Shown in pieces: positions 1 through 64,000 of a stretch of DNA of 64,000 nucleotides. A program made the position numbers and the translations under genes. Numbering within the stretch: position 1 is the first letter of the stretch; the number at the start of each line of letters is the position of its first letter. This DNA comes from Sinomonas sp. R1AF57 (GTDB lineage Bacteria; Actinomycetota; Actinomycetes; Actinomycetales; Micrococcaceae): assembly GCF_002224485.1 (NCBI RefSeq), contig NZ_CP022463.1, forward strand, positions 2,617,990 to 2,681,989, written 5' to 3'. The notes beneath the pieces were generated by a model that did not search any database, was not told the DNA's origin, and was given only the letters and a program-made list of their open reading frames with translations.

Positions 1-9
1 GCCACATCC

Positions 10-67
10 GGTGACCTCGGGCACAGACGGGGTGACCTCGGGCGCAGACGAGGTGACCTCGGCGGCG
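10..67. repeat. 21-bp tandem repeat at the 3' end of the DHA2 exporter gene
   Basis: The core GTGACCTCGG recurs at 11, 32 and 53, an exact 21-bp period, giving about 2.7 copies that stop just outside the stop codon of the exporter gene (which ends at 73). The same unit, inverted and also with a 21-bp period, recurs at 58384-58439. This looks like a dispersed intergenic repeat; its function is unknown. Confidence 0.75.
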
Positions 68-72
68 TGGCG

Positions 73-1560
73 TCAGCGCGGGGCGGGCTGCTTCGGCGCC
101 GAAGCCGGCTTCGGCGCTGCGGGCACCTTGACGAAGAAGAACGCGACGGCGAACCCGACGAGCACCACCGCTGCCGGCAGGAGCACCGACTGGCCCATCG
201 CCGCCGAGAAGGGCGCATGCAGCATGGGCGGCAGCGCCGCCCCGGCGAAATCACCGGCCGGGCCGGACTGGCCGCCGCCGGGCATCTCGGCCGCAAGGCG
301 CGCCTGGATGAGGGCCGCGATCGCCGCGGACCCGAGGACTGCCCCGATCTGGCGGGTCGTGTTGTAGATCCCGGAACCCGCGCCGGCCAACTGCGGCGGG
401 AGGCTGCGCGTGGCGAGGGTCGCGAGCGGTCCCCACAGCCCCGCGTTCGCGAGGCCGACGACCGCGCTCGGGATGAGCAGAGCCCAGATCGGCATGTCCG
501 GGGTCAGGAGGACGGCGTAGAGCACGAGTCCGAACGCGAAGACCAGCATCCCGCCGATGTTCATGATCTTCGCGTACCCGCGGTCCACGAGCTTGCCCCC
601 GACGGGTGCCAGCGCTCCGGACAGCACCGCCAGCGGGATCATCATGAGGGCCGACTGGGTCGGCGTCATGCCGCGCACCAGCTGGTAGTAGAAGATCGTC
701 GGCAGCCCGAACGACGTCACAGCGAAGCCCACCGTCGTGATGCCGACGTTCGCGAGGGTGAAGTTGCGGTCCCTGAACAGGCCAAGCGGCACGAGCGGCT
801 CCGCCCGGTTGCGCCACTGCCACACGACGAAGAGCGCCATGACAACCACGCCGGCGACGATCAGCTCCCAGACCGTGAGCGGCCCGGAGATCGCGCCCCA
901 CGAGTAGGTCTGGCCCTCCTGGATGCCGAAGACGAGCAGGAACATGCCGACGCCGCTCAGCACGACGCCGAGCCAGTCGAAGCGGTGCGCGTGGGTCGCC
1001 AGGCGCGGGACGAGCCGCGCCGCGAGGAGGAAGCCGACGACGCCGACCGGGACGTTGATGAAGAACACCCACTCCCAGCCGGCCCCGTCCACGAGGAGGC
1101 CGCCCAGGATCGGGCCGACAAGCATCGCGACGCCCGCCGTCGAGCCCCAGATCGCCATCGCGGAGCCCCGGCGCTCCGGCGGGAAGATGCGCGTGATGAC
1201 GGCCATGGTCTGGGGCGTCATGAGCGACGCGCCGAGCCCCTGCACCACGCGGGCAGCGATGAGCGAGCCCACGCTCCCCGAGAGGCCGCACCACAGCGAG
1301 GCGAGGGTGAAGACCACGAGCCCGCCCAGGTACATGTTCTTCGGGCCGAACCGGTCCCCGAGGCGGCCGGTGATGAGCAGCGGCACGGCGTACGCGAGCA
1401 GGTAGGCGCTCGTGACCCAGATGACCGCGTTGATGTCCGCCCCGAGCGCCCGCATGATCGCGGGGTTCGCCACCGACACGATGGTCGTGTCGATGAGGAT
1501 CATGAAGAACCCGATGACGAGGGACCAGAGGGCGGCCCACGGCCGTTCGACGTTTTCCAC
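73..1560 (-). CDS. DHA2-family MFS multidrug exporter (14-TM type)
   Basis: A 495-residue, very hydrophobic protein of EmrB/QacA type. The N-terminal helix carries the family's membrane-embedded acidic motif, FMILIDTTIVSVANP (about residues 19-33). The loop LITGRLGDRFGPKN (about 61-74) is MFS motif A, and GPILGGLLVDGAGWEWVFFINVP (about 149-171, read as GPxLGG...W.FFINVP) is the DHA2 motif C region. Family members are proton-driven inner-membrane exporters of drugs and cationic compounds; the substrate cannot be read from sequence. The start is GTG. The gene follows the giant repeat protein on the same strand after 68 bases, so they may be co-transcribed. No adjacent regulator is seen inside the window. 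Confidence 0.9.
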   Translation of the reverse strand: MENVERPWAALWSLVIGFFMILIDTTIVSVANPAIMRALGADINAVIWVTSAYLLAYAVPLLITGRLGDRFGPKNMYLGGLVVFTLASLWCGLSGSVGSLIAARVVQGLGASLMTPQTMAVITRIFPPERRGSAMAIWGSTAGVAMLVGPILGGLLVDGAGWEWVFFINVPVGVVGFLLAARLVPRLATHAHRFDWLGVVLSGVGMFLLVFGIQEGQTYSWGAISGPLTVWELIVAGVVVMALFVVWQWRNRAEPLVPLGLFRDRNFTLANVGITTVGFAVTSFGLPTIFYYQLVRGMTPTQSALMMIPLAVLSGALAPVGGKLVDRGYAKIMNIGGMLVFAFGLVLYAVLLTPDMPIWALLIPSAVVGLANAGLWGPLATLATRSLPPQLAGAGSGIYNTTRQIGAVLGSAAIAALIQARLAAEMPGGGQSGPAGDFAGAALPPMLHAPFSAAMGQSVLLPAAVVLVGFAVAFFFVKVPAAPKPASAPKQPAPR

Positions 1561-1628
1561 CGGACAAGGGTCTCACTTCTTCAGGACAGTGTGTGTCCTC
1601 AAGAGTTCGCCCGTGGCGAGAACCACAG

Positions 1629-4600
1629 CTACCACGTGTTGTTGTTGGTCCTCGCGCGCCCGCCCTTGCCGTCGTCGACCACTGCCCAGCCGTTGGACCA
1701 TGGGTTGATCGAGTCCTTGCCCAGGAAGCAGTACTGGTTGTTGCGGAAGTAGCCGTTGCCGTCCGTGGTGTCCCAGTACTCGGCGAAGACGTGCGGGTTG
1801 GGCGCGGAGTCGATGTAGCACTGCACGTGCACCCTCGTGTTGGGGTGGAAGTTCCGGCCCGTGACGTCGAAGTACCAGCACGCATTGGACGTGCACTGGG
1901 GGTCGTTGGCCCGTGGGCCCTGAGCCAGCGTCGCCGAGGGCGACGCCGTGCGGGCCGAGTCCGACTTCGTGGAGCAGTTCGTGGGCTCCCCCTGCACACA
2001 GGCCCTGACCGTGATCGAGTGCGCCTCGTCCGGCCCGCTGCCCACGGTCGCGGCGCCGTCGTTGGCGACCTGGCCGCCGTCGATCGTCACCGTCACGTTC
2101 GTGGGCCGCCCGTTGTCGTAGCCGCCGGTGTTCCACGTCATGTTGACCCGGATGCCGTTCTGGGCGGCGCTGGCGACAGGCGTCTGCGGCCGGCCGTAGG
2201 GGTTGGCTGCGTCGCTGTTGCCGTTCGGGCCCGGACCCGCCGAGTTCACGGCGCGCACCATGAACGAGTAGTTCGTCCCGTTCGCCAGGCCCCCGACCAC
2301 CCGGCTCGCGGCCAGGTTCTGCCAGCCGCCGCCGTTGACGGCGTACTGGTAGCCGGAGATCGCGTCGCCGTTGTCGGCCGGCGCGGTGAAGGCGAGCTTC
2401 ACCTGATGCCCGTCGCCGGTGGTGTCGTAGGGCGTCGCCGACAAGGTGGTCACGGCGCCGGGCCGGCCGTAGGGCGTCACCGCGTTGCTCCGTGCCCCCT
2501 CCGGCGAGGATCCCACCTTGTTCGAGGACACGACGGAGAACGTGTAGCTGGACGAGTTGTCGAGGCCGGTGACCTGCAGGGACGTCTGCGCAGTCTGCGC
2601 GGTCGTCTTCTCGAGCACTCCGTTCCGGTAGACCTTCACGGCATATCCGGTGACCGGCTCGCCGTTGCTCTTGAGCGGCTCCGAGGCCCAGGTGACGTCG
2701 ACGGCGCCGCCGTTGACGGCCGACGTCGTGCGGGCCGCCTGGGGTGCCGCGGGCGCCAGCGGTGGCCCGGCCGGCTTGGCGGCGGCCGAGAGCGCGGACC
2801 AGTCCGACGGGTCCTTCGCGCCGTTCTTCGCCTGGATCCGTGCCCGGTACTCGACGCCGTTGGTCAGGCCGTCCCACGTGAGCTGGGTGACCGGGCCGAC
2901 GGTCTTCCGCTGGAGGCCCTGCGACGAGGACAGCTCGATGGTGTAGCTCTGGATCGGGGTGCCCTCGTTCGCGGGGGCCGTCCAGGCCATCGAGATCGTC
3001 CTGTCTCCGCGCGTCAGCACGGGCGCCGCAGGGGCCGCGGGCTTGGCGTCCGGAGTCACGGGGGCGGAAGCAGGGCCGGGCGCGGAGGGCCCGACTGCGT
3101 TGACCGCGATGACCGTGAACGTGTACTGGGTCCCGTTCGTCAGCCCGCCGATGGTGCACGTGTTGGTCGGGCAGTCCTGGCTCCCGCCGGCGAAGCCGAC
3201 CTTGTAGCCGGTGATCTCGGCGCCGTTGTTGGCCGGCGGAGCCCAGTGGAGGACCACCTGACGGCTCGACATGCTGTCGACGACGGGCGCGCTCGGCGCG
3301 TCGGGCCTGTCGCGGACGGTGACCGTGAACTGCCCCTCCACCTCGCGGTCGCCGTCCCCGGTGGCGTCCTGGATGCGGTAGGAGCCAGTGAGCTGGCCGT
3401 GGAAGCCCGCGGCGGGGGTCACGACGACGCGGTCGCCGTCCACCCGCGCGCTCCCCCCACCGGAGCCGACAGCGGCGTTCAGGAGCCGCAGCGGCTTGTC
3501 CGGGAAGGGGTTGGCGTCGTTGGCGAGTACGGGGATGTCGACCGGCTTGCCGGCCTGCGCTTCAGGCACCGCGTCGGGATTGGCGACGGCGAGCGGCCGC
3601 GTCGAGCGGACGACGCGCACCTCGACGGCCCCGGAGACCTTGCCGCCGCGGCCGTCGTCGACCTCGACGCCGACCTGCCCCGCGGCGCCGCGTTGGGCGC
3701 TCCCGGCCTTGGCGACGAGGACCGAGCCGTCGAGGCTGACGTCCACCCCTTCGGGCGCGCCGCCCGTGAGGCGGAAGGACATGCGGTCCATGTCGCCCGG
3801 GTCGGGGTCCGTCGTGGCAGCGCGGAGGTCCAGCCGCGCCCCTTCCTCGCCCTGCGCCGTCTCGAGCACGCTCGTCGCGAATGTGGGCGCGGTGTTGGGC
3901 TTGTCGGCGGTCGGCTCGACATCGAGCGGGATGGTCAGGACGCTCTTGAGGCCCTCGGGGTCGTCGGGGCCGGAGCCGTCCGTGACCTCGAAGGTGATCG
4001 AGGCCCGGCCGCCGTAGTCCTTGCGCGCCGCGTACCGGAGGGTGCCGGCGTCCTTCACGAGCGGCTGCCCGTCGGAGGCGATGGCGGTGACCCCAGCCTC
4101 GGTCGTGATCCGCGGCGCGCGGCCGGGACGCACCGTGACGTAGTCGCCGAGCTTCAGCTCGATCGGCTCGCCGGCCTTGGCGTGGACGGGAGTCAGGGTC
4201 TTCAGGACCGGGCGCTGGTCGCGCAGGCCGGGGACCCAGATGATGGCCGTCGAGGAGAGCCCGTCCACGTCCGTGACGGTGTACGGGATGGCCTGCGGCT
4301 GCTGGGCCAGCGCGACGTTCACGGTCCGCCCGTTCACGGTGGTCCCGGCCGCGGCTGCACTGGCCGGGACCTCGACCCTGAGGTCGCCTGCCACGCCGTC
4401 GGGGTCCTCGTCGTTCTTCAGGACGTCCACGGCGAACGTCGTCCTGCCCGCGACGTCCATGGCGTTGACCCGGTCGTCCCGGGCGATCGGCGCCTTGAGC
4501 TCCGCCTCGGGGCTGACGTCGACGATGATGCTGCCGATCGCGCGGCCGCCGCGCCCGTCGTCGACCGTGTAGCGGACCGTAGCCGTGCCGGGCACGGCCG

Positions 4601-7600
4601 GGGCGGTGACGACGACGCGGCCCTGGTCGGCCCGTGCGGCCGCCCCGTCCGGGACCTCGAAGCCGTCGGAGACGAGGCGGACCGTGTCGCCGTCGGGATC
4701 GGTGTCGTTGGCCAGGGCGTCGACGGACACCGGTCGGCCGGGACGGACCGAGACCTTGTCGTCCCCAGGGATCGGAGCCTGGTTCCTGTTCGGGGTGGCG
4801 GCGACGCCGACGAGCACCGTCGCGACGCCGCGGCCGCCGTAGCGGTCCTCCACGACGTACGTGAAGGTGTCCTTGCCGTAGGCGTTGTTCGCCGCACTGT
4901 ACTCGATGTACCCGTCCTTGACGATCGCGGTGCCGAGGGCGGGCGGCTTCTCGATGCCGGTGATGGTGACGGAGTCGCCGTCGGGGTCCACGCCGTCCAG
5001 CGGCACGGCGACCTTCGCGGTGTGGCCGGCGAGGACGCGGGCGGTGAGGTTCTTCGGCACGGGCATGGCGTTCTGGGCGGGGTCGTCCGCGCGGATGGTG
5101 ATCGTGACCTTCGCGGAGTCCTTCTGGCCCGCGGGGTCGACGACCTCGTAGATGCCGTAGACGGTCCCGGGGTTCGGGCCGGCGGAGAAGCGCAGGGTGT
5201 CCTGGTCCACGAAGAGGTGCCCCGTGGCCGCGTCCGGGACCTCGACGAGCTTCGGGCTGAGGGTGATGGGGGCGCCGTTGGGGTGGGAGTCGTTGGCGAG
5301 GACGGGGATCGTCACGGTGTCTCCCGCACGGACCACCACCTCGTCGCCCTTCGCCACGGGCGGCTCGAGCTTGGCCGGCTGCGGCACGGGCGTCACGGTC
5401 ACGGTCGAGCTCGCCGTCTTGTCCCCGTTGGAGACGACGTAGCCGATCGAGAGGGGCTCCTTGAGGCCGCGGGTGTCCGTGATCTTCAGGATCGCGTGGT
5501 TGATGACGGAGACCGTGATGGGCGCGTCGGAGGGCAGCGAGATCGACTGCACGACGAGGACGCCTCCCGCGGGGTCGGTGTCGTTCGCGAGCGGGTCGAC
5601 GAGCACGCTCCCGCCCGTGGGCAGGAGCCCGACGTCGCGCACGGCCACGGGCGCGCCGCCGTCGGTCTTCGCCGCCTCGACGTCGATGCGCACGAGGCCC
5701 TGCGCCGTCGCGGAGCCGTTCGAGGCGAGGTAGACGGCGTAGTACACCTTGGGCTCGGCCGCCTGGGCCGAGAAGGTGCCGTCCTCGGAGTTCATGACGA
5801 TATCGAGCCCGGCGACGGGTTCCACCCGCAGGAGCCGCAGGCCCTTGCCGGAGGGGTCGATGTCGTTCGCGAGCGGGGAGACCACGATCGGCTCGCCGAC
5901 TCCGGTGCGGACGTGGTCCGGCGTGGTCTGCGGGGGCAGGCTCCCGACTGCGCGGACGTCCGCGGAGATCGTGGCCTCGGTGACGTCGCGGCCGTCGGAG
6001 ACGCGCACGCGGATCTCCTTCTTGCCCAGGCCCAGGCCGCCGTCCGTGAAGACGACCGTGCCGTCGGCCTGGAAGCGGACCGAGTCCCCGGGGGCGGGGG
6101 TGCTCGCGCCAGCGAGGAAGAGCTCGTCGCCATCGGGGTCGACGAAGTCCCCGAGGATGTTCTGCGAGACCGTGCTGCCCTGTTCGACGGCGATCGTGTT
6201 CGCGCGCAGCTGGCGGGGCGCGGCATTCGACGACCCGTCCCGCACCGTGAGGTTGACCCGGGCGGAGGCCGCGCCCCCGCGGCCGTCGGCGACCTCGTAC
6301 TCGAACGCGTCGCTGCCCGTGGCGCCGGCGTTGACAACGATCTGCAGGGCAGCCCCGTTGAAGATCGGCTGCACCTGGCCGATCCGCGCCGCCGTGCCCG
6401 TGGGCCGAACGGTGAGGACGTCCCCGTCGGGGTCCGTGTCGTTCAGCAGGATGGGGAGGATCACGGTCCGGCCCGGGCGCACGCCGAAGTCGTCCGGCAT
6501 GGCGGTGGGGGGCCTGTTCTCCTCGGTCCGGTCCGGCAGCTCCTTCTGGAGCATGATCTCGGCGGAGTCCTCCTTGTCCCCGTCCTTGGTCTGCTTCTGC
6601 GGGACGATCTCCTGCCAGTTGTTCACGAGCTGCATCTGCTCGGTCACGAGCCACACGTTGCCCCCGCGGACGTCGTTGAGCACCACGATGTCGCGGTTGA
6701 CCCGGAACACGAGCTCGGAGTCCGGCTTGGCGGAGGGGATGTCCTTGGTCTCGGTCTGGCCGCCGCAGTCGCGCACGTACACGCCCGTCCCGGACCACGC
6801 GGCGTGGACGCAGCCGCCCTGCTGGACCGGGCGCGCTGGCAGGCCGGGCCGGCCCTGGGCGGCGTCGAGCTGCCGGCCGGCACCCCCGCCGAGCGGCATG
6901 AGCACCAGGGCCTTCGCCGTCGCGACGGCGACGCTTCCGGCCGCGGGCCCGGACTGCTGCAGCTGCGCGTTGCGGAAGTCGTCGCGCTGGACCTTCTGCC
7001 CGCCGGGGAGCAGGAGCGTCCCGCTGCCGGGATCGAGCACGACGGCGTCGCTCCCCACGGTGGCGATCTGCACCTTCGCGTTGGGGGCCAGGCCGTCGAC
7101 CGTGGTGAACGTGGCCTCGCGGCCCTCGGGGATGCGCACGATCTCGCTGCGGGCCGGCGAGACCGCGACGACCTCGTTCTCGGACGAGACAGTCGCGACG
7201 GCGCCGGGGACGTCCTGCGCGCTGGGCTCCGTCGACTCGGGGTTGAACCCCGAGAGCCGTTCGAGCGGGAGGGCCCACACACGGCCCGTGCCCGGGTCGG
7301 CGAGCGCCGCCGTCGTGCTCCCGAACGCCGCGGTCCCGGTGCCGCTGAACGGGAGGTCACCGCTGAGGCGCACCTCGGCCGAGTCGACGGGGCTCAGGGT
7401 GGCGACGCCCTTGTCCTGGACGGCCACCGAGCGTGCCTGCTGGACGACGTCGAAGGTCTTGGAGCGGGCGGCCACGCCGCCGTCGAGGACCTTGGAGGAG
7501 AAGTTGAGGTGGCCTGCCATGTTCATGGAGCCGTTGGTGACCCAGACGCCGCCGTCGTTGAGGTCCGCGGAGACGGACCTGAAGCCCGGGTACAGGATCG

Positions 7601-7733
7601 CGGCGGTGACGAGGACCGCCCCCACGCACGCCATCGCAATGGCAGTCACAATGCGCGGCGCGTGCTGGCGCAGCCCCCCGGCTCGTCGCAAAGCGGTCCC
7701 CCCGTCAGTCGCGCCGGCCAGCGCACGGCGCAC
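1629..7733 (-). CDS. Giant membrane-anchored protein: propeller-like domain, about 11 cadherin/Big_9-like repeats, 5 fibronectin III repeats
   Basis: The protein has 2034 residues. Residues about 28-50 form a single membrane anchor (IVTAIAMACVGAVLVTAAIL) after a short basic N-terminus, so the rest is extracytoplasmic. Residues about 55-390 have VWVTNG/VVVLND-type strands suggesting a beta-propeller. From about 395 there are roughly eleven repeats with signatures such as VLANDTDPDGD (Ig/cadherin-like, probably calcium-binding), then about five FN3 repeats (PPANNGAEITGYKV, APANEGTPIQSYTI). A distinct C-terminal domain of about 95 residues is rich in Cys and aromatics and ends NNNTW. Such proteins in actinobacteria usually lead a MoxR-DUF58-transglutaminase cluster; here the next gene is an MFS exporter. 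A cell-surface scaffold or adhesion role is inferred. Confidence 0.85.
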   Translation of the reverse strand: MRRALAGATDGGTALRRAGGLRQHAPRIVTAIAMACVGAVLVTAAILYPGFRSVSADLNDGGVWVTNGSMNMAGHLNFSSKVLDGGVAARSKTFDVVQQARSVAVQDKGVATLSPVDSAEVRLSGDLPFSGTGTAAFGSTTAALADPGTGRVWALPLERLSGFNPESTEPSAQDVPGAVATVSSENEVVAVSPARSEIVRIPEGREATFTTVDGLAPNAKVQIATVGSDAVVLDPGSGTLLLPGGQKVQRDDFRNAQLQQSGPAAGSVAVATAKALVLMPLGGGAGRQLDAAQGRPGLPARPVQQGGCVHAAWSGTGVYVRDCGGQTETKDIPSAKPDSELVFRVNRDIVVLNDVRGGNVWLVTEQMQLVNNWQEIVPQKQTKDGDKEDSAEIMLQKELPDRTEENRPPTAMPDDFGVRPGRTVILPILLNDTDPDGDVLTVRPTGTAARIGQVQPIFNGAALQIVVNAGATGSDAFEYEVADGRGGAASARVNLTVRDGSSNAAPRQLRANTIAVEQGSTVSQNILGDFVDPDGDELFLAGASTPAPGDSVRFQADGTVVFTDGGLGLGKKEIRVRVSDGRDVTEATISADVRAVGSLPPQTTPDHVRTGVGEPIVVSPLANDIDPSGKGLRLLRVEPVAGLDIVMNSEDGTFSAQAAEPKVYYAVYLASNGSATAQGLVRIDVEAAKTDGGAPVAVRDVGLLPTGGSVLVDPLANDTDPAGGVLVVQSISLPSDAPITVSVINHAILKITDTRGLKEPLSIGYVVSNGDKTASSTVTVTPVPQPAKLEPPVAKGDEVVVRAGDTVTIPVLANDSHPNGAPITLSPKLVEVPDAATGHLFVDQDTLRFSAGPNPGTVYGIYEVVDPAGQKDSAKVTITIRADDPAQNAMPVPKNLTARVLAGHTAKVAVPLDGVDPDGDSVTITGIEKPPALGTAIVKDGYIEYSAANNAYGKDTFTYVVEDRYGGRGVATVLVGVAATPNRNQAPIPGDDKVSVRPGRPVSVDALANDTDPDGDTVRLVSDGFEVPDGAAARADQGRVVVTAPAVPGTATVRYTVDDGRGGRAIGSIIVDVSPEAELKAPIARDDRVNAMDVAGRTTFAVDVLKNDEDPDGVAGDLRVEVPASAAAAGTTVNGRTVNVALAQQPQAIPYTVTDVDGLSSTAIIWVPGLRDQRPVLKTLTPVHAKAGEPIELKLGDYVTVRPGRAPRITTEAGVTAIASDGQPLVKDAGTLRYAARKDYGGRASITFEVTDGSGPDDPEGLKSVLTIPLDVEPTADKPNTAPTFATSVLETAQGEEGARLDLRAATTDPDPGDMDRMSFRLTGGAPEGVDVSLDGSVLVAKAGSAQRGAAGQVGVEVDDGRGGKVSGAVEVRVVRSTRPLAVANPDAVPEAQAGKPVDIPVLANDANPFPDKPLRLLNAAVGSGGGSARVDGDRVVVTPAAGFHGQLTGSYRIQDATGDGDREVEGQFTVTVRDRPDAPSAPVVDSMSSRQVVLHWAPPANNGAEITGYKVGFAGGSQDCPTNTCTIGGLTNGTQYTFTVIAVNAVGPSAPGPASAPVTPDAKPAAPAAPVLTRGDRTISMAWTAPANEGTPIQSYTIELSSSQGLQRKTVGPVTQLTWDGLTNGVEYRARIQAKNGAKDPSDWSALSAAAKPAGPPLAPAAPQAARTTSAVNGGAVDVTWASEPLKSNGEPVTGYAVKVYRNGVLEKTTAQTAQTSLQVTGLDNSSSYTFSVVSSNKVGSSPEGARSNAVTPYGRPGAVTTLSATPYDTTGDGHQVKLAFTAPADNGDAISGYQYAVNGGGWQNLAASRVVGGLANGTNYSFMVRAVNSAGPGPNGNSDAANPYGRPQTPVASAAQNGIRVNMTWNTGGYDNGRPTNVTVTIDGGQVANDGAATVGSGPDEAHSITVRACVQGEPTNCSTKSDSARTASPSATLAQGPRANDPQCTSNACWYFDVTGRNFHPNTRVHVQCYIDSAPNPHVFAEYWDTTDGNGYFRNNQYCFLGKDSINPWSNGWAVVDDGKGGRARTNNNTW

Positions 7734-7889
7734 TGGTCCCGGTTCCGCGAGATGTCAGCCGCCGGGCCTCCCCGAGAGGCGCAGCGGCACCCCCCGAGGG
7801 TAGCGCACCTGTCCGGCGCGTCCCCAGCCGACGGGGAGAACTCCCCATGCCCCGGGCCCGAGGGCAGACCGGGGAGGACGGGGAACCGG

Positions 7890-8300
7890 TCAGCCGGCCG
7901 TCCCGAACCGGTCGAGGAGGTCGGACCGGCCGAACATGTGGGCCGCCTGGCGCGCGGACGGAGTGCCCGCATCCGGGCTCGCGCCGAGGGCGAGCAGGGC
8001 GTCCACGACGTCCCCGTAGTCCTTGAACACCGCTCCCGCGAGCGGGGTCTGGCCGCGGTCGTTCACGGCCTCGACGTCGGCGCCCCGCTCCCCCAGCAGC
8101 CGGACCGCGCCCGCGTGGCCGTGGTAGGCGGCCAGCATCACGAGCGTGTCGCCGGACTGGTTGGCGAGCGACGCCGGCGCCCCGGCGTCGAGGTACGCGC
8201 GCAGCGTGGCCTCGTCCCCGGCCCGTGCTGCATCGAAGAGCCCGCTGGCGAGGGCGATGACGTCGTCGTCGGGCGCGGGGGCGTGGTTGTTCTCGCTCAT
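7890..8300 (-). CDS. Ankyrin-repeat protein
   Basis: A 136-residue protein built from about three to four ankyrin units: the motifs GDTLVMLAAYHGHAGAVRLL and GQTPLAGAVFKDYGDVVDAL match the ankyrin pattern G.TPL..A...G...V..LL. No signal peptide or membrane segment is visible, so it is probably cytoplasmic and binds a protein partner. The ATG overlaps the stop of the upstream YgfZ-type gene by four bases (ATGA, 8297-8300), so the two are translationally coupled; this suggests a shared job but does not prove it. An alternative reading through to a much earlier start in this frame is antisense-like shadow sequence within the YgfZ gene. Confidence 0.88.
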   Translation of the reverse strand: MSENNHAPAPDDDVIALASGLFDAARAGDEATLRAYLDAGAPASLANQSGDTLVMLAAYHGHAGAVRLLGERGADVEAVNDRGQTPLAGAVFKDYGDVVDALLALGASPDAGTPSARQAAHMFGRSDLLDRFGTAG

Positions 8301-9445
8301 GCGTTCCTCCTGAGGAGTCCTGTGGGCCGGCCGACGACCTGGCCGGCGTCCGGGGCGACGATGAGTTCCTGGGCTGCCGCGTAGTCCTCGCCCTCCGCTT
8401 CGCCGCGCACCACGAGGGTCGCTGCCGGGTCCACGGACCTCTTGAGCACGGCGAGGGCGATCGGCCCCATCTCGTAGTGCAGCGCGGCCGAGGTGACCTG
8501 CCCGACCTGGCGCGCGCCGGCGTCGTTCGCCGCCCCGCCTGCCGAGGCGAACACGGGGCTGCCGACGGCCGGGAGCGTGTGCCCGGAGCCGTCGAGCTGG
8601 AGCATCGTGAGCCGCCGCGGCGGGTGGCCGAGGTTGTGCACGCGCGCGACCGTCTCCTGGCCTTTGTAGCAGCCCTTCGCCAGGTGCACGGCGGTGCGGA
8701 GGAGGTCGAGCTCGTGGGGGATGGTGCGCTCGTCGGTCTCGAGGCCCCAGCGCGGCCTCCATGCGGCGATGCGCAGCGCCTCGGACGCCATGGCACCGGC
8801 CAGCCCGACGCCGTCGGCCTCCAGCGCGGCGACCGCGTCCTGGAGCCGCGCACGCTCGACGACGTGCTCGAACCACGGGCGGTCGAGGCCGGGATGGCGG
8901 TCCTCGCCGACCACGGCGTAGGAGTAGCCGCCGGGGGCCACGTGCGGCCAGGGGTCTGCCCAGGTCAGCGGCGCGCCGCCGGGGCCGAAGGGGTCGAGCG
9001 CGGCGAAGCGGCGAGTGCCGGCCAGCACGGCCCACGCGTCGGTCGCGTCCTCGACCTCGACGCGGAGCATGAACTTCATCGAGGTGAGCCAGGCCGCGAG
9101 GCCGGGGGCCTCGGCGTCCTCGACGAGGAGCCACGCGCGCTCGCCGTCGTCGACGATCCGCGCGTCGTACTCGATGCGGCCCTGGACGCTCAGGAGGAGC
9201 AGCTCACTGGACACACCCGGGGGCAGGGACGCGACCTGCTGGGAGGAGAGCGTCGTCAGCCACGAGAGGCGGTCCGGGCCGGAGACGGTGACGATGCCGC
9301 GGTGGGAGAGGTCGACGGCGGCGCGGCCTGCGGCGAGTTCCCGCTGCTCCCGCAGCGGATCGCCGTAGTGCGCCGCGACGCCCGCGTCGGCGCCGCCGGC
9401 TTCGACCGCACCGGGACGGGCGAGCAGGGGGGATGAAGAAGTCAT
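8297..9445 (-). CDS. ygfZ: YgfZ/GcvT-type folate-binding protein
   Basis: A 382-residue protein of the aminomethyltransferase fold. The region AVDLSHRGIVTVSGPDRLSWL near residue 45 is the GcvT-like start, and KGCYKGQETVAR (about 270-281) is the YgfZ signature K-G-C-Y-x-G-Q-E with its conserved Cys. YgfZ proteins bind tetrahydrofolate and help maintain or repair Fe-S enzymes; family knowledge, not shown here. The ATG at 9445 is preferred over an in-frame start 39 bases upstream because a GGAA stands about 8 bases before it and the family begins near here. It is coupled to the ankyrin gene downstream. Confidence 0.9.
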   Translation of the reverse strand: MTSSSPLLARPGAVEAGGADAGVAAHYGDPLREQRELAAGRAAVDLSHRGIVTVSGPDRLSWLTTLSSQQVASLPPGVSSELLLLSVQGRIEYDARIVDDGERAWLLVEDAEAPGLAAWLTSMKFMLRVEVEDATDAWAVLAGTRRFAALDPFGPGGAPLTWADPWPHVAPGGYSYAVVGEDRHPGLDRPWFEHVVERARLQDAVAALEADGVGLAGAMASEALRIAAWRPRWGLETDERTIPHELDLLRTAVHLAKGCYKGQETVARVHNLGHPPRRLTMLQLDGSGHTLPAVGSPVFASAGGAANDAGARQVGQVTSAALHYEMGPIALAVLKRSVDPAATLVVRGEAEGEDYAAAQELIVAPDAGQVVGRPTGLLRRNA

Positions 9446-9494
9446 ATCCGTTCCAACGCCTCGGGGGCCGATTTCACTCCACACCCTCCGCAGG

Positions 9495-10124
9495 TCACTC
9501 GGTGGGCGGCTGCGCGGCGGACGGCGAGGAGGTCCGGTGCAGGATCGCCGACGCGTGCGGGGCCAGCGGAGACTCGCCCGCGGCGACGTCCCAGCGCCAG
9601 AACAGGTCGCCGTTGACGAGGCCGAAGATCCGGGTCGCGGCCTTGTAGTCGCGGGCGTGCGCGCCGCGCAGGACGGCGTCGGTGCTGAGCTGGATCTGGG
9701 GGCCCTTGATCTGGCCGTAGTAGAGCTCGGCGATGCTGCCCGGATGCAGGATCGTGACGGTGATGTCGAACCCGTCCTGGCTGTTCCGCAGGGTCTCGAC
9801 CTCGTCGGCGGACTTGTAGGCCGGGACGATGTCGGCGGGGGTCAGGCCCGGGCCGCCGTCGGCGTCCTGCAGGGGCCTGTCGAGCTGCCAGAAGCCCGTC
9901 TCGGTGGACAGGGGCCGCAGCCGGTTCCCGTTCTCGTCAGAGAGCCAGCTGTCAGCGGTGTACTGGAGGTAGGGGAAGCCGTTGTGGGCGAACACGACGT
10001 GCTGGACGAAGTGCTCGTCTCCGGCCTCGCCCGCACCGAGACGACCCCGCCCTTCCCACTCCCCGATGAGCCACGACAGCGGGACAAGCTCGGGGGTCAG
10101 GCCGGACGGGATCTCGATGGGCAC
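9495..10124 (-). CDS. Nitrobindin/FABP-family heme beta-barrel protein
   Basis: A 209-residue protein whose N-terminal LIGEWEGRG (about residues 19-27) is the GxWxGxG motif of the nitrobindin (DUF1794, fatty-acid-binding-like) family. Further barrel strands follow, such as FDITVTILHPGS and AELYYGQIKGPQI. A late HARDYKAATRIFGLVNGDLFW includes the region that carries the distal heme-side residues. Family members bind ferric heme and isomerise peroxynitrite. The start is GTG with AAGGAG 6 bases upstream. Mycobacteria carry a homologue a few genes from glnR-mshD, as I recall, so this neighbourhood looks old. Confidence 0.88.
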   Translation of the reverse strand: MPIEIPSGLTPELVPLSWLIGEWEGRGRLGAGEAGDEHFVQHVVFAHNGFPYLQYTADSWLSDENGNRLRPLSTETGFWQLDRPLQDADGGPGLTPADIVPAYKSADEVETLRNSQDGFDITVTILHPGSIAELYYGQIKGPQIQLSTDAVLRGAHARDYKAATRIFGLVNGDLFWRWDVAAGESPLAPHASAILHRTSSPSAAQPPTE

Positions 10125-10186
10125 TGGGCTCCTTCTTCGGTGCTACGGTGCGGTCTTCCTTCGGCAGCGCGGCCGCTGCCGACGGG

Positions 10187-10309
10187 TCAGCGCTGACCCT
10201 TGAACAGCTTCCACACGACGAGCCCGGCGAACCAGGCCATGGAGATACCCGCGACGGCGAGGAGGACAAGGAAGAAGATCTCGAAGGCAACAACGCTCAT
10301 ACGGCCCAT
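10187..10309 (-). CDS. Single-pass membrane micro-protein (40 aa)
   Basis: A 40-codon frame encodes one hydrophobic helix (FEIFFLVLLAVAGISMAWFA) and a short basic tail ending KLFKGQR, which predicts a C-terminus in the cytoplasm. The ATG at 10309 has a GAGG seven bases upstream; a second in-frame ATG at 10300 has none, so the first is chosen. It sits 62 bases before the nitrobindin gene on the same strand. I do not recognise a family. Codon choice is GC-ending, like its neighbours, which supports expression. Confidence 0.7.
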   Translation of the reverse strand: MGRMSVVAFEIFFLVLLAVAGISMAWFAGLVVWKLFKGQR

Positions 10310-10399
10310 CGTAGCGCCTCGGGCGGGGCCCACTGCCCGTGAGGCTGGCCACAGCACCCGCCGACCGGACCCCGTGCCGGCCGCGGGAGGGACGCTGTG

Positions 10400-11146
10400 C
10401 TAGACGACGAGCATCCGGTCGAGGAAGTACGCGATCGACCCCACCGCGAACGCGGGCGCGAGCCCGAGCGCGACCACGCCGAACGGGGCCAGCCGGATGC
10501 TGCGCGTGCTGTTGAGCCTGCGGAACGCGGCGAGAACCGCACCGATCACGACCCCGGCGATCGTCGCCGGGAGCACCGAGATCCCCGTCAGGACCAGGCC
10601 CGCGAGCGGCGCCGCGAGGCCCGCGAACACGATGGCGAGCGGGGCGACGATCGTGTCCGGCCAGCGGATCATCCCGATGAGGAGTGCCACGACCGTGCTG
10701 ATCCCGGCGACGAGGAGCATGGAGCCCGCACCGGTGAGCCGAGCCGTGCCGATCCACCCGGCCCCGAGGCAGCACAGCAGGACGCCCGCGCTCGCGCCGA
10801 ATGCGGACTCGAGCCGGTGGCTCTGGCCCGTGCCGCGGAGGAGCTGTACGACGACGACCGCCATGACCCCGACCGCGGTGGCGAGGGGCGTCCAGGAGAG
10901 GAGCTCGGGTCCCGGCGTGAAGGTGACCGCCGCCGCCGACGCCACGCCGGCCAGGGCGATGACGGCGCCGTTGGTCTTGCGGGCCGGAATCCCGAGGAAG
11001 TGGGGCCAGCCGAACCCGACGGCCACGGCCACGGCCGCGACCCCGGCGAGCTGCACGACGGGGCCGCCCAAGCTCGACCCGACCGCGAGCGCCGTGCCGG
11101 CGATCGCGATCGAACCTCCCGCGACGGACCTCACCCAGGACTTCAC
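10400..11146 (-). CDS. Polytopic membrane protein, unknown function
   Basis: About 248 residues, rich in Ala, Val, Leu and Gly, with roughly seven to eight hydrophobic segments (for example [18 protein letters not shown] and [13 protein letters not shown]) and few charged residues. GTG at 11146, beginning [11 protein letters not shown], is preferred: upstream in-frame codons run into the glnR promoter and encode low-complexity Gly/Arg/Asp sequence. It is divergent from glnR with about 200 bases between them. No transporter motif is recognised; it may be a permease-like or structural membrane protein. Confidence 0.75.
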
Positions 11147-11289
11147 CGCACCGCCCCCGCCTGCGCCTCCCGGCCGGTCGCGGCCGCGGGCCGCGCTGTT
11201 CCCGTCTGTGCGCTCATCACCCTGCCATCCTGCCTCACCATGGCACCGGTGTGTGACTTGCATTCGGCGGGTCCGGGCCGGGCCGCGCC

Positions 11290-11295
11290 TATAAT
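11290..11295 (+). promoter_or_regulatory. Consensus -10 box of the glnR promoter
   Basis: A perfect TATAAT lies about 55 bases ahead of the glnR ATG. A -35 is not obvious at 17 bases (GGTCCG). The gene also has a good ribosome site, GGGAGGAA, just ahead of its ATG, so a leadered transcript is expected. Confidence 0.55.
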
Positions 11296-11350
11296 CGGCG
11301 TCAAAGGTACCCCTGCCCGACGCCGTGCAGCCAGATCCTCGGGAGGAACC

Positions 11351-12046
11351 ATGTCGCACATCCTGCTTCTGACGAACGCCAACGGCTCGTCAGTGGACAT
11401 CCTCCCGGCCCTCGAGCTGCTGAACCATCGGGTCCACATCCTCCCGGCTGAACCGACCGCGTTGCTCGACGCCGATCCCGCCGACGTCATCTTCCTCGAT
11501 GCGCGCAAGGACCTGGTCGGCTCGCGCTCGCTCACCCAGCTCCTGCGTGCGACCGGGCTCGGCGCGCCGCTCATCCTCATCCTGACCGAGGGCGGGATGG
11601 CAGCGGTGTCCTCCGCCTGGACCGTGGACGACATCATCCTGGATTCAGCCGGGCCGGCCGAGGTCGAGGCCCGCGTCCGGCTCGCCATCTCGAAGACGTC
11701 CGCCGCCGAGGAGCCGGAGACCGAGATCCGCGCGGCCGGCGTCGTGATCGACGAGGCGAGCTACACGGCGAAGGTCAACGGGGAGGCCCTGAACCTGACG
11801 TTCAAGGAGTTCGAGCTCCTGAAGTACCTCGCGCAGCACCCCGGCCGGGTCTTCACCCGCCAGCAGCTGCTCACCGAGGTGTGGGGCTACGACTACTATG
11901 GCGGCACCCGCACCGTCGACGTGCACGTGCGGCGGCTCCGGGCGAAGCTGGGGCCCGACCACGAGGGGCTCATCGGCACCGTCCGCAACGTCGGCTACCG
12001 GCTCACGCTCACGCGCCTCAACGAGGACGAGCTGAGCGAGGCCTGA
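11351..12046 (+). CDS. glnR: GlnR-type atypical OmpR-family regulator
   Basis: 231 residues: an N-terminal receiver-like domain (about 1-110) with a conserved acidic patch (FLDARKDL) but without the usual phosphorylation pocket, then a winged helix (about 130-222) with [18 protein letters not shown] and [17 protein letters not shown]. This matches actinobacterial GlnR, the global nitrogen regulator that acts without a cognate kinase. The location directly upstream of mshD repeats the mycobacterial glnR-mshD order and strengthens the assignment. The start has GGGAGGAA 3 to 5 bases upstream. Targets such as ammonium transport and glutamine synthetase genes would lie outside this window. Confidence 0.88.
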
Positions 12047-12070
12047 CCCGCACCGCCGCCGCCCCCGCAG

Positions 12071-12177
12071 CGTTTCGGGTACGCCAACTCCCGCCGCTGA
12101 ACGTCTCAGGTACGCCAACTCGCGCCGCTGGGCGTCTCAGGTACGCCAACTCGCGCCGCTGGGCGTCTCAGGTACGC
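12071..12177. repeat. 31-bp tandem repeat array with GTAC-centred motif (forward set)
   Basis: The motif cgtYtcRGGTACGC starts at 12071, 12102, 12133 and 12164, an exact 31-bp period, and most of the intervening sequence (CCAACTCGCGCCGCTGGG) repeats as well. The array starts 25 bases after the glnR stop. The opposite-facing version of the same motif occurs at 12284-12364. Confidence 0.85.
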
Positions 12178-12283
12178 GCCGGGCCTGGCCCACGCTCGGC
12201 TGGCGCACGACGGCGGCGAGCCGGCTCACGCTCGGTGCGCACCCGGCGTCGTGCGCGCCGCACCCGAGACCCAGCGAGGCCTT

Positions 12284-12364
12284 ATTTCGCGTACCCGAAA
12301 CCGACTTAGGACCGCGTTTCGCGTACCCGAAACGCCCTGGGGGCGCGTTTCGCGTACCCGAGAC
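12284..12364. repeat. Palindrome array (reverse set), 31-32-bp spacing
   Basis: Three copies of TTTCGCGTACCCGAAAC or a close variant begin at 12285, 12317 and 12348. Each is nearly palindromic around GTAC. Here only the palindromes are conserved while the intervening sequence differs, unlike the forward set at 12071-12177. The two sets face each other across about 105 bases. Confidence 0.8.
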
Positions 12365-12389
12365 GAACGTGGGGGCCGCGCGGACGCGC

Positions 12390-12422
12390 CGAGGGCCCCG
12401 CACGGTGGGTGCGGGGCCCTCG
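12390..12422 (-). terminator. Perfect 14-bp hairpin, terminator of the candidate small RNA
   Basis: CGAGGGCCCCGCAC pairs perfectly with GTGCGGGGCCCTCG around a 5-base loop. It could also stop read-through from glnR on the plus strand, since it is symmetric. It lacks a T-run on either side. Confidence 0.65.
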
Positions 12423-12508
12423 GGAAGGGTGGAGGACATACGGGTCGAACGTATCAAAGCCACCCCACTGGTGGATCCCCCTCGGCCGCCGGTGCGCCCG
12501 GCGACAGG
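12390..12508 (-). ncRNA. Candidate small RNA with anti-Shine-Dalgarno segment
   Basis: On the minus strand a promoter (TTGACG at 12538-12543, exactly 17 bases, TACTGT at 12515-12520) predicts a start near 12508. The transcript would fold as a small hairpin (CCACC/GGTGG), a second hairpin (ATACG-TTCGACC-CGTAT), an unpaired pyrimidine run UCCUCCACCCUUCCC able to pair with GGAGG ribosome sites, and a perfect 14-bp terminal stem (12390-12422). No convincing peptide is encoded. No U-tract follows the stem, which is common in GC-rich genomes. I do not recognise a known RNA family. Confidence 0.5.
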
Positions 12509-12514
12509 ACATTG

Positions 12515-12543
12515 ACAGTACCCGAGGCGGCCCGCGGCGTCAA
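12515..12543 (-). promoter_or_regulatory. Minus-strand promoter for the candidate small RNA
   Basis: TTGACG and TACTGT are separated by exactly 17 bases, each one or two bases from the housekeeping sigma consensus. No protein gene starts downstream on this strand, which is why a non-coding product is proposed. Confidence 0.55.
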
Positions 12544-12599
12544 AACACGCGCCAGCCGGGCGCCGTCGTGCGAAACACCCCAATCGGCGGCCTTTTCGC

Positions 12600-12605
12600 T
12601 AGCCT
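12600..12605 (+). promoter_or_regulatory. -10 box for leaderless mshD
   Basis: TAGCCT is followed by seven bases and the mshD ATG. No Shine-Dalgarno sequence precedes that ATG, so transcription and translation probably begin at the same base. Confidence 0.55.
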
Positions 12606-12612
12606 TGCCTAC

Positions 12613-13581
12613 ATGACCAGCGCATACCCGCAGGATTGGCCCGTCACCGTTGTCGAAGGCCGCGTCCCGCAGGCTCTCTGGGCCGAGATCCAGGCCCTGC
12701 TGGAGGCCGCCGAGGAGTCCGACGGCAACCCCTCCCTCTCCGAGCAGACCACCGTGCTGATGAAGTCGCCCGACACCCGGTCCGAGGAGATCGTGACGGT
12801 CGCCGTCCACGCCCTCGACGACACGTCGGGCTCTTCGGCGCCCGAGGACCTCGCGGGCCTCGCCGCGATTGCGTTCGGCGAGGACGGCGCGGGCGTCGCG
12901 GAGCTGGCCGTGCACCCGAACTACCGCAACCAGGGTGTGGGCATGAGGCTCGTGGAGGCCATCAAGGAGCTGCGCGGCGCCACCGGCCTGAAGGGGCTGA
13001 AGGCCTGGTCCCACGGCAACCACGAGGCCGCGGCGGAGCTCGCCACGCACTACGGGTTCGTGCCCGAGCGCCAGCTGTGGAAGATGGTCCTCGTCCGCCA
13101 CCCCCACGAGACCGCAGAGCCCCTCCCCGAGGGCGTCCACATCCGCACGTTCGAGCCCGGCCGCGACGAGGACGCCTGGCTGGCCACGAACCGGGCCGCG
13201 TTCTCCCACCATCCGGAGCAGGGCTCCCTCCGCCGCAGCGACCTCGAGGCGCGCATGGCGGAGGACTGGTTCGATCCGCGCGGCTTCTTCCTCGCGGTCG
13301 ACGACGACGGCGGCATCCTCGGATTCCACTGGACCAAGGTGCACCCCGCGCACGGCGAGCACCGCGCCCTCGGCGAGGTGTACGTCGTCGGCGTCGTGCC
13401 GGAGGCGCAGGGGCGCGGGCTGGGGCGGGCACTGACGCTGCACGGGATCGACTACCTCCACTCGCTCGGGCTGGCGACGATCATGCTGTACACCGACGCG
13501 GACAATCTGCCGGCGGTCGCCATGTACCGGCGCCTCGGGTTCACGCTCTGGGACCGGGACGTCCTCTACTCCCTCGCCTAG
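12613..13581 (+). CDS. mshD: Mycothiol synthase MshD
   Basis: 322 residues forming two GNAT acetyltransferase domains. The first has VAELAVHPNYRNQGVGMRLVE (about residues 95-115) and the second GEVYVVGVVPEAQGRGLGRAL (about 255-275), both acetyl-CoA pyrophosphate-loop motifs. MshD catalyses the last step of mycothiol synthesis, acetylating Cys-GlcN-Ins with acetyl-CoA; only actinobacteria make this thiol. The length is typical. The start lacks a ribosome site and lies seven bases after TAGCCT. glnR lies upstream, as in mycobacteria. Confidence 0.93.
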   Translation: MTSAYPQDWPVTVVEGRVPQALWAEIQALLEAAEESDGNPSLSEQTTVLMKSPDTRSEEIVTVAVHALDDTSGSSAPEDLAGLAAIAFGEDGAGVAELAVHPNYRNQGVGMRLVEAIKELRGATGLKGLKAWSHGNHEAAAELATHYGFVPERQLWKMVLVRHPHETAEPLPEGVHIRTFEPGRDEDAWLATNRAAFSHHPEQGSLRRSDLEARMAEDWFDPRGFFLAVDDDGGILGFHWTKVHPAHGEHRALGEVYVVGVVPEAQGRGLGRALTLHGIDYLHSLGLATIMLYTDADNLPAVAMYRRLGFTLWDRDVLYSLA

Positions 13582-13646
13582 CCCGCGCCCCTGCGGCGGC
13601 GCCCTAGTAGTGTTGACCCGACACACCAAGCTCCTGCGGAGGAACC

Positions 13647-15965
13647 ATGACTGAAGCCGCCCAGAACCAGAGCAGTGCAGCAACGGAGCCGCAGACTGAC
13701 CCCATCCCCTCGACGCTGTCCGCGCACGACGGCGCCGCCGCGCCCACCGCGGCCGTCGCACCCCGCGCTGTGCCCGTGTTCGGGTCGTCGGAGGTGCCCG
13801 CGGCGCGGGCGACGCAGGACCGCATCGACATCCCCGAGTTCGCCCCCCAGCAGGTCCCCGAAGGCGATGTGGGCCCCGACCGCTTCCTCGACCGGGAGCT
13901 CAGCTGGCTCGCGTTCAACGCCCGCGTCCTCGAGCTTGCCGAGGACCCGGACCTCTACCTCCTCGAGCGTGTCACCTTCCTCTCGATCTTCGCCTCCAAC
14001 CTCGACGAGTTCTTCATGGTCCGCGTCGCAGGGCTCAAGCGGCGGATCGCGACCGGGATCGCCGTGCCCTCGGCGGCTGGCCTGAGCCCCATCGAGGTCC
14101 TCGAGCAGATCTCCGAGGAAGCGCACCGCCTGCAGGAGCGGCATGCACGCGTGTTCGCGGACCAGATCCGCCCCGCCCTCGCCAAGGAGAACATCCACAT
14201 CGTCCACTGGGACGACCTCACCCACGAGGAGCATGCCCGGCTTCGCGGGATGTTCTCCGAGCAGGTCTTCCCCATCCTGACCCCGCTCGCGGTCGATCCC
14301 GCCCACCCGTTCCCGTACATCTCCGGCCTCTCGCTCAACCTCGCGGTCGTGGTGCGGAACCCGGTCAGCGAGAAGGAGCTCTTCGCCCGCCTCAAGGTCC
14401 CCGACCAGCTCCCCCGCCTGATCTCGATCGACGGGCCCCGCGCGGGCGCCGTCGCGGGCAGGACGGCCCGCTTCATCGCCCTCGAGGAGCTCATCTCGGT
14501 GCACCTCGACCAGCTCTTCCCGGGCATGGAGGTCCTCGAGCACCACACGTTCCGGGTCACCCGCAACGAGGACCTCGAAGTCGAGGAGGACGACGCCGAG
14601 AACCTCCTGCAGGCCCTCGAGAAGGAGCTCCTGCGCCGGCGCTTCGGGCCGCCGGTCCGCCTCGAGGTGACGGACGACATCAACCCGAACATCCTGGCCC
14701 TGCTGGTCCGGGAGCTCGGCGTCGAGGAGAGCGAGGTGTACCAGCTGCCCACGCCGCTGGACCTGCGCGGCCTCAGCGTCATCGCGGGCATCGACCGCGC
14801 CGACCTGCACTACCCGAAGCAGCTCGCCCACACGTCGCGCTTCCTCAACGAGTCGGAGACGGCGAAGGCCGCGAACGTCTTCGCCGCGATGCGCCGCCGC
14901 GACATCCTCCTGCACCACCCGTACGACTCGTTCTCCACCTCGGTCCAGGCCTTCCTCGAGCAGGCGGCGGCGGACCCCAAGGTCCAGGCGATCAAGCAGA
15001 CCCTGTACCGGACCTCGGGCGACTCGCCGATCGTGGACGCGCTCATCGATGCGGCCGAGGCCGGCAAGCAGGTCCTCGCGCTCGTGGAGATCAAGGCCCG
15101 CTTCGACGAGCAGGCCAACATCTCGTGGGCGCGCAAGCTCGAGCAGGCCGGCGTGCACGTGGTCTACGGGATCGTGGGCCTCAAGACGCACTGCAAGCTC
15201 TCCCTCGTGGTCCGCCAGGAGAACGACGGCCTGCGGCGGTACTGCCACATCGGCACGGGCAACTACCACCCGCGCACGGCCAGGTACTACGAGGACCTCG
15301 GCCTGCTCACGTGCGACGAGCAGGTCGGCGAGGACCTCTCCAAGCTGTTCAACCAGCTCTCGGGCTACGCGCCGAAGTCCACGTTCAAGCGGCTGCTCGT
15401 GGCCCCCCGCTCGGTCCGGTCCGGCCTCATCGACCGCATCGAGACGGAGATCCGCAACGCGCGTGCCGGGCTGCGCTCCCGGGTGGTCATCAAGGTCAAC
15501 TCGATGGTCGACGAGGCCATCGTCGATGCCCTCTACCGTGCCTCGCAGGCTGGCGTGCAGGTGGACGTCATCGTCCGCGGCATCTGCGCCCTGCGGCCCG
15601 GGGTCCCGGGCCTGAGCGAGAACATCACGGTCCGCTCGATCCTGGGCCGGTTCCTCGAGCACTCGCGGGTCTTCGCGTTCGCCAACGGCGGCAACCCGGT
15701 CGTCTACATCGGCTCCGCGGACATGATGCACCGCAACCTCGACCGCCGCGTCGAGGCGCTCGTCCAGCTGCGGAACCGCGACGACATCGCGGAGCTCATC
15801 GCGCTCCTCGACCGCTACCTCGACGACCGGACGTCCTCGTGGCACCTGGACCGCGAAGGGCACTGGACCCGCCACCACCTCGACGCCGAAGGGCGCCCGC
15901 TCGAGGACGTGCAGTCCTGGCTCCTGGCCTCGCGGGCCCGGCAGCGAGCCATGAGCCTGCGGTGA
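13647..15965 (+). CDS. ppk1: Polyphosphate kinase 1
   Basis: 772 residues. After a variable Ala/Pro-rich N-terminus of about 70 residues comes [19 protein letters not shown], the start of the PPK N domain, and [16 protein letters not shown]. The phospholipase-D-like C-terminal halves contain [14 protein letters not shown], with the His expected to carry the phosphate, and [28 protein letters not shown]1 reversibly polymerises ATP gamma-phosphate into polyphosphate. A GCGGAGGAA ribosome site precedes the ATG. Its stop overlaps the start of the Nudix gene (TGATG), so they are coupled. Confidence 0.95.
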
Positions 15966-16939
15966 TGACTGACACCCCCGTCGACGACCAGACCGCGCAT
16001 CCGGGAGAGGACGTCGCCGTCAGGGCCGCCGGGGCCATCCCCTGGCGGAGGGCGGGCGACCGCCTCGAGGTGCTGCTCATCCACCGTCCCCGCTACGACG
16101 ACTGGTCCTGGCCCAAGGGCAAGCTCGACCCGGGCGAGACGCTCCACGAGTGCGCGTCCCGGGAGATCCGGGAGGAGATCGGGCTCGACGCTCCGCTGGG
16201 GGTGCCGCTCGGCGTCAGCCACTACCGCGTGGCGGCCGGCCTCAAGTCGGTGCGCTACTGGGCCATGCACGTCGACGCCTCCCAGCGTGTTGTGCCGGAC
16301 GGCGACGAGGTGGACCAGGTCCACTGGTGCACCCCGGACGAGGCCGAGGTGCTCCTGTCGAACCGCACCGACGTCGCCCCGCTCGAGGCCCTCGTCGCCG
16401 CGGAGCGGGACAGCGCGCTCGCGACGCGCCCGCTGATCCTCCTGCGCCATGCCAAGGCCAAGCCGCGCAGTTCGTGGACGAAGGCCGAGGGCGACCGCAC
16501 CCTGGCAGCGACGGGGGTCCGCCAGGCCCAGGCAGTCGCGAGGCTCCTGCAGGTGTGGAAACCGACCCGCGTGGTCACGAGCCCCTGGCGCCGCTGCGTG
16601 GACACGGTCCTCCCCTACGTCCGCTCCTCCGGCGTCAAGGTCAAGGTCCGCCTCGTCGACCACCTCACGGAGCACCGCCACTCCCGCAAGCCGCACAAGG
16701 CGGCCGACGTCGTGGGCCGGCTCTTCGACAAGCGCAGGCCCGCAGTGCTCTGCTCGCATCGGCCGGTGCTTCCGACCCTGCTCGGCGAGTTCAGGAAGTA
16801 CCTCGAGCCGGGCCTAGACGACCTGCTCCCCGCGTCGGACCCGTACCTCGCCCCCGGGGAGGTCATCGTGTTCCACGTGCCGCTCGAGGGGCGGCCGCGC
16901 GTCGTGGCGCTCGAGCAGGTCAAGCCGTTCGATGACTAG
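15965..16939 (+). CDS. mutT1: Nudix hydrolase fused to histidine phosphatase (MutT1-like)
   Basis: 324 residues in two domains. Residues about 15-145 hold an intact Nudix box, G-x5-E-x7-REIREEIGL. Residues about 160-320 form a histidine phosphatase with LLRHAKAKPRSSW near the start, the RH(G/A) catalytic motif, and a second His in CSHRPVLPTLL. This matches mycobacterial MutT1, which cleans 8-oxo-guanine nucleotides and diadenosine polyphosphates and also lies beside ppk1. The protein is cytoplasmic. It is coupled to ppk1 by a TGATG overlap. Confidence 0.88.
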   Translation: MTDTPVDDQTAHPGEDVAVRAAGAIPWRRAGDRLEVLLIHRPRYDDWSWPKGKLDPGETLHECASREIREEIGLDAPLGVPLGVSHYRVAAGLKSVRYWAMHVDASQRVVPDGDEVDQVHWCTPDEAEVLLSNRTDVAPLEALVAAERDSALATRPLILLRHAKAKPRSSWTKAEGDRTLAATGVRQAQAVARLLQVWKPTRVVTSPWRRCVDTVLPYVRSSGVKVKVRLVDHLTEHRHSRKPHKAADVVGRLFDKRRPAVLCSHRPVLPTLLGEFRKYLEPGLDDLLPASDPYLAPGEVIVFHVPLEGRPRVVALEQVKPFDD

Positions 16940-17005
16940 CGAATCCGATCACATTTCACTATTACAATGCGCGAATCCAACCCCCCTTACCGTTACGGTG
17001 GATAC

Positions 17006-17836
17006 ATGCAGACGGCAACGCGTGTGTCCTCCGCTTACGAGCTTCTACTAGAGGACGTGAGAGCGAACGGTACTCGCAAAAAAGATCGAACCGGAACCGG
17101 AACTCGGAGCGTATTCGGCCGCCAGATCCGCTTCGACCTGGCCGAGGGCTTCCCCCTCGTGACCACGAAGCGCGTGCACTTCAAGTCCGTGGCCCTCGAG
17201 CTGCTCTGGTTCCTGCGAGGCGACTCGAACGTGCGCTGGCTCCAAGAACAGGGCGTCACAATCTGGGACGAATGGGCGGACGACGCCGGCGAGCTGGGCC
17301 CCGTGTACGGTGTCCAGTGGCGCTCGTGGCCCACGCCGGACGGGGAGCACATCGACCAGATCGCCGCAGTCATCGAGTCGCTGCGCACCAACCCAGATTC
17401 CCGCAGACATATCGTCTCCGCGTGGAACGTGGCCGAAATCTCGAAGATGGCGCTGCCACCATGCCACGCGCTGTTCCAGTTCTACGTCGAGCCGCAGGAC
17501 GACGGTCTGTCGAAACTCTCGTGCCAGCTGTATCAGCGCAGCGCGGACATGTTCCTCGGCGTGCCCTTCAACATCGCCTCCTACGCGCTCCTGACGCACA
17601 TGGTCGCCGATCAGCTCGGGATGGATGTGGGAGAGTTCGTCTGGACAGGTGGGGACTGCCACATCTACGAGAACCATCTGGAGCAAGTGGACCAGCAGCT
17701 CTGCCGAGAGCCTCGCGAGGCCCCCCACTTGGCAATCCTCAATACGCCTCGATCCATCTTCGAATACACTTTCGAAGACTTTGAGCTCTGCGACTACGAA
17801 CCTCACCCAACGATCAAGGCGCCCATCGCCGTATGA
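17006..17836 (+). CDS. thyA: Thymidylate synthase ThyA
   Basis: 276 residues with the catalytic motif [12 protein letters not shown] (Cys near residue 155), [13 protein letters not shown] for phosphate binding, and [16 protein letters not shown] with the folate/dUMP contacts. It methylates dUMP to dTMP using methylene-tetrahydrofolate. The start at 17006 is preferred over one 39 bases earlier because family members begin near MQTATRV. The first 120 and last 100 bases use A/T-ending codons far more than neighbouring genes. Its stop overlaps folA by four bases (ATGA), fitting the recycling of dihydrofolate. Confidence 0.95.
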
Positions 17837-18360
17837 GCAGTGATCCGCGCGAGATCGGCCTGATCTGGGCGCAGACGCAGGAGGGCGGCGTCATCGGCCG
17901 GGACGGCACCATGCCGTGGCACGTGCCCGAGGACATGAAGCACTTCGCCTCGACCACGACGGGCCACCCGGTGGTCATGGGCCGGCGCACGTGGGACTCG
18001 ATCCCGGGGCGCTTCCGGCCGTTCACCGGCAGGACGAACATCGTCGTCACCCGCCAGCCGGGCTGGGAGGCGGAGGGCGCCGTCGTCGTGCATTCCCTCG
18101 ACGAGGCGCTCGAGACGGCGCGCCGCAGCGAGGGCGGCGAGCTGGTGTGGGTGATCGGCGGCGGGGAGATCTTTGCCGAGGCGATGCCGCAGGCCGACGT
18201 GGCCGTGGTGACCATCCTCGACCTGGACGTGGACGGCGACACCTTCGCGCCCCAGCTGGGCAGCGAGTGGCGGCTCGCGTCGGTCCAGCCGGACGATGGC
18301 GGGTGGCTCACCTCCCGGACCGAGGTCCCCTACCGCATCGTGGAGTTCCGCCGAGGCTAG
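17833..18360 (+). CDS. folA: Dihydrofolate reductase
   Basis: 175 residues with [18 protein letters not shown], the substrate Asp/Glu-region motif, [21 protein letters not shown] for NADPH binding, and [14 protein letters not shown]. It regenerates tetrahydrofolate from the dihydrofolate made by ThyA. The thyA-folA pair is a common arrangement. No separate ribosome site is needed because of the ATGA overlap. Confidence 0.95.
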
Positions 18361-18445
18361 GGCCGCCCGCGGCGGCGCCCGCGCGGCGTCGTGCGTCGGC
18401 GCTGCCGGGTGAGGGAGCCCACAGGCGCCGGCCGCCGGGCCCCCG

Positions 18446-18451
18446 TAGAAT
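18446..18451 (+). promoter_or_regulatory. -10 box for leaderless asd
   Basis: TAGAAT is followed by exactly seven bases and the asd ATG, the same geometry as at mshD. A GGAAGG lies within those seven bases, too close to act as a normal ribosome site. Confidence 0.5.
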
Positions 18452-18458
18452 GGAAGGC

Positions 18459-19598
18459 ATGACTTCTTCGGTAGGCTTCGTCGGCTGGCGCGGCATGGTC
18501 GGCTCCGTCCTCATGGAGCGCATGCAGGATGAGGGCGATTTCGCCTCGATCGACCCGGTGTTCTTCTCGACCTCCAACGCGGGCGGCGCTGCCCCGTCCT
18601 TCGCCGGTTCTGCCGGGGGCGATGCCGGCGCCCTGCAGGACGCGTTCGACATCGAGGCGCTGAAGAAGCTCCCCATCATCGTGACCGCCCAGGGCGGCGA
18701 CTACACGAAGCAGGTCCACCCGCAGCTGCGGGCCGCGGGCTGGGACGGCCTGTGGATCGATGCGGCGTCCACCCTGCGCATGAACGACGACTCGATCATC
18801 GTGCTCGACCCGGTCAACCGGAAGGTGATCGACGAGGGACTGGCCTCCGGGGTCAAGGACTTCGTCGGCGGCAACTGCACTGTCTCGTGCATGCTCATGG
18901 GGCTCGGCGGCCTGTTCCGCAACAACCTTGTCGAGTGGGGCACGTCCATGACGTACCAGGCGGCCTCCGGCGGCGGCGCCCGGCACATGCGCGAGCTCCT
19001 CACGCAGTTCGGCACCCTCCACGGCGAGGTCGCCGCGGAGCTGTCGGACCCGGCGTCGGCCATCCTCGAGATCGACCGCAAGGTCCTGGCGGCCCAGCGC
19101 GGCGGCGTCGACGCGACGCAGTTCGGCGTGCCGCTGGCCGGGTCCCTCATTCCGTGGATCGACGCCGACCTCGGCAACGGCCAGTCCAAGGAGGAGTGGA
19201 AGGCCGGGGTCGAGACGAACAAGATCCTCGGCACCGCGGCGGGCTCCGAGATCGAGCCGGTCATCATGGACGGGCTGTGCGTGCGGATCGGCGCCATGCG
19301 CTCGCACTCGCAGGCGCTCACGCTGAAGCTCCGCGAGGACCTCTCCGTGGCTGAGATCGAGAAGCTCCTCGACGCCGACAACGAGTGGGCCCGCGTGGTG
19401 CCCAACGAGAAGCAGGCCTCGATGGAACAGCTGACGCCCGTCGCGGCGTCCGGCACCCTCGAGATCCCCGTGGGCCGCATCCGCAAGCTCGAGATGGGGC
19501 CGGAGTACATCTCCGCCTTCACCGTCGGCGACCAGCTCCTCTGGGGTGCCGCCGAGCCGCTGCGCCGCATGCTCAAGATCGCCACCGGCACCCTCTGA
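18459..19598 (+). CDS. asd: Aspartate-semialdehyde dehydrogenase, Escherichia coli-type
   Basis: 379 residues starting [18 protein letters not shown], the NADP-binding loop, with [13 protein letters not shown] around the catalytic Cys and [15 protein letters not shown] downstream. The whole sequence follows the gammaproteobacterial Asd pattern closely, rather than the shorter type known from mycobacteria and corynebacteria. It reduces aspartyl phosphate to the semialdehyde, leading to lysine/diaminopimelate, methionine and threonine. It probably has its own promoter. No aspartokinase gene is in the window. Confidence 0.94.
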
Positions 19599-19612
19599 GG
19601 CCGGGCGGGAGG

Positions 19613-19640
19613 ACCGGCCTGTCCGGACGACCGGCCGGTT
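19613..19640 (+). terminator. Probable asd terminator hairpin
   Basis: ACCGGCC (19613-19619) can pair with GGCCGGT (19633-19639) around a 13-base loop, 14 bases after the asd stop, and is followed by TTTG. Weak but well placed. Confidence 0.4.
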
Positions 19641-19694
19641 TGCGGGCCAGCGGGGCACTTGTCCCCGGTGGCCCGCCCGGCGGAGGACCCACCC

Positions 19695-19764
19695 ACAAGT
19701 GCTGCCCTTGGCCGCTTTTCCTGCGTAAATTCGCTCAGGAGAAGCGGCCAGGGGCAGCACTTGT
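19695..19764. repeat. 29-bp-arm inverted repeat downstream of the DUF559-type gene
   Basis: Arms 19695-19723 and 19736-19764 match at 27 of 29 positions, and both mismatches are G-U pairs when transcribed on the plus strand, around the core CGTAAATTCGCT. The arms read ACAAGTGCTGCCC...CCTG. A related palindrome lies upstream of the same gene at 20841-20902. It could terminate transcription of both convergent genes. Confidence 0.85.
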
Positions 19765-19794
19765 CTGTGGGCAGCCGTCGATGCGCACCTGCCC

Positions 19795-20751
19795 TCAGGC
19801 TGACCGACGGGCGGCGCGGGCGATGGCTGCCGCGAGGCGACGCCGAACCTCATCAGGTCGGTCGAGGTCTGCCCAACGCAGCCGGACGAAGATCCAGCCC
19901 TGTTCCATGAGCAGCGTCTCGCGGCGGCGCTCGGCAAGCAGGACGTCGGGCGTGGGGGCGTAGTCCATGTACTTCCCCTCCCCGTCGAACTCGATGATGA
20001 CCATGAGTTCTGGCCAGGCGAAGTCTGCCCGGTATTCGCCCTCGGCCGTGCGGAGCCTCAGCTGGGCAACCGGCCGGGCAAAGCCGAGCGTGACCATGAG
20101 CAGACGGGCCCGGGTCTCCCCCACCGATTCCGTTGCTGGTTCGAGTGCATCGAGGATGGCCAGCGCCCTCCGACGGCCTCGGCGAGATGCAGCCAGAACA
20201 GCTCCCCGCAGGTCTTCGAGGCCGACAAGCCTCTGGTGGAGGGCACTGTCCCCGATAACAACAGCCTGCTCAAAGGGCAGGAACCGTGCGCAGTCAACCA
20301 GAGTGCGCACAATCGAAGTCAGCCGCACTGCTCCGTTCCCGGGAGCTGTGACGATGTCCTCCGGGGCGAGATCCAGCTGATGGGTCTGGGTATCGGGTGA
20401 CCGACTGGAACGCGCTCCGGAGTACGTGGTGGCGACGTGGATGGCAGGTCCCGGGTTCCACACCGACAGCCCGTGGAGGATAGCAGCGCTGCTGTGGCAG
20501 TACACGGAGCTGCCGCCTGTACCCGCGATATGGGCTTCGAGTCGTACGCGGTCCCGCTCCCAGGGCTTCAGCGAAACCCACCGATGATTCGGCATGTAGA
20601 CGCCGCGCCGCAGACGCAGGACCACTCCGAGCCGCACACCGTGCGCCAGGAGTCGGTCGGTGATGCCGGCATCGCGCAGCGCCGCGGTCGTCGCAAGGGA
20701 TGAGGCCGGCCAACGAGCGCCGAACAGCGATTCGGCTGTGGGTCTGTCCAT
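19795..20751 (-). CDS. AbiEi-like winged helix plus DUF559 nuclease-like protein
   Basis: 318 residues. The N-terminal half (LRDAGITDRLLAHGVRLGVVLRLRRGVYMP, about residues 30-60) is the AbiEi-type winged-helix layout. The C-terminal half (ADFAWPELMVIIEFDGEGKYMDY, about 250-272; then RRETLLMEQGWIFVRLRWADL) has the D...(I/V)EFDG pattern of the DUF559/Vsr-like endonuclease fold. Such stand-alone genes are scattered in actinobacterial genomes, and no toxin partner is adjacent, so a toxin-antitoxin role is not supported. The ATG at 20751 is chosen; upstream in-frame codons belong to the palindrome at 20841-20902. Confidence 0.75.
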   Translation of the reverse strand: MDRPTAESLFGARWPASSLATTAALRDAGITDRLLAHGVRLGVVLRLRRGVYMPNHRWVSLKPWERDRVRLEAHIAGTGGSSVYCHSSAAILHGLSVWNPGPAIHVATTYSGARSSRSPDTQTHQLDLAPEDIVTAPGNGAVRLTSIVRTLVDCARFLPFEQAVVIGDSALHQRLVGLEDLRGAVLAASRRGRRRALAILDALEPATESVGETRARLLMVTLGFARPVAQLRLRTAEGEYRADFAWPELMVIIEFDGEGKYMDYAPTPDVLLAERRRETLLMEQGWIFVRLRWADLDRPDEVRRRLAAAIARAARRSA

Positions 20752-20840
20752 GGTCCGATCCTCGTTACGGCCTGCAGAGCCCGCAACGGGAACGGAACCG
20801 CTGTGGATAACCCAGCCTCCCCATTCCTTATCCCGAGCAT

Positions 20841-20902
20841 GTGCTGCCCTCGGCCGCATCTGCTGAGTCAATTGACGCAGCAGGAGCGGGTCACGGCAGC
20901 AC
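20841..20902. repeat. Imperfect palindrome upstream of the DUF559-type gene
   Basis: GTGCTGCCCTCGGCCGC... (20841-20865) and its inverted partner (20878-20902) agree at 19 of 25 positions, centred on AGTCAATTGACG. The outer GTGCTGCC, the inner GGCCGC and the central AATT match the palindrome at 19695-19764, so the two are relatives. Confidence 0.75.
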
Positions 20903-20954
20903 GTGAGGACTGGCTGCTGCTCTGGGCCCACTCACGGCCGGACGGGCCGGCGCC

Positions 20955-22079
20955 CTATCCAGCCCAGAAGGCCTCGATGCGCGCCGCGGCCCTGGCCGCG
21001 CCCGCTGACGCCGCCGGCCCGAGAGGCTCGAAGAGCTTGAGCTCGACCCGGGGCGCAGACACGCGGCCACCCTTGGTCCATGTCCCGACCGCCCGCCCTC
21101 CGACCGCGACCATCGCCTTGAAGACGCCGTTGGTGCCCGGGATTATCCGCTGCAGGTAACCGTCGGGTATGGCCACAGACCGGTCCGGGTATCCGATCGC
21201 GAGCTCGTCGAAGGCCGGCAGCGCGACCACGGCGCGCGCCCCGGCCCGGGAATCCGCGAGCGACGCCACCTCCGGCACGCACCATAGCGTCCGCCCGTCC
21301 AGAACCACGGCGTCGAACCCCGCGGCGGCCGCGGCGAAGGGACCGCGCACGACGCCGAGCGGCTGGCCGAGCCACCACGCGAAGTCCCGCTCGTCGACGG
21401 GGCCGTGGGAGGCGATGTACCGCGCCGCGAGGTGCTCCAGCGCGTCGTCCCCAGCGAGGCCGGGCCCGGGCGGCAGCCACTCATCGGCGAGGCGGAACTC
21501 CTGCTGCCTCCCGCGCAGGGGACCCTGCACAAGGACGAGGCGATGGCTGAGGATCGAGACGAGGTGGATGCCGCGCTGGGACGCGGTGGGCTGCCCCGCG
21601 GCCTCGAACACGTCGAACAGCTCGGCACGGGTCATGCCCCGGCCCGGGAGCCGCTCCTCGGCAGCCTTGCGGACCACCGCGACGTCCTCCTCGCTGATCC
21701 CGAGCTCGCGGTGGCGGGCCGAGGCGAGCCGCATGACCCTGTCGGCGGCGAGGCCCAGGAAGGTCCGGACGTCCCCTGCCGCCACGGTGAACAGGGTGCC
21801 GCGCATGGTCCACGTGCGCACGACGGCGCCGCTCGCCAGCGCGGCAGCGACCCCGGACGCCGTGGCCGCCCTCGTGCGGAGCCCGACGGCGAGGAGTCCG
21901 GACTGGAGGTCCTGGCTCTGCAGGGCTGCCATCCTGCGCACGGCCGCCGCCGGGTCGGCGGCCAGTCCCAGCCGCTCCCCCACCGAGGCGACCGGGAGCA
22001 GGCCCTGCGCCGCGAGCCTGAGGCGCGCGAGCGTCGTCGTGCGTACGGGGCGCGGCTCGGAAGGTTCCACGCTTCCCAT
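20955..22079 (-). CDS. YcaQ/AlkZ-like winged-helix DNA glycosylase family protein
   Basis: 374 residues of the HTH_42 family (three winged helices). MAALQSQDLQSGLLAVGLR (about residues 50-68) is the family's conserved Q-x-(Q/D) region, VVRTWTMRGTLFTVAAGDV (about 90-108) is the next signature, and FDELAIGYPDRS (about 299-310) another. Characterised members unhook DNA interstrand crosslinks or excise alkylated bases, but many homologues are untested, so the activity is inferred. The ATG at 22079 fits the family start. The 5' side abuts the 14-bp repeat element at 22120. Confidence 0.82.
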   Translation of the reverse strand: MGSVEPSEPRPVRTTTLARLRLAAQGLLPVASVGERLGLAADPAAAVRRMAALQSQDLQSGLLAVGLRTRAATASGVAAALASGAVVRTWTMRGTLFTVAAGDVRTFLGLAADRVMRLASARHRELGISEEDVAVVRKAAEERLPGRGMTRAELFDVFEAAGQPTASQRGIHLVSILSHRLVLVQGPLRGRQQEFRLADEWLPPGPGLAGDDALEHLAARYIASHGPVDERDFAWWLGQPLGVVRGPFAAAAAGFDAVVLDGRTLWCVPEVASLADSRAGARAVVALPAFDELAIGYPDRSVAIPDGYLQRIIPGTNGVFKAMVAVGGRAVGTWTKGGRVSAPRVELKLFEPLGPAASAGAARAAARIEAFWAG

Positions 22080-22119
22080 GATCACCCCGGATGCGGACAG
22101 CCCGCGTCCTCTCCCCGGC

Positions 22120-22188
22120 CTGGGGGTCACCTTCTGGGGGTCACGTGAGGTGACCTCCAGAAGGTGACCCCCAGGAGGTGACCCCCAG
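22120..22188. repeat. 14-bp repeat element, copy 1 (2 inverted + 3 direct units)
   Basis: CTGGGGGTCACCT-type units start at 22120 and 22134, and the reverse unit AGGTGACCCCCAG at 22148, 22162 and 22176, all at a 14-bp period. The inner part folds into a stem of about 27 bp around CACGTG with almost no mismatch. It lies between the start of the winged-helix gene and the 3' end of the thiolase gene. Copies also occur at 33861 and 43409. Confidence 0.85.
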
Positions 22189-22201
22189 ACGGAAGGCGGG
22201 G

Positions 22202-23485
22202 TCAGCGCTCCAGGAGGAGGGCGTCGCCCTGCCCGCCGCCCCCGCACAGGGCCACGGCGGCCCGGCCGGACCCGCGGCGCAGCAGCTCGTGCACGGCCGT
22301 CACGACGACGCGCGCGCCGGAGGCCCCGATGGGGTGCCCGATGGCGATCGCGCCGCCGTGGACGTTCACGCGGTCCATCGGCACGCCGAGCAGCGCCGCG
22401 GAATGCGCGGCGACCGAGGCGAACGCCTCGTTCACCTCCAGGAGGTCCAGATCGTCCGCCGACCAGCCCTCGCGTGCGAGCGCCGCGGAGATGGCCTTCG
22501 CCGGCTTGTCCGGCAGCGTGGTGTCCGGCCCTGCGATCTGCCCGTGAGCACGCACGACGGCGAGCACCTCCAGCCCGCGCCGCTCGGCCTCGGCGCGGGT
22601 CGTCAGCACGACGGCCGAGGCGCCGTCGGAGATGGGCGAGGCGTTGCCCGCGGTCACGGTCCCCTCCGCCGAGAACGCGGGGCGCAGCCGTGCGAGGGTC
22701 TCGGGGGTGGAATCCGGCCGGATGCCCTCGTCCTGGGCCACCTCGGCCACGGCTCCCCTGCGCTGCGGGACCTTGACCGGCACGATCTCCTCGGCCCACA
22801 CGCCGGCCGCCGCGGCGGCGCCCGCGCGCACGTGCGAGGCGGCCGCGACGGAATCGGCCTCCTCCCGCGTGAGCCCGAGCGCCGCGTTGGCCCTGTCGGT
22901 CGCCAGCCCCATGGCCTCGTGGTCGAAGGCGTCGGTGAGGCCGTCGTGGGCAGTCGCATCGATGAGCTCCATGGACCCGTACGCGGACCCGGAACGGGTC
23001 CCGGCCACGAGGCGCGGGGCCTGGCTCATGGACTCCTGCCCGCCGGCCACCACCACGGACGCCTCGCCGAGTCGCAGCATGCGCGCCGCCTCGATCACCG
23101 CGGAGAGCCCCGAGAGGCACACCTTGTTCACGGTGACCGCGGGCGCGGTCAGCGGGATTCCGGCGGCGACGGCGGACTGCCGGGCGGGGTTCTGGCCCGC
23201 CCCGCCCTGCAGCACCTGGCCCATCACGACGGCGTCGACGTCCTCGGGCGCAACCCTCGCCCGCCCGAGCGCCCCCGCGATCGCGGCACCGCCGAGCTCG
23301 ACGGCGCTCAGCGCGGCGAGCTGGCCGAGCAGCTTGCCCTGCGGGGTGCGGGCGGCGCCGACGATGACGACATCGGCCGGGGTAGGTCTCGCAGGGACAT
23401 GACCCCTCATCGTTGAGGGGTCCTGTCCCTGCGTTGAGGGGTCATGTCCCTGGGCATCCGGGCCGGAGGCGTGGGTCTCGGTCAT
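22202..23485 (-). CDS. Acetyl-CoA C-acyltransferase (thiolase)
   Basis: 427 residues. VNKVCLSGLSAV holds the acyl-accepting Cys, GGAIAIGHPIGASGARVVVTAV the catalytic His, and ALCGGGGQGDALLL the second Cys. It cleaves 3-ketoacyl-CoA in the last beta-oxidation step, or condenses acetyl-CoA. The first about 35 residues (to HVPARPTPAD) are an odd Asp/Pro/Ser/Gln-rich extension encoded by a repeat; normal family members begin near ADVVIVGAARTPQGK, so a later start such as MRGHVP is possible. The ATG overlaps the synthetase stop (ATGA), so the two are coupled. Confidence 0.9.
   Translation of the reverse strand: MTETHASGPDAQGHDPSTQGQDPSTMRGHVPARPTPADVVIVGAARTPQGKLLGQLAALSAVELGGAAIAGALGRARVAPEDVDAVVMGQVLQGGAGQNPARQSAVAAGIPLTAPAVTVNKVCLSGLSAVIEAARMLRLGEASVVVAGGQESMSQAPRLVAGTRSGSAYGSMELIDATAHDGLTDAFDHEAMGLATDRANAALGLTREEADSVAAASHVRAGAAAAAGVWAEEIVPVKVPQRRGAVAEVAQDEGIRPDSTPETLARLRPAFSAEGTVTAGNASPISDGASAVVLTTRAEAERRGLEVLAVVRAHGQIAGPDTTLPDKPAKAISAALAREGWSADDLDLLEVNEAFASVAAHSAALLGVPMDRVNVHGGAIAIGHPIGASGARVVVTAVHELLRRGSGRAAVALCGGGGQGDALLLER
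23392..23452. repeat. 21-bp palindromic repeat inside the thiolase 5' coding region
   Basis: TTGAGGGGTCMTGTCCCTG occurs at 23413 and 23434 (21-bp period) and inverted at 23392-23409. The inverted copies can form a stem of about 18 bp. Translated on the minus strand they give the Q-x-H/Q-DPST repeats in the N-terminal extension. Confidence 0.8.
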
Positions 23486-25122
23486 CGTGCTCCTTCCACT
23501 GCGGCGAGGGCGCGCAGCTCGTGCTTGAGGGTCTTGCCCGTGGAGGTCTTGGGCAGCTGGTCGGTGAAGTGGATCTCGCGCGGCACCTTGAATCCGGCGA
23601 GGAGCCCGCGCACGTGGCCGGAGAGGACCTCGGCTGTGAGCTCCGAGCCCCTTCCGCGCACCACGAACGCGACGGGCCGCTCGCCCCACCGCTCGTCCGG
23701 CACGCCGATCACGGCGACATCGAGCACGTCGGGGTGGGAGACGATGGCCTGCTCGACCTCGATCGTGGAGATGTTCTCGCCGCCGGAGATGACGATGTCC
23801 TTCGCCCGGTCCTTGAGCTGGATGTAGCCGTCGGAATGCATGACGCCGAGGTCGCCGGTGTGGAACCAGCCGCCTTCGAAGGCGCGCTCGGTGGCCTCGG
23901 GATCCCTGTAGTAGCCGAGCATGACGTTGTTGCCGCGCAGCACGATCTCGCCGAGCGTCTCGCCATCCGCGGGCACGTCCCGCAGCTCGGGGCCGGTGCC
24001 GACCTCCACGACGCGCGCCGTCTCGGCCTGGACCATGCCGACGCCCTGGCGGGACAGCTTCGCGGCGCGCTCGTCGGCCGGCAGCGCGTCCCACGCGGAC
24101 TGGTACTCGCACACGGTGTACGGCCCGTAGACCTCGGTGAGCCCGTACACGTGCACCACCGTCACGCCGAGGTCCCCGAGCCGCCGGATGATGGTCGGCG
24201 ACGGGGGCGCGCCCGCCGTGGTGATCTTCAGCGGCCGCTCGAGCGCGTGCGCCTGCTCGGCGTCCGCGATGATCGAGCACACCGTCGGGGCGCCGCACAG
24301 GTGGGTCACCCCGTCGTCGAGCGCGTCCCAGACCGCCTCGGCGCGCACGGCGCGGAGGCACACGTGCGTGCCCGCCGCCGCGGTGACCGCCCACGGGGTG
24401 CACCACCCGTTGCAGTGGAACATCGGCAGGGTCCACAGGTACCGGGTGTTCCCGTCGAAGCCCTGGTGGTGCGCCTCGCCGAGCGCGTTGAGGTAGGCGC
24501 CGCGATGGGAGTAGAGCACGCCCTTGGGCTTGCCCGTGGTCCCGGAGGTGTAGTTGAGCGTGATGGGGGCCTGCTCGTCGTCGACGCCCCACGGCAGGTC
24601 TGGCCCGTCGGGCGCACCGGCGAGCAGGTCCGCGTAGAGCTCGCGCTTCCGGCCCTGGCCACCGCGCACGACGGCGTCCGCGGCCTCGGGCGCGCCGGGC
24701 ACCTCAGTATCGGGCACGACGACGACCGGCACCTCGGCGGCCGGCCCGCCCAGCTGGCCGACGCCGTCGACCGTGGCCAGCAGCTCCGTGTCGGCGAACA
24801 GCAGCGCGGCCTCGGAGTGCTCGAGGATGTACTTCACCTCGTGGGCGGCCAGACGGGTGTTGAGCGCCACGAGCACCCCGCCGGCCAGCGGCACGGCGAA
24901 GTGGGCGATGAGCAGCTCGGGGACGTTGGGAGCGAGGAACGCGACCCGGTCGCCGGGCTGGATCCGCGCGGCGAGGGCCTTCGCGAGGCGCTGGGCCTCG
25001 GCCCCGAACTCGGCGTAGGTGTAGCGGCGGGAGCCGTGCTCGATGGCGACCTTGTCGGGGAAGACCGCGGCGGAGCGCTCGAGGAAGCGCAGCGGGCTGA
25101 GGGCTGAGAAGTTGGCCTGCAT
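23482..25122 (-). CDS. Medium/long-chain acyl-CoA synthetase (AMP-binding)
   Basis: 546 residues. LNYTSGTTGKPKGVLYSHRG (about residues 187-206) is the AMP-binding P-loop-like motif. VYGLTEVYGPYT (about 310-321), GWFHTGDLGVMHSDGYIQLKDRAKD (about 415-439) and PKTSTGKTLKHEL near the end, with the catalytic Lys, complete the ANL superfamily set. It activates fatty acids to acyl-CoA using ATP. Together with the three genes beside it, it supplies beta-oxidation. No signal or membrane segment is visible. Confidence 0.92.
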   Translation of the reverse strand: MQANFSALSPLRFLERSAAVFPDKVAIEHGSRRYTYAEFGAEAQRLAKALAARIQPGDRVAFLAPNVPELLIAHFAVPLAGGVLVALNTRLAAHEVKYILEHSEAALLFADTELLATVDGVGQLGGPAAEVPVVVVPDTEVPGAPEAADAVVRGGQGRKRELYADLLAGAPDGPDLPWGVDDEQAPITLNYTSGTTGKPKGVLYSHRGAYLNALGEAHHQGFDGNTRYLWTLPMFHCNGWCTPWAVTAAAGTHVCLRAVRAEAVWDALDDGVTHLCGAPTVCSIIADAEQAHALERPLKITTAGAPPSPTIIRRLGDLGVTVVHVYGLTEVYGPYTVCEYQSAWDALPADERAAKLSRQGVGMVQAETARVVEVGTGPELRDVPADGETLGEIVLRGNNVMLGYYRDPEATERAFEGGWFHTGDLGVMHSDGYIQLKDRAKDIVISGGENISTIEVEQAIVSHPDVLDVAVIGVPDERWGERPVAFVVRGRGSELTAEVLSGHVRGLLAGFKVPREIHFTDQLPKTSTGKTLKHELRALAAVEGAR

Positions 25123-25138
25123 CAGGTGTCCTCCAGAC

Positions 25139-26335
25139 TCAGGCGAACGCGCCCACGCCGGTCACGTCGCGGCCGATCAGGAGGGCCTGGACGCTCTCGG
25201 TGCCCTCGTACGTGTGGATCGACTCGATGTCCATCATGTGGCGCACCACGTGGTTCTCGAGCAGGATGCCGTTGCCCCCGAGGAGGTCCCGGGCGGTCGA
25301 GGCGATGAAGCGGGCCTTGCGGGTGTTGTGGTACTTGGCCATGGACGCCTGGGTGGGCCGCATCTGGCCTGCGGCGTCGAGGCGCGCGAGGTGGACGCAA
25401 TGCAGCTGCATGCTCGTGAGCTCGGCGAGCATCTGGGACAGGCGGTCCTGGACGAGCTGGAACTTCGCAAGCGGCTTGCCGAACTGGACGCGCTGGCCGG
25501 CGTAGTTCACCGCAGCCTCGTACGCGGCGGTCGCGTGGCCGAGCGCGGACCAGGCCACACCGAGGCGGGTCGCCACGAGCACGGCGGAGGTGTCCTTGAA
25601 CGTCCGCGCACCGGGCAGGACGCTGTCCTTCGGGATGCGGACGCCCTCGAGGCGGATCCTGGCCTGGTGGATCGCGCGGAGCGAGCCCTTGCCCTCGATC
25701 ACCTCGGCCTCGTAGCCGGGGGCGTCCTGCTCGACGAGGAAGCCGCGGACGTCGCCCTCCTCGTCGCGGGCCCACACGACCGTCACGCCGCCGGATGCGC
25801 CGTTGCCGATCCACTTCTTCTCCCCGTCGAGGACCCAGTGGTCGCCGTCGAGGCGCGCGGTGGTCTCGAGGGAGACCGAGTCCGAGCCGTGGTCCGGCTC
25901 CGTGAGCGCGAAGGAGCCGAGCTCCTCGCCGCGCGCGAGCGGGCCGAGCCAGCGCTCCTTCTGCTCCTCCGAGCCGTGGAACGCGATCGAGCGGAGGGCC
26001 AGGCCGCCCTGGACGGCGACGACGGTGCCGAGGGAGCCGTCGCCGCGGGAGATCTCCATGTTCACGAGGCCCGCCGCGAGGGGGCTCATGGGCTCGAGGC
26101 CGGGGACCTCGATGCCGTCGGCGAGCAGGTTGAGCTCGCCCATGCGCTTGACCAGGTGGAGGGGGTACTCGGCGCGGTCCCAGTACTCGTTCATCTGCGG
26201 CAGGGCCTCGTCGATGAAGGCGCGGGCGCGCTCCCAGTGAGCGCGGTCCTCGGCGCTGACCGTGCCGAAGGCGGAGAACACGGAGTAGTAGTCGGTGTCG
26301 AGGGCTGCGGAGACGTCGTAGTCGGGCATGGCCAT
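25139..26335 (-). CDS. Acyl-CoA dehydrogenase (glutaryl-CoA dehydrogenase-like)
   Basis: 398 residues with LTEPDHGSDSVSLETTARL (about residues 137-155) for FAD binding, KWIGNGASGGVTVVWARD, and HTYEGTESVQALLIGRDVTG near the C-terminus with the catalytic Glu. The C-terminal pattern resembles the glutaryl-CoA dehydrogenase subgroup, so substrates other than straight-chain acyl-CoA are possible. It oxidises acyl-CoA to enoyl-CoA, passing electrons to ETF. GAAAGAGATGGCC puts a better ribosome site before the second ATG (26329), so the protein may be two residues shorter. Confidence 0.9.
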   Translation of the reverse strand: MAMPDYDVSAALDTDYYSVFSAFGTVSAEDRAHWERARAFIDEALPQMNEYWDRAEYPLHLVKRMGELNLLADGIEVPGLEPMSPLAAGLVNMEISRGDGSLGTVVAVQGGLALRSIAFHGSEEQKERWLGPLARGEELGSFALTEPDHGSDSVSLETTARLDGDHWVLDGEKKWIGNGASGGVTVVWARDEEGDVRGFLVEQDAPGYEAEVIEGKGSLRAIHQARIRLEGVRIPKDSVLPGARTFKDTSAVLVATRLGVAWSALGHATAAYEAAVNYAGQRVQFGKPLAKFQLVQDRLSQMLAELTSMQLHCVHLARLDAAGQMRPTQASMAKYHNTRKARFIASTARDLLGGNGILLENHVVRHMMDIESIHTYEGTESVQALLIGRDVTGVGAFA

Positions 26336-26359
26336 CTCTTTCGGGCGGTGGGTGGGGGA

Positions 26360-27496
26360 TCAGCGGGCCGGGACCGGGGCGAGGAGGGGGCTCAGCCCGC
26401 CGGCGGGGTAGTTGGCTCCGAGGACCATGCACCGGTCGATGTCCTCGGCGGACGCGACGACGCCCTCGGCGAGCATGATGCCGACCTCCTCGGCCAGGGC
26501 CGCGCGGACGCGCTCGAGGACCCGGGCCTGGTCGACGGCAGCGGCGCCGGCCGCGGTCCCGACCGGCGGCGGCAGGAGGGCGGCCGCCTCAGGCGAGAGC
26601 GCGCCGTCGTCCGCGAGGAGCCGCCGAACGCCGGAGCCGGCAGCTGCGGCGAGCCACGGCGAGAGCGGGAACCGCTCCGGGTAGGCCCGGTGCATGGTGG
26701 CACAGATGTGCTGCTGGACTCCGGTGCCGATGTAGTCGATGAGGGTGAGCGGGGTCATCGGCAGGTTCCACGGGGCGAGCGCGCGGTCGACGGCGAGCGG
26801 GTCGCCGCCCGCTGCGGCCGCCGCCTCGATCTCGGCCATGGTCTCGGAGAAGAGCCGTGTGAGGAGGCGGTTGACGACGAAGCCTGGCGCGTCCGCCACC
26901 GGGACAGCCGTCTTGCCGAGTGCGGCGGCGAGGCCGGCGGCAGCCGACATCGCGTCCTCGGACGCGAACGGGGTGCGGACGAGCTCGAGCAGCGGCAGGA
27001 CCGCGACGGGGTTGAAGAAGTGGAAGCCGACCACGCGCTCGGGGTGGGCGAGCCCCTCGGCCATGGCTGCGACGGAGAGGGAGGAGGTGTTGGTCAGCAG
27101 GAGGGCGTGCGGGTCGACCGCGGCCTCCGCAGCGGCGAAGACGCTGCGCTTGACCGACAGCTCCTCGAAGACGGCCTCGATGACCACGTCGCACCCGGCG
27201 AAGTCGGCCGGGTCCGTGGTGCCGCTGATCAGGGACGCGACCTCGGAGGCGTCCCCGGGGGCGAGGCGGCCCTTGGCCTCGGCGCGCTCGAGCCGGGCCC
27301 GGATGGCGCCAAGCGCGGCGTCGACCCGCTCGGCGGAGAGGTCGCTCATGGTCACCGGGACGCGGAGCTGCTGCGCGAAGAGCGTGGCGAGCTGGCTGGC
27401 CATCAGCCCGGCACCGACGACGCCGATGGCGCGGAGCGGGCGCGGGCGGGGGGCGGATGCGCGGGGCGCGGGCAAGGGAGCGGCAGTGTGGGGCAC
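26360..27496 (-). CDS. 3-hydroxyacyl-CoA dehydrogenase
   Basis: 378 residues. IGVVGAGLMASQLATLFAQ (about residues 24-42) is the NAD-binding loop (GxGxM rather than GxGxxG), TNTSSLSVAAMA and VVGFHFFNPVAVLPLLELV hold catalytic Ser/His and the family signature. The C-terminal domain follows. It oxidises L-3-hydroxyacyl-CoA, the third step of beta-oxidation. It is larger than the roughly 280-residue single enzymes because of extra C-terminal helices. The start is GTG, six bases after a -10 box, so the message is likely leaderless. Confidence 0.88.
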   Translation of the reverse strand: MPHTAAPLPAPRASAPRPRPLRAIGVVGAGLMASQLATLFAQQLRVPVTMSDLSAERVDAALGAIRARLERAEAKGRLAPGDASEVASLISGTTDPADFAGCDVVIEAVFEELSVKRSVFAAAEAAVDPHALLLTNTSSLSVAAMAEGLAHPERVVGFHFFNPVAVLPLLELVRTPFASEDAMSAAAGLAAALGKTAVPVADAPGFVVNRLLTRLFSETMAEIEAAAAAGGDPLAVDRALAPWNLPMTPLTLIDYIGTGVQQHICATMHRAYPERFPLSPWLAAAAGSGVRRLLADDGALSPEAAALLPPPVGTAAGAAAVDQARVLERVRAALAEEVGIMLAEGVVASAEDIDRCMVLGANYPAGGLSPLLAPVPAR

Positions 27497-27502
27497 GCCA
27501 CC

Positions 27503-27548
27503 ATGTAATCGTGAAACTGAGTGTCAGGTCAAGTGGAACGGAGTGTCA
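27503..27548 (-). promoter_or_regulatory. Promoter and 22-bp direct repeat ahead of the beta-oxidation genes
   Basis: TTGACC (27527-27532) and TTACAT (27503-27508), 18 bases apart, are six bases ahead of the GTG of the dehydrogenase. AC(T/G)GAGTGTCA occurs twice (plus strand 27516-27526 and 27538-27548), a 22-bp direct repeat covering the -35 and spacer; it may be the binding site of the TetR protein encoded immediately upstream. Confidence 0.5.
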
Positions 27549-28295
27549 TGACCGTCGCCGGAGCGCGTCCTCGATGGTCCGGGCAACGTCGGCCGGCGCG
27601 GCGGACCGGGGGAACACGGCGACGACGATGTCGTCGCCCGAGCCGGCCGTTCCGCCGGCGGCGCGCGTCCCGCCGAAGGCGACCGCGCCGGCGTCCTGCG
27701 CCACCGCGCCGCCCGGTCCGACCCCGAAGAGCCGGCGCACGGCGTCGAGTTCGGCGCGCAGCCGCGCCGCGCTGAAGCCGTCCTCACCGCGCATGAGCCC
27801 GCGCAGGCAGTAGTTCTGGGTCGCGATCACGGTTGCGGCGAAGCGCACCGCGTCCAAGGGGTCGACGCCGGGCACGACGCGGCGGAGGTAGCGCTGGAAG
27901 AGCCGCTCGTACCGGAAGGTCGTGACGAGCTCCTTGTCGCGCAGGCCGGGCTCCCGCGTCACCACCTGGTAGCGCAGCTGTGCCAGGTCCCCGAGCGAGG
28001 CGAAATGCGCGAACACGAGCTCAGCGGCGCGGCAGACCGCGTCCCACGGGTCATCGTGGCGTTCGGCGAGGAAGTCCTCGGCCTGGCCCAGGAGCGTGTC
28101 GTGGTCGGCGAAGACCACGTCCTCCTTCGAGCGGAACTGCCGGAAGAATGTGCTGCGCGAGAGGCCGGCCGCAGCGGCGATCTGGTCCGCGCTCGTCGCC
28201 TCATAGCCCTGCTCGGCGTACAGCCGGACGGCGGCGGCAGCGACGTCGAGGCGGTGCCGCGCCTGGCCCGCCACCGCGTCCGTCCCGCCGGTCAC
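27546..28295 (-). CDS. TetR-family regulator
   Basis: 249 residues. The N-terminal helix-turn-helix reads AAVRLYAEQGYEATSADQIAAAAGLSRSTFFRQFRSKEDVV (about residues 21-61), typical of TetR. The C-terminal half (DAVRFAATVIATQNYCLRGLM) is an all-helical ligand domain, and the last about 50 residues are Ala/Gly-rich and poorly structured. Its position just upstream of the beta-oxidation genes suggests it controls them, with an acyl-CoA as ligand; this is inferred. The start is GTG, 16 bases after the murB stop. Confidence 0.9.
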   Translation of the reverse strand: MTGGTDAVAGQARHRLDVAAAAVRLYAEQGYEATSADQIAAAAGLSRSTFFRQFRSKEDVVFADHDTLLGQAEDFLAERHDDPWDAVCRAAELVFAHFASLGDLAQLRYQVVTREPGLRDKELVTTFRYERLFQRYLRRVVPGVDPLDAVRFAATVIATQNYCLRGLMRGEDGFSAARLRAELDAVRRLFGVGPGGAVAQDAGAVAFGGTRAAGGTAGSGDDIVVAVFPRSAAPADVARTIEDALRRRS

Positions 28296-28311
28296 GGCCG
28301 GGTCCCGCGGC

Positions 28312-29376
28312 TCACAGCTCCATCCCGATGAGCAGCGGCTCGTTGTGCAGCTCGATCCCGAAGCGTGCCCTGACGCCGTCCCGCACCTCTCGGGCGAGCG
28401 CGAGGAGGTCCTTCGCCGTCGCGTCGCCGCGGTTGGTCAGCGCGAGGGTGTGCTTGGTGGACAGCGACGCGCGGCCGCCCGTGACGCTGTCCGGCTCGAG
28501 ACCGTAGCCCTTGGGGAAGCCGGCGCGCTCGATGAGCCATGCCGCCGACGTCTTCACCAGGCCCTCGCCCGCCGGGTAGCGCGGCGCCCCCTCGGGCAGG
28601 GACGCGGCGTCGGCCTCGGCCAGGATGGGGTTCGTGAAGAACGAGCCGGTCGAGTACGTGTCCCGGTCGGCCGGGTCAAGGACCATGCCCTTGGAGGCCC
28701 GCAGGCGCAGCACCTCGCGGCGCACATCGAGGGCGTGGGCCCGCTCGCCCTGCTCGACCCCGAGGCCGCGGGCGAGCTCTGCGTAGCGGATGGGGGCGCT
28801 CATGCGCCCGAGCGGGAGCTGGAAGTCGACACGGAGCACCACGTACCGGGGGGACCCGTTGACCGTGGTCTGCTTGAGGAGCGAGTCGCGGTAGCCGAAC
28901 CGCAGCTCCGAGGGGACGAACGTCTTCACGGCGCCGGCCTCCCGGTCCCAGGTCCGCACCTGCCAGATGGTCTGCGAGACATCCGCACCGTAGGCGCCGA
29001 CGTTCTGCACGGGCGTCGCACCGGTCGAGCCGGGGATGCCGGAGAGGGCCTCGAGGCCGCTGAACGCGTGGTGGACGGCGTAGTCCACGACCTCGTCCCA
29101 CGGGTGCCCGGCCTGCACGGAGAGCGAGGCGCCCCCGCACGTGTCCGCGGTGTCCACGGAGATGCCCTCGGAGGCGATCCTGAGCACGGTGCCGGGGTAG
29201 CCGTCGTCCGAGATGACGAGGTTGGATCCGCCCGCGATGATCAGGAGCGGCTCGCCCGCGGCATCGGCCTCGCGGACCGCCTCGATGATCTCGGCCTCGG
29301 AGCGGGCCTCCTCGAAGCGGGCGGCCGGGCCGCCCACGGCGGAGGTTGTCAGGGAGGACAGCAGGGTCTGGCTCAC
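28312..29376 (-). CDS. murB: UDP-N-acetylmuramate dehydrogenase MurB
   Basis: 354 residues, type I. The FAD-binding motif is LLIIAGGSNLVISDDGYPG (about residues 44-62), then LSGIPGSTGATPVQNVGAYGADVSQ (about 111-135), a Ser-containing STGSFFTNPIL near 240 and the closing IELHNEPLLIG with the proton-donating Glu. It reduces enolpyruvyl-UDP-GlcNAc to UDP-MurNAc for peptidoglycan synthesis, in the cytoplasm, using NADPH. The start is GTG. Its placement downstream of hadAB is shared by many actinobacteria. Confidence 0.94.
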   Translation of the reverse strand: MSQTLLSSLTTSAVGGPAARFEEARSEAEIIEAVREADAAGEPLLIIAGGSNLVISDDGYPGTVLRIASEGISVDTADTCGGASLSVQAGHPWDEVVDYAVHHAFSGLEALSGIPGSTGATPVQNVGAYGADVSQTIWQVRTWDREAGAVKTFVPSELRFGYRDSLLKQTTVNGSPRYVVLRVDFQLPLGRMSAPIRYAELARGLGVEQGERAHALDVRREVLRLRASKGMVLDPADRDTYSTGSFFTNPILAEADAASLPEGAPRYPAGEGLVKTSAAWLIERAGFPKGYGLEPDSVTGGRASLSTKHTLALTNRGDATAKDLLALAREVRDGVRARFGIELHNEPLLIGMEL

Positions 29377-29425
29377 CCGTCCAGCTTAGGCGAGGGCCGC
29401 GACAGCCGCGCACGACGCCGGGGAC

Positions 29426-30712
29426 TCACCCCGCGAGGCGCGCCACCGTGCGCTGGGCTGCCTGGCCGGCCAGGACGAGGCTGAGGACGACGAACAGCAG
29501 CACGGTCAGCAGCGAGTACCGCACGCCCGTGAACTCGGCCACGAAGCCCAGCAGGGGCGGCCCGCACAGGAACGCGCCATAGCCGATGGTGGAGACGACC
29601 GAGACGCGGGCCGCGGCGTGGACGGGGTCGTCTGCGGCGGCAGACATGCCCACGGGGAAGCCGAGGGACGCTCCGAGGCCCCAGACCACGAGGCCCACGA
29701 ACGCGAGCCACAGGGCCGGGGCGAGCACGAACAGCGCCAGGCCGAGGATGGCCAGCACCGCGCACGCTCGCAGCGACACGACGCGGCCGTGCCGGTTGAG
29801 CACGGGCGTGCCGAGGAAGCGGCCCGCGGCCATCGCCGCCACGAAGCACGAGTAGCCTGCGGCTCCGACAGCGTGCGAGACTCCGTAGCCGTCCGCGAGC
29901 GCGAGTGCGACCCAGTCCCCCGCCGCCCCCTCGGCCAGGGCAAGGCCGAGCACCATGACGCCGAGCAGCACCGTGCGGCGGTCCTTCCAGGCCGCGGCGA
30001 CCTGCGCGCGGCCCCCGGGTGCCGCCGGGGCCGGAGCCTCAGCGGGAGCCCCGTCCGGCGAGCCGTCTGCGGCAGGCGAGGAAGCGGCGTCGTGCGCCGC
30101 GGAGGGCCGGCGGTCGGCATCGGCGCGGAGGAAGAACCCCGCGGTGACCACGGTGGCGGCGACCACCACGCCGGCCGCGCCGAGGTGCCACACGAGGGGC
30201 ACGGCGGCGGCCGCCGCCCACGCGCCCACGACGGCGCCCGCCACGGTGCCGAGGCTGAACGACCCGTGCAGCCGCGGCATGATGAACCGCCTCAGGGCCC
30301 GCTCGACGGCGGCGCCCTCGACGTTCGAGGCCGTGTTCCAGCTCGCGGTCCCGAGGCCGACCACGGCGAAGCCGATCGCGGCCGCCACGGGCGAGCGCAG
30401 CACGCTCGCCCCGAGGCCGAGCAGCGTCAGGCCCGCTCCGACGAGGGCGGCCCCGGTCTGGATGGTTCGCGCCGAGCCGAGCCGGATCACGATGAGGCCC
30501 GACGCCGAGACCGATGCGAACGAGGCCAGCGTCATGCACAGCAGGAGCAGCCCGACGCCGCCGGGAGTGAGGACGAGGTCCTGGGCGAGCGCGGGGACCC
30601 GCGACACCCAGCTCGAGAACGCGATGCCGCTCGCGGCGTAGGCTGCCACGACGGCGAGGTGCCAGTGTCGGACCTCGGTGGGCACTGCCCGGACGGCGGG
30701 TGGCCGGAGCAC
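29426..30712 (-). CDS. MFS transporter, 12-TM type
   Basis: 428 residues with about twelve hydrophobic segments. Around residue 210 is a cytoplasmic loop rich in Ala, Pro, Asp and Gly (ADADRRPSAAHDAASSPAADG), the usual central MFS loop. LGTASWNTASNVEGAAVER (about 120-138) and GLGASLGFPVGMSAAADDP (about 355-373) resemble the sugar- and drug-exporter group represented by YfiS/SetA-like carriers. No substrate can be named. It starts 10 bases after the hadB stop, so it is likely co-transcribed with hadAB. Confidence 0.85.
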   Translation of the reverse strand: MLRPPAVRAVPTEVRHWHLAVVAAYAASGIAFSSWVSRVPALAQDLVLTPGGVGLLLLCMTLASFASVSASGLIVIRLGSARTIQTGAALVGAGLTLLGLGASVLRSPVAAAIGFAVVGLGTASWNTASNVEGAAVERALRRFIMPRLHGSFSLGTVAGAVVGAWAAAAAVPLVWHLGAAGVVVAATVVTAGFFLRADADRRPSAAHDAASSPAADGSPDGAPAEAPAPAAPGGRAQVAAAWKDRRTVLLGVMVLGLALAEGAAGDWVALALADGYGVSHAVGAAGYSCFVAAMAAGRFLGTPVLNRHGRVVSLRACAVLAILGLALFVLAPALWLAFVGLVVWGLGASLGFPVGMSAAADDPVHAAARVSVVSTIGYGAFLCGPPLLGFVAEFTGVRYSLLTVLLFVVLSLVLAGQAAQRTVARLAG

Positions 30713-30722
30713 GTGGGGCTGC

Positions 30723-31196
30723 TCAGGCGAGCCGGACGACGGCCTGGGCCTTGGTCAGGACCCGCTGCCCTCCCGCGGTGACGGTGAGGTCGATCCGGGC
30801 GGTGCGGGCCTCGGCGTCGAGCGCGCCGACGGTCCCGACGACCTCGAGGACGGCGCCGGGCTCGTCGGTGCCGGTGGTGTCGGCCACGGGGACCGGCTTG
30901 GTGAAGCGGGTCTGGTAGTCCACGACTCCGCCCGGGTCCCCGGCCCAGTCGGTGACGAGCTGCACGGCGGCGCCCATGGTGAACATGCCGTGCGCGATCA
31001 CGCCCGGAAGCTCGACCGAGGTCGCGAAGTCGTTGTTCCAGTGGATCGGGTTGAAGTCTCCCGACGCGCCCGCGTACTTCACGAGGTCGGCGCGGGTCAC
31101 GGCGATCTCGCGGCGGCCGATCTCCATGCCCTTCTCGAGCTGGTCGAAGACGGGCATGACGGCGGCGCTCCCGGCGGCAGCGTTCTCGGCGCTCAC
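30723..31196 (-). CDS. hadB: MaoC-type (3R)-hydroxyacyl dehydratase subunit HadB
   Basis: 157 residues of the hot-dog fold. YAGASGDFNPIHWNNDFATSVELPGVIAHGMFTMG (about residues 40-74) is the hydratase motif with catalytic Asp and His. It pairs with HadA to form the dehydratase that removes water from 3-hydroxyacyl-ACP or -CoA. The GTG start overlaps the hadA stop by four bases (GTGA at 31193-31196); an ATG 13 codons inside is an alternative. Confidence 0.9.
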   Translation of the reverse strand: MSAENAAAGSAAVMPVFDQLEKGMEIGRREIAVTRADLVKYAGASGDFNPIHWNNDFATSVELPGVIAHGMFTMGAAVQLVTDWAGDPGGVVDYQTRFTKPVPVADTTGTDEPGAVLEVVGTVGALDAEARTARIDLTVTAGGQRVLTKAQAVVRLA

Positions 31197-31654
31197 TGGC
31201 CTTCTCCCCTCACGAGAATGGACGACACGGTGGTGGCCACCTTCTCGACGGCACCCGCGGCGCCGTCGGCGGTGATCTCGGCGCGCGTCGTGATCATCGC
31301 GCCGCCGCCCATCGCGCGGACCTGGTCGACGTGGAGCTCCGCGGTGAGCCGGTCCCCCGCGACGATCGGCCGGTGGTGGGTGAACCGCTGCTCGGCGTGG
31401 ACCACCCGCGAGAAGTCGATCCCGGACTCCGGGTCGGCGATGAGCTGGGCGTCGGCCCGCTGCGCGACGATGATCGCGAAGGTCGGAGGCGCGACGAGGT
31501 CGGCGTGGCCGAGGGCGCGCGCCGCGGCGACCTCGTAGTGGGCGGGGTGCTCTGCCTTGACGGCGCGGGCGAACTCGCGGATCTTCTCGCGCGCGACATC
31601 GTACGCCTCCGCGGGCGGGTAGACGCGACCGGCGAGGTCGGGGTTGATGGCCAT
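31193..31654 (-). CDS. hadA: MaoC-N-type dehydratase subunit HadA
   Basis: 153 residues of the FAS1/MaoC N-terminal domain family. RVYPPAEAYDVAREKIREFARAVKAEHPAH is the usual N-terminal region, and HAEQRFTHHRPIVAGDRLTAEL is the hot-dog core that lacks the catalytic residues supplied by HadB. The HadA-HadB-MurB order is widespread in actinobacteria. Confidence 0.9.
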   Translation of the reverse strand: MAINPDLAGRVYPPAEAYDVAREKIREFARAVKAEHPAHYEVAAARALGHADLVAPPTFAIIVAQRADAQLIADPESGIDFSRVVHAEQRFTHHRPIVAGDRLTAELHVDQVRAMGGGAMITTRAEITADGAAGAVEKVATTVSSILVRGEGQ

Positions 31655-31696
31655 GGGGAAAGCCTATCGGGTGGCCGGAAGAGCCTAGATGACGGT

Positions 31697-31720
31697 ATGA
31701 TGGATTCATCAATCCATCAT
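31697..31720 (+). promoter_or_regulatory. Perfect inverted-repeat operator over the arsR-sulP promoter
   Basis: ATGATGGAT and ATCCATCAT flank a 6-base spacer (24 bp in all). It overlaps the -10 box TATGAT at 31696-31701 and the predicted start, so the ArsR-type protein made 11 bases downstream probably blocks its own promoter. Confidence 0.75.
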
Positions 31721-31731
31721 CTGGAGGGTTT

Positions 31732-32154
31732 ATGCTCACTGCCCGCGAGACGCCGCTGTACGAGATCAAGGCAAATCTGTTCAAGGGCCTCGCGCACCCG
31801 GCACGCATCCGCATCCTCGAGATCCTCGCGGACTCGCCCGGCCAGTCCTGCCCGGTCAGCGAGCTCCTCGAGGGCACCGGGCTCGAAGCCTCCCACCTGT
31901 CCCAGCACCTCGCGACCCTCCGGCGCCACCGGGTCGTCACGAGCGTCCGCACGGCCAACACGGTGACCTACTCCCTCGCCCACCCCACGATCGCCGAGCT
32001 CCTCGCGATCGCCCGCACCTTCCTCCTCGACACCCTCGCCGACACGCGCGCCCAGCTTGAGGCCGCCTCCGCCCTGCCGGCGCTCGGCGCCGCCGCGTCC
32101 AGCACCGCACCCGCCGCCGCATCCACCACCGCGCATGACGGCGGTGCCCGGTGA
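31732..32154 (+). CDS. ArsR-family winged-helix regulator
   Basis: 140 residues. FKGLAHPARIRILEILADSPGQSCPVSELLEGTGLEASHLSQHLATLRRHRVV (about residues 13-65) is the ArsR fold. It has only one Cys and none of the metal-binding Cys clusters of SmtB/ArsR, so a metal is not the obvious signal. The last about 40 residues are Ala-rich and probably disordered. It directly precedes and overlaps the SulP gene (GTGA), so it likely regulates that transporter. Confidence 0.9.
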   Translation: MLTARETPLYEIKANLFKGLAHPARIRILEILADSPGQSCPVSELLEGTGLEASHLSQHLATLRRHRVVTSVRTANTVTYSLAHPTIAELLAIARTFLLDTLADTRAQLEAASALPALGAAASSTAPAAASTTAHDGGAR

Positions 32155-33878
32155 GCGCCGTCGTCCCGCCGCCCGCACGGACCGGCACCGTGGCCCGGGC
32201 CGCCGCCGGTGCCGCCGCCCTCCTCCCCCGCCGCTCGGACTACGCGCAGCTGGGGCGGTCGTGGCGGCAGGACCTCGTCGCGGGCCTGACCGTGGGCATC
32301 GTCGCCCTGCCGCTCGCGCTGGCCTTCGGGGTGAGCTCCGGAGTCGGGGCCGAGGCGGGCATCGTGACCGCCATCGTCGCGGGGTTCGTCGCCGCCGTGT
32401 TCGGCGGGTCGCACGTGCAGGTCTCGGGCCCGACCGGGGCGATGGTCGTGGTCCTCGCCCCCATCGTGGCGACCCACGGCGTCGGCGCGGTCGCGCTCCT
32501 GAGCCTCGCGGCCGGCGTCGTGCTCGTGGCGCTCGGCGCCTCCCGGCTCGGGCGGGCGGTCGCGTACATCCCCTGGCCGGTCGTGGAGGGGTTCACGCTC
32601 GGCATCGGCGTGATCATCTTCCTCCAGCAGGTCCCGCTCGCCGTGTCCTCGCACGTCGCACCGGGCCAGAACACCGCCGTCGCCGCCGCCGAGGCGATCA
32701 CGACGGCGCCGTGGCCGCGCGCGTGGGCGAGCGTCGGCGTCGTCGTGCTCGTCGCGGCGGTCATGCTCCTCGTGCCGCGCCTCCACCGGGCGCTCCCAGC
32801 GAGCCTGATCGCGATCCTGGTCTCCGCGGTCGCCGTCGCGCTGCTGGGCCTGGACGTCGAGCGCATCGGCGAGCTGCCGACGTCGCTCCCCGCCCCGTCG
32901 CTGCCCGGGCTCGGCCTCGGGGACCTGCCCGGGCTGGCGGGACCGACCCTCGCCATCGCGGCGCTCGCGGCCATCGAGTCGCTGCTGTCGGCGCGCGTCG
33001 CGTCGGGGCTTGCGGGCCCCGACGGGCGCACGACCGGGACCTACAACCCGGACCGCGAGCTCGTGGGCCAGGGGCTGGCATCGATCGCCGCAGGTCTCTT
33101 CGGCGGCATGCCCGCCACCGGGGCGATCGCCCGCACCGCCGTCAATGTCCGCTCGGGAGCCCGGACCCGGCTCGCCGCCGTGGTGCACGCGCTCGTGCTG
33201 CTCGGGGTCGTGTACCTCGCGGCGCAGCTCGTGGGGCAGATCCCGCTCGCGGCGCTCGCGGGCGTGCTCATGGTCACGGCGGCGCGCATGGTCTCGGTGC
33301 GGACGGCCAGGAGCATCCTGGGATCGACGCGCCACGACGCGATCGCGTTCGTGCTGACGGCCGTCATCACCGTCTCGTTCGACCTCATCGTGGCCATCCA
33401 GATCGGCCTCGTCGCCGCCGCGCTGCTGACGCTGCGCCAGTTCGCGAAGCTCGGCACCGTGAGGCGGGAGCCCATCGCGGGGCCGGCGCACGACGGCGAC
33501 GAGCACATCGCCGTCTTCCGCCTGGACGGCCTGATGTTCTTCGGCGCAGCCGACCGGATCCTGGAGGACGTCACGGGCCTGGCCGCGGCGCAGGGCGTCG
33601 AGGTGGTGGTGCTGAGGCTGTCCCAGCTGCGCTACCTGGACGCGACCGGGGCGCAGGCGCTCGTCGAAGTGATCCGCACACTCGAGGCGCGCGGGATCAC
33701 CGTCCTGCTCAAGGGAGTGCAGGAGCAGCACCTCGAACTGGTGCGCAAGGTGGGGGTCATCGCGGAGCTGCGGCACCACCGGCACCTCTTCGACATGCTC
33801 GAGGAAGCGGTCGAGCATGCCAGGAGCCACGTCCGCCGGGCTCGCACACCCCAGAACCCTCTGGGGGTCACCTCCTGA
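32151..33878 (+). CDS. SulP-family anion transporter with STAS domain
   Basis: 575 residues. Residues about 38-420 form ten or so transmembrane helices with the SulP pattern (AGLTVGIVALPLALAFGVSSG, HVQVSGPTGAMVVVLAPIVA). Residues about 445-555 form a STAS domain (LRLSQLRYLDATGAQALVEVIRTLE) that faces the cytoplasm. Family members carry sulfate, bicarbonate or related anions; substrate not decided. The start is GTG overlapping the arsR stop. The last codons (QNPLGVTS) are encoded by the first units of the 14-bp repeat element. Confidence 0.92.
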   Translation: MSAVVPPPARTGTVARAAAGAAALLPRRSDYAQLGRSWRQDLVAGLTVGIVALPLALAFGVSSGVGAEAGIVTAIVAGFVAAVFGGSHVQVSGPTGAMVVVLAPIVATHGVGAVALLSLAAGVVLVALGASRLGRAVAYIPWPVVEGFTLGIGVIIFLQQVPLAVSSHVAPGQNTAVAAAEAITTAPWPRAWASVGVVVLVAAVMLLVPRLHRALPASLIAILVSAVAVALLGLDVERIGELPTSLPAPSLPGLGLGDLPGLAGPTLAIAALAAIESLLSARVASGLAGPDGRTTGTYNPDRELVGQGLASIAAGLFGGMPATGAIARTAVNVRSGARTRLAAVVHALVLLGVVYLAAQLVGQIPLAALAGVLMVTAARMVSVRTARSILGSTRHDAIAFVLTAVITVSFDLIVAIQIGLVAAALLTLRQFAKLGTVRREPIAGPAHDGDEHIAVFRLDGLMFFGAADRILEDVTGLAAAQGVEVVVLRLSQLRYLDATGAQALVEVIRTLEARGITVLLKGVQEQHLELVRKVGVIAELRHHRHLFDMLEEAVEHARSHVRRARTPQNPLGVTS

Positions 33879-33932
33879 GGGTCACGTGACGCGCCCACCC
33901 GCAGGAGGTGAACCCCAGGAGGTGACCTTCAG
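33861..33932. repeat. 14-bp repeat element, copy 2
   Basis: Inverted units start at 33861 and 33875 and direct units at 33906 and 33920, each pair 14 bp apart. The halves can form a stem of about 27 bp with four mismatches around a 20-base loop. It begins inside the SulP coding region, supplies its stop, and ends nine bases short of the stop of the facing small gene, so it probably terminates both. Confidence 0.85.
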
Positions 33933-33940
33933 AGGGTGGG

Positions 33941-34165
33941 TCAGCGCTGCATCCGGCGGCGGGCGTCACGGGCGCGGATCCCGAGCCCCACGAGATGGGT
34001 GACGAGTCCGACGCCGATGATCGCCATCGAGGCGTAGAGGAGCCACATGATGTGGCCGAGGTTCGCGATGATGCTCAGGACGATGCCCACGCCGAGGAAG
34101 GCCATGCCCGAGAGCACGACCTTCCGGTACAGCGGGGACGCGGTCTCCCAGAAGCTGTTGAGCAC
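33941..34165 (-). CDS. Small two-helix membrane protein
   Basis: 74 residues with two hydrophobic segments (VVLSGMAFLGVGIVLSIIA and LLYASMAIIGVGLVTHLVG) and a very basic tail, IRARDARRRMQR. The GTG start at 34165 has AGAGAA a few bases upstream. It follows the CoA-ester lyase by 17 bases on the same strand. It could belong to a small unknown family (DUF3188-like), but I cannot confirm that. Confidence 0.75.
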   Translation of the reverse strand: MLNSFWETASPLYRKVVLSGMAFLGVGIVLSIIANLGHIMWLLYASMAIIGVGLVTHLVGLGIRARDARRRMQR

Positions 34166-34182
34166 GTTCTCTGCCGGGCCTG

Positions 34183-35055
34183 CTACAGCGCCGGCCGGAC
34201 GCCGAAGGCGGTCGCGAGCTTCATGATCTTCTCCGCGCGGCCGAGTCGCGGCAGGTCGGAGCCGTCGCGGATCACGCGGCCGTTGGCCTCGAAGTCGTGC
34301 ATGAAGTCCGTGGCCCAGGCGACATCGCTCGGGGTCGGCGAGATGACCTCGTTGATGATCGTGGTCTGGTCGACGGCGAGGCAGAGCTTGCCGGTCATGC
34401 CCATCATGACGGTGATGGCGCTCTGCTCGCGGAGGATCGGGTGGTTGGTCCCGACCGTGGGGCCGTCGATCGGGCCGGGCAGGTTGCCCACGCGGGAGGC
34501 GACCACGAGCTTGGCGCGCGGGTAGGCCATGGCCTCCTGGGTGGCGGCCATGCCGGTGTCGCGGCGGAAGTCGCCTGAGCCGAAGGCCAGACGGAACGCG
34601 CCCTGCGCCTTCGCGATGTGGTTGGCCTCCTCGATGCCCACGGCGGACTCGACGAGCGGGATGACGGGGGTCTTGCCGTCCATCCGGTGGAAGCTCTCGG
34701 TCACCTGGTCCGCAGACTCGGTCTTGGCGAGCATGACGCCGAGCAGGCCCGGGTTCCCGCGGAGCCCCGCGAGGTCGTCGGCCCAGAAGGGGCTCGTCGC
34801 ATCGTTGACGCGCACCCAGGCGCGCCCGCCGCCCGCGAGCCACTGCGAGACGTTCTCGCGCGCGGCGTCCTTCTGCGACGGGTCCACGGCATCCTCGATG
34901 TCCAGGATGATCGCATCAGCGCGCGAGGCCGCGGATTCGTCGAAGAGCTCCGTCTTCATCGCGTTCACGAGAAGCCACGAGCGGGCGATCTCGGGGCTGA
35001 TGATCCGACCCTCGCGGGCCTGGCGGGTCTGATCGGCGGCAGTGGTTGACGTCAT
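34183..35055 (-). CDS. HpcH/HpaI-family CoA-ester lyase (citrate lyase beta-like)
   Basis: 290 residues in a TIM-barrel. SRADAIILDIEDAVDPSQKDAAR (about residues 44-66) holds the metal-binding Glu/Asp set, and IPLVESAVGIEEANHIAKA the second. Members split or join citramalyl-, malyl- or beta-methylmalyl-CoA; no partner subunit of citrate lyase is encoded nearby, so stand-alone activity is expected. Substrate not decided. ATG start. Confidence 0.88.
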   Translation of the reverse strand: MTSTTAADQTRQAREGRIISPEIARSWLLVNAMKTELFDESAASRADAIILDIEDAVDPSQKDAARENVSQWLAGGGRAWVRVNDATSPFWADDLAGLRGNPGLLGVMLAKTESADQVTESFHRMDGKTPVIPLVESAVGIEEANHIAKAQGAFRLAFGSGDFRRDTGMAATQEAMAYPRAKLVVASRVGNLPGPIDGPTVGTNHPILREQSAITVMMGMTGKLCLAVDQTTIINEVISPTPSDVAWATDFMHDFEANGRVIRDGSDLPRLGRAEKIMKLATAFGVRPAL

Positions 35056-35126
35056 GGGTCAACGGTATCCCGCCCGGGCCCCGCTGGGCACATCGGTCCA
35101 CCCCCGCTTCGGCCGGTCGGGCGGTC

Positions 35127-35294
35127 TCAGAAGGTGCCGAGCGCGTAGCGCGACGACCACCCTCCGCAGGTCTCCCACCATCGGATCCCGGCGGGCAGTC
35201 CCACTGCGTCCCGCCGGCCCTCGGGAAGCTTCCGCTCGTCGCCGGTCGTGGCCTCGGCAGGACGTGCCGCTCCAGAGGACTCCTCATCAGCCAT
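35127..35294 (-). CDS. Small 55-residue protein with Trp/Cys-containing C-terminus
   Basis: A 55-codon frame with AGGAGAG six bases before the ATG, the best ribosome site in this region, and a TTGACA box at 35381-35386. The product is hydrophilic (ADEESSGAARPAEATTGDER) and closes with RWWETCGGWSSRYALGTF, a Trp/Cys/Gly-rich end. No signal sequence. I do not recognise it. It lies between the lyase and the PNPOx gene and does not overlap another gene. Confidence 0.65.
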   Translation of the reverse strand: MADEESSGAARPAEATTGDERKLPEGRRDAVGLPAGIRWWETCGGWSSRYALGTF

Positions 35295-35357
35295 TGTGAC
35301 TCTCCTGACGTGCGTTCAGTCGAAGAATCGGGCTCCCCAGCCAGGCTCGACAGGTCC

Positions 35358-35386
35358 AGTCCACGCCGTCGGCGCTAATATGTCAA
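35358..35386 (-). promoter_or_regulatory. Promoter of the 55-codon gene
   Basis: TTGACA (35381-35386), 17 bases, then a poor -10 TGGACT (35358-35363). A start near 35351 leaves a leader of about 57 bases. The AT-rich surroundings (GCTAATATG, TTTACTAAC) are unusual in this genome. Confidence 0.45.
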
Positions 35387-35420
35387 GCGAATTTACTAAC
35401 TACTCGCGAGTCGGAAACGG

Positions 35421-35861
35421 CTACTTCGCGAGGTACACCTGACGGCCCGAGACCTGCTGCGGGTCGAGCCGCACGAACAGGTCCCGGATCCCTCCCGCCC
35501 ACGGCTCGTTCTGCATGTGGCCGTGGAGCCGCGTGAGCTCCTCGCTGTCCTCGACGACTGCGGCCTCTCCGCTGATCAGGACGGACCAGCCGGCCTGGAC
35601 CGAGGGCTGGGTGGAATCGGTCTGGATCGACACGCCGGCCTGCGGAAGGCTCTTCGCGATCGAACCCTCGCGGCTGGTCCTGAAGAAGATCGACCCGTGC
35701 AGGACGATGTAGCCGATCGGGTAGACCGCGACGCGCCCTTCGTGCACGAACCCGAAGCGGCCCACGCCAGAGGCGCCCAGGAGGGCCCAGCAGCGTTCCT
35801 CGGCGAGCTCGTGGTCCTCGTGGCGGGCACCGAGCCCGTAGCTCACGTTCAGGTCAGACAT
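35421..35861 (-). CDS. Pyridoxamine 5'-phosphate oxidase-like flavoprotein
   Basis: 146 residues of the split-barrel FMN/F420-binding fold. CWALLGASGVGRFGFVHEGRVAVYPIGYIVLHGSIFFRT (about residues 24-62) and the GWSVLISGEAAVVED strand are typical of the DUF1918-free Rv1155-like group. No pyridoxal-specific residues can be picked out, so vitamin B6 synthesis is not claimed. GGAGGAG precedes the ATG. Confidence 0.85.
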   Translation of the reverse strand: MSDLNVSYGLGARHEDHELAEERCWALLGASGVGRFGFVHEGRVAVYPIGYIVLHGSIFFRTSREGSIAKSLPQAGVSIQTDSTQPSVQAGWSVLISGEAAVVEDSEELTRLHGHMQNEPWAGGIRDLFVRLDPQQVSGRQVYLAK

Positions 35862-35873
35862 GGCTCCTCCATT

Positions 35874-35920
35874 CCCCGCGCGGGCATTGCTGCCTTCAGA
35901 CTTGCACGCGCCGCGCGGGG
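35874..35920. terminator. Perfect 10-bp inverted repeat between the GH13 and PNPOx genes
   Basis: CCCCGCGCGG (35874-35883) and CCGCGCGGGG (35911-35920) match perfectly around 27 bases. It sits 19 bases after the GH13 stop and 12 bases ahead of the PNPOx start, so it may terminate the first or regulate the second; it cannot be told which. Confidence 0.35.
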
Positions 35921-35938
35921 ACGGAAGGGCAACAGTGC

Positions 35939-37639
35939 CTATGACGTCACGCGGATCCAGACGGTGGTGTCGCCAGGGAGCTTGCCGCCGTCGAGCTCGG
36001 CGCTCGCGAGGAGCACCTCGCCCTCGGGCAGCGCAATCGGGGCCGGACCGAAGTTGGTGATCACGTGCCAGCCGCCCGGACGCTCGAAGGCGAGCACGTC
36101 GTCGTCCTCCGTCTGGGCCCAGACGAGGCGCTCCTCGCCCTGGAGCTCGCGGCGCAGGCCCAGCGCCTTGCGGTAGAAGGCGAGGGTAGAGCCCGGGTCC
36201 GCCTCCTGGAGGCTCACGGCGTAGTCCTCGAACCACGCGGGCTGCGGCAGGTGCGCGCCGTCGCCGCCGAAGCCGTAGGAGGACCCCTCAGCGGGAGCAG
36301 CATCCCACGGGAGCGGCACGCGGCAGCCGTCGCGTCCCACTTCCACCCCGCGGTTGCGGAAGTACGTGGGGTCCTGCCGGTCCTTCTCGGGGATCCGCCC
36401 GACCTCCTGGAGGCCCAGCTCCTCGCCCTGGTACAGGTAGGCGGAGCCGGGCAGGGCGAGCATCAGCGCCGTGGCGGCCTTCGCCCGGCGGAGCCCGAGC
36501 TGCGCGTCCACCTCGGCCGGGTCGCCGCCGTCGAGCAGCCAGTCCTTGCCGTCGGCGCCGTGGCCGGCGCGGCCGCTGCCCTTCGGCAGCCCATAGCGGG
36601 TGGCGTGCCGCACCACGTCGTGGTTCGAGAAGACCCATGTCGAGGACGTTCCGGTGGCCGCGGCCTCGGCGAGGTTCTTGGCGATGATGGCCCGGTACTG
36701 CTCGGCGTCGAAGTCGGCCTGGAGGAGGTCGAAGTTGAAGGCCTGGCCGAGGCCCTCGGGGGATGCGTACCTGGCGCGCCGGTCGGCGTGCACCCATGCC
36801 TCGGCGACAGCGGTGCGCGGCGGCGTGTACTCGTTGAACACCTTCCGCCACTCGGCGTAGACCGAATGCACCTCGTCGCGGTCCCAGAGCGGGTGCTCGC
36901 CCAAGGAGAAGAGGTCCGCGCGGTGGATGGTCTCGAGGTCGTCGTGGACCGCGTCCATGTCCTTCTTGAGGCCGTGGGCCACGTCCACGCGGAAGCCGTC
37001 GACGCCGCGGTCCGACCAGAAGCGCAGGGTCGTCAGGAAGTCCTCGTGGACCTCGGGGTTGTCCCAGTTGAGGTCCGGCTGCTCCTTGGCGAAGAGGTGG
37101 AAGTACCACTGGCCAGGGGTCCCGTCCGGCTCGGTCACGCGCTCCCAGGCGGGGCCGCCGAAGATCGAGGTCCAGCCGTTCGGGGGAAGCTCGCCGTTCT
37201 CGCCGAGCCCGTCGCGGAAGATGTAGCGTTCGCGCGCTGCGGAGCCGCGGGGGGAGGCGAGGGCCTCCGCGAACCACTCGTGGCGGTCTGAGGTGTGGTT
37301 GGGGACGATGTCGGCGATGACCTTGATGCCGGCGCCGTGGAGCGCGGCGACCATGGCGTCGAAGTCCTCGAGGGTGCCGAGGCGGGGGTCGACGTTGCGG
37401 TAGTCGTCCACGTCGTAGCCGCCGTCGGCGAGGGCCGAGGTGTAGAAGGGGCTCAGCCACACGGCGTCGACGCCCAAGCGGGCGAGGTAGTCCACGCGGG
37501 AGGTGATGCCGGCGATGTCGCCGATCCCGTCCGCGTTCGAGTCGGCGAAGCTGCGGGGGTACACCTGGTAGACGACGGCCTGGCGCCACCAGTCGGCGGC
37601 GGGGTTCGTGCGGTCGTGCTCGTGGGCGGTGGCGGGCAC
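35939..37639 (-). CDS. GH13 alpha-glucosidase
   Basis: 566 residues. WWRQAVVYQVYPRSFADSNADGIGDIAGI opens the catalytic barrel (about residues 17-45). GVDGFRVDVAHG holds the nucleophile Asp (near 212), TAVAEAWV the proton-donor Glu, and VFSNHDVVRHATRYG the third Asp. Length and pattern fit alpha-glucosidase or oligo-1,6-glucosidase of subfamily 30-like type. No signal peptide, so maltooligosaccharides are cleaved inside the cell after uptake. It starts with GTG preceded by AGGAGG and is divergent from the ROK regulator, with one palindromic operator between them. Confidence 0.93.
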   Translation of the reverse strand: MPATAHEHDRTNPAADWWRQAVVYQVYPRSFADSNADGIGDIAGITSRVDYLARLGVDAVWLSPFYTSALADGGYDVDDYRNVDPRLGTLEDFDAMVAALHGAGIKVIADIVPNHTSDRHEWFAEALASPRGSAARERYIFRDGLGENGELPPNGWTSIFGGPAWERVTEPDGTPGQWYFHLFAKEQPDLNWDNPEVHEDFLTTLRFWSDRGVDGFRVDVAHGLKKDMDAVHDDLETIHRADLFSLGEHPLWDRDEVHSVYAEWRKVFNEYTPPRTAVAEAWVHADRRARYASPEGLGQAFNFDLLQADFDAEQYRAIIAKNLAEAAATGTSSTWVFSNHDVVRHATRYGLPKGSGRAGHGADGKDWLLDGGDPAEVDAQLGLRRAKAATALMLALPGSAYLYQGEELGLQEVGRIPEKDRQDPTYFRNRGVEVGRDGCRVPLPWDAAPAEGSSYGFGGDGAHLPQPAWFEDYAVSLQEADPGSTLAFYRKALGLRRELQGEERLVWAQTEDDDVLAFERPGGWHVITNFGPAPIALPEGEVLLASAELDGGKLPGDTTVWIRVTS

Positions 37640-37683
37640 CGTGCCTCCTGTTCACAGGGGGTTGTTCCATGCGGGGGATTTAT

Positions 37684-37698
37684 ATTTAGACTCTAAAT
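37684..37698. promoter_or_regulatory. 15-bp palindromic operator between GH13 and ROK genes
   Basis: ATTTAGACTCTAAAT is a perfect palindrome around a central C. It is placed between the divergent starts (37639 and 37745) and is AT-rich in a GC-rich setting. It matches the kind of site ROK sugar regulators bind, and the ROK gene is the obvious candidate. Confidence 0.7.
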
Positions 37699-37744
37699 CA
37701 AAGCCGCAGTCCATTATTCGCGCGGCCGGGAAGGAGGTCAAGGC

Positions 37745-38938
37745 ATGCGGACCGGCCCCGTTGCGGGACCCCATATCGTGCGCCTCGCGAACGCCGACGC
37801 CGTCCTGCGCCGCCTCCGCGGCGCCGGCGCGTCCGCGCTGACCGCGACCGAACTCGTCGCCGCAACGGGTCTCACCAGGGCCACCGTGATCGCGGTCTGC
37901 GAGGACCTGGTCCAGCGCGGCTGGGCCACCGAGCTCGAGCCCGAGCGCTCGGGCCCTGCCCGCGGCCGCCCGCCGCGCACCTTCGCCTTCCGGTCCGACG
38001 CCGGGGTCGTGATCGGCCTCGACATGGGAGCCCACAAGGCCACCGCGCTCGTCGCCGACCTGCGCGGCACGGCCCTCGGCTCGGCGACCGGGGCATTCCC
38101 CGACGGCGCTCGCGGCGAGGCGAGGATCGACGTCGTCAGCACGACGGCAGCGGCTGCGCTCGCAGCGGCGGACACCGGCCCCGAGCGGGTCCTGGCCGTC
38201 GGCGCGGGCCTGCCCGCCCCCGTGGACCGCGAGGGGCGGATCGCCACCCCGCGTGGATTCTGGGAGCAGTTCGACGTGGGGCTGGCGGCGCGCCTGCGCG
38301 AGCGCCACGGCTGGGACGTCCTGCTCGAGAACGATGCGAACCTCGCCGCCCTCGCCGAGCACTGGAGGGGCGCGGCCCGCGGTGTCGACGACGCCGCCGT
38401 CCTGCTTGCCGGCGAGCGTCTCGGCGCAGGGCTGATCGAGTCCGGCAGGCTCCTGCGCGGCCGCAGCGGCGGCGCCGGCGAGCTCGCGTTCCTGAGCCTC
38501 GTCGACGGTGTCGCGGGGCCGCACGGCATCGCCCAGCTCGCACGCGAGTGGGGCGCGGAGGAGGCGGCGGCGAGCGGAGGGCTCGGCGGGCTCGCGGCGT
38601 CGGACGTCACGGCCGAGGCTGTCTTCGCAGCCGCGCACGACGGCGACCCGGCGGCCGTGCGCGTGCTCGACCGCCTCGCGGGGCGCATGGCGCGCGTCGT
38701 CGCCGTGCTCTCGACGCTGCTCAACCCGGAGCTGGTGGTCCTCGGCGGCGCCGTCGCAGGGGCCTCGGCGGCCCTGCTGCCCGGCATCCGGGCCGAGCTG
38801 CCGTCCCTGACCGACACGCCCGCCCAGGTCGAGGTCTCCGAGCTCGGCGGAGACGCCGTGGCGCTCGGCGCGGTGCGGCGGGCCTTGGACCACGTCAACG
38901 AGCACGCCCTCGAGCTGGCGCTGCCCGGACGACCCTAG
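37745..38938 (+). CDS. ROK-family transcriptional regulator
   Basis: 397 residues. The N-terminal winged helix (about 12-65) reads SALTATELVAATGLTRATVIAVCEDLVQRGWA. The rest is a ROK ATPase/sugar-kinase-like fold: VVIGLDMGAHKATALVADLRG (about 96-116) and LENDANLAALAEHWRG (about 194-209). The zinc-site cluster of catalytic ROK kinases is not seen (no CxCGxxGC), fitting a sensor that does not phosphorylate sugar. A GGAAGGAGG site precedes the ATG. It likely senses a maltose-related sugar and controls the divergent glucosidase. Confidence 0.9.
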   Translation: MRTGPVAGPHIVRLANADAVLRRLRGAGASALTATELVAATGLTRATVIAVCEDLVQRGWATELEPERSGPARGRPPRTFAFRSDAGVVIGLDMGAHKATALVADLRGTALGSATGAFPDGARGEARIDVVSTTAAAALAAADTGPERVLAVGAGLPAPVDREGRIATPRGFWEQFDVGLAARLRERHGWDVLLENDANLAALAEHWRGAARGVDDAAVLLAGERLGAGLIESGRLLRGRSGGAGELAFLSLVDGVAGPHGIAQLAREWGAEEAAASGGLGGLAASDVTAEAVFAAAHDGDPAAVRVLDRLAGRMARVVAVLSTLLNPELVVLGGAVAGASAALLPGIRAELPSLTDTPAQVEVSELGGDAVALGAVRRALDHVNEHALELALPGRP

Positions 38939-38970
38939 AACGGCGTCGCGGCAGGGTCAGCACGGTGGGG

Positions 38971-39954
38971 TCAGGGGACGCGACGGCCCCGGGCTGCGGC
39001 GAGGAGGGCGTACCACTCGGGGCGGCTCATCGACTGCGCGACGTCCTCCGCGCCTGCGCACGCGCGGATGCGCTCCGGCGTGGCCGAGCCGATGACCGGC
39101 GCGATCCGGGCGGGGTGGCGCATGAGCCATCCCAGCACCACCGCCTCCGGCGTAGTGCCCCGTTCCTCGGCCATCCTGCGCACAAGATCGGCGGTGGCGA
39201 GGTCCGCCCGGGTGCGGTCGTCAGCGGAGCCGCTGGCCGGCGTCGTGCGCCCGGTGAAGCGGCCGCCCGCGAGGGGCGACCACGCCTGCACCTCGGCGCC
39301 GGTCCGGGCGCAGTGCTCGAGCGTCCCGTGCGGGAAGCTGACCGCGGCTCCCTCGGGATGGTTGACGAGGATGCCGCTCTCGACGAAGTCCGGCCGGCCG
39401 AGGCTCAGCTCGAGCTGGTTGGCGGCGAGCGGCGCGGGCAGGTGGTCGGCGAGGGCCTGCATCTGGGCGGCGGAGAAGTTGGACACGCCGATCGCGCGGA
39501 TCGTCCCCTCCTCGAGCAGGCGCACGACGGCGGCGCCCACCTCGGCGGGGTCCAGCAGCGGGTCCGGGCGGTGGAGGAGCAGCAGGTCGAGGTAGTCCGT
39601 CCGCAGGCGCGCGAGGATGCCCTCGACGCGGGACCGGATCGCGGCGGCGCTCAGGTCGTAGTAGGCGTCGAGCCCGTCCTCGCCGAGGCGGATGCCGACC
39701 TTGCTCTGGATCCACAGCTGCCCGCGGAGGCCGGCGCTGCGCGCGATGACCTCGCCGAAGACCGACTCCGAGGTGCCGCCCCGGTAGATGTCGGCGTGGT
39801 CGAAGCGGTCGATGCCGATGCTGCGGGCCGCCTCGATCGCGGCGGCCGCGTGGTCCACCTCGGCCGGGCCGTAGTGCGAGGAACCCCACGGACCGCCCAG
39901 GCCCATGCAGCCGTAGACGAGGCGTGAGCGGGAGGCGGGTTCTCGCGCGGACAT
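38971..39954 (-). CDS. Aldo/keto reductase, YdhF-like
   Basis: 327 residues. YGCMGLGGPWGSSHYG (about residues 14-29) opens the barrel; FDHADIYRGGTSESVFGEVIA gives the Asp and Tyr, IQSKVGI the Lys, and YLDLLLLHRPDPL the His of the catalytic set. VIGSATPERIRACA binds the NADPH phosphate. Substrate unknown. It is convergent with the ROK gene, and AGGAG precedes the ATG. Confidence 0.9.
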   Translation of the reverse strand: MSAREPASRSRLVYGCMGLGGPWGSSHYGPAEVDHAAAAIEAARSIGIDRFDHADIYRGGTSESVFGEVIARSAGLRGQLWIQSKVGIRLGEDGLDAYYDLSAAAIRSRVEGILARLRTDYLDLLLLHRPDPLLDPAEVGAAVVRLLEEGTIRAIGVSNFSAAQMQALADHLPAPLAANQLELSLGRPDFVESGILVNHPEGAAVSFPHGTLEHCARTGAEVQAWSPLAGGRFTGRTTPASGSADDRTRADLATADLVRRMAEERGTTPEAVVLGWLMRHPARIAPVIGSATPERIRACAGAEDVAQSMSRPEWYALLAAARGRRVP

Positions 39955-39996
39955 GGCGGCTCCTGGCTGGCTGCGTGATGGACCCGGGGTACGAGT

Positions 39997-40024
39997 AAGG
40001 GGCCCGTCTTCCGACGGACCCCTT
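39997..40024 (-). terminator. Terminator of the tRNA-Thr/tRNA-Met transcript
   Basis: On the minus strand AAGGGGTCCGTC pairs with GACGGGCCCCTT around GGAA, a 12-bp stem with one G-U, four bases after the tRNA-Met end. Confidence 0.7.
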
Positions 40025-40028
40025 GACG

Positions 40029-40102
40029 TAGCGGTGCCGGGACTCGATCCCGGGACCTCACGATTATGAGTCGTGCGCTCTAACCAGCTGAGCTACACCG
40101 CC
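40029..40102 (-). tRNA. tRNA-Met (CAT anticodon)
   Basis: The minus strand reads GGCGGTGTAGCTCAGC... The anticodon loop is CTCATAA (anticodon CAT) on stem CACGA/TCGTG, the T-arm is CCGGG/CCCGG with loop ATCGAGT, and the acceptor is GGCGGTG/CACCGCT with a G-U at the end. Elongator Met is most likely; a modified Ile tRNA with CAT cannot be excluded. CCA is not encoded. Confidence 0.93.
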
Positions 40103-40106
40103 ACAG

Positions 40107-40178
40107 AGCCCCCCACGGGAATCGATCCCGTGACCTCCATCTTACCAAGATGGCGCTCTACCACTGAGCTAGGGGGGC
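40107..40178 (-). tRNA. tRNA-Thr (GGT anticodon)
   Basis: Acceptor GCCCCCC/GGGGGGC, D-arm AGCTCAGTGGTAGAGC, anticodon loop TTGGTAA on stem CCATC/GATGG, T-arm ACGGG/CCCGT. Four bases separate it from tRNA-Met, and they are probably one transcript. Confidence 0.95.
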
Positions 40179-40259
40179 AACAGACAGATACTTTACCGGA
40201 AGGGTGGCCGCGCGAACAAATCGGGCCGCACCCCTGTCCGCGCCGCCCCTCCCCCGCCG

Positions 40260-40811
40260 TCAGGGCAGGCGGAGAACCTGCCCGGGGTGGATCAGGTCCG
40301 GGTCCGGAACGGTGTCCGCGTTGGCCGCGATGAGGGCTCCGAGGTCCACGCCGAACTGCTCGGCGATGCCCGAGAGCGTGTCCCCGGGCTCGACCACGAC
40401 CTCGCGCGTGCCGGTCGAAGCGGAGTCGGTCGAAGCGGAGTCGGTCGGAGCCGCGCCGGAAGGGGCGGCAGCCGGTTCCGCGGCGGCAGCCGGTTCCGCG
40501 GCGGCAGCCGGTTCCGCGGCGGCAGCCGGCTCGGCGGCGGCAGGCTCGGGGGCAGCAGGCTCCGTGGCGGCAGGCTCCGGGGCCTGGACCGGAGCCTCGG
40601 AGACGCTCGGGTCCGCGGGGGATCCGGTGGTCGGGTCGGCCGGCGCCCCGACCGACTCCGGGGATTCGGTGTCGTTGCGGCCGGCGTCGTCCCGTTCGGT
40701 GTCGTTGCGGCCGGCGTCGTTCCGGTCGCGGTGAAGGGCGTCGTCGAGGTGGCCCTTGACGTCCTCGGCCGCGTTCTCGATGTTCTTGCGCACATCATCC
40801 AGGAAGCCCAT
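40260..40811 (-). CDS. LysM-domain protein with repeat linker
   Basis: 183 residues. The C-terminal 50 residues form a LysM domain (VVVEPGDTLSGIAEQFGVDLGALIAANADTV). The middle is a low-complexity linker of repeated AAAAEP units, an 18-bp tandem repeat, and a NDAGRNDTE repeat with a 30-bp period. The N-terminal GFLDDVRKNIENAAEDVKGHLDD is an amphipathic helix, without a signal peptide, so whether it is exported is unclear. GAAAGG precedes the ATG. Confidence 0.85.
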   Translation of the reverse strand: MGFLDDVRKNIENAAEDVKGHLDDALHRDRNDAGRNDTERDDAGRNDTESPESVGAPADPTTGSPADPSVSEAPVQAPEPAATEPAAPEPAAAEPAAAAEPAAAAEPAAAAEPAAAPSGAAPTDSASTDSASTGTREVVVEPGDTLSGIAEQFGVDLGALIAANADTVPDPDLIHPGQVLRLP

Positions 40812-40920
40812 GGGGAACCTTTCGTGTTGGGCCGGCCGGGAGCCGGCGTCGAAATGTCCCTGCCCCCTATCCGCAGCCGGAGGATTGAAACGCATCCCGT
40901 GGAGTGCCCCGGGAAGCGCG

Positions 40921-40953
40921 GAGCCCGCCCCCGGAGAATCCGGGGGCGGGCTC
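40921..40953. terminator. Perfect 14-bp hairpin downstream of the DEAD-box gene
   Basis: GAGCCCGCCCCCGG and CCGGGGGCGGGCTC pair perfectly around AGAAT. It lies 33 bases after the helicase stop (minus strand) and ahead of the LysM gene, so it ends the helicase transcript. Confidence 0.8.
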
Positions 40954-40986
40954 GCGAGTCACGCGTCGCTCAGGACAGCCTGGGCG

Positions 40987-43047
40987 TCACCACTTGCGGC
41001 CGTGGGCGCCGTCCTTCGCCTGGCGGGGCTTCCGCTCGCCGAAGCTGCGGCCGCCGAAGCCGCCACGGTCACCGCGGTCGGAGCGCCCGCCGAAGCCGCG
41101 GTCGTCGCGGCCGAACCCGCGCCCGCCACGGTCACCGCGGTCGGAGCGGCCGGAGAAGCCGCCACGGTCGGAGCGCCCGCCGAAGCCGCGGTCGGACCGC
41201 TCGCCGTCGCGCTCGCGGTTGGGGCGGCGGCCCGTGTCCAGCTCGAGCTTGATGAGCTCTCCGCCGATCCGGGTCTTGGACAGCGCCCTCCACTGCTCGG
41301 AGCTGAGCTCGGCCGGCAGCTCGACCAGCGAGTGGTCGGCGCGGATGTCGATCCCGCCGATCTGGCTCGAGTGGAATCCGCCCTCGTTCGCGAGGGCCCC
41401 GACGATCGAGCCGGGCATCACGCGCTGGCGGCGGCCGACGGCGATCCGGTAGGTCGCGTTCCCCTCGGTCACGCCGCGGGACGGGCCACGGGAGCCGAAG
41501 CCGTCCTTGTTCCGGTCGCGCTTCTGGAACTCGGGCGTCGCGGGCAGCTCCTTGACGAAGAACGGCTGGTCGCCCTGGACCATCACGGCGAGCGCCGCGG
41601 CGATCTCCGCTGCCGGGACCTTGTGCTCCTCCTCGTAGGAGGCGATGAGGTCGCGGAACATGGCGACGTCCTCGGACTCGAGGGTCTCCGTGATCTGGTC
41701 CGCGAACTTGCTCATGCGCAGCGAGTTGACCGTCTCCGCGGTGGGCAGGTGCATCTGCTCGACGGCCTGGCGGGTGGCCTTCTCGATGGCGCGCAGGAGG
41801 TACTTCTCCCGCGGCGTCATGAACAGGATGGCGTCGCCCTTGCGGCCGGCGCGGCCCGTGCGGCCGATGCGGTGCACGTAGCTCTCGGTGTCGTGCGGGA
41901 TGTCGTAGTTGACGACGTGGCTGATGCGCTCGACGTCCAGGCCGCGCGCGGCGACGTCTGTGGCGACCAGGATGTCGATCTTGCCCTCGCGCAGCGCCTC
42001 GACGGTGCGCTCGCGCTGCGCCTGGGCGATGTCGCCGTTGATGGCGGCGGCCTGGAAGCCGCGGGCCTTGAGCTTCTCGGCGAGGTCCTCGGTGGCCATC
42101 TTGGTGCGCACGAACGCGATGACCCCGTCGAAGTCCTCGACCTCGAGGATGCGGGTCAGGGCGTCGAGCTTGTGCGGGCCCATGACCTGGACGTAGCGCT
42201 GGCGGATGTTCTGGGCGGTCGCCGTCTTGGCCTTGACCGTGACCTCTTCCGGCTGGTTGAGGTACTGCTTGGACATCCGGCGGATCTGCGAGGGCATCGT
42301 GGCGGAGAAGAGGGCGACCTGGCGGCCGTCCGGGGTCTCCTGGAAGATCCGCTCGACGTCGTCGGCGAAGCCCATGCGGAGCATCTCGTCGGCCTCGTCG
42401 AGGACGAGGTACTGGAGCTCGGAGAGGTCCAGGGAGCCCTTCTCGATGTGGTCGATCACGCGGCCGGGGGTGCCGACGACGACCTGCGCGCCGCGGCGCA
42501 GGCCCGCGAGCTGGGGGCCGTAGGCGGAGCCGCCGTAGACGGGAAGGACAGTGAAGTCGTCGAGGTGCTTCGCGTAGGACGTGAACGCCTCCGCGACCTG
42601 GAGCGCGAGCTCGCGGGTCGGGGCGAGGACAAGCGCCTGCGTCTGGCGGGACGGGCCGTTGAGGTCGTGCAGCTCGGCAAGGCGTGAGAGGGCGGGGACC
42701 GCGAAGGCGGCGGTCTTGCCGGTGCCCGTCTGGGCGAGGCCGACGACGTCGCGGCCCTCGAGCAGGAGCGGGATCGTGGCGGCCTGGATGGGCGAGGGCT
42801 TCTCGTAGCCGACCTCTGCGAGCGCCGCGAGCACGCGGCCGTCGATGCCGAGATCGGCGAAGCGGACGGTCTTCTCGTCGTCCTGCGCGGGCTTCTCGGC
42901 GGGCTGCTGCGTCTCGGCAGCCGGCTCGGTCTCGGCGGGCTGCTGCTGCTCGATGGCCTCAGCGGGCTGGGGCGCCTCAACGGCCTCGGAGACCTCGGGG
43001 GCCTGGGCTTCGTTGGTGGTGTCGGGGGCGATGGCGGTTTCAGACAT
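40987..43047 (-). CDS. DEAD-box RNA helicase, CsdA/DeaD-like, with RGG tail
   Basis: 686 residues. After a Glu/Pro/Ala/Gln-rich N-terminus (about 60 residues) come the DEAD core motifs: GLAQTGTGKTAAF (about residues 103-115), PTRELALQ, VVVGTPGR, VLDEADEML, LFSATMPSQIRR, and later HRIGRTGRAGRKGD. A DbpA-type RNA-binding domain (about 545-620) is followed by a disordered tail of GGRSDRGG-type repeats. It unwinds structured RNA; these enzymes act in ribosome assembly and cold growth. GGAGGACACACGC precedes the ATG after a leader of about 250 bases. Confidence 0.93.
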   Translation of the reverse strand: MSETAIAPDTTNEAQAPEVSEAVEAPQPAEAIEQQQPAETEPAAETQQPAEKPAQDDEKTVRFADLGIDGRVLAALAEVGYEKPSPIQAATIPLLLEGRDVVGLAQTGTGKTAAFAVPALSRLAELHDLNGPSRQTQALVLAPTRELALQVAEAFTSYAKHLDDFTVLPVYGGSAYGPQLAGLRRGAQVVVGTPGRVIDHIEKGSLDLSELQYLVLDEADEMLRMGFADDVERIFQETPDGRQVALFSATMPSQIRRMSKQYLNQPEEVTVKAKTATAQNIRQRYVQVMGPHKLDALTRILEVEDFDGVIAFVRTKMATEDLAEKLKARGFQAAAINGDIAQAQRERTVEALREGKIDILVATDVAARGLDVERISHVVNYDIPHDTESYVHRIGRTGRAGRKGDAILFMTPREKYLLRAIEKATRQAVEQMHLPTAETVNSLRMSKFADQITETLESEDVAMFRDLIASYEEEHKVPAAEIAAALAVMVQGDQPFFVKELPATPEFQKRDRNKDGFGSRGPSRGVTEGNATYRIAVGRRQRVMPGSIVGALANEGGFHSSQIGGIDIRADHSLVELPAELSSEQWRALSKTRIGGELIKLELDTGRRPNRERDGERSDRGFGGRSDRGGFSGRSDRGDRGGRGFGRDDRGFGGRSDRGDRGGFGGRSFGERKPRQAKDGAHGRKW

Positions 43048-43408
43048 GCGTGTGTCCTCCGGGTCTGGCGAGCCGTGCCGGCTCTGCGGTCAGGGACGAA
43101 GCCCAGCACTGTCTCAATCCCGTGGCATGGCTTCTCGCTGCGTTCGGCACCACATGCACCCGTACAGCGTTTCCTTCAGCCGGAGTGTCCCCTATGCGAT
43201 TGCCCGCTCGGCGGGCCCCAACACGCGTACTGTCCTGCCTCAAGAATTGGGCAGAAAAAGGGAGTTCCGGAAAGTGGGGGATACATCCATCATACGGCAC
43301 GCACGACGCCGCCGGGTCACCGCCGTCGTCCGGGCGGCGGTGAGGTTGCACACAGGGGTCAGGCACGGGCGCCGTCGAGCGCTCCCGGCCTCCCTCGCCG
43401 CGCCCCGT
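43048..43408 (-). other. Long leader and promoter region of the helicase gene
   Basis: No gene is found in these 360 bases. The 43235-43300 part is AT-richer, with TATGAT and TGTATC as possible -10 boxes on the minus strand, about 240-250 bases before the start codon. The long transcribed leader is compatible with structure-dependent control, as in other cold-adapted helicase genes, but no known motif is seen. Confidence 0.4.
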
Positions 43409-43505
43409 CTGGGGGTCAGATTCCGGGGGTCACCCGAGGTGACTCCCAGAAGGTGACTCCCAGAACGTGACCCTCAGAACGTGACCCCCAGGAGGTGACC
43501 CTCAG
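43409..43505. repeat. 14-bp repeat element, copy 3 (2 inverted + 5 direct units)
   Basis: Inverted units start at 43409 and 43423. Direct units AGGTGACTCCCAG or ACGTGACCCCCAG start at 43437, 43451, 43465, 43479 and 43493. Every step is exactly 14 bp. The last unit overlaps the MOSC gene stop codon (ends at 43502), so the array lies at its 3' boundary. Confidence 0.88.
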
Positions 43506-44155
43506 ACGGCGGGGCGGGAGGCGGCGCTGTCGACGTAGCGGCGGAGCGCCGCCGCGAGGCGGATCTGCCCGTCGGCCTCGGCGTCGAGGAGCGCCTCGGC
43601 GCGCTCGCGGGTCGGCTCGGCCAGCCACTGGCCGACTCGCACCCCGTGGTCGGGGACATGCTCGACGGTGAACTGCGCGCCCGCCTCGACGTCGCCGGGG
43701 GTCACGGCGCGCAGGTAGGCGCCCGAAAGCCCAGCCCGAGTGAACCAGGCCACCCAGCCGTCCTGGCCCATGCGCCGGGCGAAGGTCGCGCACGGGATCC
43801 GCGGCATCGTCACCTCCAGCACCGCCCCCGAGGCGAACCGCCAGCGCTCGCCGATGACGGCATTGCTCGCGGTGATGCCCTCGACGCGCAGGTTCTCGCC
43901 GAAGAGGCCTGGCGGGATGTCGCGGCCGAGCTCGCGGGACCAGAGCGCGGCGTCGTCCTCGGAGTACGCGTAGACGGCCTTGTCCTCGCCGCCGTGGTTG
44001 GCGCGGTCGGCCTGCACGTCCCCGTGGAGGCCCAGCCGGCGCACGCGCACGGGTCCCTCGACGGGCCGCTTGTCGATCGCGGTGACCCCCACCGCACCCG
44101 GGTCGGAGAGCAGCTGGTGGACACGGCACACGGCAGTGACACGCGCGGTCTTCAT
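43502..44155 (-). CDS. MOSC-domain protein (YiiM-like)
   Basis: 217 residues. GDVQADRANHGGEDKAVYAYSEDD (about residues 45-68) and GLFGENLRVEGI (about 83-94) are MOSC landmarks; MPRIPCATFARRMG (about 117-130) carries the conserved Cys thought to hold sulfur. It resembles YiiM, which reduces N-hydroxylated bases together with a molybdenum cofactor; the cofactor source is elsewhere. The start at 44155 is preferred over one 33 bases upstream. Confidence 0.88.
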   Translation of the reverse strand: MKTARVTAVCRVHQLLSDPGAVGVTAIDKRPVEGPVRVRRLGLHGDVQADRANHGGEDKAVYAYSEDDAALWSRELGRDIPPGLFGENLRVEGITASNAVIGERWRFASGAVLEVTMPRIPCATFARRMGQDGWVAWFTRAGLSGAYLRAVTPGDVEAGAQFTVEHVPDHGVRVGQWLAEPTRERAEALLDAEADGQIRLAAALRRYVDSAASRPAV

Positions 44156-44228
44156 GCCTTCAGGGTAGCCGAGCGGCCTGCGCCGCATCCGGCTGCGCGG
44201 GCCATCTGCTGGCGCGGACCCGTCTGCC

Positions 44229-44234
44229 TATACT
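44229..44234 (+). promoter_or_regulatory. -10 box of the lipoprotein gene
   Basis: TATACT, 42 bases ahead of the ATG; the -35 is not clear. GGAG precedes the ATG by about six bases. Confidence 0.35.
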
Positions 44235-44276
44235 GGCCGCACGCTGGGGGGCGGACCACCGAGACGTGGAGTAGTC

Positions 44277-45101
44277 ATGATCGTGGACCCGTTGTACAGG
44301 CCGGCCCGCGCTGCCGGACGCACCGCGGCGCCGGCGCGGGCCGTCACGCTGGTCCTGGCCACGGGGCTGTCCCTGGCCACAGGGCTGTCCCTGGCGGCCT
44401 GCACCCCCTCCCAGCCGCAGCCCAGCAGCAGCTCAGCCGGACCCTCGGCATCGTCGTCGGCCCCAGTGGACACCGCCTCGCCGGGCAGCACCGGCACGGC
44501 CTCCGCAGGGGCGCCGGGCTCCGGGGCCGGATCGGCATCGGCGCAGGCGGGATCCGCCGTGCCGTCGGGGCAGGATGCGGTGGCTTCGGGCGACCAGGGC
44601 AGCTTCGTCGCGGAGCCTCCCGCCCGGGCCAGCGGATCGGCCCCGGATGCCGGTGCGTGCGTGAACCTCAAGGAGGAGTCCGTGCGCGCTGCCCTCGGAT
44701 CCGCCGCCCCGGCCTCGCTCACGCCGTTCGCGAGCGAGGATGCCGTCGTCGAGGGCTTTCCGGGCGCTGTGAGGCGGGAGTGCACCATGAAGCTCGGGCC
44801 TGAGCCGGGCCACACGGTGTCGGTGTCCGCGATCTCCTTCCCCGACGCCGCCGCCGCGCGCTCCTACGGCGTCGCACCGAAGGGGTTCACGGCTGATTCG
44901 GTCTCGGGGGTGGGCGATTCGGCGGCCTTCGTCGCGCAGAAGACCGCGGTCGAGGTCGGGTACTACCTCTTCGTCGGCCGCGGTGCCGACGTCTTCCGCT
45001 TCCGCATCGGCCAGCCCACGCGCGGCTCGGGCACGCCCGCCATGGATGCCGCCGCGGGCCGGGACGCCCTCGTGAAGCTCGCCAAGGCCGCCGGGCTCTG
45101 A
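44277..45101 (+). CDS. Secreted lipoprotein, unknown function
   Basis: 274 residues with a signal peptide ending in the lipobox LSLAAC (Cys near residue 42). The hydrophobic core contains an 18-bp tandem duplication (LATGLSLATGLS). A Ser/Ala/Gly/Pro-rich, probably unstructured, stretch follows to about residue 120. A compact C-terminal domain of about 150 residues contains ACVNLKEESVRAAL and VGDSAAFVAQKTAVEVGYYLFVGRG, a pattern of small DUF-type secreted domains in actinobacteria. Function unknown. No partner gene is obvious. Confidence 0.8.
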   Translation: MIVDPLYRPARAAGRTAAPARAVTLVLATGLSLATGLSLAACTPSQPQPSSSSAGPSASSSAPVDTASPGSTGTASAGAPGSGAGSASAQAGSAVPSGQDAVASGDQGSFVAEPPARASGSAPDAGACVNLKEESVRAALGSAAPASLTPFASEDAVVEGFPGAVRRECTMKLGPEPGHTVSVSAISFPDAAAARSYGVAPKGFTADSVSGVGDSAAFVAQKTAVEVGYYLFVGRGADVFRFRIGQPTRGSGTPAMDAAAGRDALVKLAKAAGL

Positions 45102-45126
45102 GGACCCGTCGGGGGGCGGCCGGCCC

Positions 45127-45810
45127 TCACGGGTCGAAGCGGTAGCCCATCCCGGCCTCGGTGTGCAGGTGGCGCGGGCGGGCGGGATCGTCCTCGAGCT
45201 TGCGCCGCAGCTGGGCCAGGTACACGCGCAGGTACTGGGTCTCCTTCGCGTAGGCCGGCCCCCAAACCTGGGTGAGGATCTCGCGCTGCGTCACGAGCGC
45301 GCCTGCCCGGCGCACCAGGAGCGCGAGGATGCTCCACTCCGTCGGTGTCAGGCGCACCTCCTCGCCCCGGCGGACCACGCGGCGGGCGGCGAGGTCCACG
45401 CTCAGCTCCCCCGTCTGCACCCGCGGATTCTCCTCGGCGCGCGGTCCCCGCCGAGCCGCTGCCCTCAGCCTCGCGAGCAGCTCTTCGAGGCCGAAGGGCT
45501 TGGTCACGTAGTCGTCCGCGCCGGCGTCGAGGGCCTCCACCTTGTCCTCCGAGCCGTGCCTGGCCGAGAGGACGATGATCGGAACCTCCGTCCACGCCCG
45601 CAGCCGCCGGATGACCTCGACGCCGTCCATCCCGGGCAGCCCGAGGTCGAGCACCACGATGTCCATGCGCCGGCTGGCGGCGAGCTCGAGCGCGTCCTCG
45701 CCGCTTCCTGCGGTGACGGCGTCGTAGCCGTGGACGCGCAGGTTGATCTGCAGGGCGCGGGCTATCTGGGCCTCGTCCTCGATGACCAGCACGGTGGTCT
45801 GCTCGGTCAT
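45127..45810 (-). CDS. KdpE-like response regulator
   Basis: 227 residues. The receiver domain holds VLVIEDEAQ and the phospho-acceptor Asp in DIVVLDLGLPGMDG (near residue 54), then LSARHGSEDKVEALDAGADDYVTKPFGLEELLARLR with the Lys. The OmpR-type winged helix (about 130-225) includes LTQVWGPAYAKETQYLRVYLAQLRRKLEDDP, a motif characteristic of KdpE. KdpE normally switches on kdpFABC potassium uptake, but no such genes are in this window. The ATG overlaps the kinase stop. Confidence 0.9.
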   Translation of the reverse strand: MTEQTTVLVIEDEAQIARALQINLRVHGYDAVTAGSGEDALELAASRRMDIVVLDLGLPGMDGVEVIRRLRAWTEVPIIVLSARHGSEDKVEALDAGADDYVTKPFGLEELLARLRAAARRGPRAEENPRVQTGELSVDLAARRVVRRGEEVRLTPTEWSILALLVRRAGALVTQREILTQVWGPAYAKETQYLRVYLAQLRRKLEDDPARPRHLHTEAGMGYRFDP

Positions 45811-47285
45811 GCCCGTCCCCCTTCCCACAGCGGGAGGGAGACGACCATGGTGAGGCCGCCGCCCGTGGTCGCCTCCGCCTCGATGCGCCCGCCCATTGCC
45901 TCGGTGAAGCCCTTCGCGACCGCGAGCCCGAGGCCCACCCCGCCGCGCGCCGAGGCGTCGCCGGAACGCTGGAAGGGCCGGAAGATCGCCAGCAGGTCCT
46001 CGGGCGGGACCCCGCCGCCGTGGTCGATGACGCGCAGCTCCCCGCAGGGGCGGCCGTCCGGACCCGGCACTCCGCTGCGGGCCCTGACCTCGACCGCGGA
46101 GCCCGGCGCGTAGCGGAGGGCGTTCTCGACGAGGTTGGCCACCACGCGCTCGAGGAGCACGGGGTCCGCGGCCACCACAGGCTCGTTGGCCGGGATGAGG
46201 TCGACGGCGTCTCCCGCGGCGAGCGCGGCTGCGGGCAGGACGTCGCGCCACGCGACGGGGCGCAGGAGCGGCCGGACGGTGTCCGCGGTGATCCGCGACA
46301 TGTCCAGGAGGTTGCTCACGAGTCCCGTGAGCCGGTCCGTGTAGTCCTCGATCGTGCCGAGCAGCTCAGCCTCCTCCTCGCGGGTGAACTCGACGGTGGG
46401 CTGGCGCAGGCTGCTCACGCTCAGCTTGATCCCGGCCAGCGGCGTGCGCAGGTCGTGGGAGACGGCCTGGAGGATCGCGGTGCGGATCGAGTTGCCCTCC
46501 TCGAGCCGGCGGTTGTCCGCGCGGCTCCTCGCGAGCTGGTCCCGCTGGCGCATCGCCACGAGGTAGGCGCCGAACGCCTGGAGCATGCGCCGCTCCCCCG
46601 CGTCGAGCGCGTGGCCGCCGACCAGGAGCGTGTAGTAGCCGTCCGGCGCGACGGAGTCGTCGGCGGCACCATGCGAGACGGGCGGGGCCTCCCCCGCGCT
46701 CGCGAGCACGTCCCAGCCCGAGGCGACCCGGCCGGCGTCGTCCGTCCTCCTCGCCACGAGCGTCACGGCGCGCAGCCCGAGCGTGGCGCGCACCCGCTCG
46801 AGGAACTCGCCCGTGTCCCCCGCCGAGCCGAGGATCCCGACGGCCAGCTCGCTCATCGCGTCAGCCTCCGCCGCGGCCTGCCTCGCCTGCTCGTACCGCC
46901 GCGCGGAGGCTCCCACCGCGAGCGCGACCGAGCAGGCGACGGCGAGGAACACCACGAGCTCGACGACGGACTCGCCCCGCGCGATCACGAAGCTGCCCAC
47001 AGGGTCGGTCGAGAACCAGTTGAGGGCCAGCATCCCGAGGACCGCGGCGAGGATCGCCGGCCACAGACCGCCCACGAGGGCCACGACGACCGCGGCCGCG
47101 AGCGCCAGCAGCATGGCCAGGGACACGTCCCGGTACCCGGCCGTCGCGGCCACGAACTCGACGGCGGCCGGCAGCACGACGGCGAGGGCGAACCCGGCCC
47201 ACAGGCGGCGGCGGTCCAGGATGCCCAGCTCGGCCAGGCGCAGCCGGTGCTCCCGGGCCGGGAAGAAGGGCGTGCGCTGGCTCAT
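45807..47285 (-). CDS. KdpD-like sensor histidine kinase lacking the N-terminal KdpD/Usp part
   Basis: 492 residues. Four transmembrane helices (about residues 28-125) form a DUF4118 region, then a GAF-like stretch, HisKA (AVSHDLRTPLAGIKLSVSSL, His near 280) and HATPase (VVANLVENALRYAP, GVGLGLAVAKGF). Full KdpD proteins are about 850-900 residues with a cytoplasmic ATP-binding KdpD domain and a universal stress domain; both are missing here. The start at 47285 begins MSQRTPF. Confidence 0.9.
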   Translation of the reverse strand: MSQRTPFFPAREHRLRLAELGILDRRRLWAGFALAVVLPAAVEFVAATAGYRDVSLAMLLALAAAVVVALVGGLWPAILAAVLGMLALNWFSTDPVGSFVIARGESVVELVVFLAVACSVALAVGASARRYEQARQAAAEADAMSELAVGILGSAGDTGEFLERVRATLGLRAVTLVARRTDDAGRVASGWDVLASAGEAPPVSHGAADDSVAPDGYYTLLVGGHALDAGERRMLQAFGAYLVAMRQRDQLARSRADNRRLEEGNSIRTAILQAVSHDLRTPLAGIKLSVSSLRQPTVEFTREEEAELLGTIEDYTDRLTGLVSNLLDMSRITADTVRPLLRPVAWRDVLPAAALAAGDAVDLIPANEPVVAADPVLLERVVANLVENALRYAPGSAVEVRARSGVPGPDGRPCGELRVIDHGGGVPPEDLLAIFRPFQRSGDASARGGVGLGLAVAKGFTEAMGGRIEAEATTGGGLTMVVSLPLWEGGRA

Positions 47286-47329
47286 GCGGCCATTGTGGCA
47301 GGCCCGCCCCGCTGGCGGGCCTGCCCGCG

Positions 47330-48274
47330 CTAGTTCCGGGTGACCTGCCCCATGGTCGAGGCGACCGGCCGCAGGAACAGCGGCCGGGCGAGGAACCAGA
47401 GCCCCACGATGACGAGCACCGCGACGGCGAAGAGGATGAACCCGAGCCAGTCGCCGCCGTCGTGCGCGGCGAACATGTGGTTGAGGTTCTGCAGCGCGCC
47501 CGTGGTGAGCACGAGCGTCACGTGCACGATCACGAACACGACGAAGAACGCCATGGTGGGGAAGTGCAGGGCCCGCGCCCACTCCATGGGATAGGCCTTG
47601 TTGAGCCGGGGCGCCTTGGCGTTGGTGGGCCACGCGCCCGACATCCGCAGGCCGGTGACGATCGCCAGCGGAGCGGCCACGAACACCACGAGGAAGTACG
47701 TCAGCTGCTGGAGCGCGTTGTAGTTGACCCAGCCGTTCTCGAGCGGCCAGTCCAGGGAGGCGTACTGGATCGCCGTGGAGAGGGCGTGCGGGAAGACGTC
47801 CCACGAGGTGGGCACGAGCCGGACCCAGTGGCCGGTCGCGAACATCAGGATGAAGTACACGAGCCCGTTGAGCACCCACAGCGCATCGAGGGTGAGGTGG
47901 AACCAGAGGTCCAGGCTGATCTTCTTGGGCTGGCCCTTGGTCTTGATGAGGCCCTTGTTGTTGCGCTTCCAGTAGCCCTGCGGCCTCGTCACGAACCGCA
48001 CCTGCAGGCCCGTGCGCACGATCAGCACGATGAACATCATGTTCAGGAAGTGCTGCACGTTGAGCCAGGCCGGCAGCCCCTCGGGCGCCCACGAGGGCAG
48101 CGGCGCGTGGCCGGGGTACGTCGCGATGAACTGCGAGACGGCCTCGGTGCTGCGCAGCCACTTCGCGAGCAGGACGACGACGGCGAGCAGCACCACAGCG
48201 CCGACTCCCACCGCCGTGGGGCGGAACCAGGGCGCCCGGGTCAGGGCAGGCTTCGCAGGTGAGGTCTGCGGCAT
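47330..48274 (-). CDS. Cytochrome b561-like membrane protein
   Basis: 314 residues with about five to six transmembrane helices and conserved His residues suited to heme b: LNVQHFLNMMFIVLIVRTGLQ (about residues 65-85), WFHLTLDALWVLNGLVYF (about 118-135), ALHFPTMAFFVVFVIVHVTLVL (about 235-256). It resembles the cytochrome b/b6 domain proteins that pair with molybdopterin oxidoreductases; no such partner is adjacent. The start has GGAGG upstream. Confidence 0.85.
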   Translation of the reverse strand: MPQTSPAKPALTRAPWFRPTAVGVGAVVLLAVVVLLAKWLRSTEAVSQFIATYPGHAPLPSWAPEGLPAWLNVQHFLNMMFIVLIVRTGLQVRFVTRPQGYWKRNNKGLIKTKGQPKKISLDLWFHLTLDALWVLNGLVYFILMFATGHWVRLVPTSWDVFPHALSTAIQYASLDWPLENGWVNYNALQQLTYFLVVFVAAPLAIVTGLRMSGAWPTNAKAPRLNKAYPMEWARALHFPTMAFFVVFVIVHVTLVLTTGALQNLNHMFAAHDGGDWLGFILFAVAVLVIVGLWFLARPLFLRPVASTMGQVTRN

Positions 48275-48296
48275 GGAAAGCGGTCCTCCGGAAGGG

Positions 48297-49478
48297 TCAG
48301 GGCTGGAGCTGTGCGATGGCCGCGTCGAGGTCCGCGATGAGGTCATCGGCGTCCTCGATGCCCACGGACAGGCGCACGAGGTTCTCGGGGACGGCCAGCT
48401 CGGTGCCCTTGACGGACGCGTGCGTCATCTCCGAGGGGTAGTTCATGAGCGACTCGATCCCGCCGAGGCTCTCGGCGAGCGTGAACAGCCGGGTGGACTC
48501 CGCGACCTTGCGCGCCGCGGCCTCCCCGCCCGTGAACTGGACCGAGATCATGCCGCCGAAGCGGCGCATCTGCTTCGCCGCGAGCTCGTGGCCGGGGTGG
48601 TCCGGCAGGCCCGGGTAGAGCACCTTCTCGACGCCGGGGCGGCCCACGAGCCACTCGGCGATCCTCTGGGCGTTCTCCGAGTGCCGCTCCATCCGCACGC
48701 CGAGGGTCTTGAGGCCGCGGGTGGTCAGGAACGCGTCCATGGGGCCGGACACGGCGCCCACGGCGAACTGGACGAAGCCGACCTTCTCGGCCAGCTCGTC
48801 GTCGTCGAGCACGACCGCGCCGCCCACCACGTCGGAATGCCCGCCGATGTACTTGGTCGTCGAGTGCACGACGACGTCCGCGCCCAGGGCGAGCGGGTTC
48901 TGCAGGTACGGCGAGGCGAAGGTGTTGTCGACGACGAGGAGGGCGCCGGCGTCGTGCGCGATGTCCGCGAGGGCCGTGATGTCGGTGATCTTCATCATCG
49001 GGTTCGACGGGGTCTCGACCCACACGAGCCGGGCTCCCTGCTCGACGACGGCGCGGACCCGGTCGAGCTGGGACATGTCGATGGGCCTGTTCTCGATGCC
49101 CCAGGGCTTCAGAACCCGCGAGATCAGGCGGTAGGTGCCGCCGTAGGCATCGTTGCCGAGGACGATCCGGTCCCCGGGGGAGCAGAGGGCGCGGATGAGC
49201 GCGTCCTCGGCGGCGAGGCCGGACCCGAACGAGTAGGCGTGGCGGCCGCCCTCGAGCGCGGCGAGCTGCTCCTGGAGGGCGTCGCGGGTCGGGTTGCCGC
49301 CGCGGCCGTACTCGTAGCCCGCGCGGAGGCCGCCGATCCCCTCCTGCGCATAGGTCGAGGAGAAGTGCAGCGGGGGCACGACCGCACCCGTCCGCGGCTC
49401 GAACTCCTGGCCGGCGTGGACCGCGCGGGTGTTGAAGCCGGCGCCCTGCCCGGTCTGTCCGCTGGAGCTGTGTGGCAT
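48297..49478 (-). CDS. metB: Cystathionine gamma-synthase
   Basis: 393 residues of the Cys/Met PLP family. NTRAVHAGQEFEPRTGAVVPPLHFSSTYAQ opens it; VVHSTTKYIGGHSDVVGGAV (about 203-222) carries the PLP Lys, and MSVQFTGG... (in part) and HASVKGTELAVPENLVRLSVGIED close it. It joins O-acylhomoserine and cysteine to cystathionine. It lies just after cbs, on the same strand, 13 bases between. The family also contains gamma-lyases, which cannot be fully excluded. Confidence 0.92.
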   Translation of the reverse strand: MPHSSSGQTGQGAGFNTRAVHAGQEFEPRTGAVVPPLHFSSTYAQEGIGGLRAGYEYGRGGNPTRDALQEQLAALEGGRHAYSFGSGLAAEDALIRALCSPGDRIVLGNDAYGGTYRLISRVLKPWGIENRPIDMSQLDRVRAVVEQGARLVWVETPSNPMMKITDITALADIAHDAGALLVVDNTFASPYLQNPLALGADVVVHSTTKYIGGHSDVVGGAVVLDDDELAEKVGFVQFAVGAVSGPMDAFLTTRGLKTLGVRMERHSENAQRIAEWLVGRPGVEKVLYPGLPDHPGHELAAKQMRRFGGMISVQFTGGEAAARKVAESTRLFTLAESLGGIESLMNYPSEMTHASVKGTELAVPENLVRLSVGIEDADDLIADLDAAIAQLQP

Positions 49479-49491
49479 GGTGGTCGTCCCC

Positions 49492-50877
49492 TTACTTGTT
49501 GAGGTTGGCCAGGAGGTCGTGGCGGGTCAGGATGCCGATCGGGGCGCCCACGAAGGTGACCATGACGGCGTCCTCCTCGCTGAGGGCCTTCCGCAGCTCG
49601 GCCTGGCCCTCGAGGGACCCGATGACCGGCAGGCGCTCGCCCATGTGCTCGGAGATCTTGTCCGTGAGCTTGGCCTCGCCGCGGAAGAGCTTGGCAGACA
49701 GCGAGCGCTCGTCGACGGCGCCGAGGACCTCGCCCATGACCACGGGCGGTTCGGCCGAGAGCACCGGGAGGTGGCTGATGCCGTACTCGTTCATGATGTC
49801 GATGACGTCGCGGACCGTCTCGTTGGGGTGCGTGTGGACGAGCTCGGGGAGCCGGTCGCCCTTGCCCTTGAGCAGCTCCCCGACGGTCTTCTCCTCCGCT
49901 CCCGGAAGGAAGCCGTAGGAGCGCATCCAGTCGTCGTTGAAGATCTTGGCGAGGTAGCCGCGGCCGCTGTCAGGCAGGATCACGACGACGACCGCGTCCT
50001 CGGGCAGGTCCTGCGCCACGCGCAGGGCGGCCACGACGGCCATGCCGGACGAGCCGCCGACGAGGAGGCCCTCCTCGCGGGCGAGGCGGCGCGTCATCGC
50101 GAACGACTCCGCGTCGGTCACGGCGAGCACCTCGTCCGGGACCGACTTGTCGTAGTTGGCCGGCCACATGTCCTCGCCCACGCCCTCGACGAAGTAGGGC
50201 CGCCCGGAGCCGCCGGAGTAGACGGAACCCTCGGGGTCGGCGCCGATGACCTTGACCTGGCCGCCCTCGGACTCGGGGCGGTCCCGGCTGGCCTCCTTGA
50301 GGAAGCGGCCCGTGCCGGTGATGGTCCCGCCGGTCCCCGCGCCGATGACCACGTGGGTGACCTTGCCGTCGGTGTCGGCCCAGATCTCGGGGCCGGTGGT
50401 CTCGTAGTGGCTGCCGGGGGCGCCGGGGTTGGAGAACTGGTCCGGCTTGAAGGCCCCGGGGATCTCGGTCACGAGGCGGTCCGAGACGCCGTAGTAGGAC
50501 TGCGGGGAGTCGGGCGCCACGGCCGTGGGCGTGACGACCACTTCGGCGCCGTACGCCTCAAGGACGGCGCGCTTCTCCTCGCCCACCTTGTCGGGGACGA
50601 CGAAGATGCAGCGGTACCCCTTCTGCTGGCCCACCAGGGCGAGCCCGACGCCGGTGTTGCCGCTCGTGGGCTCGACGATCGTCCCGCCGGGGGCGAGCTT
50701 GCCGTCCGCCTCGGCCTGCTCGATCATCTTCAGCGCGATGCGGTCCTTGATGGACCCGCCGGGGTTGAGGTACTCGAGTTTGACCAGGACCGTCGCCTTG
50801 ATGCCCTCAGTGACCTTCTGGAGCTTGACGAGGGGCGTGTGCCCGATGAGTTCGACGACGGAGTTGGCATACTTCAC
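49492..50877 (-). CDS. cbs: Cystathionine beta-synthase
   Basis: 461 residues. The catalytic domain begins VELIGHTPLVKLQ, with LNPGGSIKDRIALKMIEQAE (PLP Lys near residue 43) and TSGNTGVGLALVGQQKGY. GVGEDMWPANYD is characteristic of CBS rather than CysK. Two C-terminal CBS domains (about 335-460) carry the regulatory nucleotide site. It joins homocysteine with serine, and with metB handles transsulfuration. The start is GTG, 62 bases from the divergent imuA' promoter. Confidence 0.93.
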   Translation of the reverse strand: MKYANSVVELIGHTPLVKLQKVTEGIKATVLVKLEYLNPGGSIKDRIALKMIEQAEADGKLAPGGTIVEPTSGNTGVGLALVGQQKGYRCIFVVPDKVGEEKRAVLEAYGAEVVVTPTAVAPDSPQSYYGVSDRLVTEIPGAFKPDQFSNPGAPGSHYETTGPEIWADTDGKVTHVVIGAGTGGTITGTGRFLKEASRDRPESEGGQVKVIGADPEGSVYSGGSGRPYFVEGVGEDMWPANYDKSVPDEVLAVTDAESFAMTRRLAREEGLLVGGSSGMAVVAALRVAQDLPEDAVVVVILPDSGRGYLAKIFNDDWMRSYGFLPGAEEKTVGELLKGKGDRLPELVHTHPNETVRDVIDIMNEYGISHLPVLSAEPPVVMGEVLGAVDERSLSAKLFRGEAKLTDKISEHMGERLPVIGSLEGQAELRKALSEEDAVMVTFVGAPIGILTRHDLLANLNK

Positions 50878-50904
50878 GACCCCAACTGTAGCCGCTGGCC
50901 CGGA

Positions 50905-50933
50905 TTGACTTCTTCGAACACATTTTCGAAAAT
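50905..50933 (+). promoter_or_regulatory. SOS promoter with LexA box for imuA'-imuB-dnaE2
   Basis: TTGACT (50905-50910), 17 bases, GAAAAT (50928-50933), six bases, ATG. Between the boxes lies TCGAACACATTTTCGA (50914-50929), one mismatch from the mycobacterial SOS box TCGAAC-N4-GTTCGA. LexA would occupy the spacer, and RecA activation after DNA damage would release it. Confidence 0.88.
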
Positions 50934-50939
50934 AGTTCT

Positions 50940-51626
50940 ATGTCCCTCGCACTCAGCTCCGATCAAGCCGTCTCCGCGGCCGGGCAGCTGCGCGAGCTCC
51001 AGGAACGCATCCACACCCTCCAGGGGCGCCGGAACCATCAGGGCTCCCATCCGGTGCTCCCCTGCTTCTCGCCCCTCTTCCCCGCAGGGCTCAGGGGCGG
51101 AACAGCCTACTCCCTCGACACCCCGCTCTCCGTCGCGATGGCCCTCCTCGCGGGCCCCTCGGCCGAGGGCCACTGGTGCGGCGCCGTGGGGTTCCCGGAC
51201 TTCGGGGCCGAGGCGGCGGCCAGCTTCGGCGTCGACCTCGACCGGCTCGTGCTCGTTCCCGAGCCGGGGACCGAGTGGCTCACGGCGGTGGGTGCCCTCG
51301 TGGACGTCCTGCCGGTGGTCCTGGCCCGGCCCGCGGGTCCCGTCCGCCCGGCCGAGGCGTCACGCCTGGGGTCGCGGCTGCGCGAACGGTCCGGTGTCCT
51401 GCTCGTCATGGGCCCCTGGCCGCAGAGCGAGGGCGCCCTCGAGGCGAGGGCCTCGAGCTGGGAGGGCCTCGGGCAGGGGCACGGGCATCTCCGGTGCCAC
51501 CGGGTCGAGCTCGCCCTGAGCCAGCGGGGCCGGACCCGCACGGCCGCCGTCGACCTCGCCTCCCCGCAGGCGGGGGCCCTCCCCCGGCTGTCCGGGGTGC
51601 AGGGCCGGAGCGGGGCACCGCGATGA
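50940..51626 (+). CDS. imuA': ImuA' (RecA-like accessory mutasome protein)
   Basis: 228 residues, low similarity to RecA, with a degenerate start (LSSDQAVSAAGQLRELQERI) and a hydrophobic core (GGTAYSLDTPLSVAMALLAGP). VGALVDVLPVVLARPAGPVRP continues the RecA-like fold without an intact Walker A. The position directly ahead of imuB and dnaE2 and behind a LexA box identifies it. It helps ImuB and DnaE2 copy past damaged bases. Leaderless start on ATG; stop overlaps imuB (ATGA). Confidence 0.85.
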   Translation: MSLALSSDQAVSAAGQLRELQERIHTLQGRRNHQGSHPVLPCFSPLFPAGLRGGTAYSLDTPLSVAMALLAGPSAEGHWCGAVGFPDFGAEAAASFGVDLDRLVLVPEPGTEWLTAVGALVDVLPVVLARPAGPVRPAEASRLGSRLRERSGVLLVMGPWPQSEGALEARASSWEGLGQGHGHLRCHRVELALSQRGRTRTAAVDLASPQAGALPRLSGVQGRSGAPR

Positions 51627-53230
51627 GCGGGGCCGTCCCGTCCGGGGTCCCGAGGGCCCTGGTCCTGTGGTTCCCCGACTGGCCGCTCATCGCCGCCCAG
51701 CTGGCCGGCGAGGTCCCCGACCGCGTGGCGGCGGCCGTCATCGACAAGGGGCTGGTCGCCGTGTGCTCCGCCGAGGCGCGGGCCGCCGGCGTCGCGCGGG
51801 GGCTGCGGATCAGGGAGGCGCAGGTCAGATGCCCCGAGCTCGCCACGGTGCCCGCCGACCCGGAACGCTCCGCCCGCGAATTCGAGCCCGTCGTGCGGGC
51901 CCTCGAGACCGCCGTCCCCGGAGTGCAGATCCTGCGGCCGGGGCTGTGCGCCGTGAAGGCCCGCGGCGCCGCCCGCTACTACGGGAGCGAGGAGGCCGCC
52001 GGGGGTGCGGCGCTCGACTCGGCGGCCAGCCTCGGTCTCGAGGCACGGGCCGGGATCGCGGACTCTGTCTTCGCCGCCGAGCAGGCGGCCCGGGACGCCG
52101 CCGAGCTGCATCCCCTCCGGATCGTCGGCCCCGGTGGATCCGCCCGGTTCCTCGCCCCCCTGCCCGTCACCGCCCTGGGCGACGCCCGGCTCGCCTCGCT
52201 CCTGAAGCGGCTGGGCCTGAGCACGCTCGGGGACTTCGCCGCCCTTCCGGCCGCGGACGTCCGCTCCCGGTTCGGCGACGACGGGCTCGCCGCGCACGCC
52301 CGAGCGAGCGGCCGCGACCCTCGCGCCGTCGTGCCCCGCGTTCCCCCGTCGCCCCTGGACCGGACGGCCGAGTTCGAGCCCGGGCTCGACCGGGTGGACC
52401 AGATCGCGTTCGCCCTGCGCCCGGTGGCCGAGGACTTCATCGGCGGACTGATGCGCGCCGGCCTCGCCTGCACCCAGCTGAGGGTGGTGATCACCGACGA
52501 CGCGGGGGCCCGTTCCGAGCGGTCCTGGGGGCACCCCAACCAGTTCAGCCCGGCCGACGCCCTGGACCGGGTCCGCTGGCAGCTGCAGTCCTCGGGGCAG
52601 GACGGGCACCCGCGCCGCCACGGCGGTGCCGCCTGGCGCTCGTCGGGCGAGTCGATGGCCGCTCCTGTGGTCCAGGTCCGGCTGCTCCCCGAACGCGTGG
52701 ACCTCCTCGGACGCCGGGCGCAGGCACTCTTCGGAGGCGTGGACGAGCGGCTCGACCACGGCCTGCACCGTCTTCAGACCATGCTCGGCCACGGGTCGGT
52801 GCTCCATGCGGCCTCGGGCGGCGGGCGCCTCCTGGCGGAACGGTGCCTCCTCGTGCCCTGGGGCGAGGACGCGCCGCCGGGCACGGCGGACCGCGCGGGG
52901 CGCCCGTGGCCCGGGTCGGTCCCCCCTCCCCTGCCCGCAGTCGTCTTCCCCGAGCCCGTTCCCGTGGTGCTCCTGGGCGATGACTCGGCGCCCCTGGACG
53001 TGGACGACCGCGGACTCCTCAGGGCCGCGCCTGCCTGGTTCACCCCCGCGCCGGGCTCCGCCCGTCGCCCTGTCCGCAGCTGGGCAGGCCCGTGGCCCCT
53101 GCGGGAAAGGTGGTGGGACACCGCCGAGAGCCGCAGGGCCGAGCGGTTCCAGATCCTCGACGGCGACGGCGAGGCCTGGCTCCTGCTCAGGGAAGGCGGC
53201 CGCTGGTGGGCCGAGGCGCGCTATGACTGA
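51623..53230 (+). CDS. imuB: ImuB, catalytically degenerate Y-family polymerase
   Basis: 535 residues. The opening LVLWFPDWPLIAAQLAGE keeps only one acidic residue of the usual Y-family start (normally DxD), and the SIDE-type motif in the middle is replaced by GLCAVKARGAARYYG, so it should lack polymerase activity. A palm/thumb and little-finger region follow. The C-terminal residues RRWW... bind the sliding clamp in mycobacteria; here the last residues are ARYD with no obvious clamp motif, although RWWAEARYD is similar in tone. It acts as an adaptor between ImuA' and DnaE2. Confidence 0.88.
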   Translation: MSGAVPSGVPRALVLWFPDWPLIAAQLAGEVPDRVAAAVIDKGLVAVCSAEARAAGVARGLRIREAQVRCPELATVPADPERSAREFEPVVRALETAVPGVQILRPGLCAVKARGAARYYGSEEAAGGAALDSAASLGLEARAGIADSVFAAEQAARDAAELHPLRIVGPGGSARFLAPLPVTALGDARLASLLKRLGLSTLGDFAALPAADVRSRFGDDGLAAHARASGRDPRAVVPRVPPSPLDRTAEFEPGLDRVDQIAFALRPVAEDFIGGLMRAGLACTQLRVVITDDAGARSERSWGHPNQFSPADALDRVRWQLQSSGQDGHPRRHGGAAWRSSGESMAAPVVQVRLLPERVDLLGRRAQALFGGVDERLDHGLHRLQTMLGHGSVLHAASGGGRLLAERCLLVPWGEDAPPGTADRAGRPWPGSVPPPLPAVVFPEPVPVVLLGDDSAPLDVDDRGLLRAAPAWFTPAPGSARRPVRSWAGPWPLRERWWDTAESRRAERFQILDGDGEAWLLLREGGRWWAEARYD

Positions 53231-53252
53231 CGACGGCTGAAAGGAGGCCCCT

Positions 53253-56200
53253 GTGGGCTGGAACAATCCGCCGATCCCGTGGAAGCACCTCCACGACATC
53301 CTCGAGGGCAAGGAGGTCTCCGCCGACGACCTCCGCGGCCGGCCCAGCCGGACCGATGCCGGGCGCGCGCCCATCGAGCATGACGGCGGGGACAGCCCCG
53401 CTTGGTCGCGCAAGCGCGGCCCCTACATCCCGCTCCCTGCGCTCGGGGCGGGCGCCCTCGGGGAGGGCGCGCACGACGGCGGGCCCGCGCCGTCGTCCGC
53501 CGGCGCGGCGGGGCAGGCGGTCCCCTACGCGGAACTGCACGTCCATTCGCACTACAGCTTCCTCGACGGGGCCTCCTCTCCCGAGTCGCTCGTCGAGGAG
53601 GCCGTGCGCCTGGGGCTGCATGCCCTGGCGATCACCGACCATGACGGCTTCTACGGCGTCGTGAGGCTCGCCGAGGCCGCCGAGGCCTATGGGCTCCCGA
53701 CGGTGTTCGGCGCGGAGCTCTCCCTCGGGCTGGGCGGGCCGCAGAACGGCGAGCCGGACCCCGAGGGAGAGCACCTGCTCGTCCTGGCCCGCGGCGAGGA
53801 GGGCTACCACCGGCTCGCCGCAGCCATCACCGCCGCCCAGCTCGCCGAGGGCGCCGAGAAGGGCCGGCCCGTGTACGCGCTGGAGGACCTCGCGGAGCGG
53901 CTGAGGGGGCACTGCCTCGTGCTGACCGGCTGCCGGAAGGGAGCCGTGCGCCGGGCCCTCGCCGGCCACGGGGAGGCTGCCGCCGAGCGCGCGGTCGAGG
54001 ACCTCGTCGCCCTGTTCGGCGCGGACGGTGTGGCCGTCGAGCTCTACGACCACGGGAACCCACTCGACAGCGCGCACAACGACGCCCTCGCCGCCGTCGC
54101 CGACCGCGTCGGGCTGCCCTGCGTGGCCACGAACGCGGTGCACTACGCCAGCCCGTCCGGGCATCCGCTCGCGACGGCCCTGGCCGCGGTGCGGGCGCGG
54201 CGCAGCCTCGACGAGCTCGACGGCTGGCTGCCGGCGAGCGACGGCGCCCACCTGCGCAGCGGGGAGGAGATGGCCCGGCTCTTCGCCCGCTACCCGGGGG
54301 CCGTGGAGAACACCGTGCGGCTCGCGGACAGCCTCGCCTTCCCGCTGCGCTCCGCACGCCCCAGGCTGCCGAAGCAGGAGGTGCCCGAGGGGCACACGCC
54401 CATGTCGCACCTGCGCGGGCTCGTGGGCTGCGGCATCGTGGACCGCTACGGCACCCCGGGCCCGGGATGGCGGGGGCCGGTCCCCCCGGAGGAGGTCCGC
54501 GAGCGCGTCGAGAAGGAGCTCGCGGTCATCGAGAAGAAGGACTTCCCGGGCTACTTCCTCATCGTCCACGAGATTGTGCAGTTCGCCCGCAGCCGCGGCA
54601 TCCTGTGCCAGGGGCGCGGGTCGGCGGCCAATTCCGCCGTGTGCTACCTGCTCGGGATCACGGCCGTGGACAGCATCGCCTACCGCCTGCCGTTCGAGCG
54701 CTTCCTGTCGAGCCTGCGGGAGGAGGAGCCGGACATCGACGTCGACTTCGACTCGGACCGCCGCGAGGAGGTCATCCAGCACGTCTACGCGAAGTACGGC
54801 AGGGCGAACGCGGCCCAGGTGGCCAACGTGGTGAGCTACCGGCCCAAGAATGCCGTGCGGGACGTCGCGAAGGCCTTCGGCTACAGCCAGGGCCAGCAGG
54901 ACGCCTGGTCCAAGCGCCTCGAGCGCTGGGACGCGCTCTCCGCCGCGAAGAGCCAGTCCGGCCCGGGAACCGGGGGGGCGCCCGAGGCCGACGGCATCCC
55001 GCCACGGGTCCTCGCGCTCGCCGAGCAGTTCCTCGGCTACCCGCGCCACCTCGGCATCCATTCGGGGGGAATGGTGCTCACAGAGCGGCCCGTGGGCGAG
55101 GTGGTGCCGATCGAGCATGCCCGCATGGAGGACCGCACTGTCCTCCAGTGGGACAAGGACGACTGCGAGTGGATGGGGCTGGTCAAGTTCGACCTGCTCG
55201 GCCTGGGCATGCTCGCCGCCCTCCAGTACTGCTTCGACATGGTCGAGGAGCACTTCGGCCTGCGGTGGCGGATCGAGGACATCCCCAAGGAGGAGCCGGC
55301 CGTCTACGACATGCTGTGCCGCGCCGATTCCGTCGGGGTGTTCCAGGTGGAGTCGAGGGCCCAGATGAGCACGCTGCCGAGGCTGCGTCCGCGGGAGTTC
55401 TACGACCTCGTCGTCGAGATCGCGCTCATCCGGCCGGGGCCCATCCAGGGCGGGGCGGTCCATCCGTACATCCGGCGCCGGGCGGGCGAGGAGGACATCA
55501 CCTACCCCCACCCGCTCCTGAGGCCGGTGCTCGAGCGCACGCTCGGCGTCCCGCTGTTCCAGGAGCAGCTCATGCAGATGGCCATGGCGATCGGGGGCTG
55601 CACCGCCGAGGACGCGGACCTCCTGCGCCGGGCCATGGGGTCCAAGCGGGGCGTGGAGAAGATCGGCACCCTCCGTGAGAAGCTCTTCGCCGGCATGGCC
55701 GCGAACGGGCTGACGCCCGAGGAGTCCAAGGCGATCTACACGCAGATCGCGGCGTTCGCGGACTTCGGCTTCGCGGAGTCCCACTCGATCAGCTTCGCCG
55801 TCCTCGTCTACGCGAGCTCGTGGCTCAAGCTGCACTACCCCGGGGCGTTCCTCGCGGCGCTGCTGCGGGCCCAGCCCATGGGGTTCTACTCCCCGCAGAC
55901 GCTCGTGGCGGACGCGAGGCGGCACGGCGTCGTCGTGCTCCGTCCCGACATCCTCCGCTCCCGCGCGGACGCGTGCCTCGAGGCGCACGACGCCGACGGG
56001 CCGCCGGCGGTGCCCGGGCCGCCGGCGTCGTGGGCCGGGGAGCCCGCCGGCCTCGACGCGTGCCTCGACAGGTTCCAGCCGCCGATCGGCCCGTTCGACC
56101 CGGAGGCCCCCGACGAGTCCGCCGCGCACCGGCGCGACGGCAGCCGTGCCGTGAGGCTGGGGCTCTCGAGCGTCAAGGGGATCGGCAAGGACCTCGCCGA

Positions 56201-56849
56201 GCGGATCGTCGCCGAGCGGGAGTCCGGCGGGGCGTACCGGAGCATCGCGGAGCTGTCGCGCCGCACGGGCCTCACTGCGGAGCAGCTCGAGTCGCTCGCG
56301 TCGGCGGGGGCGCTGGACTCCCTGGGGCTCACGCGGCGCGAGGCGCTGTGGCAGTCGGGGGCCGCCGCCCTCGAGCGGCCGGGCCAGCTCCCCGGCTCCC
56401 AGCCGTACGTCCAGCCGCCCCTCCTGCCGGAGCTGAGCCAAGAGGAGGTGGTGGCCTACGACCTCTGGGCTACGGGGGTCGCCACGGACGGCCATCCCCT
56501 CCGGCATGCCAGGGACGTGCTCGACGCCCGGGGCGTGCTCCGCATCGACCAGCTGCGCACCGCGGAACCGGGCAGCCGCATCGAGGCCGCCGGTGTCGTG
56601 ACCCACCGGCAGCGGCCCGGGACGGCCCAGGGCATCACGTTCCTCAATCTGGAGGACGAGACGGGCATCCTCAACGTGGTCTGCAGCGTCGGGGTCTGGA
56701 CCCGGTACCGGCGGGTGGCGCAGCAGGCGCCGGCCATGGTGATCCGGGGCATGCTCGAACGGTCCAAGGAGGGCGTCACGAACCTGGTTGCGGACCGGCT
56801 CGAGGCACTGCCCCTGCGGGCGAAGACGTCGAGCCGGGACTTCCGCTGA
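53253..56849 (+). CDS. dnaE2: Error-prone DNA polymerase DnaE2 (ImuC)
   Basis: 1198 residues, a C-family polymerase. The PHP domain has AELHVHSHYSFLDGASSPE (about residues 92-110). The catalytic region PDIDVDFDSDRREEVIQHVY (near 493-512) carries the three Asp residues. A helix-hairpin-helix region and OB fold (ITFLNLEDETGILNVVC) close the C-terminus. It lacks a proofreading exonuclease domain. It replaces the main polymerase at lesions and causes SOS mutagenesis. GTG start with AAAGGAGG upstream; begins GWNNPPIPW like its relatives. Confidence 0.95.
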   Translation: MGWNNPPIPWKHLHDILEGKEVSADDLRGRPSRTDAGRAPIEHDGGDSPAWSRKRGPYIPLPALGAGALGEGAHDGGPAPSSAGAAGQAVPYAELHVHSHYSFLDGASSPESLVEEAVRLGLHALAITDHDGFYGVVRLAEAAEAYGLPTVFGAELSLGLGGPQNGEPDPEGEHLLVLARGEEGYHRLAAAITAAQLAEGAEKGRPVYALEDLAERLRGHCLVLTGCRKGAVRRALAGHGEAAAERAVEDLVALFGADGVAVELYDHGNPLDSAHNDALAAVADRVGLPCVATNAVHYASPSGHPLATALAAVRARRSLDELDGWLPASDGAHLRSGEEMARLFARYPGAVENTVRLADSLAFPLRSARPRLPKQEVPEGHTPMSHLRGLVGCGIVDRYGTPGPGWRGPVPPEEVRERVEKELAVIEKKDFPGYFLIVHEIVQFARSRGILCQGRGSAANSAVCYLLGITAVDSIAYRLPFERFLSSLREEEPDIDVDFDSDRREEVIQHVYAKYGRANAAQVANVVSYRPKNAVRDVAKAFGYSQGQQDAWSKRLERWDALSAAKSQSGPGTGGAPEADGIPPRVLALAEQFLGYPRHLGIHSGGMVLTERPVGEVVPIEHARMEDRTVLQWDKDDCEWMGLVKFDLLGLGMLAALQYCFDMVEEHFGLRWRIEDIPKEEPAVYDMLCRADSVGVFQVESRAQMSTLPRLRPREFYDLVVEIALIRPGPIQGGAVHPYIRRRAGEEDITYPHPLLRPVLERTLGVPLFQEQLMQMAMAIGGCTAEDADLLRRAMGSKRGVEKIGTLREKLFAGMAANGLTPEESKAIYTQIAAFADFGFAESHSISFAVLVYASSWLKLHYPGAFLAALLRAQPMGFYSPQTLVADARRHGVVVLRPDILRSRADACLEAHDADGPPAVPGPPASWAGEPAGLDACLDRFQPPIGPFDPEAPDESAAHRRDGSRAVRLGLSSVKGIGKDLAERIVAERESGGAYRSIAELSRRTGLTAEQLESLASAGALDSLGLTRREALWQSGAAALERPGQLPGSQPYVQPPLLPELSQEEVVAYDLWATGVATDGHPLRHARDVLDARGVLRIDQLRTAEPGSRIEAAGVVTHRQRPGTAQGITFLNLEDETGILNVVCSVGVWTRYRRVAQQAPAMVIRGMLERSKEGVTNLVADRLEALPLRAKTSSRDFR

Positions 56850-56864
56850 GCCGCCGCTCGGGCG

Positions 56865-57260
56865 CTACCCCTGCTGCGGCGCGTTCTGCCAGAGTCCGAG
56901 GATGTTGCCCTCCGTGTCCTTGAAGTACGCGGCGAAGCCCATCTCCCCCACGGGCAGCTTCGGGGACACGGTCGATCCGCCCAGCTTCCCGATCGTGGCC
57001 AGGGCGGCGTCGATGTCCTCGACGTCCACGGTGATGATGGGGCTCTTGGGCGGGAACTCCTCGCTGCGCACGAACATGCCGCCGTTGATGCTGCCCGATT
57101 CGGTCGGCGTGCCATTCTCGTCGCTGGGCGTGGTGCCGACCATCGTGTAGTCCATCCCGGGAACGGGCGTGAGGCTCCACCCGAAGGCCTCGGAATAGAA
57201 CTTCTCCGCGCGCCCCGAATCGTCCGTGGGAATCTCGAAGTGAACGACTTTCCCTGACAT
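56865..57260 (-). CDS. VOC-family (glyoxalase-like) protein
   Basis: 131 residues of a duplicated beta-alpha-beta-beta-beta fold. VHFEIPTDDSGRAEKFYSEAFGW is the usual N-terminal motif and the paired half ends near FKDTEGNILGLWQN, a strong signature (often metal-binding His/Glu). Small stand-alone proteins of this type have diverse roles. Not assigned a substrate. It is convergent with dnaE2. Confidence 0.85.
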   Translation of the reverse strand: MSGKVVHFEIPTDDSGRAEKFYSEAFGWSLTPVPGMDYTMVGTTPSDENGTPTESGSINGGMFVRSEEFPPKSPIITVDVEDIDAALATIGKLGGSTVSPKLPVGEMGFAAYFKDTEGNILGLWQNAPQQG

Positions 57261-57397
57261 GGCATCGCCTTCCTCGTCAGCGCCATGGCGCCGCTTCCAG
57301 CGCCACCACCAGCATGGTTTTGGACCGCGTGGCGCACGTCAAGGGTTCGCGCGGCCACGGCCGCACGTTTGTCGTCGCCGCGTGGCAGGATGATGCG

Positions 57398-58378
57398 GTG
57401 ACGCTCGCCGACCCCCTCCCCCGGGCTGCCGTTCCCGCCGCGGGAACGGCGGATGCCGACGGCTCGTGGCCTGCGCCCGACCACTACTCCCTCCCCGCCA
57501 CGTGCTTCCCCCTCCAACGGGGCGACGGGGACCCCTGCTTCGCGCCCCACCCCGCCGGCGTCTGGGCGGCCTTCCGGACCCCCGACGGGCCCGCCTCGCT
57601 CCTGCTGACCCACGCGGCCGGGGCGCTGAGGGCCCGCGCCTGGGGCGACGGCGCGGCGTCGGCCGTCGCATCAGCGCCCGCGCTGCTCGGCCTCACCGAC
57701 GACTGGTCCGCGTTCGACGACGAGGCGTACCTCGCGCGCCTGCCCCGCCTGGTCCGCGAGGCACGACGCCGCAACCCGGCGCTGCGCCTGCCCTCGACCG
57801 GGCGCGTGGTCGACGCGCTCGTTCCCACGATCCTCGAGCAGAAGGTCACCACCCTCGAGGCCCGGCGCGCCTACCGGTACCTCGTGCGCCGCCACGGCTC
57901 CCAGGCGCCCGGCGCGGGAACCGTGGCGCCCGCGGGGCTCATGGTCGCCCCGAGCGCGGAGGGCTGGCTGCGCATCCCTTCGTGGGAGTGGCACCGCGCA
58001 GGGGTGGGCCCCCAGCGCTCCGACACGGTGATGCGCGCGCTGCGGTCGGCGGCGGGGCTCGAGCGGCTCGCGTCCCGGACGGCGCAGGAGGCCGCGGCCG
58101 CGCTGCAGTCCATCCCCGGGATCGGCATCTGGACGGCCGCCGAGGTCACGCAGCGCACGCACGCGGACCCGGACTCGATCTCGGTCGGGGACTACCACCT
58201 CGCCCACTTCGTCGGCTATGCGCTCACCGGCGAGCGCACCGACGACGCCGGGATGCTGCGCCTCCTCGAGCCGTGGCGCGGGCACCGGCAGCGGATCGTG
58301 CGCATGCTGTACATCTCGGGCGTCCGGGCGCCGCGGTACGGGGCACGGATGACGGTGCAGGACCACCGCTTCCACTGA
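57398..58378 (+). CDS. DNA-3-methyladenine glycosylase (AlkA-like, HhH-GPD)
   Basis: 326 residues. The HhH-GPD core (about residues 165-300) is LQSIPGIGIWTAAEVTQRTHADPDSISVGDYHL with the catalytic Asp in the GPD-type end. Such enzymes excise alkylated purines. The GTG at 57398 (MTLADPLP) is preferred over an in-frame start 84 bases upstream whose peptide is low complexity. It neighbours the SOS mutasome, so repair genes cluster here, but no shared promoter is evident. Confidence 0.86.
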   Translation: MTLADPLPRAAVPAAGTADADGSWPAPDHYSLPATCFPLQRGDGDPCFAPHPAGVWAAFRTPDGPASLLLTHAAGALRARAWGDGAASAVASAPALLGLTDDWSAFDDEAYLARLPRLVREARRRNPALRLPSTGRVVDALVPTILEQKVTTLEARRAYRYLVRRHGSQAPGAGTVAPAGLMVAPSAEGWLRIPSWEWHRAGVGPQRSDTVMRALRSAAGLERLASRTAQEAAAALQSIPGIGIWTAAEVTQRTHADPDSISVGDYHLAHFVGYALTGERTDDAGMLRLLEPWRGHRQRIVRMLYISGVRAPRYGARMTVQDHRFH

Positions 58379-58383
58379 CTCCC

Positions 58384-58439
58384 GCCGAGATCACCCCTCC
58401 TGACGCCGAGATCACCCCCACTGACGCCGACGTCACCCC
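58384..58439. repeat. 21-bp tandem repeat, relative of the one at 10-67
   Basis: GCCGAGATCACCCC or GCCGACGTCACCCC begins at 58384, 58405 and 58426, an exact 21-bp period. Read on the minus strand it is GGGGTGAYSTCGGC, the same unit as GGTGACCTCGG at the window start. It lies between the glycosylase stop and the SLC13-type gene. Confidence 0.78.
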
Positions 58440-58471
58440 TGCGGCGGTCCGGACCCGCGCTGCGTGACCCC

Positions 58472-58477
58472 TAGACT
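58472..58477 (+). promoter_or_regulatory. -10 box for leaderless SLC13/ArsB-like gene
   Basis: TAGACT, then seven bases, then ATG. No ribosome site precedes the ATG. Confidence 0.5.
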
Positions 58478-58484
58478 TGACGCC

Positions 58485-59663
58485 ATGCCTCTGGCCGCTG
58501 TGGGCGCCGTCCTCCTTGTCCTCGGCGGCGCGGCCGTCGCTGCCGGCGTCCTGGCGTGGGAGGACGTCGGCACCCTCGCCGATCGGGTGGTCCCGATCCT
58601 CGCCTTCGTCGCGGCCATCACGGTCGTCACCGAGCTGTTCAACGCGGCGGGCCTCTTCGAGTGGATCGCCGCACGCTTCCGCCGCTGGGGAGGCGGCCGC
58701 GCGTGGCTGCTGTGGTCCCTCGTCACGGTCCTCTCCCTCGCGGCCACGGTCTTCCTCTCGCTGGACACGACAGCGGTGCTGCTGACCCCGATCGTCGTGG
58801 TGCTCGCCCGGAGCTGCGGGCTCCCGCCGCTCCCGTTCGCGCTCACGGCCGTGTGGCTCGCCAACACCGGGTCCCTGCTGCTCCCGGTCTCCAACCTGAC
58901 GAACCTCCTGGCCCTGCACTCCCTGGGCAACGTGTCGCCGGCGGAATTCGCCGCCCGGATGGCGCTGCCCGCCCTGTGGTGCGCGCTCGTGCCGGTGCTC
59001 GCGGTCGCCGTGCTGTTCCGGAAGGACCTGCGCGCCCGCTACGACCCGCTCCGCACGTCCCGGACGCCGGCCGAGGGGGACGGCGGCGCCCGGGCCGATC
59101 GGGTCCTGCTGGGAACCAGCGCCGTGGTCCTCGCGTCCCTGCTGCCGGGCCTCGTTTCAGGCGTGGCCCCCTGGATCCCCTCGGCGGCCGCGGCAGCAGT
59201 GCTCGTCCTCGCCTTCGCGGCACGGCGGCCGCGGGTCCTGCGCTGGGCGCTCTTGCCCTGGCAGCTGGTGGTGTTCGCGGCGGGCCTGTTCCTGCTCATG
59301 GAGGCGCTCCAGCACCTCGGCGGCGGAGACCTCGCGGCGGCGCTGCTCGGCTCGGGGAGCGGGCCGCTGGACCTCGTCCGGGTCGCAGCCGTCGGCGCGG
59401 CCGGGTCCAACCTCGTCAACAACCTTCCCGCGTACCTCGCCTTCGAGCAGGCCGCGGGGGGTCCGGCGCGCCTGGCCGCCCTGCTCGTGGGCGTCAACGC
59501 CGGGCCACTCATCACGCCCTGGGCCTCGCTCGCCACGCTGATCTGGCACGAGCAGCTGCGGCGGCTGGGCGTCTCGATCTCGTGGTGGGGGTACGCGGCG
59601 GCGGGGGCCGTGCTCGTCCCGCTCATGGTCGTTCCGGCCGCGCTCCTCGCGGCCATCCCGTGA
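58485..59663 (+). CDS. SLC13/ArsB-like membrane transporter
   Basis: 392 residues and about ten to eleven transmembrane segments. FLSLDTTAVLLTPIVVVLARSCGL and NLVNNLPAYLAFEQAAG (about residues 310-326) are the paired Asp/Asn motifs of the ion-transporter superfamily that includes ArsB, NhaD and citrate carriers. No adjacent arsenic genes exist, so arsenite is not claimed. The GTG at 58464 would add seven residues but the -10 box TAGACT lies inside it, so ATG 58485 is preferred. Confidence 0.85.
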   Translation: MPLAAVGAVLLVLGGAAVAAGVLAWEDVGTLADRVVPILAFVAAITVVTELFNAAGLFEWIAARFRRWGGGRAWLLWSLVTVLSLAATVFLSLDTTAVLLTPIVVVLARSCGLPPLPFALTAVWLANTGSLLLPVSNLTNLLALHSLGNVSPAEFAARMALPALWCALVPVLAVAVLFRKDLRARYDPLRTSRTPAEGDGGARADRVLLGTSAVVLASLLPGLVSGVAPWIPSAAAAAVLVLAFAARRPRVLRWALLPWQLVVFAAGLFLLMEALQHLGGGDLAAALLGSGSGPLDLVRVAAVGAAGSNLVNNLPAYLAFEQAAGGPARLAALLVGVNAGPLITPWASLATLIWHEQLRRLGVSISWWGYAAAGAVLVPLMVVPAALLAAIP

Positions 59664-59708
59664 ACGGGTCCAGGAGCACCCTGCAGGCCCGGGCGAACCG
59701 CCGCAGGT

Positions 59709-61400
59709 TCAGCCGAGCCCGAGCCGGGCGATGGCCTCCTCGCGCATCTCGACCTTGCGGATCTTCCCCGACACGGTCATCGGGAACGACTCGCGGATGT
59801 CCACGTACCGCGGGACCTTGTAGTGGGCGAGCCGGCCGCGGCAGAAGTCGGCGATGTCCTCGGCGGTCAGCGGGTCCACGCCGGGCTTGAGGATGATGCA
59901 GGCCATGAGCTCCTCGCCGTACTTCGCGTCCGGGACGCCGATGACCTGGACGTCCTGGACGGACGGGTGCTGGTAGAGGAACTCCTCGATCTCGCGCGGG
60001 TAGACGTTCTCGCCGCCGCGGATCACCATGTCCTTGATCCGGCCCTCGATCACCAGATACCCCTCCTGGTCCATGCGGGCGAGGTCGCCGGTGTGCATCC
60101 ACCCGTCCGCGTCGACGGCCTGGGCGGTCTTGTCGGGCTGGTCCCAGTACCCGGCCATGACGGCGTAGCCGCGCGTGCACAGCTCGCCGATCTGGCCGCG
60201 GTCCACCGTCTCCCCCGCGGGATCCACGACCTTCGACTCGAGGTGCGGCATGGTCCGCCCGACGGTCTCGGTGCGCTGGGCGAGCGTGTCGCCGTCGCGC
60301 GTCATCGTGGAGACCGGCGAGGTCTCCGTCATGCCGTAGCAGATCGCGACGTCCGTCATGTGCATGTCGGCGATGACGCGCTTCATGACCTCGATCGGGC
60401 ACAGCGAGCCCGCCATGACCCCTGTCCGCAGCGTGCCGAGCCGGTACGAGGGGAAGTCGGGCAGCGCGAGTTCGGCGATGAACATCGTGGGCACCCCGTA
60501 GAGGGACGTGCCGCCGAAGTCCTGGACAGCGCGCAGCGTCGCGGCGGGGGCGAAGCCGCGCGCGGGGAGGATGGTGGCGCACCCGTGCGAGTAGGCTGCC
60601 AGGTTGCCGATGACCATGCCGAAGCAGTGGTAGAAGGGCACCGGGATCACCACACGGTCCTCCTCCGTGTACCGCAGGAGCTCTCCGATCGAGAACCCGT
60701 TGTTGAGGATGTTCCGGTGCGTGAGCGTCGCGCCCTTCGGGAACCCGGTGGTGCCGGAGGTGTACTGGATGTTGATGGGGTCCTCGGGCGCCAGGGTCGC
60801 CGCGCGCTCGGCGACGGCCGACGCCGGCACCTCCCCCGCCCGCCCGACGAGCGCCTCCCACGTGGTCTCCTCGGGCGACGCCGGCGCGCCCGCCTCGTAC
60901 ACCGCCCCGCCCGGGGCATGGGGCGCGGGCAGGAACACGAGTTCGCGCAGGTCCGGGCACTCGGCGAGGGCGTCGCGGGCCATCGCGACATACTCGCTCG
61001 TGCGGTCGCTCGGGGCGACGACCAGCATGCGCATGCCGTTCTGCTTCACCACGAACTGCAGCTCATGGCTGCGGTACGCGGGGTTGACGTTGACGAGGAT
61101 CGCGCCGATCGCCGCGGTGGCGTACTGGAGGATGGTCCATTCGGCGCAGTTCGGGCTCCAGATGCCCACCCGCTCGCCCTTCCCCACGCCCGCGGCGAGC
61201 AGGCCGCGGGCGGCGGCATCGACGTCGTGCGCGAGCTCGGCGTAGGTCCAGCGGCGGGCGGCGTCAGCGCCGGCGTCGGGTGCGGCTTCCACGAGGGCCT
61301 CGCGGTCCGCGAAGCGCTCGGCGATGCGGGCGAAGTTGGCGCCGATGGTCTCCTCGAGCAGGGGCGTCGTCGTCTCGCCTGCCGTGTAGGACGTCTGCAT
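59709..61400 (-). CDS. Acyl-CoA synthetase (AMP-binding family)
   Basis: 563 residues. INIQYTSGTTGFPKGATLTHR (about residues 212-232) is the ATP motif; ICYGMTETSPVSTMTRDGD and GWMHTGDLARMDQEGYLVIEGRIKDMV (about 425-450) continue; TVSGKIRKVEMREEA near the end contains the catalytic Lys. The sequence resembles the FadD35-like group that activates medium or long-chain carboxylic acids. It is single-gene, convergent with the SLC13-type gene. Confidence 0.93.
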   Translation of the reverse strand: MQTSYTAGETTTPLLEETIGANFARIAERFADREALVEAAPDAGADAARRWTYAELAHDVDAAARGLLAAGVGKGERVGIWSPNCAEWTILQYATAAIGAILVNVNPAYRSHELQFVVKQNGMRMLVVAPSDRTSEYVAMARDALAECPDLRELVFLPAPHAPGGAVYEAGAPASPEETTWEALVGRAGEVPASAVAERAATLAPEDPINIQYTSGTTGFPKGATLTHRNILNNGFSIGELLRYTEEDRVVIPVPFYHCFGMVIGNLAAYSHGCATILPARGFAPAATLRAVQDFGGTSLYGVPTMFIAELALPDFPSYRLGTLRTGVMAGSLCPIEVMKRVIADMHMTDVAICYGMTETSPVSTMTRDGDTLAQRTETVGRTMPHLESKVVDPAGETVDRGQIGELCTRGYAVMAGYWDQPDKTAQAVDADGWMHTGDLARMDQEGYLVIEGRIKDMVIRGGENVYPREIEEFLYQHPSVQDVQVIGVPDAKYGEELMACIILKPGVDPLTAEDIADFCRGRLAHYKVPRYVDIRESFPMTVSGKIRKVEMREEAIARLGLG

Positions 61401-61421
61401 GATCGAAAGCTACCAACTCGG

Positions 61422-61427
61422 TAGGCT
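61422..61427 (+). promoter_or_regulatory. -10 box for leaderless ABM gene
   Basis: TAGGCT, then exactly seven bases, then ATG at 61435. There is no ribosome site. Confidence 0.5.
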
Positions 61428-61434
61428 GGCCACC

Positions 61435-61713
61435 ATGACTGATCCCGTGCGCCTGAAGGCGACCTTCATCCCGAACGAGGGCGAGTTCTTCCGTGTGAAG
61501 CTGGCCCTGGACATCGCGATCGAGGAGGTCCAGCGCGAGCCGGGCTGCCTCCAGTACGAGATCACCGAGGAGTCCGAGGACCGGATCATCCTGTCCGAGC
61601 TGTGGGCCTCCGAGGAGGAGCTGGACGCTCACTCGAAGGGCGCCGCTGTCCAGGACCTCAACGAGTCGCTCAGCGCCCTCCTGGCGGAGCCCGTCAAGGT
61701 CGAGCGCGTCTGA
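61435..61713 (+). CDS. Antibiotic-biosynthesis-monooxygenase-type (ABM) protein
   Basis: 92 residues of the dimeric alpha+beta barrel fold. LALDIAIEEVQREPGCLQYEI and LSELWASEEELDAHSKGAAVQDL match the ABM pattern in which a small conserved His region and hydrophobic face bind a quinone or heme-like substrate. Most stand-alone members have unknown substrates. Its start lies 34 bases from the synthetase gene, divergent. Confidence 0.86.
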   Translation: MTDPVRLKATFIPNEGEFFRVKLALDIAIEEVQREPGCLQYEITEESEDRIILSELWASEEELDAHSKGAAVQDLNESLSALLAEPVKVERV

Positions 61714-61747
61714 CCGCCTGCACGCGCCCTGACCAGGGCTTAACGAC

Positions 61748-61786
61748 GACGGCGCCGCTCCCCCTCCAGCGGGGAGCGGCGCCGTC
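61748..61786. terminator. Perfect 16-bp bidirectional terminator
   Basis: GACGGCGCCGCTCCCC and its exact complement (61771-61786) flank a 7-base loop. It separates the convergent ABM and thioredoxin genes and can serve both. Confidence 0.85.
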
Positions 61787-61824
61787 GCGCTGTGGTCAGT
61801 GCTGCAGGGGTCAGCGCTGCAGGC

Positions 61825-62202
61825 TCAGTTGTCCGAGCCCTTGGCCTGCGCCTCGGCGACCTTCTTGTGGACGTCCTCCATGTCGAGGCCCTTGACCGCC
61901 TCGATGACCTGCTCGAGGGCGGCCGGCGGGAGGGCGCCGGGCTGGGAGAAGACGAGGACCTTTTCGCGGAACGCCATCAGGGTCGGGATGGAGGTGATGT
62001 TCGCCTGGGCCGCCAGCATCTGCTCGGCCTCGGTGTCCACCTTCGCGAAGACCACGTCGGAGTGCTTCTCGGAAGCGGCCTCGTAGGTCGGCGCGAACTG
62101 GCGGCACGGGCCGCACCAGGACGCCCACCAGTCGACCAGGACGATGTCGTTGTTCTCGATGACGTCGGCGAACTGCTCGCCGGTGATGTTCTTGGTTGCC
62201 AT
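61825..62202 (-). CDS. trxA: Thioredoxin
   Basis: 125 residues. The active site WASWCGPCRQF (Cys near residues 30 and 33) is intact. The cis-Pro motif SIPTLMAF is present at about 71. The C-terminus has about 20 extra residues (HKKVAEAQAKGSDN). It keeps protein thiols reduced; it is cytoplasmic. The ATG 78 bases inside the longest frame is used because it begins MATKNITGEQF as in thioredoxins. GAGGAG precedes it. Confidence 0.93.
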   Translation of the reverse strand: MATKNITGEQFADVIENNDIVLVDWWASWCGPCRQFAPTYEAASEKHSDVVFAKVDTEAEQMLAAQANITSIPTLMAFREKVLVFSQPGALPPAALEQVIEAVKGLDMEDVHKKVAEAQAKGSDN

Positions 62203-62333
62203 TCCCGCGCTCCTCACGTGTTTCTGCGGTCTTGGAAGTCTCAACGATACCCGTGGGGGTTTCATTCCCACGCGGCCCACCCGGTCGCGGACGCACCGGA
62301 CCCGTCGTGGTTACCTTCCCCCGCAGCTGCCGC

Positions 62334-63602
62334 TCAAACGGCGGAAGGCTCGTGGGCGGTGACGTAGCGCCGGCCCGCCAGCGCGATCGCGATCGACACC
62401 ACGAGCGCGGCCGCCGAGGCGTAGAACGGGACGGGGGCGCCGAAGGTCTCCCCGAGCCACGTGGCGATGAAGGGGGCGAGCGCCCCGCCCATCCAGCGCA
62501 CGAAGTTGTAGCCCGCACTGGCCACCGGGCGCGGAGCGTCGGAGATGCCCATCGCGAGCTCGGTGTAGACCGTGTTGTTCACGCCCAGCAGCGCGCCGGC
62601 CACGATGGTCAGCACGACGACGGCCGGGACCGCGTGGACCGCGGCCGCTACCGCGAGGCCCACGAGGACGAGCGCGAGGCCTGACAGGGTTCCGGCGAGG
62701 ACGGTGACGTCGCCGAACCGGGCCTGGAGCGGCGGGGCGAGGAACACCGAGCAGACCGCGAGGGCGACGCCCCAGCCGAAGAACACGGCGCCGATCCCGT
62801 ACGCATCCATGCCGAGGATGAACGGGACGAAGGCGAGGACGGTGTAGAAGCCGAAGTTGTAGAAGAACGCGCTGCCCGCCACCGAGCGGAGCCCTGCGTG
62901 GCCGAGGGCCTTGAGCGGGTCGCGGAACCTGGTCTTCCGGGCAGCGGCCGGGGTCTTCGGGAGCGTGGCCAGGATGGCGATGAACGCCACGGCCATGAGG
63001 GTGGCGGTGCCGAAGAAGGGCATGCGCCACTGCCATCCGCCGAGGAGGGCGCCCGCGAGCGGGCCGAGGGAGAGCCCGAGGCCCAGTGCGGCCTCGTAGA
63101 GGATGATCGCGGTCGCCGTCCCGCCCGAGGCCACGCCCACGATCACGGCCAGCGCCGTGGCCACGAAGAGCGAGTTGCCCAGGCCCCAGCCCGCGCGCCA
63201 CCCGATGAGCTCGCCCACGCTCTGGCTCGTGCCGGCCAGGCTCGAGAAGACGACGATGAGGGCGAGGCCGATGAGGAGGGTCTTCTTCCCGCCGATCCGC
63301 GAGGAGACCCATCCGGTCACGAGCATCATGACGGCCGTGACGAGGAAGTAGCTCGTGAACAGGAGGGAGACCTGGCTTGGGCTGGCATCCAGGTTCGCCG
63401 CGATGGCGGGGAGGATCGGGTCCACGAGGCCGATCCCCATGAAGGCGAACACCGAGGCCGCGGCCGTGGCCCAGACGGCCTTCGGCTGGCGGAAGAACGA
63501 GGCCTTCTCCGCGGCGAGGACCTCGTGGCCCGCCGGGTGACCCGTCTGGGGTGACGCCGGGGCACTGGTCTGGTGGGAGCGGACGCCGGGTTCGGCGGTC
63601 AT
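62334..63602 (-). CDS. MFS transporter, AraJ/ Bcr-type drug/H+ exporter
   Basis: 422 residues and about twelve helices. FAFMGIGLVDPILPAIAANLDASPSQVSLLFTSYFLVTAVMMLVTGWVSSRIGGKKTLLIG (about residues 55-115, in pieces) contains the DHA1 motifs. It may export antibiotics or sugars. The upstream MarR gene overlaps its start by four bases (ATGA), so it is a regulator-exporter pair. Confidence 0.88.
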   Translation of the reverse strand: MTAEPGVRSHQTSAPASPQTGHPAGHEVLAAEKASFFRQPKAVWATAAASVFAFMGIGLVDPILPAIAANLDASPSQVSLLFTSYFLVTAVMMLVTGWVSSRIGGKKTLLIGLALIVVFSSLAGTSQSVGELIGWRAGWGLGNSLFVATALAVIVGVASGGTATAIILYEAALGLGLSLGPLAGALLGGWQWRMPFFGTATLMAVAFIAILATLPKTPAAARKTRFRDPLKALGHAGLRSVAGSAFFYNFGFYTVLAFVPFILGMDAYGIGAVFFGWGVALAVCSVFLAPPLQARFGDVTVLAGTLSGLALVLVGLAVAAAVHAVPAVVVLTIVAGALLGVNNTVYTELAMGISDAPRPVASAGYNFVRWMGGALAPFIATWLGETFGAPVPFYASAAALVVSIAIALAGRRYVTAHEPSAV

Positions 63603-64000
63603 GCGGGCTTCTCCGTCTCTGTGAAGTACTGGTTGATCTTGTCCATGACCGGCAGCGCGGCGGCGAGGGCTGCGCGCTCCGCCTCGGTCAGGGTGGCGAT
63701 GGCTGCTGCCATGAGCTCATTGCGCCCGCCGTTGGCCTCGGCCGCGGCCCGGTCGCCGGCCGGGGTGCGGCGCACGACGACGGCGCGCGCGTCGAGCGGG
63801 TCGGCGCGCCTTTCGAGGAGCCCGGCCCGTTCCAGCCGAGCCACCTGCTCGGTCGCGGAAGGCACCTTCACGCCGAGGTTCTTGGCGATGACGCCCATGC
63901 GGAGCCCCTCGCCCTCGGCCATGTTCAGCACGCTCAGCTGGGCGGCGGGGAGGGTCGAGACCTCATCGAGCCTCCGCGCGACCCATACGCCGTGCCGGAG
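63599..64000 (-). CDS. MarR-family regulator (partial, continues past the window)
   Basis: At least 133 residues are seen; the frame is open to the window edge, so the N-terminus is missing. LSVLNMAEGEGLRMGVIAKNLGVKVPSATEQVARLERAGLLERRADPLDARAVVVRRTPAGD is the winged helix with its wing (DPLDAR). The C-terminal helix (MDKINQYFTETEKPA) completes the dimer domain. It probably controls the coupled exporter, opened by a small phenolic ligand as in this family. Confidence 0.9.
   Translation of the reverse strand, partial: LRHGVWVARRLDEVSTLPAAQLSVLNMAEGEGLRMGVIAKNLGVKVPSATEQVARLERAGLLERRADPLDARAVVVRRTPAGDRAAAEANGGRNELMAAAIATLTEAERAALAAALPVMDKINQYFTETEKPA

Follow-up and report, generated by a model that had tools for sequence, protein, structure and literature searches.

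A short element on the minus strand between glnR and mshD of Sinomonas sp. R1AF57 is probably the gene of a mini-tRNA-Ala, an RNA that would be alanylated without taking part in decoding and would act as an alanine donor, most likely for membrane lipids. Its core spans 53 nt (12481-12429, minus strand; coordinates refer to the window, the whole 64,000-nt stretch of DNA that was analysed) and with a leader and a terminator it makes up a functional unit that is smaller than the region 12385-12543 marked out in the first-pass annotation. What can be read from the DNA is tRNA anatomy, alanine identity elements, conservation, synteny and linkage to a gene module. The alanine identity of the element is close to certain, its charging with alanine is likely and lipid is the destination suggested by genomic context.

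Folded as a consensus, 26 relatives give a three-way junction (Table 1) with the features expected of a tRNA, namely a 7-bp acceptor stem, a T arm with a TTCRANY loop, a contiguous stack and A73 followed by C74. The T arm joins the 3' strand of the acceptor without a gap, as at tRNA positions 65/66, and the D-like arm begins right after the acceptor. The element shares with tRNA-Ala the acceptor GGGGGAU/xUCCUCC, the G3:U70 pair, A73, the T arm and the GG of the D loop but differs in its length of 53-56 nt and in the absence of positions 8-9 and of the anticodon arm, in place of which the copies carry a linker of 4-5 nt. CCA is encoded in many copies of the element and absent from some loci, with A73 and C74 conserved, and terminal CCA is likewise not fully encoded in the window's own two tRNA genes. 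Both of the small hairpins described in the first-pass annotation are present, as is its C-rich stretch. The hairpins are the D-arm-like arm and the T arm; the supposed free anti-Shine-Dalgarno linker, UCCUCCAC, is really the 3' strand of the acceptor stem together with A73 and C74.

Table 1 Features of the mini-tRNA locus in Sinomonas sp. R1AF57 (window coordinates)
Feature	Coordinates	Strand	Description
Promoter	12515..12543	-	-35 TTGACG 12543-12538, 17-nt spacer, -10 TACTGT 12520-12515
Predicted transcription start	near 12508	-	From promoter hexamers
Predicted 5' leader	12482..12508	-	From fold; GC-rich hairpin in Sinomonas, variable in relatives
Acceptor stem 5' strand GGGGGAU	12475..12481	-	tRNA positions 1-7; G3 at 12479
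D-arm-like hairpin CCACC-AGUGG-GGUGG	12460..12474	-	5 bp; loop with conserved GG (G18G19-like)
Linker CUUUG	12455..12459	-	5 nt, in place of anticodon arm and variable loop
T arm AUACG-UUCGACC-CGUAU	12438..12454	-	tRNA positions 49-65; 7-nt loop UUCGANY, 5-bp stem
Acceptor stem 3' strand GUCCUCC	12431..12437	-	tRNA positions 66-72; U70 at 12433
Discriminator A73 and C74	12429..12430	-	Terminal CA not encoded
Terminator-like stem	12389..12423	-	15 bp, 5-nt loop, no U tract; from fold

Within Sinomonas the mean pairwise identity of the core is 98%, compared with 51% in the 70 nt upstream and 43% in the 60 nt downstream, a level of conservation well outside what chance would give. Across 49 distinct cores 99.4% of cells are paired and compensatory changes are found at six pairs, three in the D-like arm and three in the T stem, with 49 both-side changes observed against 12.5 in shuffles; in Pseudonocardia the T stem UCAGG/CCUGA replaces AUACG/CGUAU. 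The G:U pairs of the helices are consistent with the minus strand only. Conservation of stems and linker and compensatory changes in the stems had been named in the first-pass annotation as support for an RNA gene, and both were found across Micrococcaceae relatives. The acceptor GGGGGAU/GUCCUCC is invariant, with G3:U70 and A73 in 49/49 distinct cores; this invariance is forced by the query in the pattern-derived copies but is not fixed in the BLAST and covariance-model sets, where the acceptor is invariant too. The bare core does not fold more stably than its shuffles, and folding energy was not counted among the evidence; for the full transcript a competing fold is predicted. The resemblance to a tRNA-Ala minus its anticodon arm could also be that of a decaying tRNA-Ala pseudogene, an explanation with practically no chance of being correct and refuted by conservation, given the identity of the core over its flanks (43-51%), the compensatory changes, the conserved promoter and the spread of the element over several families.

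The hexamers TTGACG and TACTGT do stand 17 nt apart on the minus strand where they were first placed, and this pair was not listed in a strict sigma-70 scan. A promoter-like -35/-10 pair lies upstream of 114/146 copies of the element compared with 3.7% of shuffled upstream regions. The 5' leader is presumably removed by RNase P. In relatives a hairpin is found immediately 3' of the core, and the transcript would end at the predicted terminator ~40 nt past the core; the closing stem of the first-pass annotation is there, with 15 bp at 12423-12389 rather than a perfect 14 bp. The original proposal of an independent small RNA on the minus strand, equipped with a promoter and a terminator, is supported. 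The role assigned to it fared less well. The UCCUCC of the element could pair with GGAGG sites, as would be required of a trans-acting RNA that blocks Shine-Dalgarno sequences in the manner of 6C, but in every member it is paired with GGGGGA (100% of cells in the consensus fold) as part of a tRNA-like fold with a T loop and discriminator, leaving no accessible anti-Shine-Dalgarno stretch. 6C RNA (RF01066) is likewise an actinobacterial small RNA with two hairpins and a C-rich stretch, whereas the element has no covariance match to it and no C6 loops, and its C-rich stretch is a paired acceptor strand. No Rfam 15 family, 6C included, matches the element at gathering thresholds, and at E<=10 just two microRNA models do so at chance level. 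Together with the linkage to AlaRS and LPG_synthase, a lipid aminoacyltransferase, in other genera, this makes a 6C-like function very improbable. A nitrogen or thiol role had been drawn from glnR, which is just a neighbour and points to neither.

Using the 166-nt region as a BLAST query the core was found in 15/15 Sinomonas genomes and in 12/45 other sampled Micrococcaceae genomes, the Micrococcaceae copies lying antisense between glnR and mshD-ppk. A DNA-pattern scan of GTDB genomes returned at least 117 stretches, at least 93 of them with glnR, mshD or ppk within the 8-kb tile; the other 24 listed stretches, lacking these genes, include 0 Micrococcaceae records. The element is also present in Pseudonocardia, Gordonia, Williamsia and Rhodococcus, the first matches outside Micrococcaceae having come from covariance model R1 in one Gordonia and in another actinobacterial family, with Williamsia following later. 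No exact pattern match was found in viral contigs. Outside the two lineages, weak covariance matches (L068-L072, L075, L078-L082) were discarded as chance, being mispaired and scoring <30 bits. Four exact pattern matches were rejected, three on inspection (L165, L195, L225) with the fold absent or within coding sequence and no module genes, and one (L245) with a divergent core and no module genes.

Several loci are unusual in other respects. Arthrobacter sp. Br18 carries two identical mini-tRNA copies 746 bp apart (L235, 4514-4566 and 5260-5312), a duplication that may be real or an assembly artefact. Records labelled Vibrio cholerae 35D, Acidobacteria MAG and Sporosarcina contain typical Micrococcaceae glnR-mshD loci and one labelled Kitasatospora arboriphila contains a Williamsia-like locus; contamination or mislabelling of these records (L177, L227, L253, L191) is likely. 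In the window itself, a cluster of palindromic repeats GTTTCGGGTACGCGAAAC and variants occupies 12072-12364 between glnR and the mini-tRNA gene, with 7 matches to the repeat, all within this interval, against 0.04 expected.

The relation to true tRNA genes is also seen with a covariance model of the element (R2) that was built without any tRNA sequence and run on 396 genomes of the phylum. Strong matches were confined to Micrococcaceae with weak ones elsewhere, and 16 of the 18 best weak loci outside Micrococcaceae coincided with tRNA genes called by ARAGORN that begin at precisely G1; ten were tRNA-Ala with a GGGGGAU acceptor and six tRNA-Tyr. ARAGORN and RF00005 gave no match to the element at 12385-12543, consistent with the missing anticodon arm. 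The G3-U70 pair is the main AlaRS determinant (PMC6451123), and tmRNA, which is processed by RNase P, is alanylated via this pair without an anticodon (PMC3985003). The tRNA-like domain of tmRNA and the element have in common the upper half of a tRNA, a G3-U70 alanine identity and no anticodon; the element differs in having a compact D-like arm, no mRNA-like domain, tag frame or pseudoknots and a length of ~55 nt against ~350. No tmRNA match (RF00023 included) was found in the window.

Outside Micrococcaceae the module loci encode three proteins. One is a 459-471-aa AlaRS (mini-AlaRS) that consists of PF01411 only and aligns to approximately the N-terminal 440 residues of the E. coli enzyme. 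The second, ~710 aa long, has at its end LPG_synthase_C (PF09924), the transferase domain of MprF/LysX, and the third is a membrane esterase (PF00756). Among the 20 listed non-Micrococcaceae pattern loci, 17 have mini-AlaRS, LPG_synthase_C or esterase in the 8-kb tile and 13 have mini-AlaRS, among them the locus in the complete Pseudonocardia dioxanivorans CB1190 genome (L262). No module genes were seen at three of the listed loci, of which two are second copies in Williamsia genomes and the third lies on a short Pseudonocardia contig. Across 81 genomes of the Gordonia/Williamsia family mini-AlaRS is found in 8, and the 5 genomes that carry the element all belong to these 8 (p=2e-6); genomes with mini-AlaRS retain a full-length AlaRS. 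In G878, G872 and G888 mini-AlaRS is present with no element detected, and a search for a divergent mini-tRNA near these genes yielded nothing convincing. Solo second copies of the mini-tRNA lie away from the module in Williamsia genomes (L093 8328-8381, L248, L270). The mini-AlaRS genes without a detectable mini-tRNA (L295, L296 and L297) include one, at L296, that adjoins a distant LPG_synthase_C. In another family of the order, where no mini-tRNA was found, a 432-aa AlaRS paralogue (G071:C17:33358-34479) accompanies a normal AlaRS.

In a tree of AlaRS proteins, mini-AlaRS groups as a single clade (15/15) at the end of a long stem (support 0.875); the class II motifs are kept and the editing and C-terminal domains are absent. 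Minihelices can be charged by a fragment of E. coli AlaRS of about this length. N303 and D400 of E. coli AlaRS, the residues that read G3:U70, are represented by an aligned Asn in 12/15 mini-AlaRS, with replacement in three, and by Asp or Glu at the position of D400 in all 15. The equivalent of this Asp has been described in an archaeal AlaRS (PMC6451123). Charging of the element with alanine is strongly implied by G3-U70 as the main AlaRS determinant, by the alanylation of tmRNA via the same pair and by the way the gene travels with a catalytic AlaRS fragment.

No mini-AlaRS was found in Micrococcaceae, and Sinomonas has full-length AlaRS only. The absence of a dedicated synthetase from this family, along with the loci at which CCA is not encoded, would fit an RNA that mimics a tRNA as a decoy or sensor binding AlaRS, RNase P or LPG synthase and for which charging is unnecessary. 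We find such a regulatory mimic improbable, as A73 and C74 are conserved and CCA is encoded in many copies, the window's tRNAs are also without an encoded CCA, and elsewhere the RNA is found together with a dedicated AlaRS whose catalytic motifs are intact. The LPG_synthase_C gene, linked to the tRNA and synthetase genes outside Micrococcaceae, is unlinked in Sinomonas, where the esterase-LPG_synthase_C pair lies ~540 kb from the element (L326 10231-8912 and 8981-6411, minus strand). In 60 Micrococcaceae genomes a strong LPG_synthase match is found in 24/27 with the element vs 7/33 without it, and by genus in 9/11 vs 4/21 (p=0.0016), a linkage that is a trend confounded by common ancestry. Several element-free Micrococcaceae keep the esterase-LPG_synthase pair, and three that bear the element (G026, G038, G055) have no strong LPG_synthase match.

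These three genomes and the solo second copies outside the lipid module leave some room for another destination of the alanine carried by the same mini-tRNA. In Micrococcaceae, FemABX/MurM-type ligases would pass it on to the interpeptide bridges of peptidoglycan; otherwise it would go into a peptide or some natural product. Alanine is a frequent constituent of the bridges in walls of the Arthrobacter type. However, the walls of the four other module-bearing genera are directly cross-linked, the module genes there are LPG_synthase_C and esterase and Sinomonas has the same pair, so that we regard this destination as unlikely, if less so than a regulatory mimic.

In the mechanism that we propose for the alanylated mini-tRNA, the RNA would be transcribed alone, trimmed by RNase P and completed at its 3' end to CCA. 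Charging would be carried out in Pseudonocardia, Gordonia, Williamsia and Rhodococcus by the dedicated ~465-aa AlaRS, which comprises the catalytic and acceptor-recognition part only, and in Micrococcaceae including Sinomonas by the normal AlaRS. The alanylated RNA, unable to decode, would become a non-ribosomal alanine donor from which an LPG_synthase_C (MprF-type) enzyme would take alanine to form alanylated lipids, a step proposed from gene linkage; the esterase encoded alongside may serve to trim the product or to recycle it, although this role is a guess. The alanyl-PG synthase of Pseudomonas reportedly accepts acceptor-stem minihelices. MprF, LysX and AlaDAGS share the LPG_synthase_C transferase with the module, and LysX couples this transferase to a synthetase. 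MprF homologs synthesise alanyl-diacylglycerol and alanyl-PG in Corynebacterium, where AlaDAGS makes alanyl lipids (PMC10580965). These known systems use ordinary elongator tRNAs, whereas here the RNA would be a dedicated one, as would the truncated AlaRS of some taxa.

In the open-licence literature we found no description of such an RNA, and the element is absent from Rfam. Non-proteogenic tRNA-Gly of Staphylococcus is kept from translation and acts as an amino-acid donor for the envelope; unlike the element these are full cloverleafs with anticodons, and the amino acid and enzyme are different. We know of no tRNA in nature that stands free, lacks the anticodon arm, has its own synthetase and serves a non-ribosomal use. 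To our knowledge, a free-standing anticodon-armless tRNA combined with a minimal synthetase and, as predicted user, a lipid-modifying enzyme is likewise without counterpart. On balance we favour, with somewhat less assurance than the identity of the Sinomonas element itself, a system in Actinobacteria in which a free-standing mini-tRNA-Ala, joined in some genera by a minimal AlaRS, supplies alanine to membrane lipids separately from translation. If true, this would be nature's parallel to the experiments with minihelices and AlaRS fragments on the operational RNA code and a living case of that code, under which an acceptor-stem minihelix needs no anticodon to be charged. Synthetic biology would gain from it a compact, orthogonal pair of AlaRS and mini-tRNA. 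For the bacteria themselves the system would mean an aminoacyl-donor pool set apart from translation, and would bear on how membranes are modified against cationic stress in Arthrobacter, Gordonia, Williamsia and Pseudonocardia.
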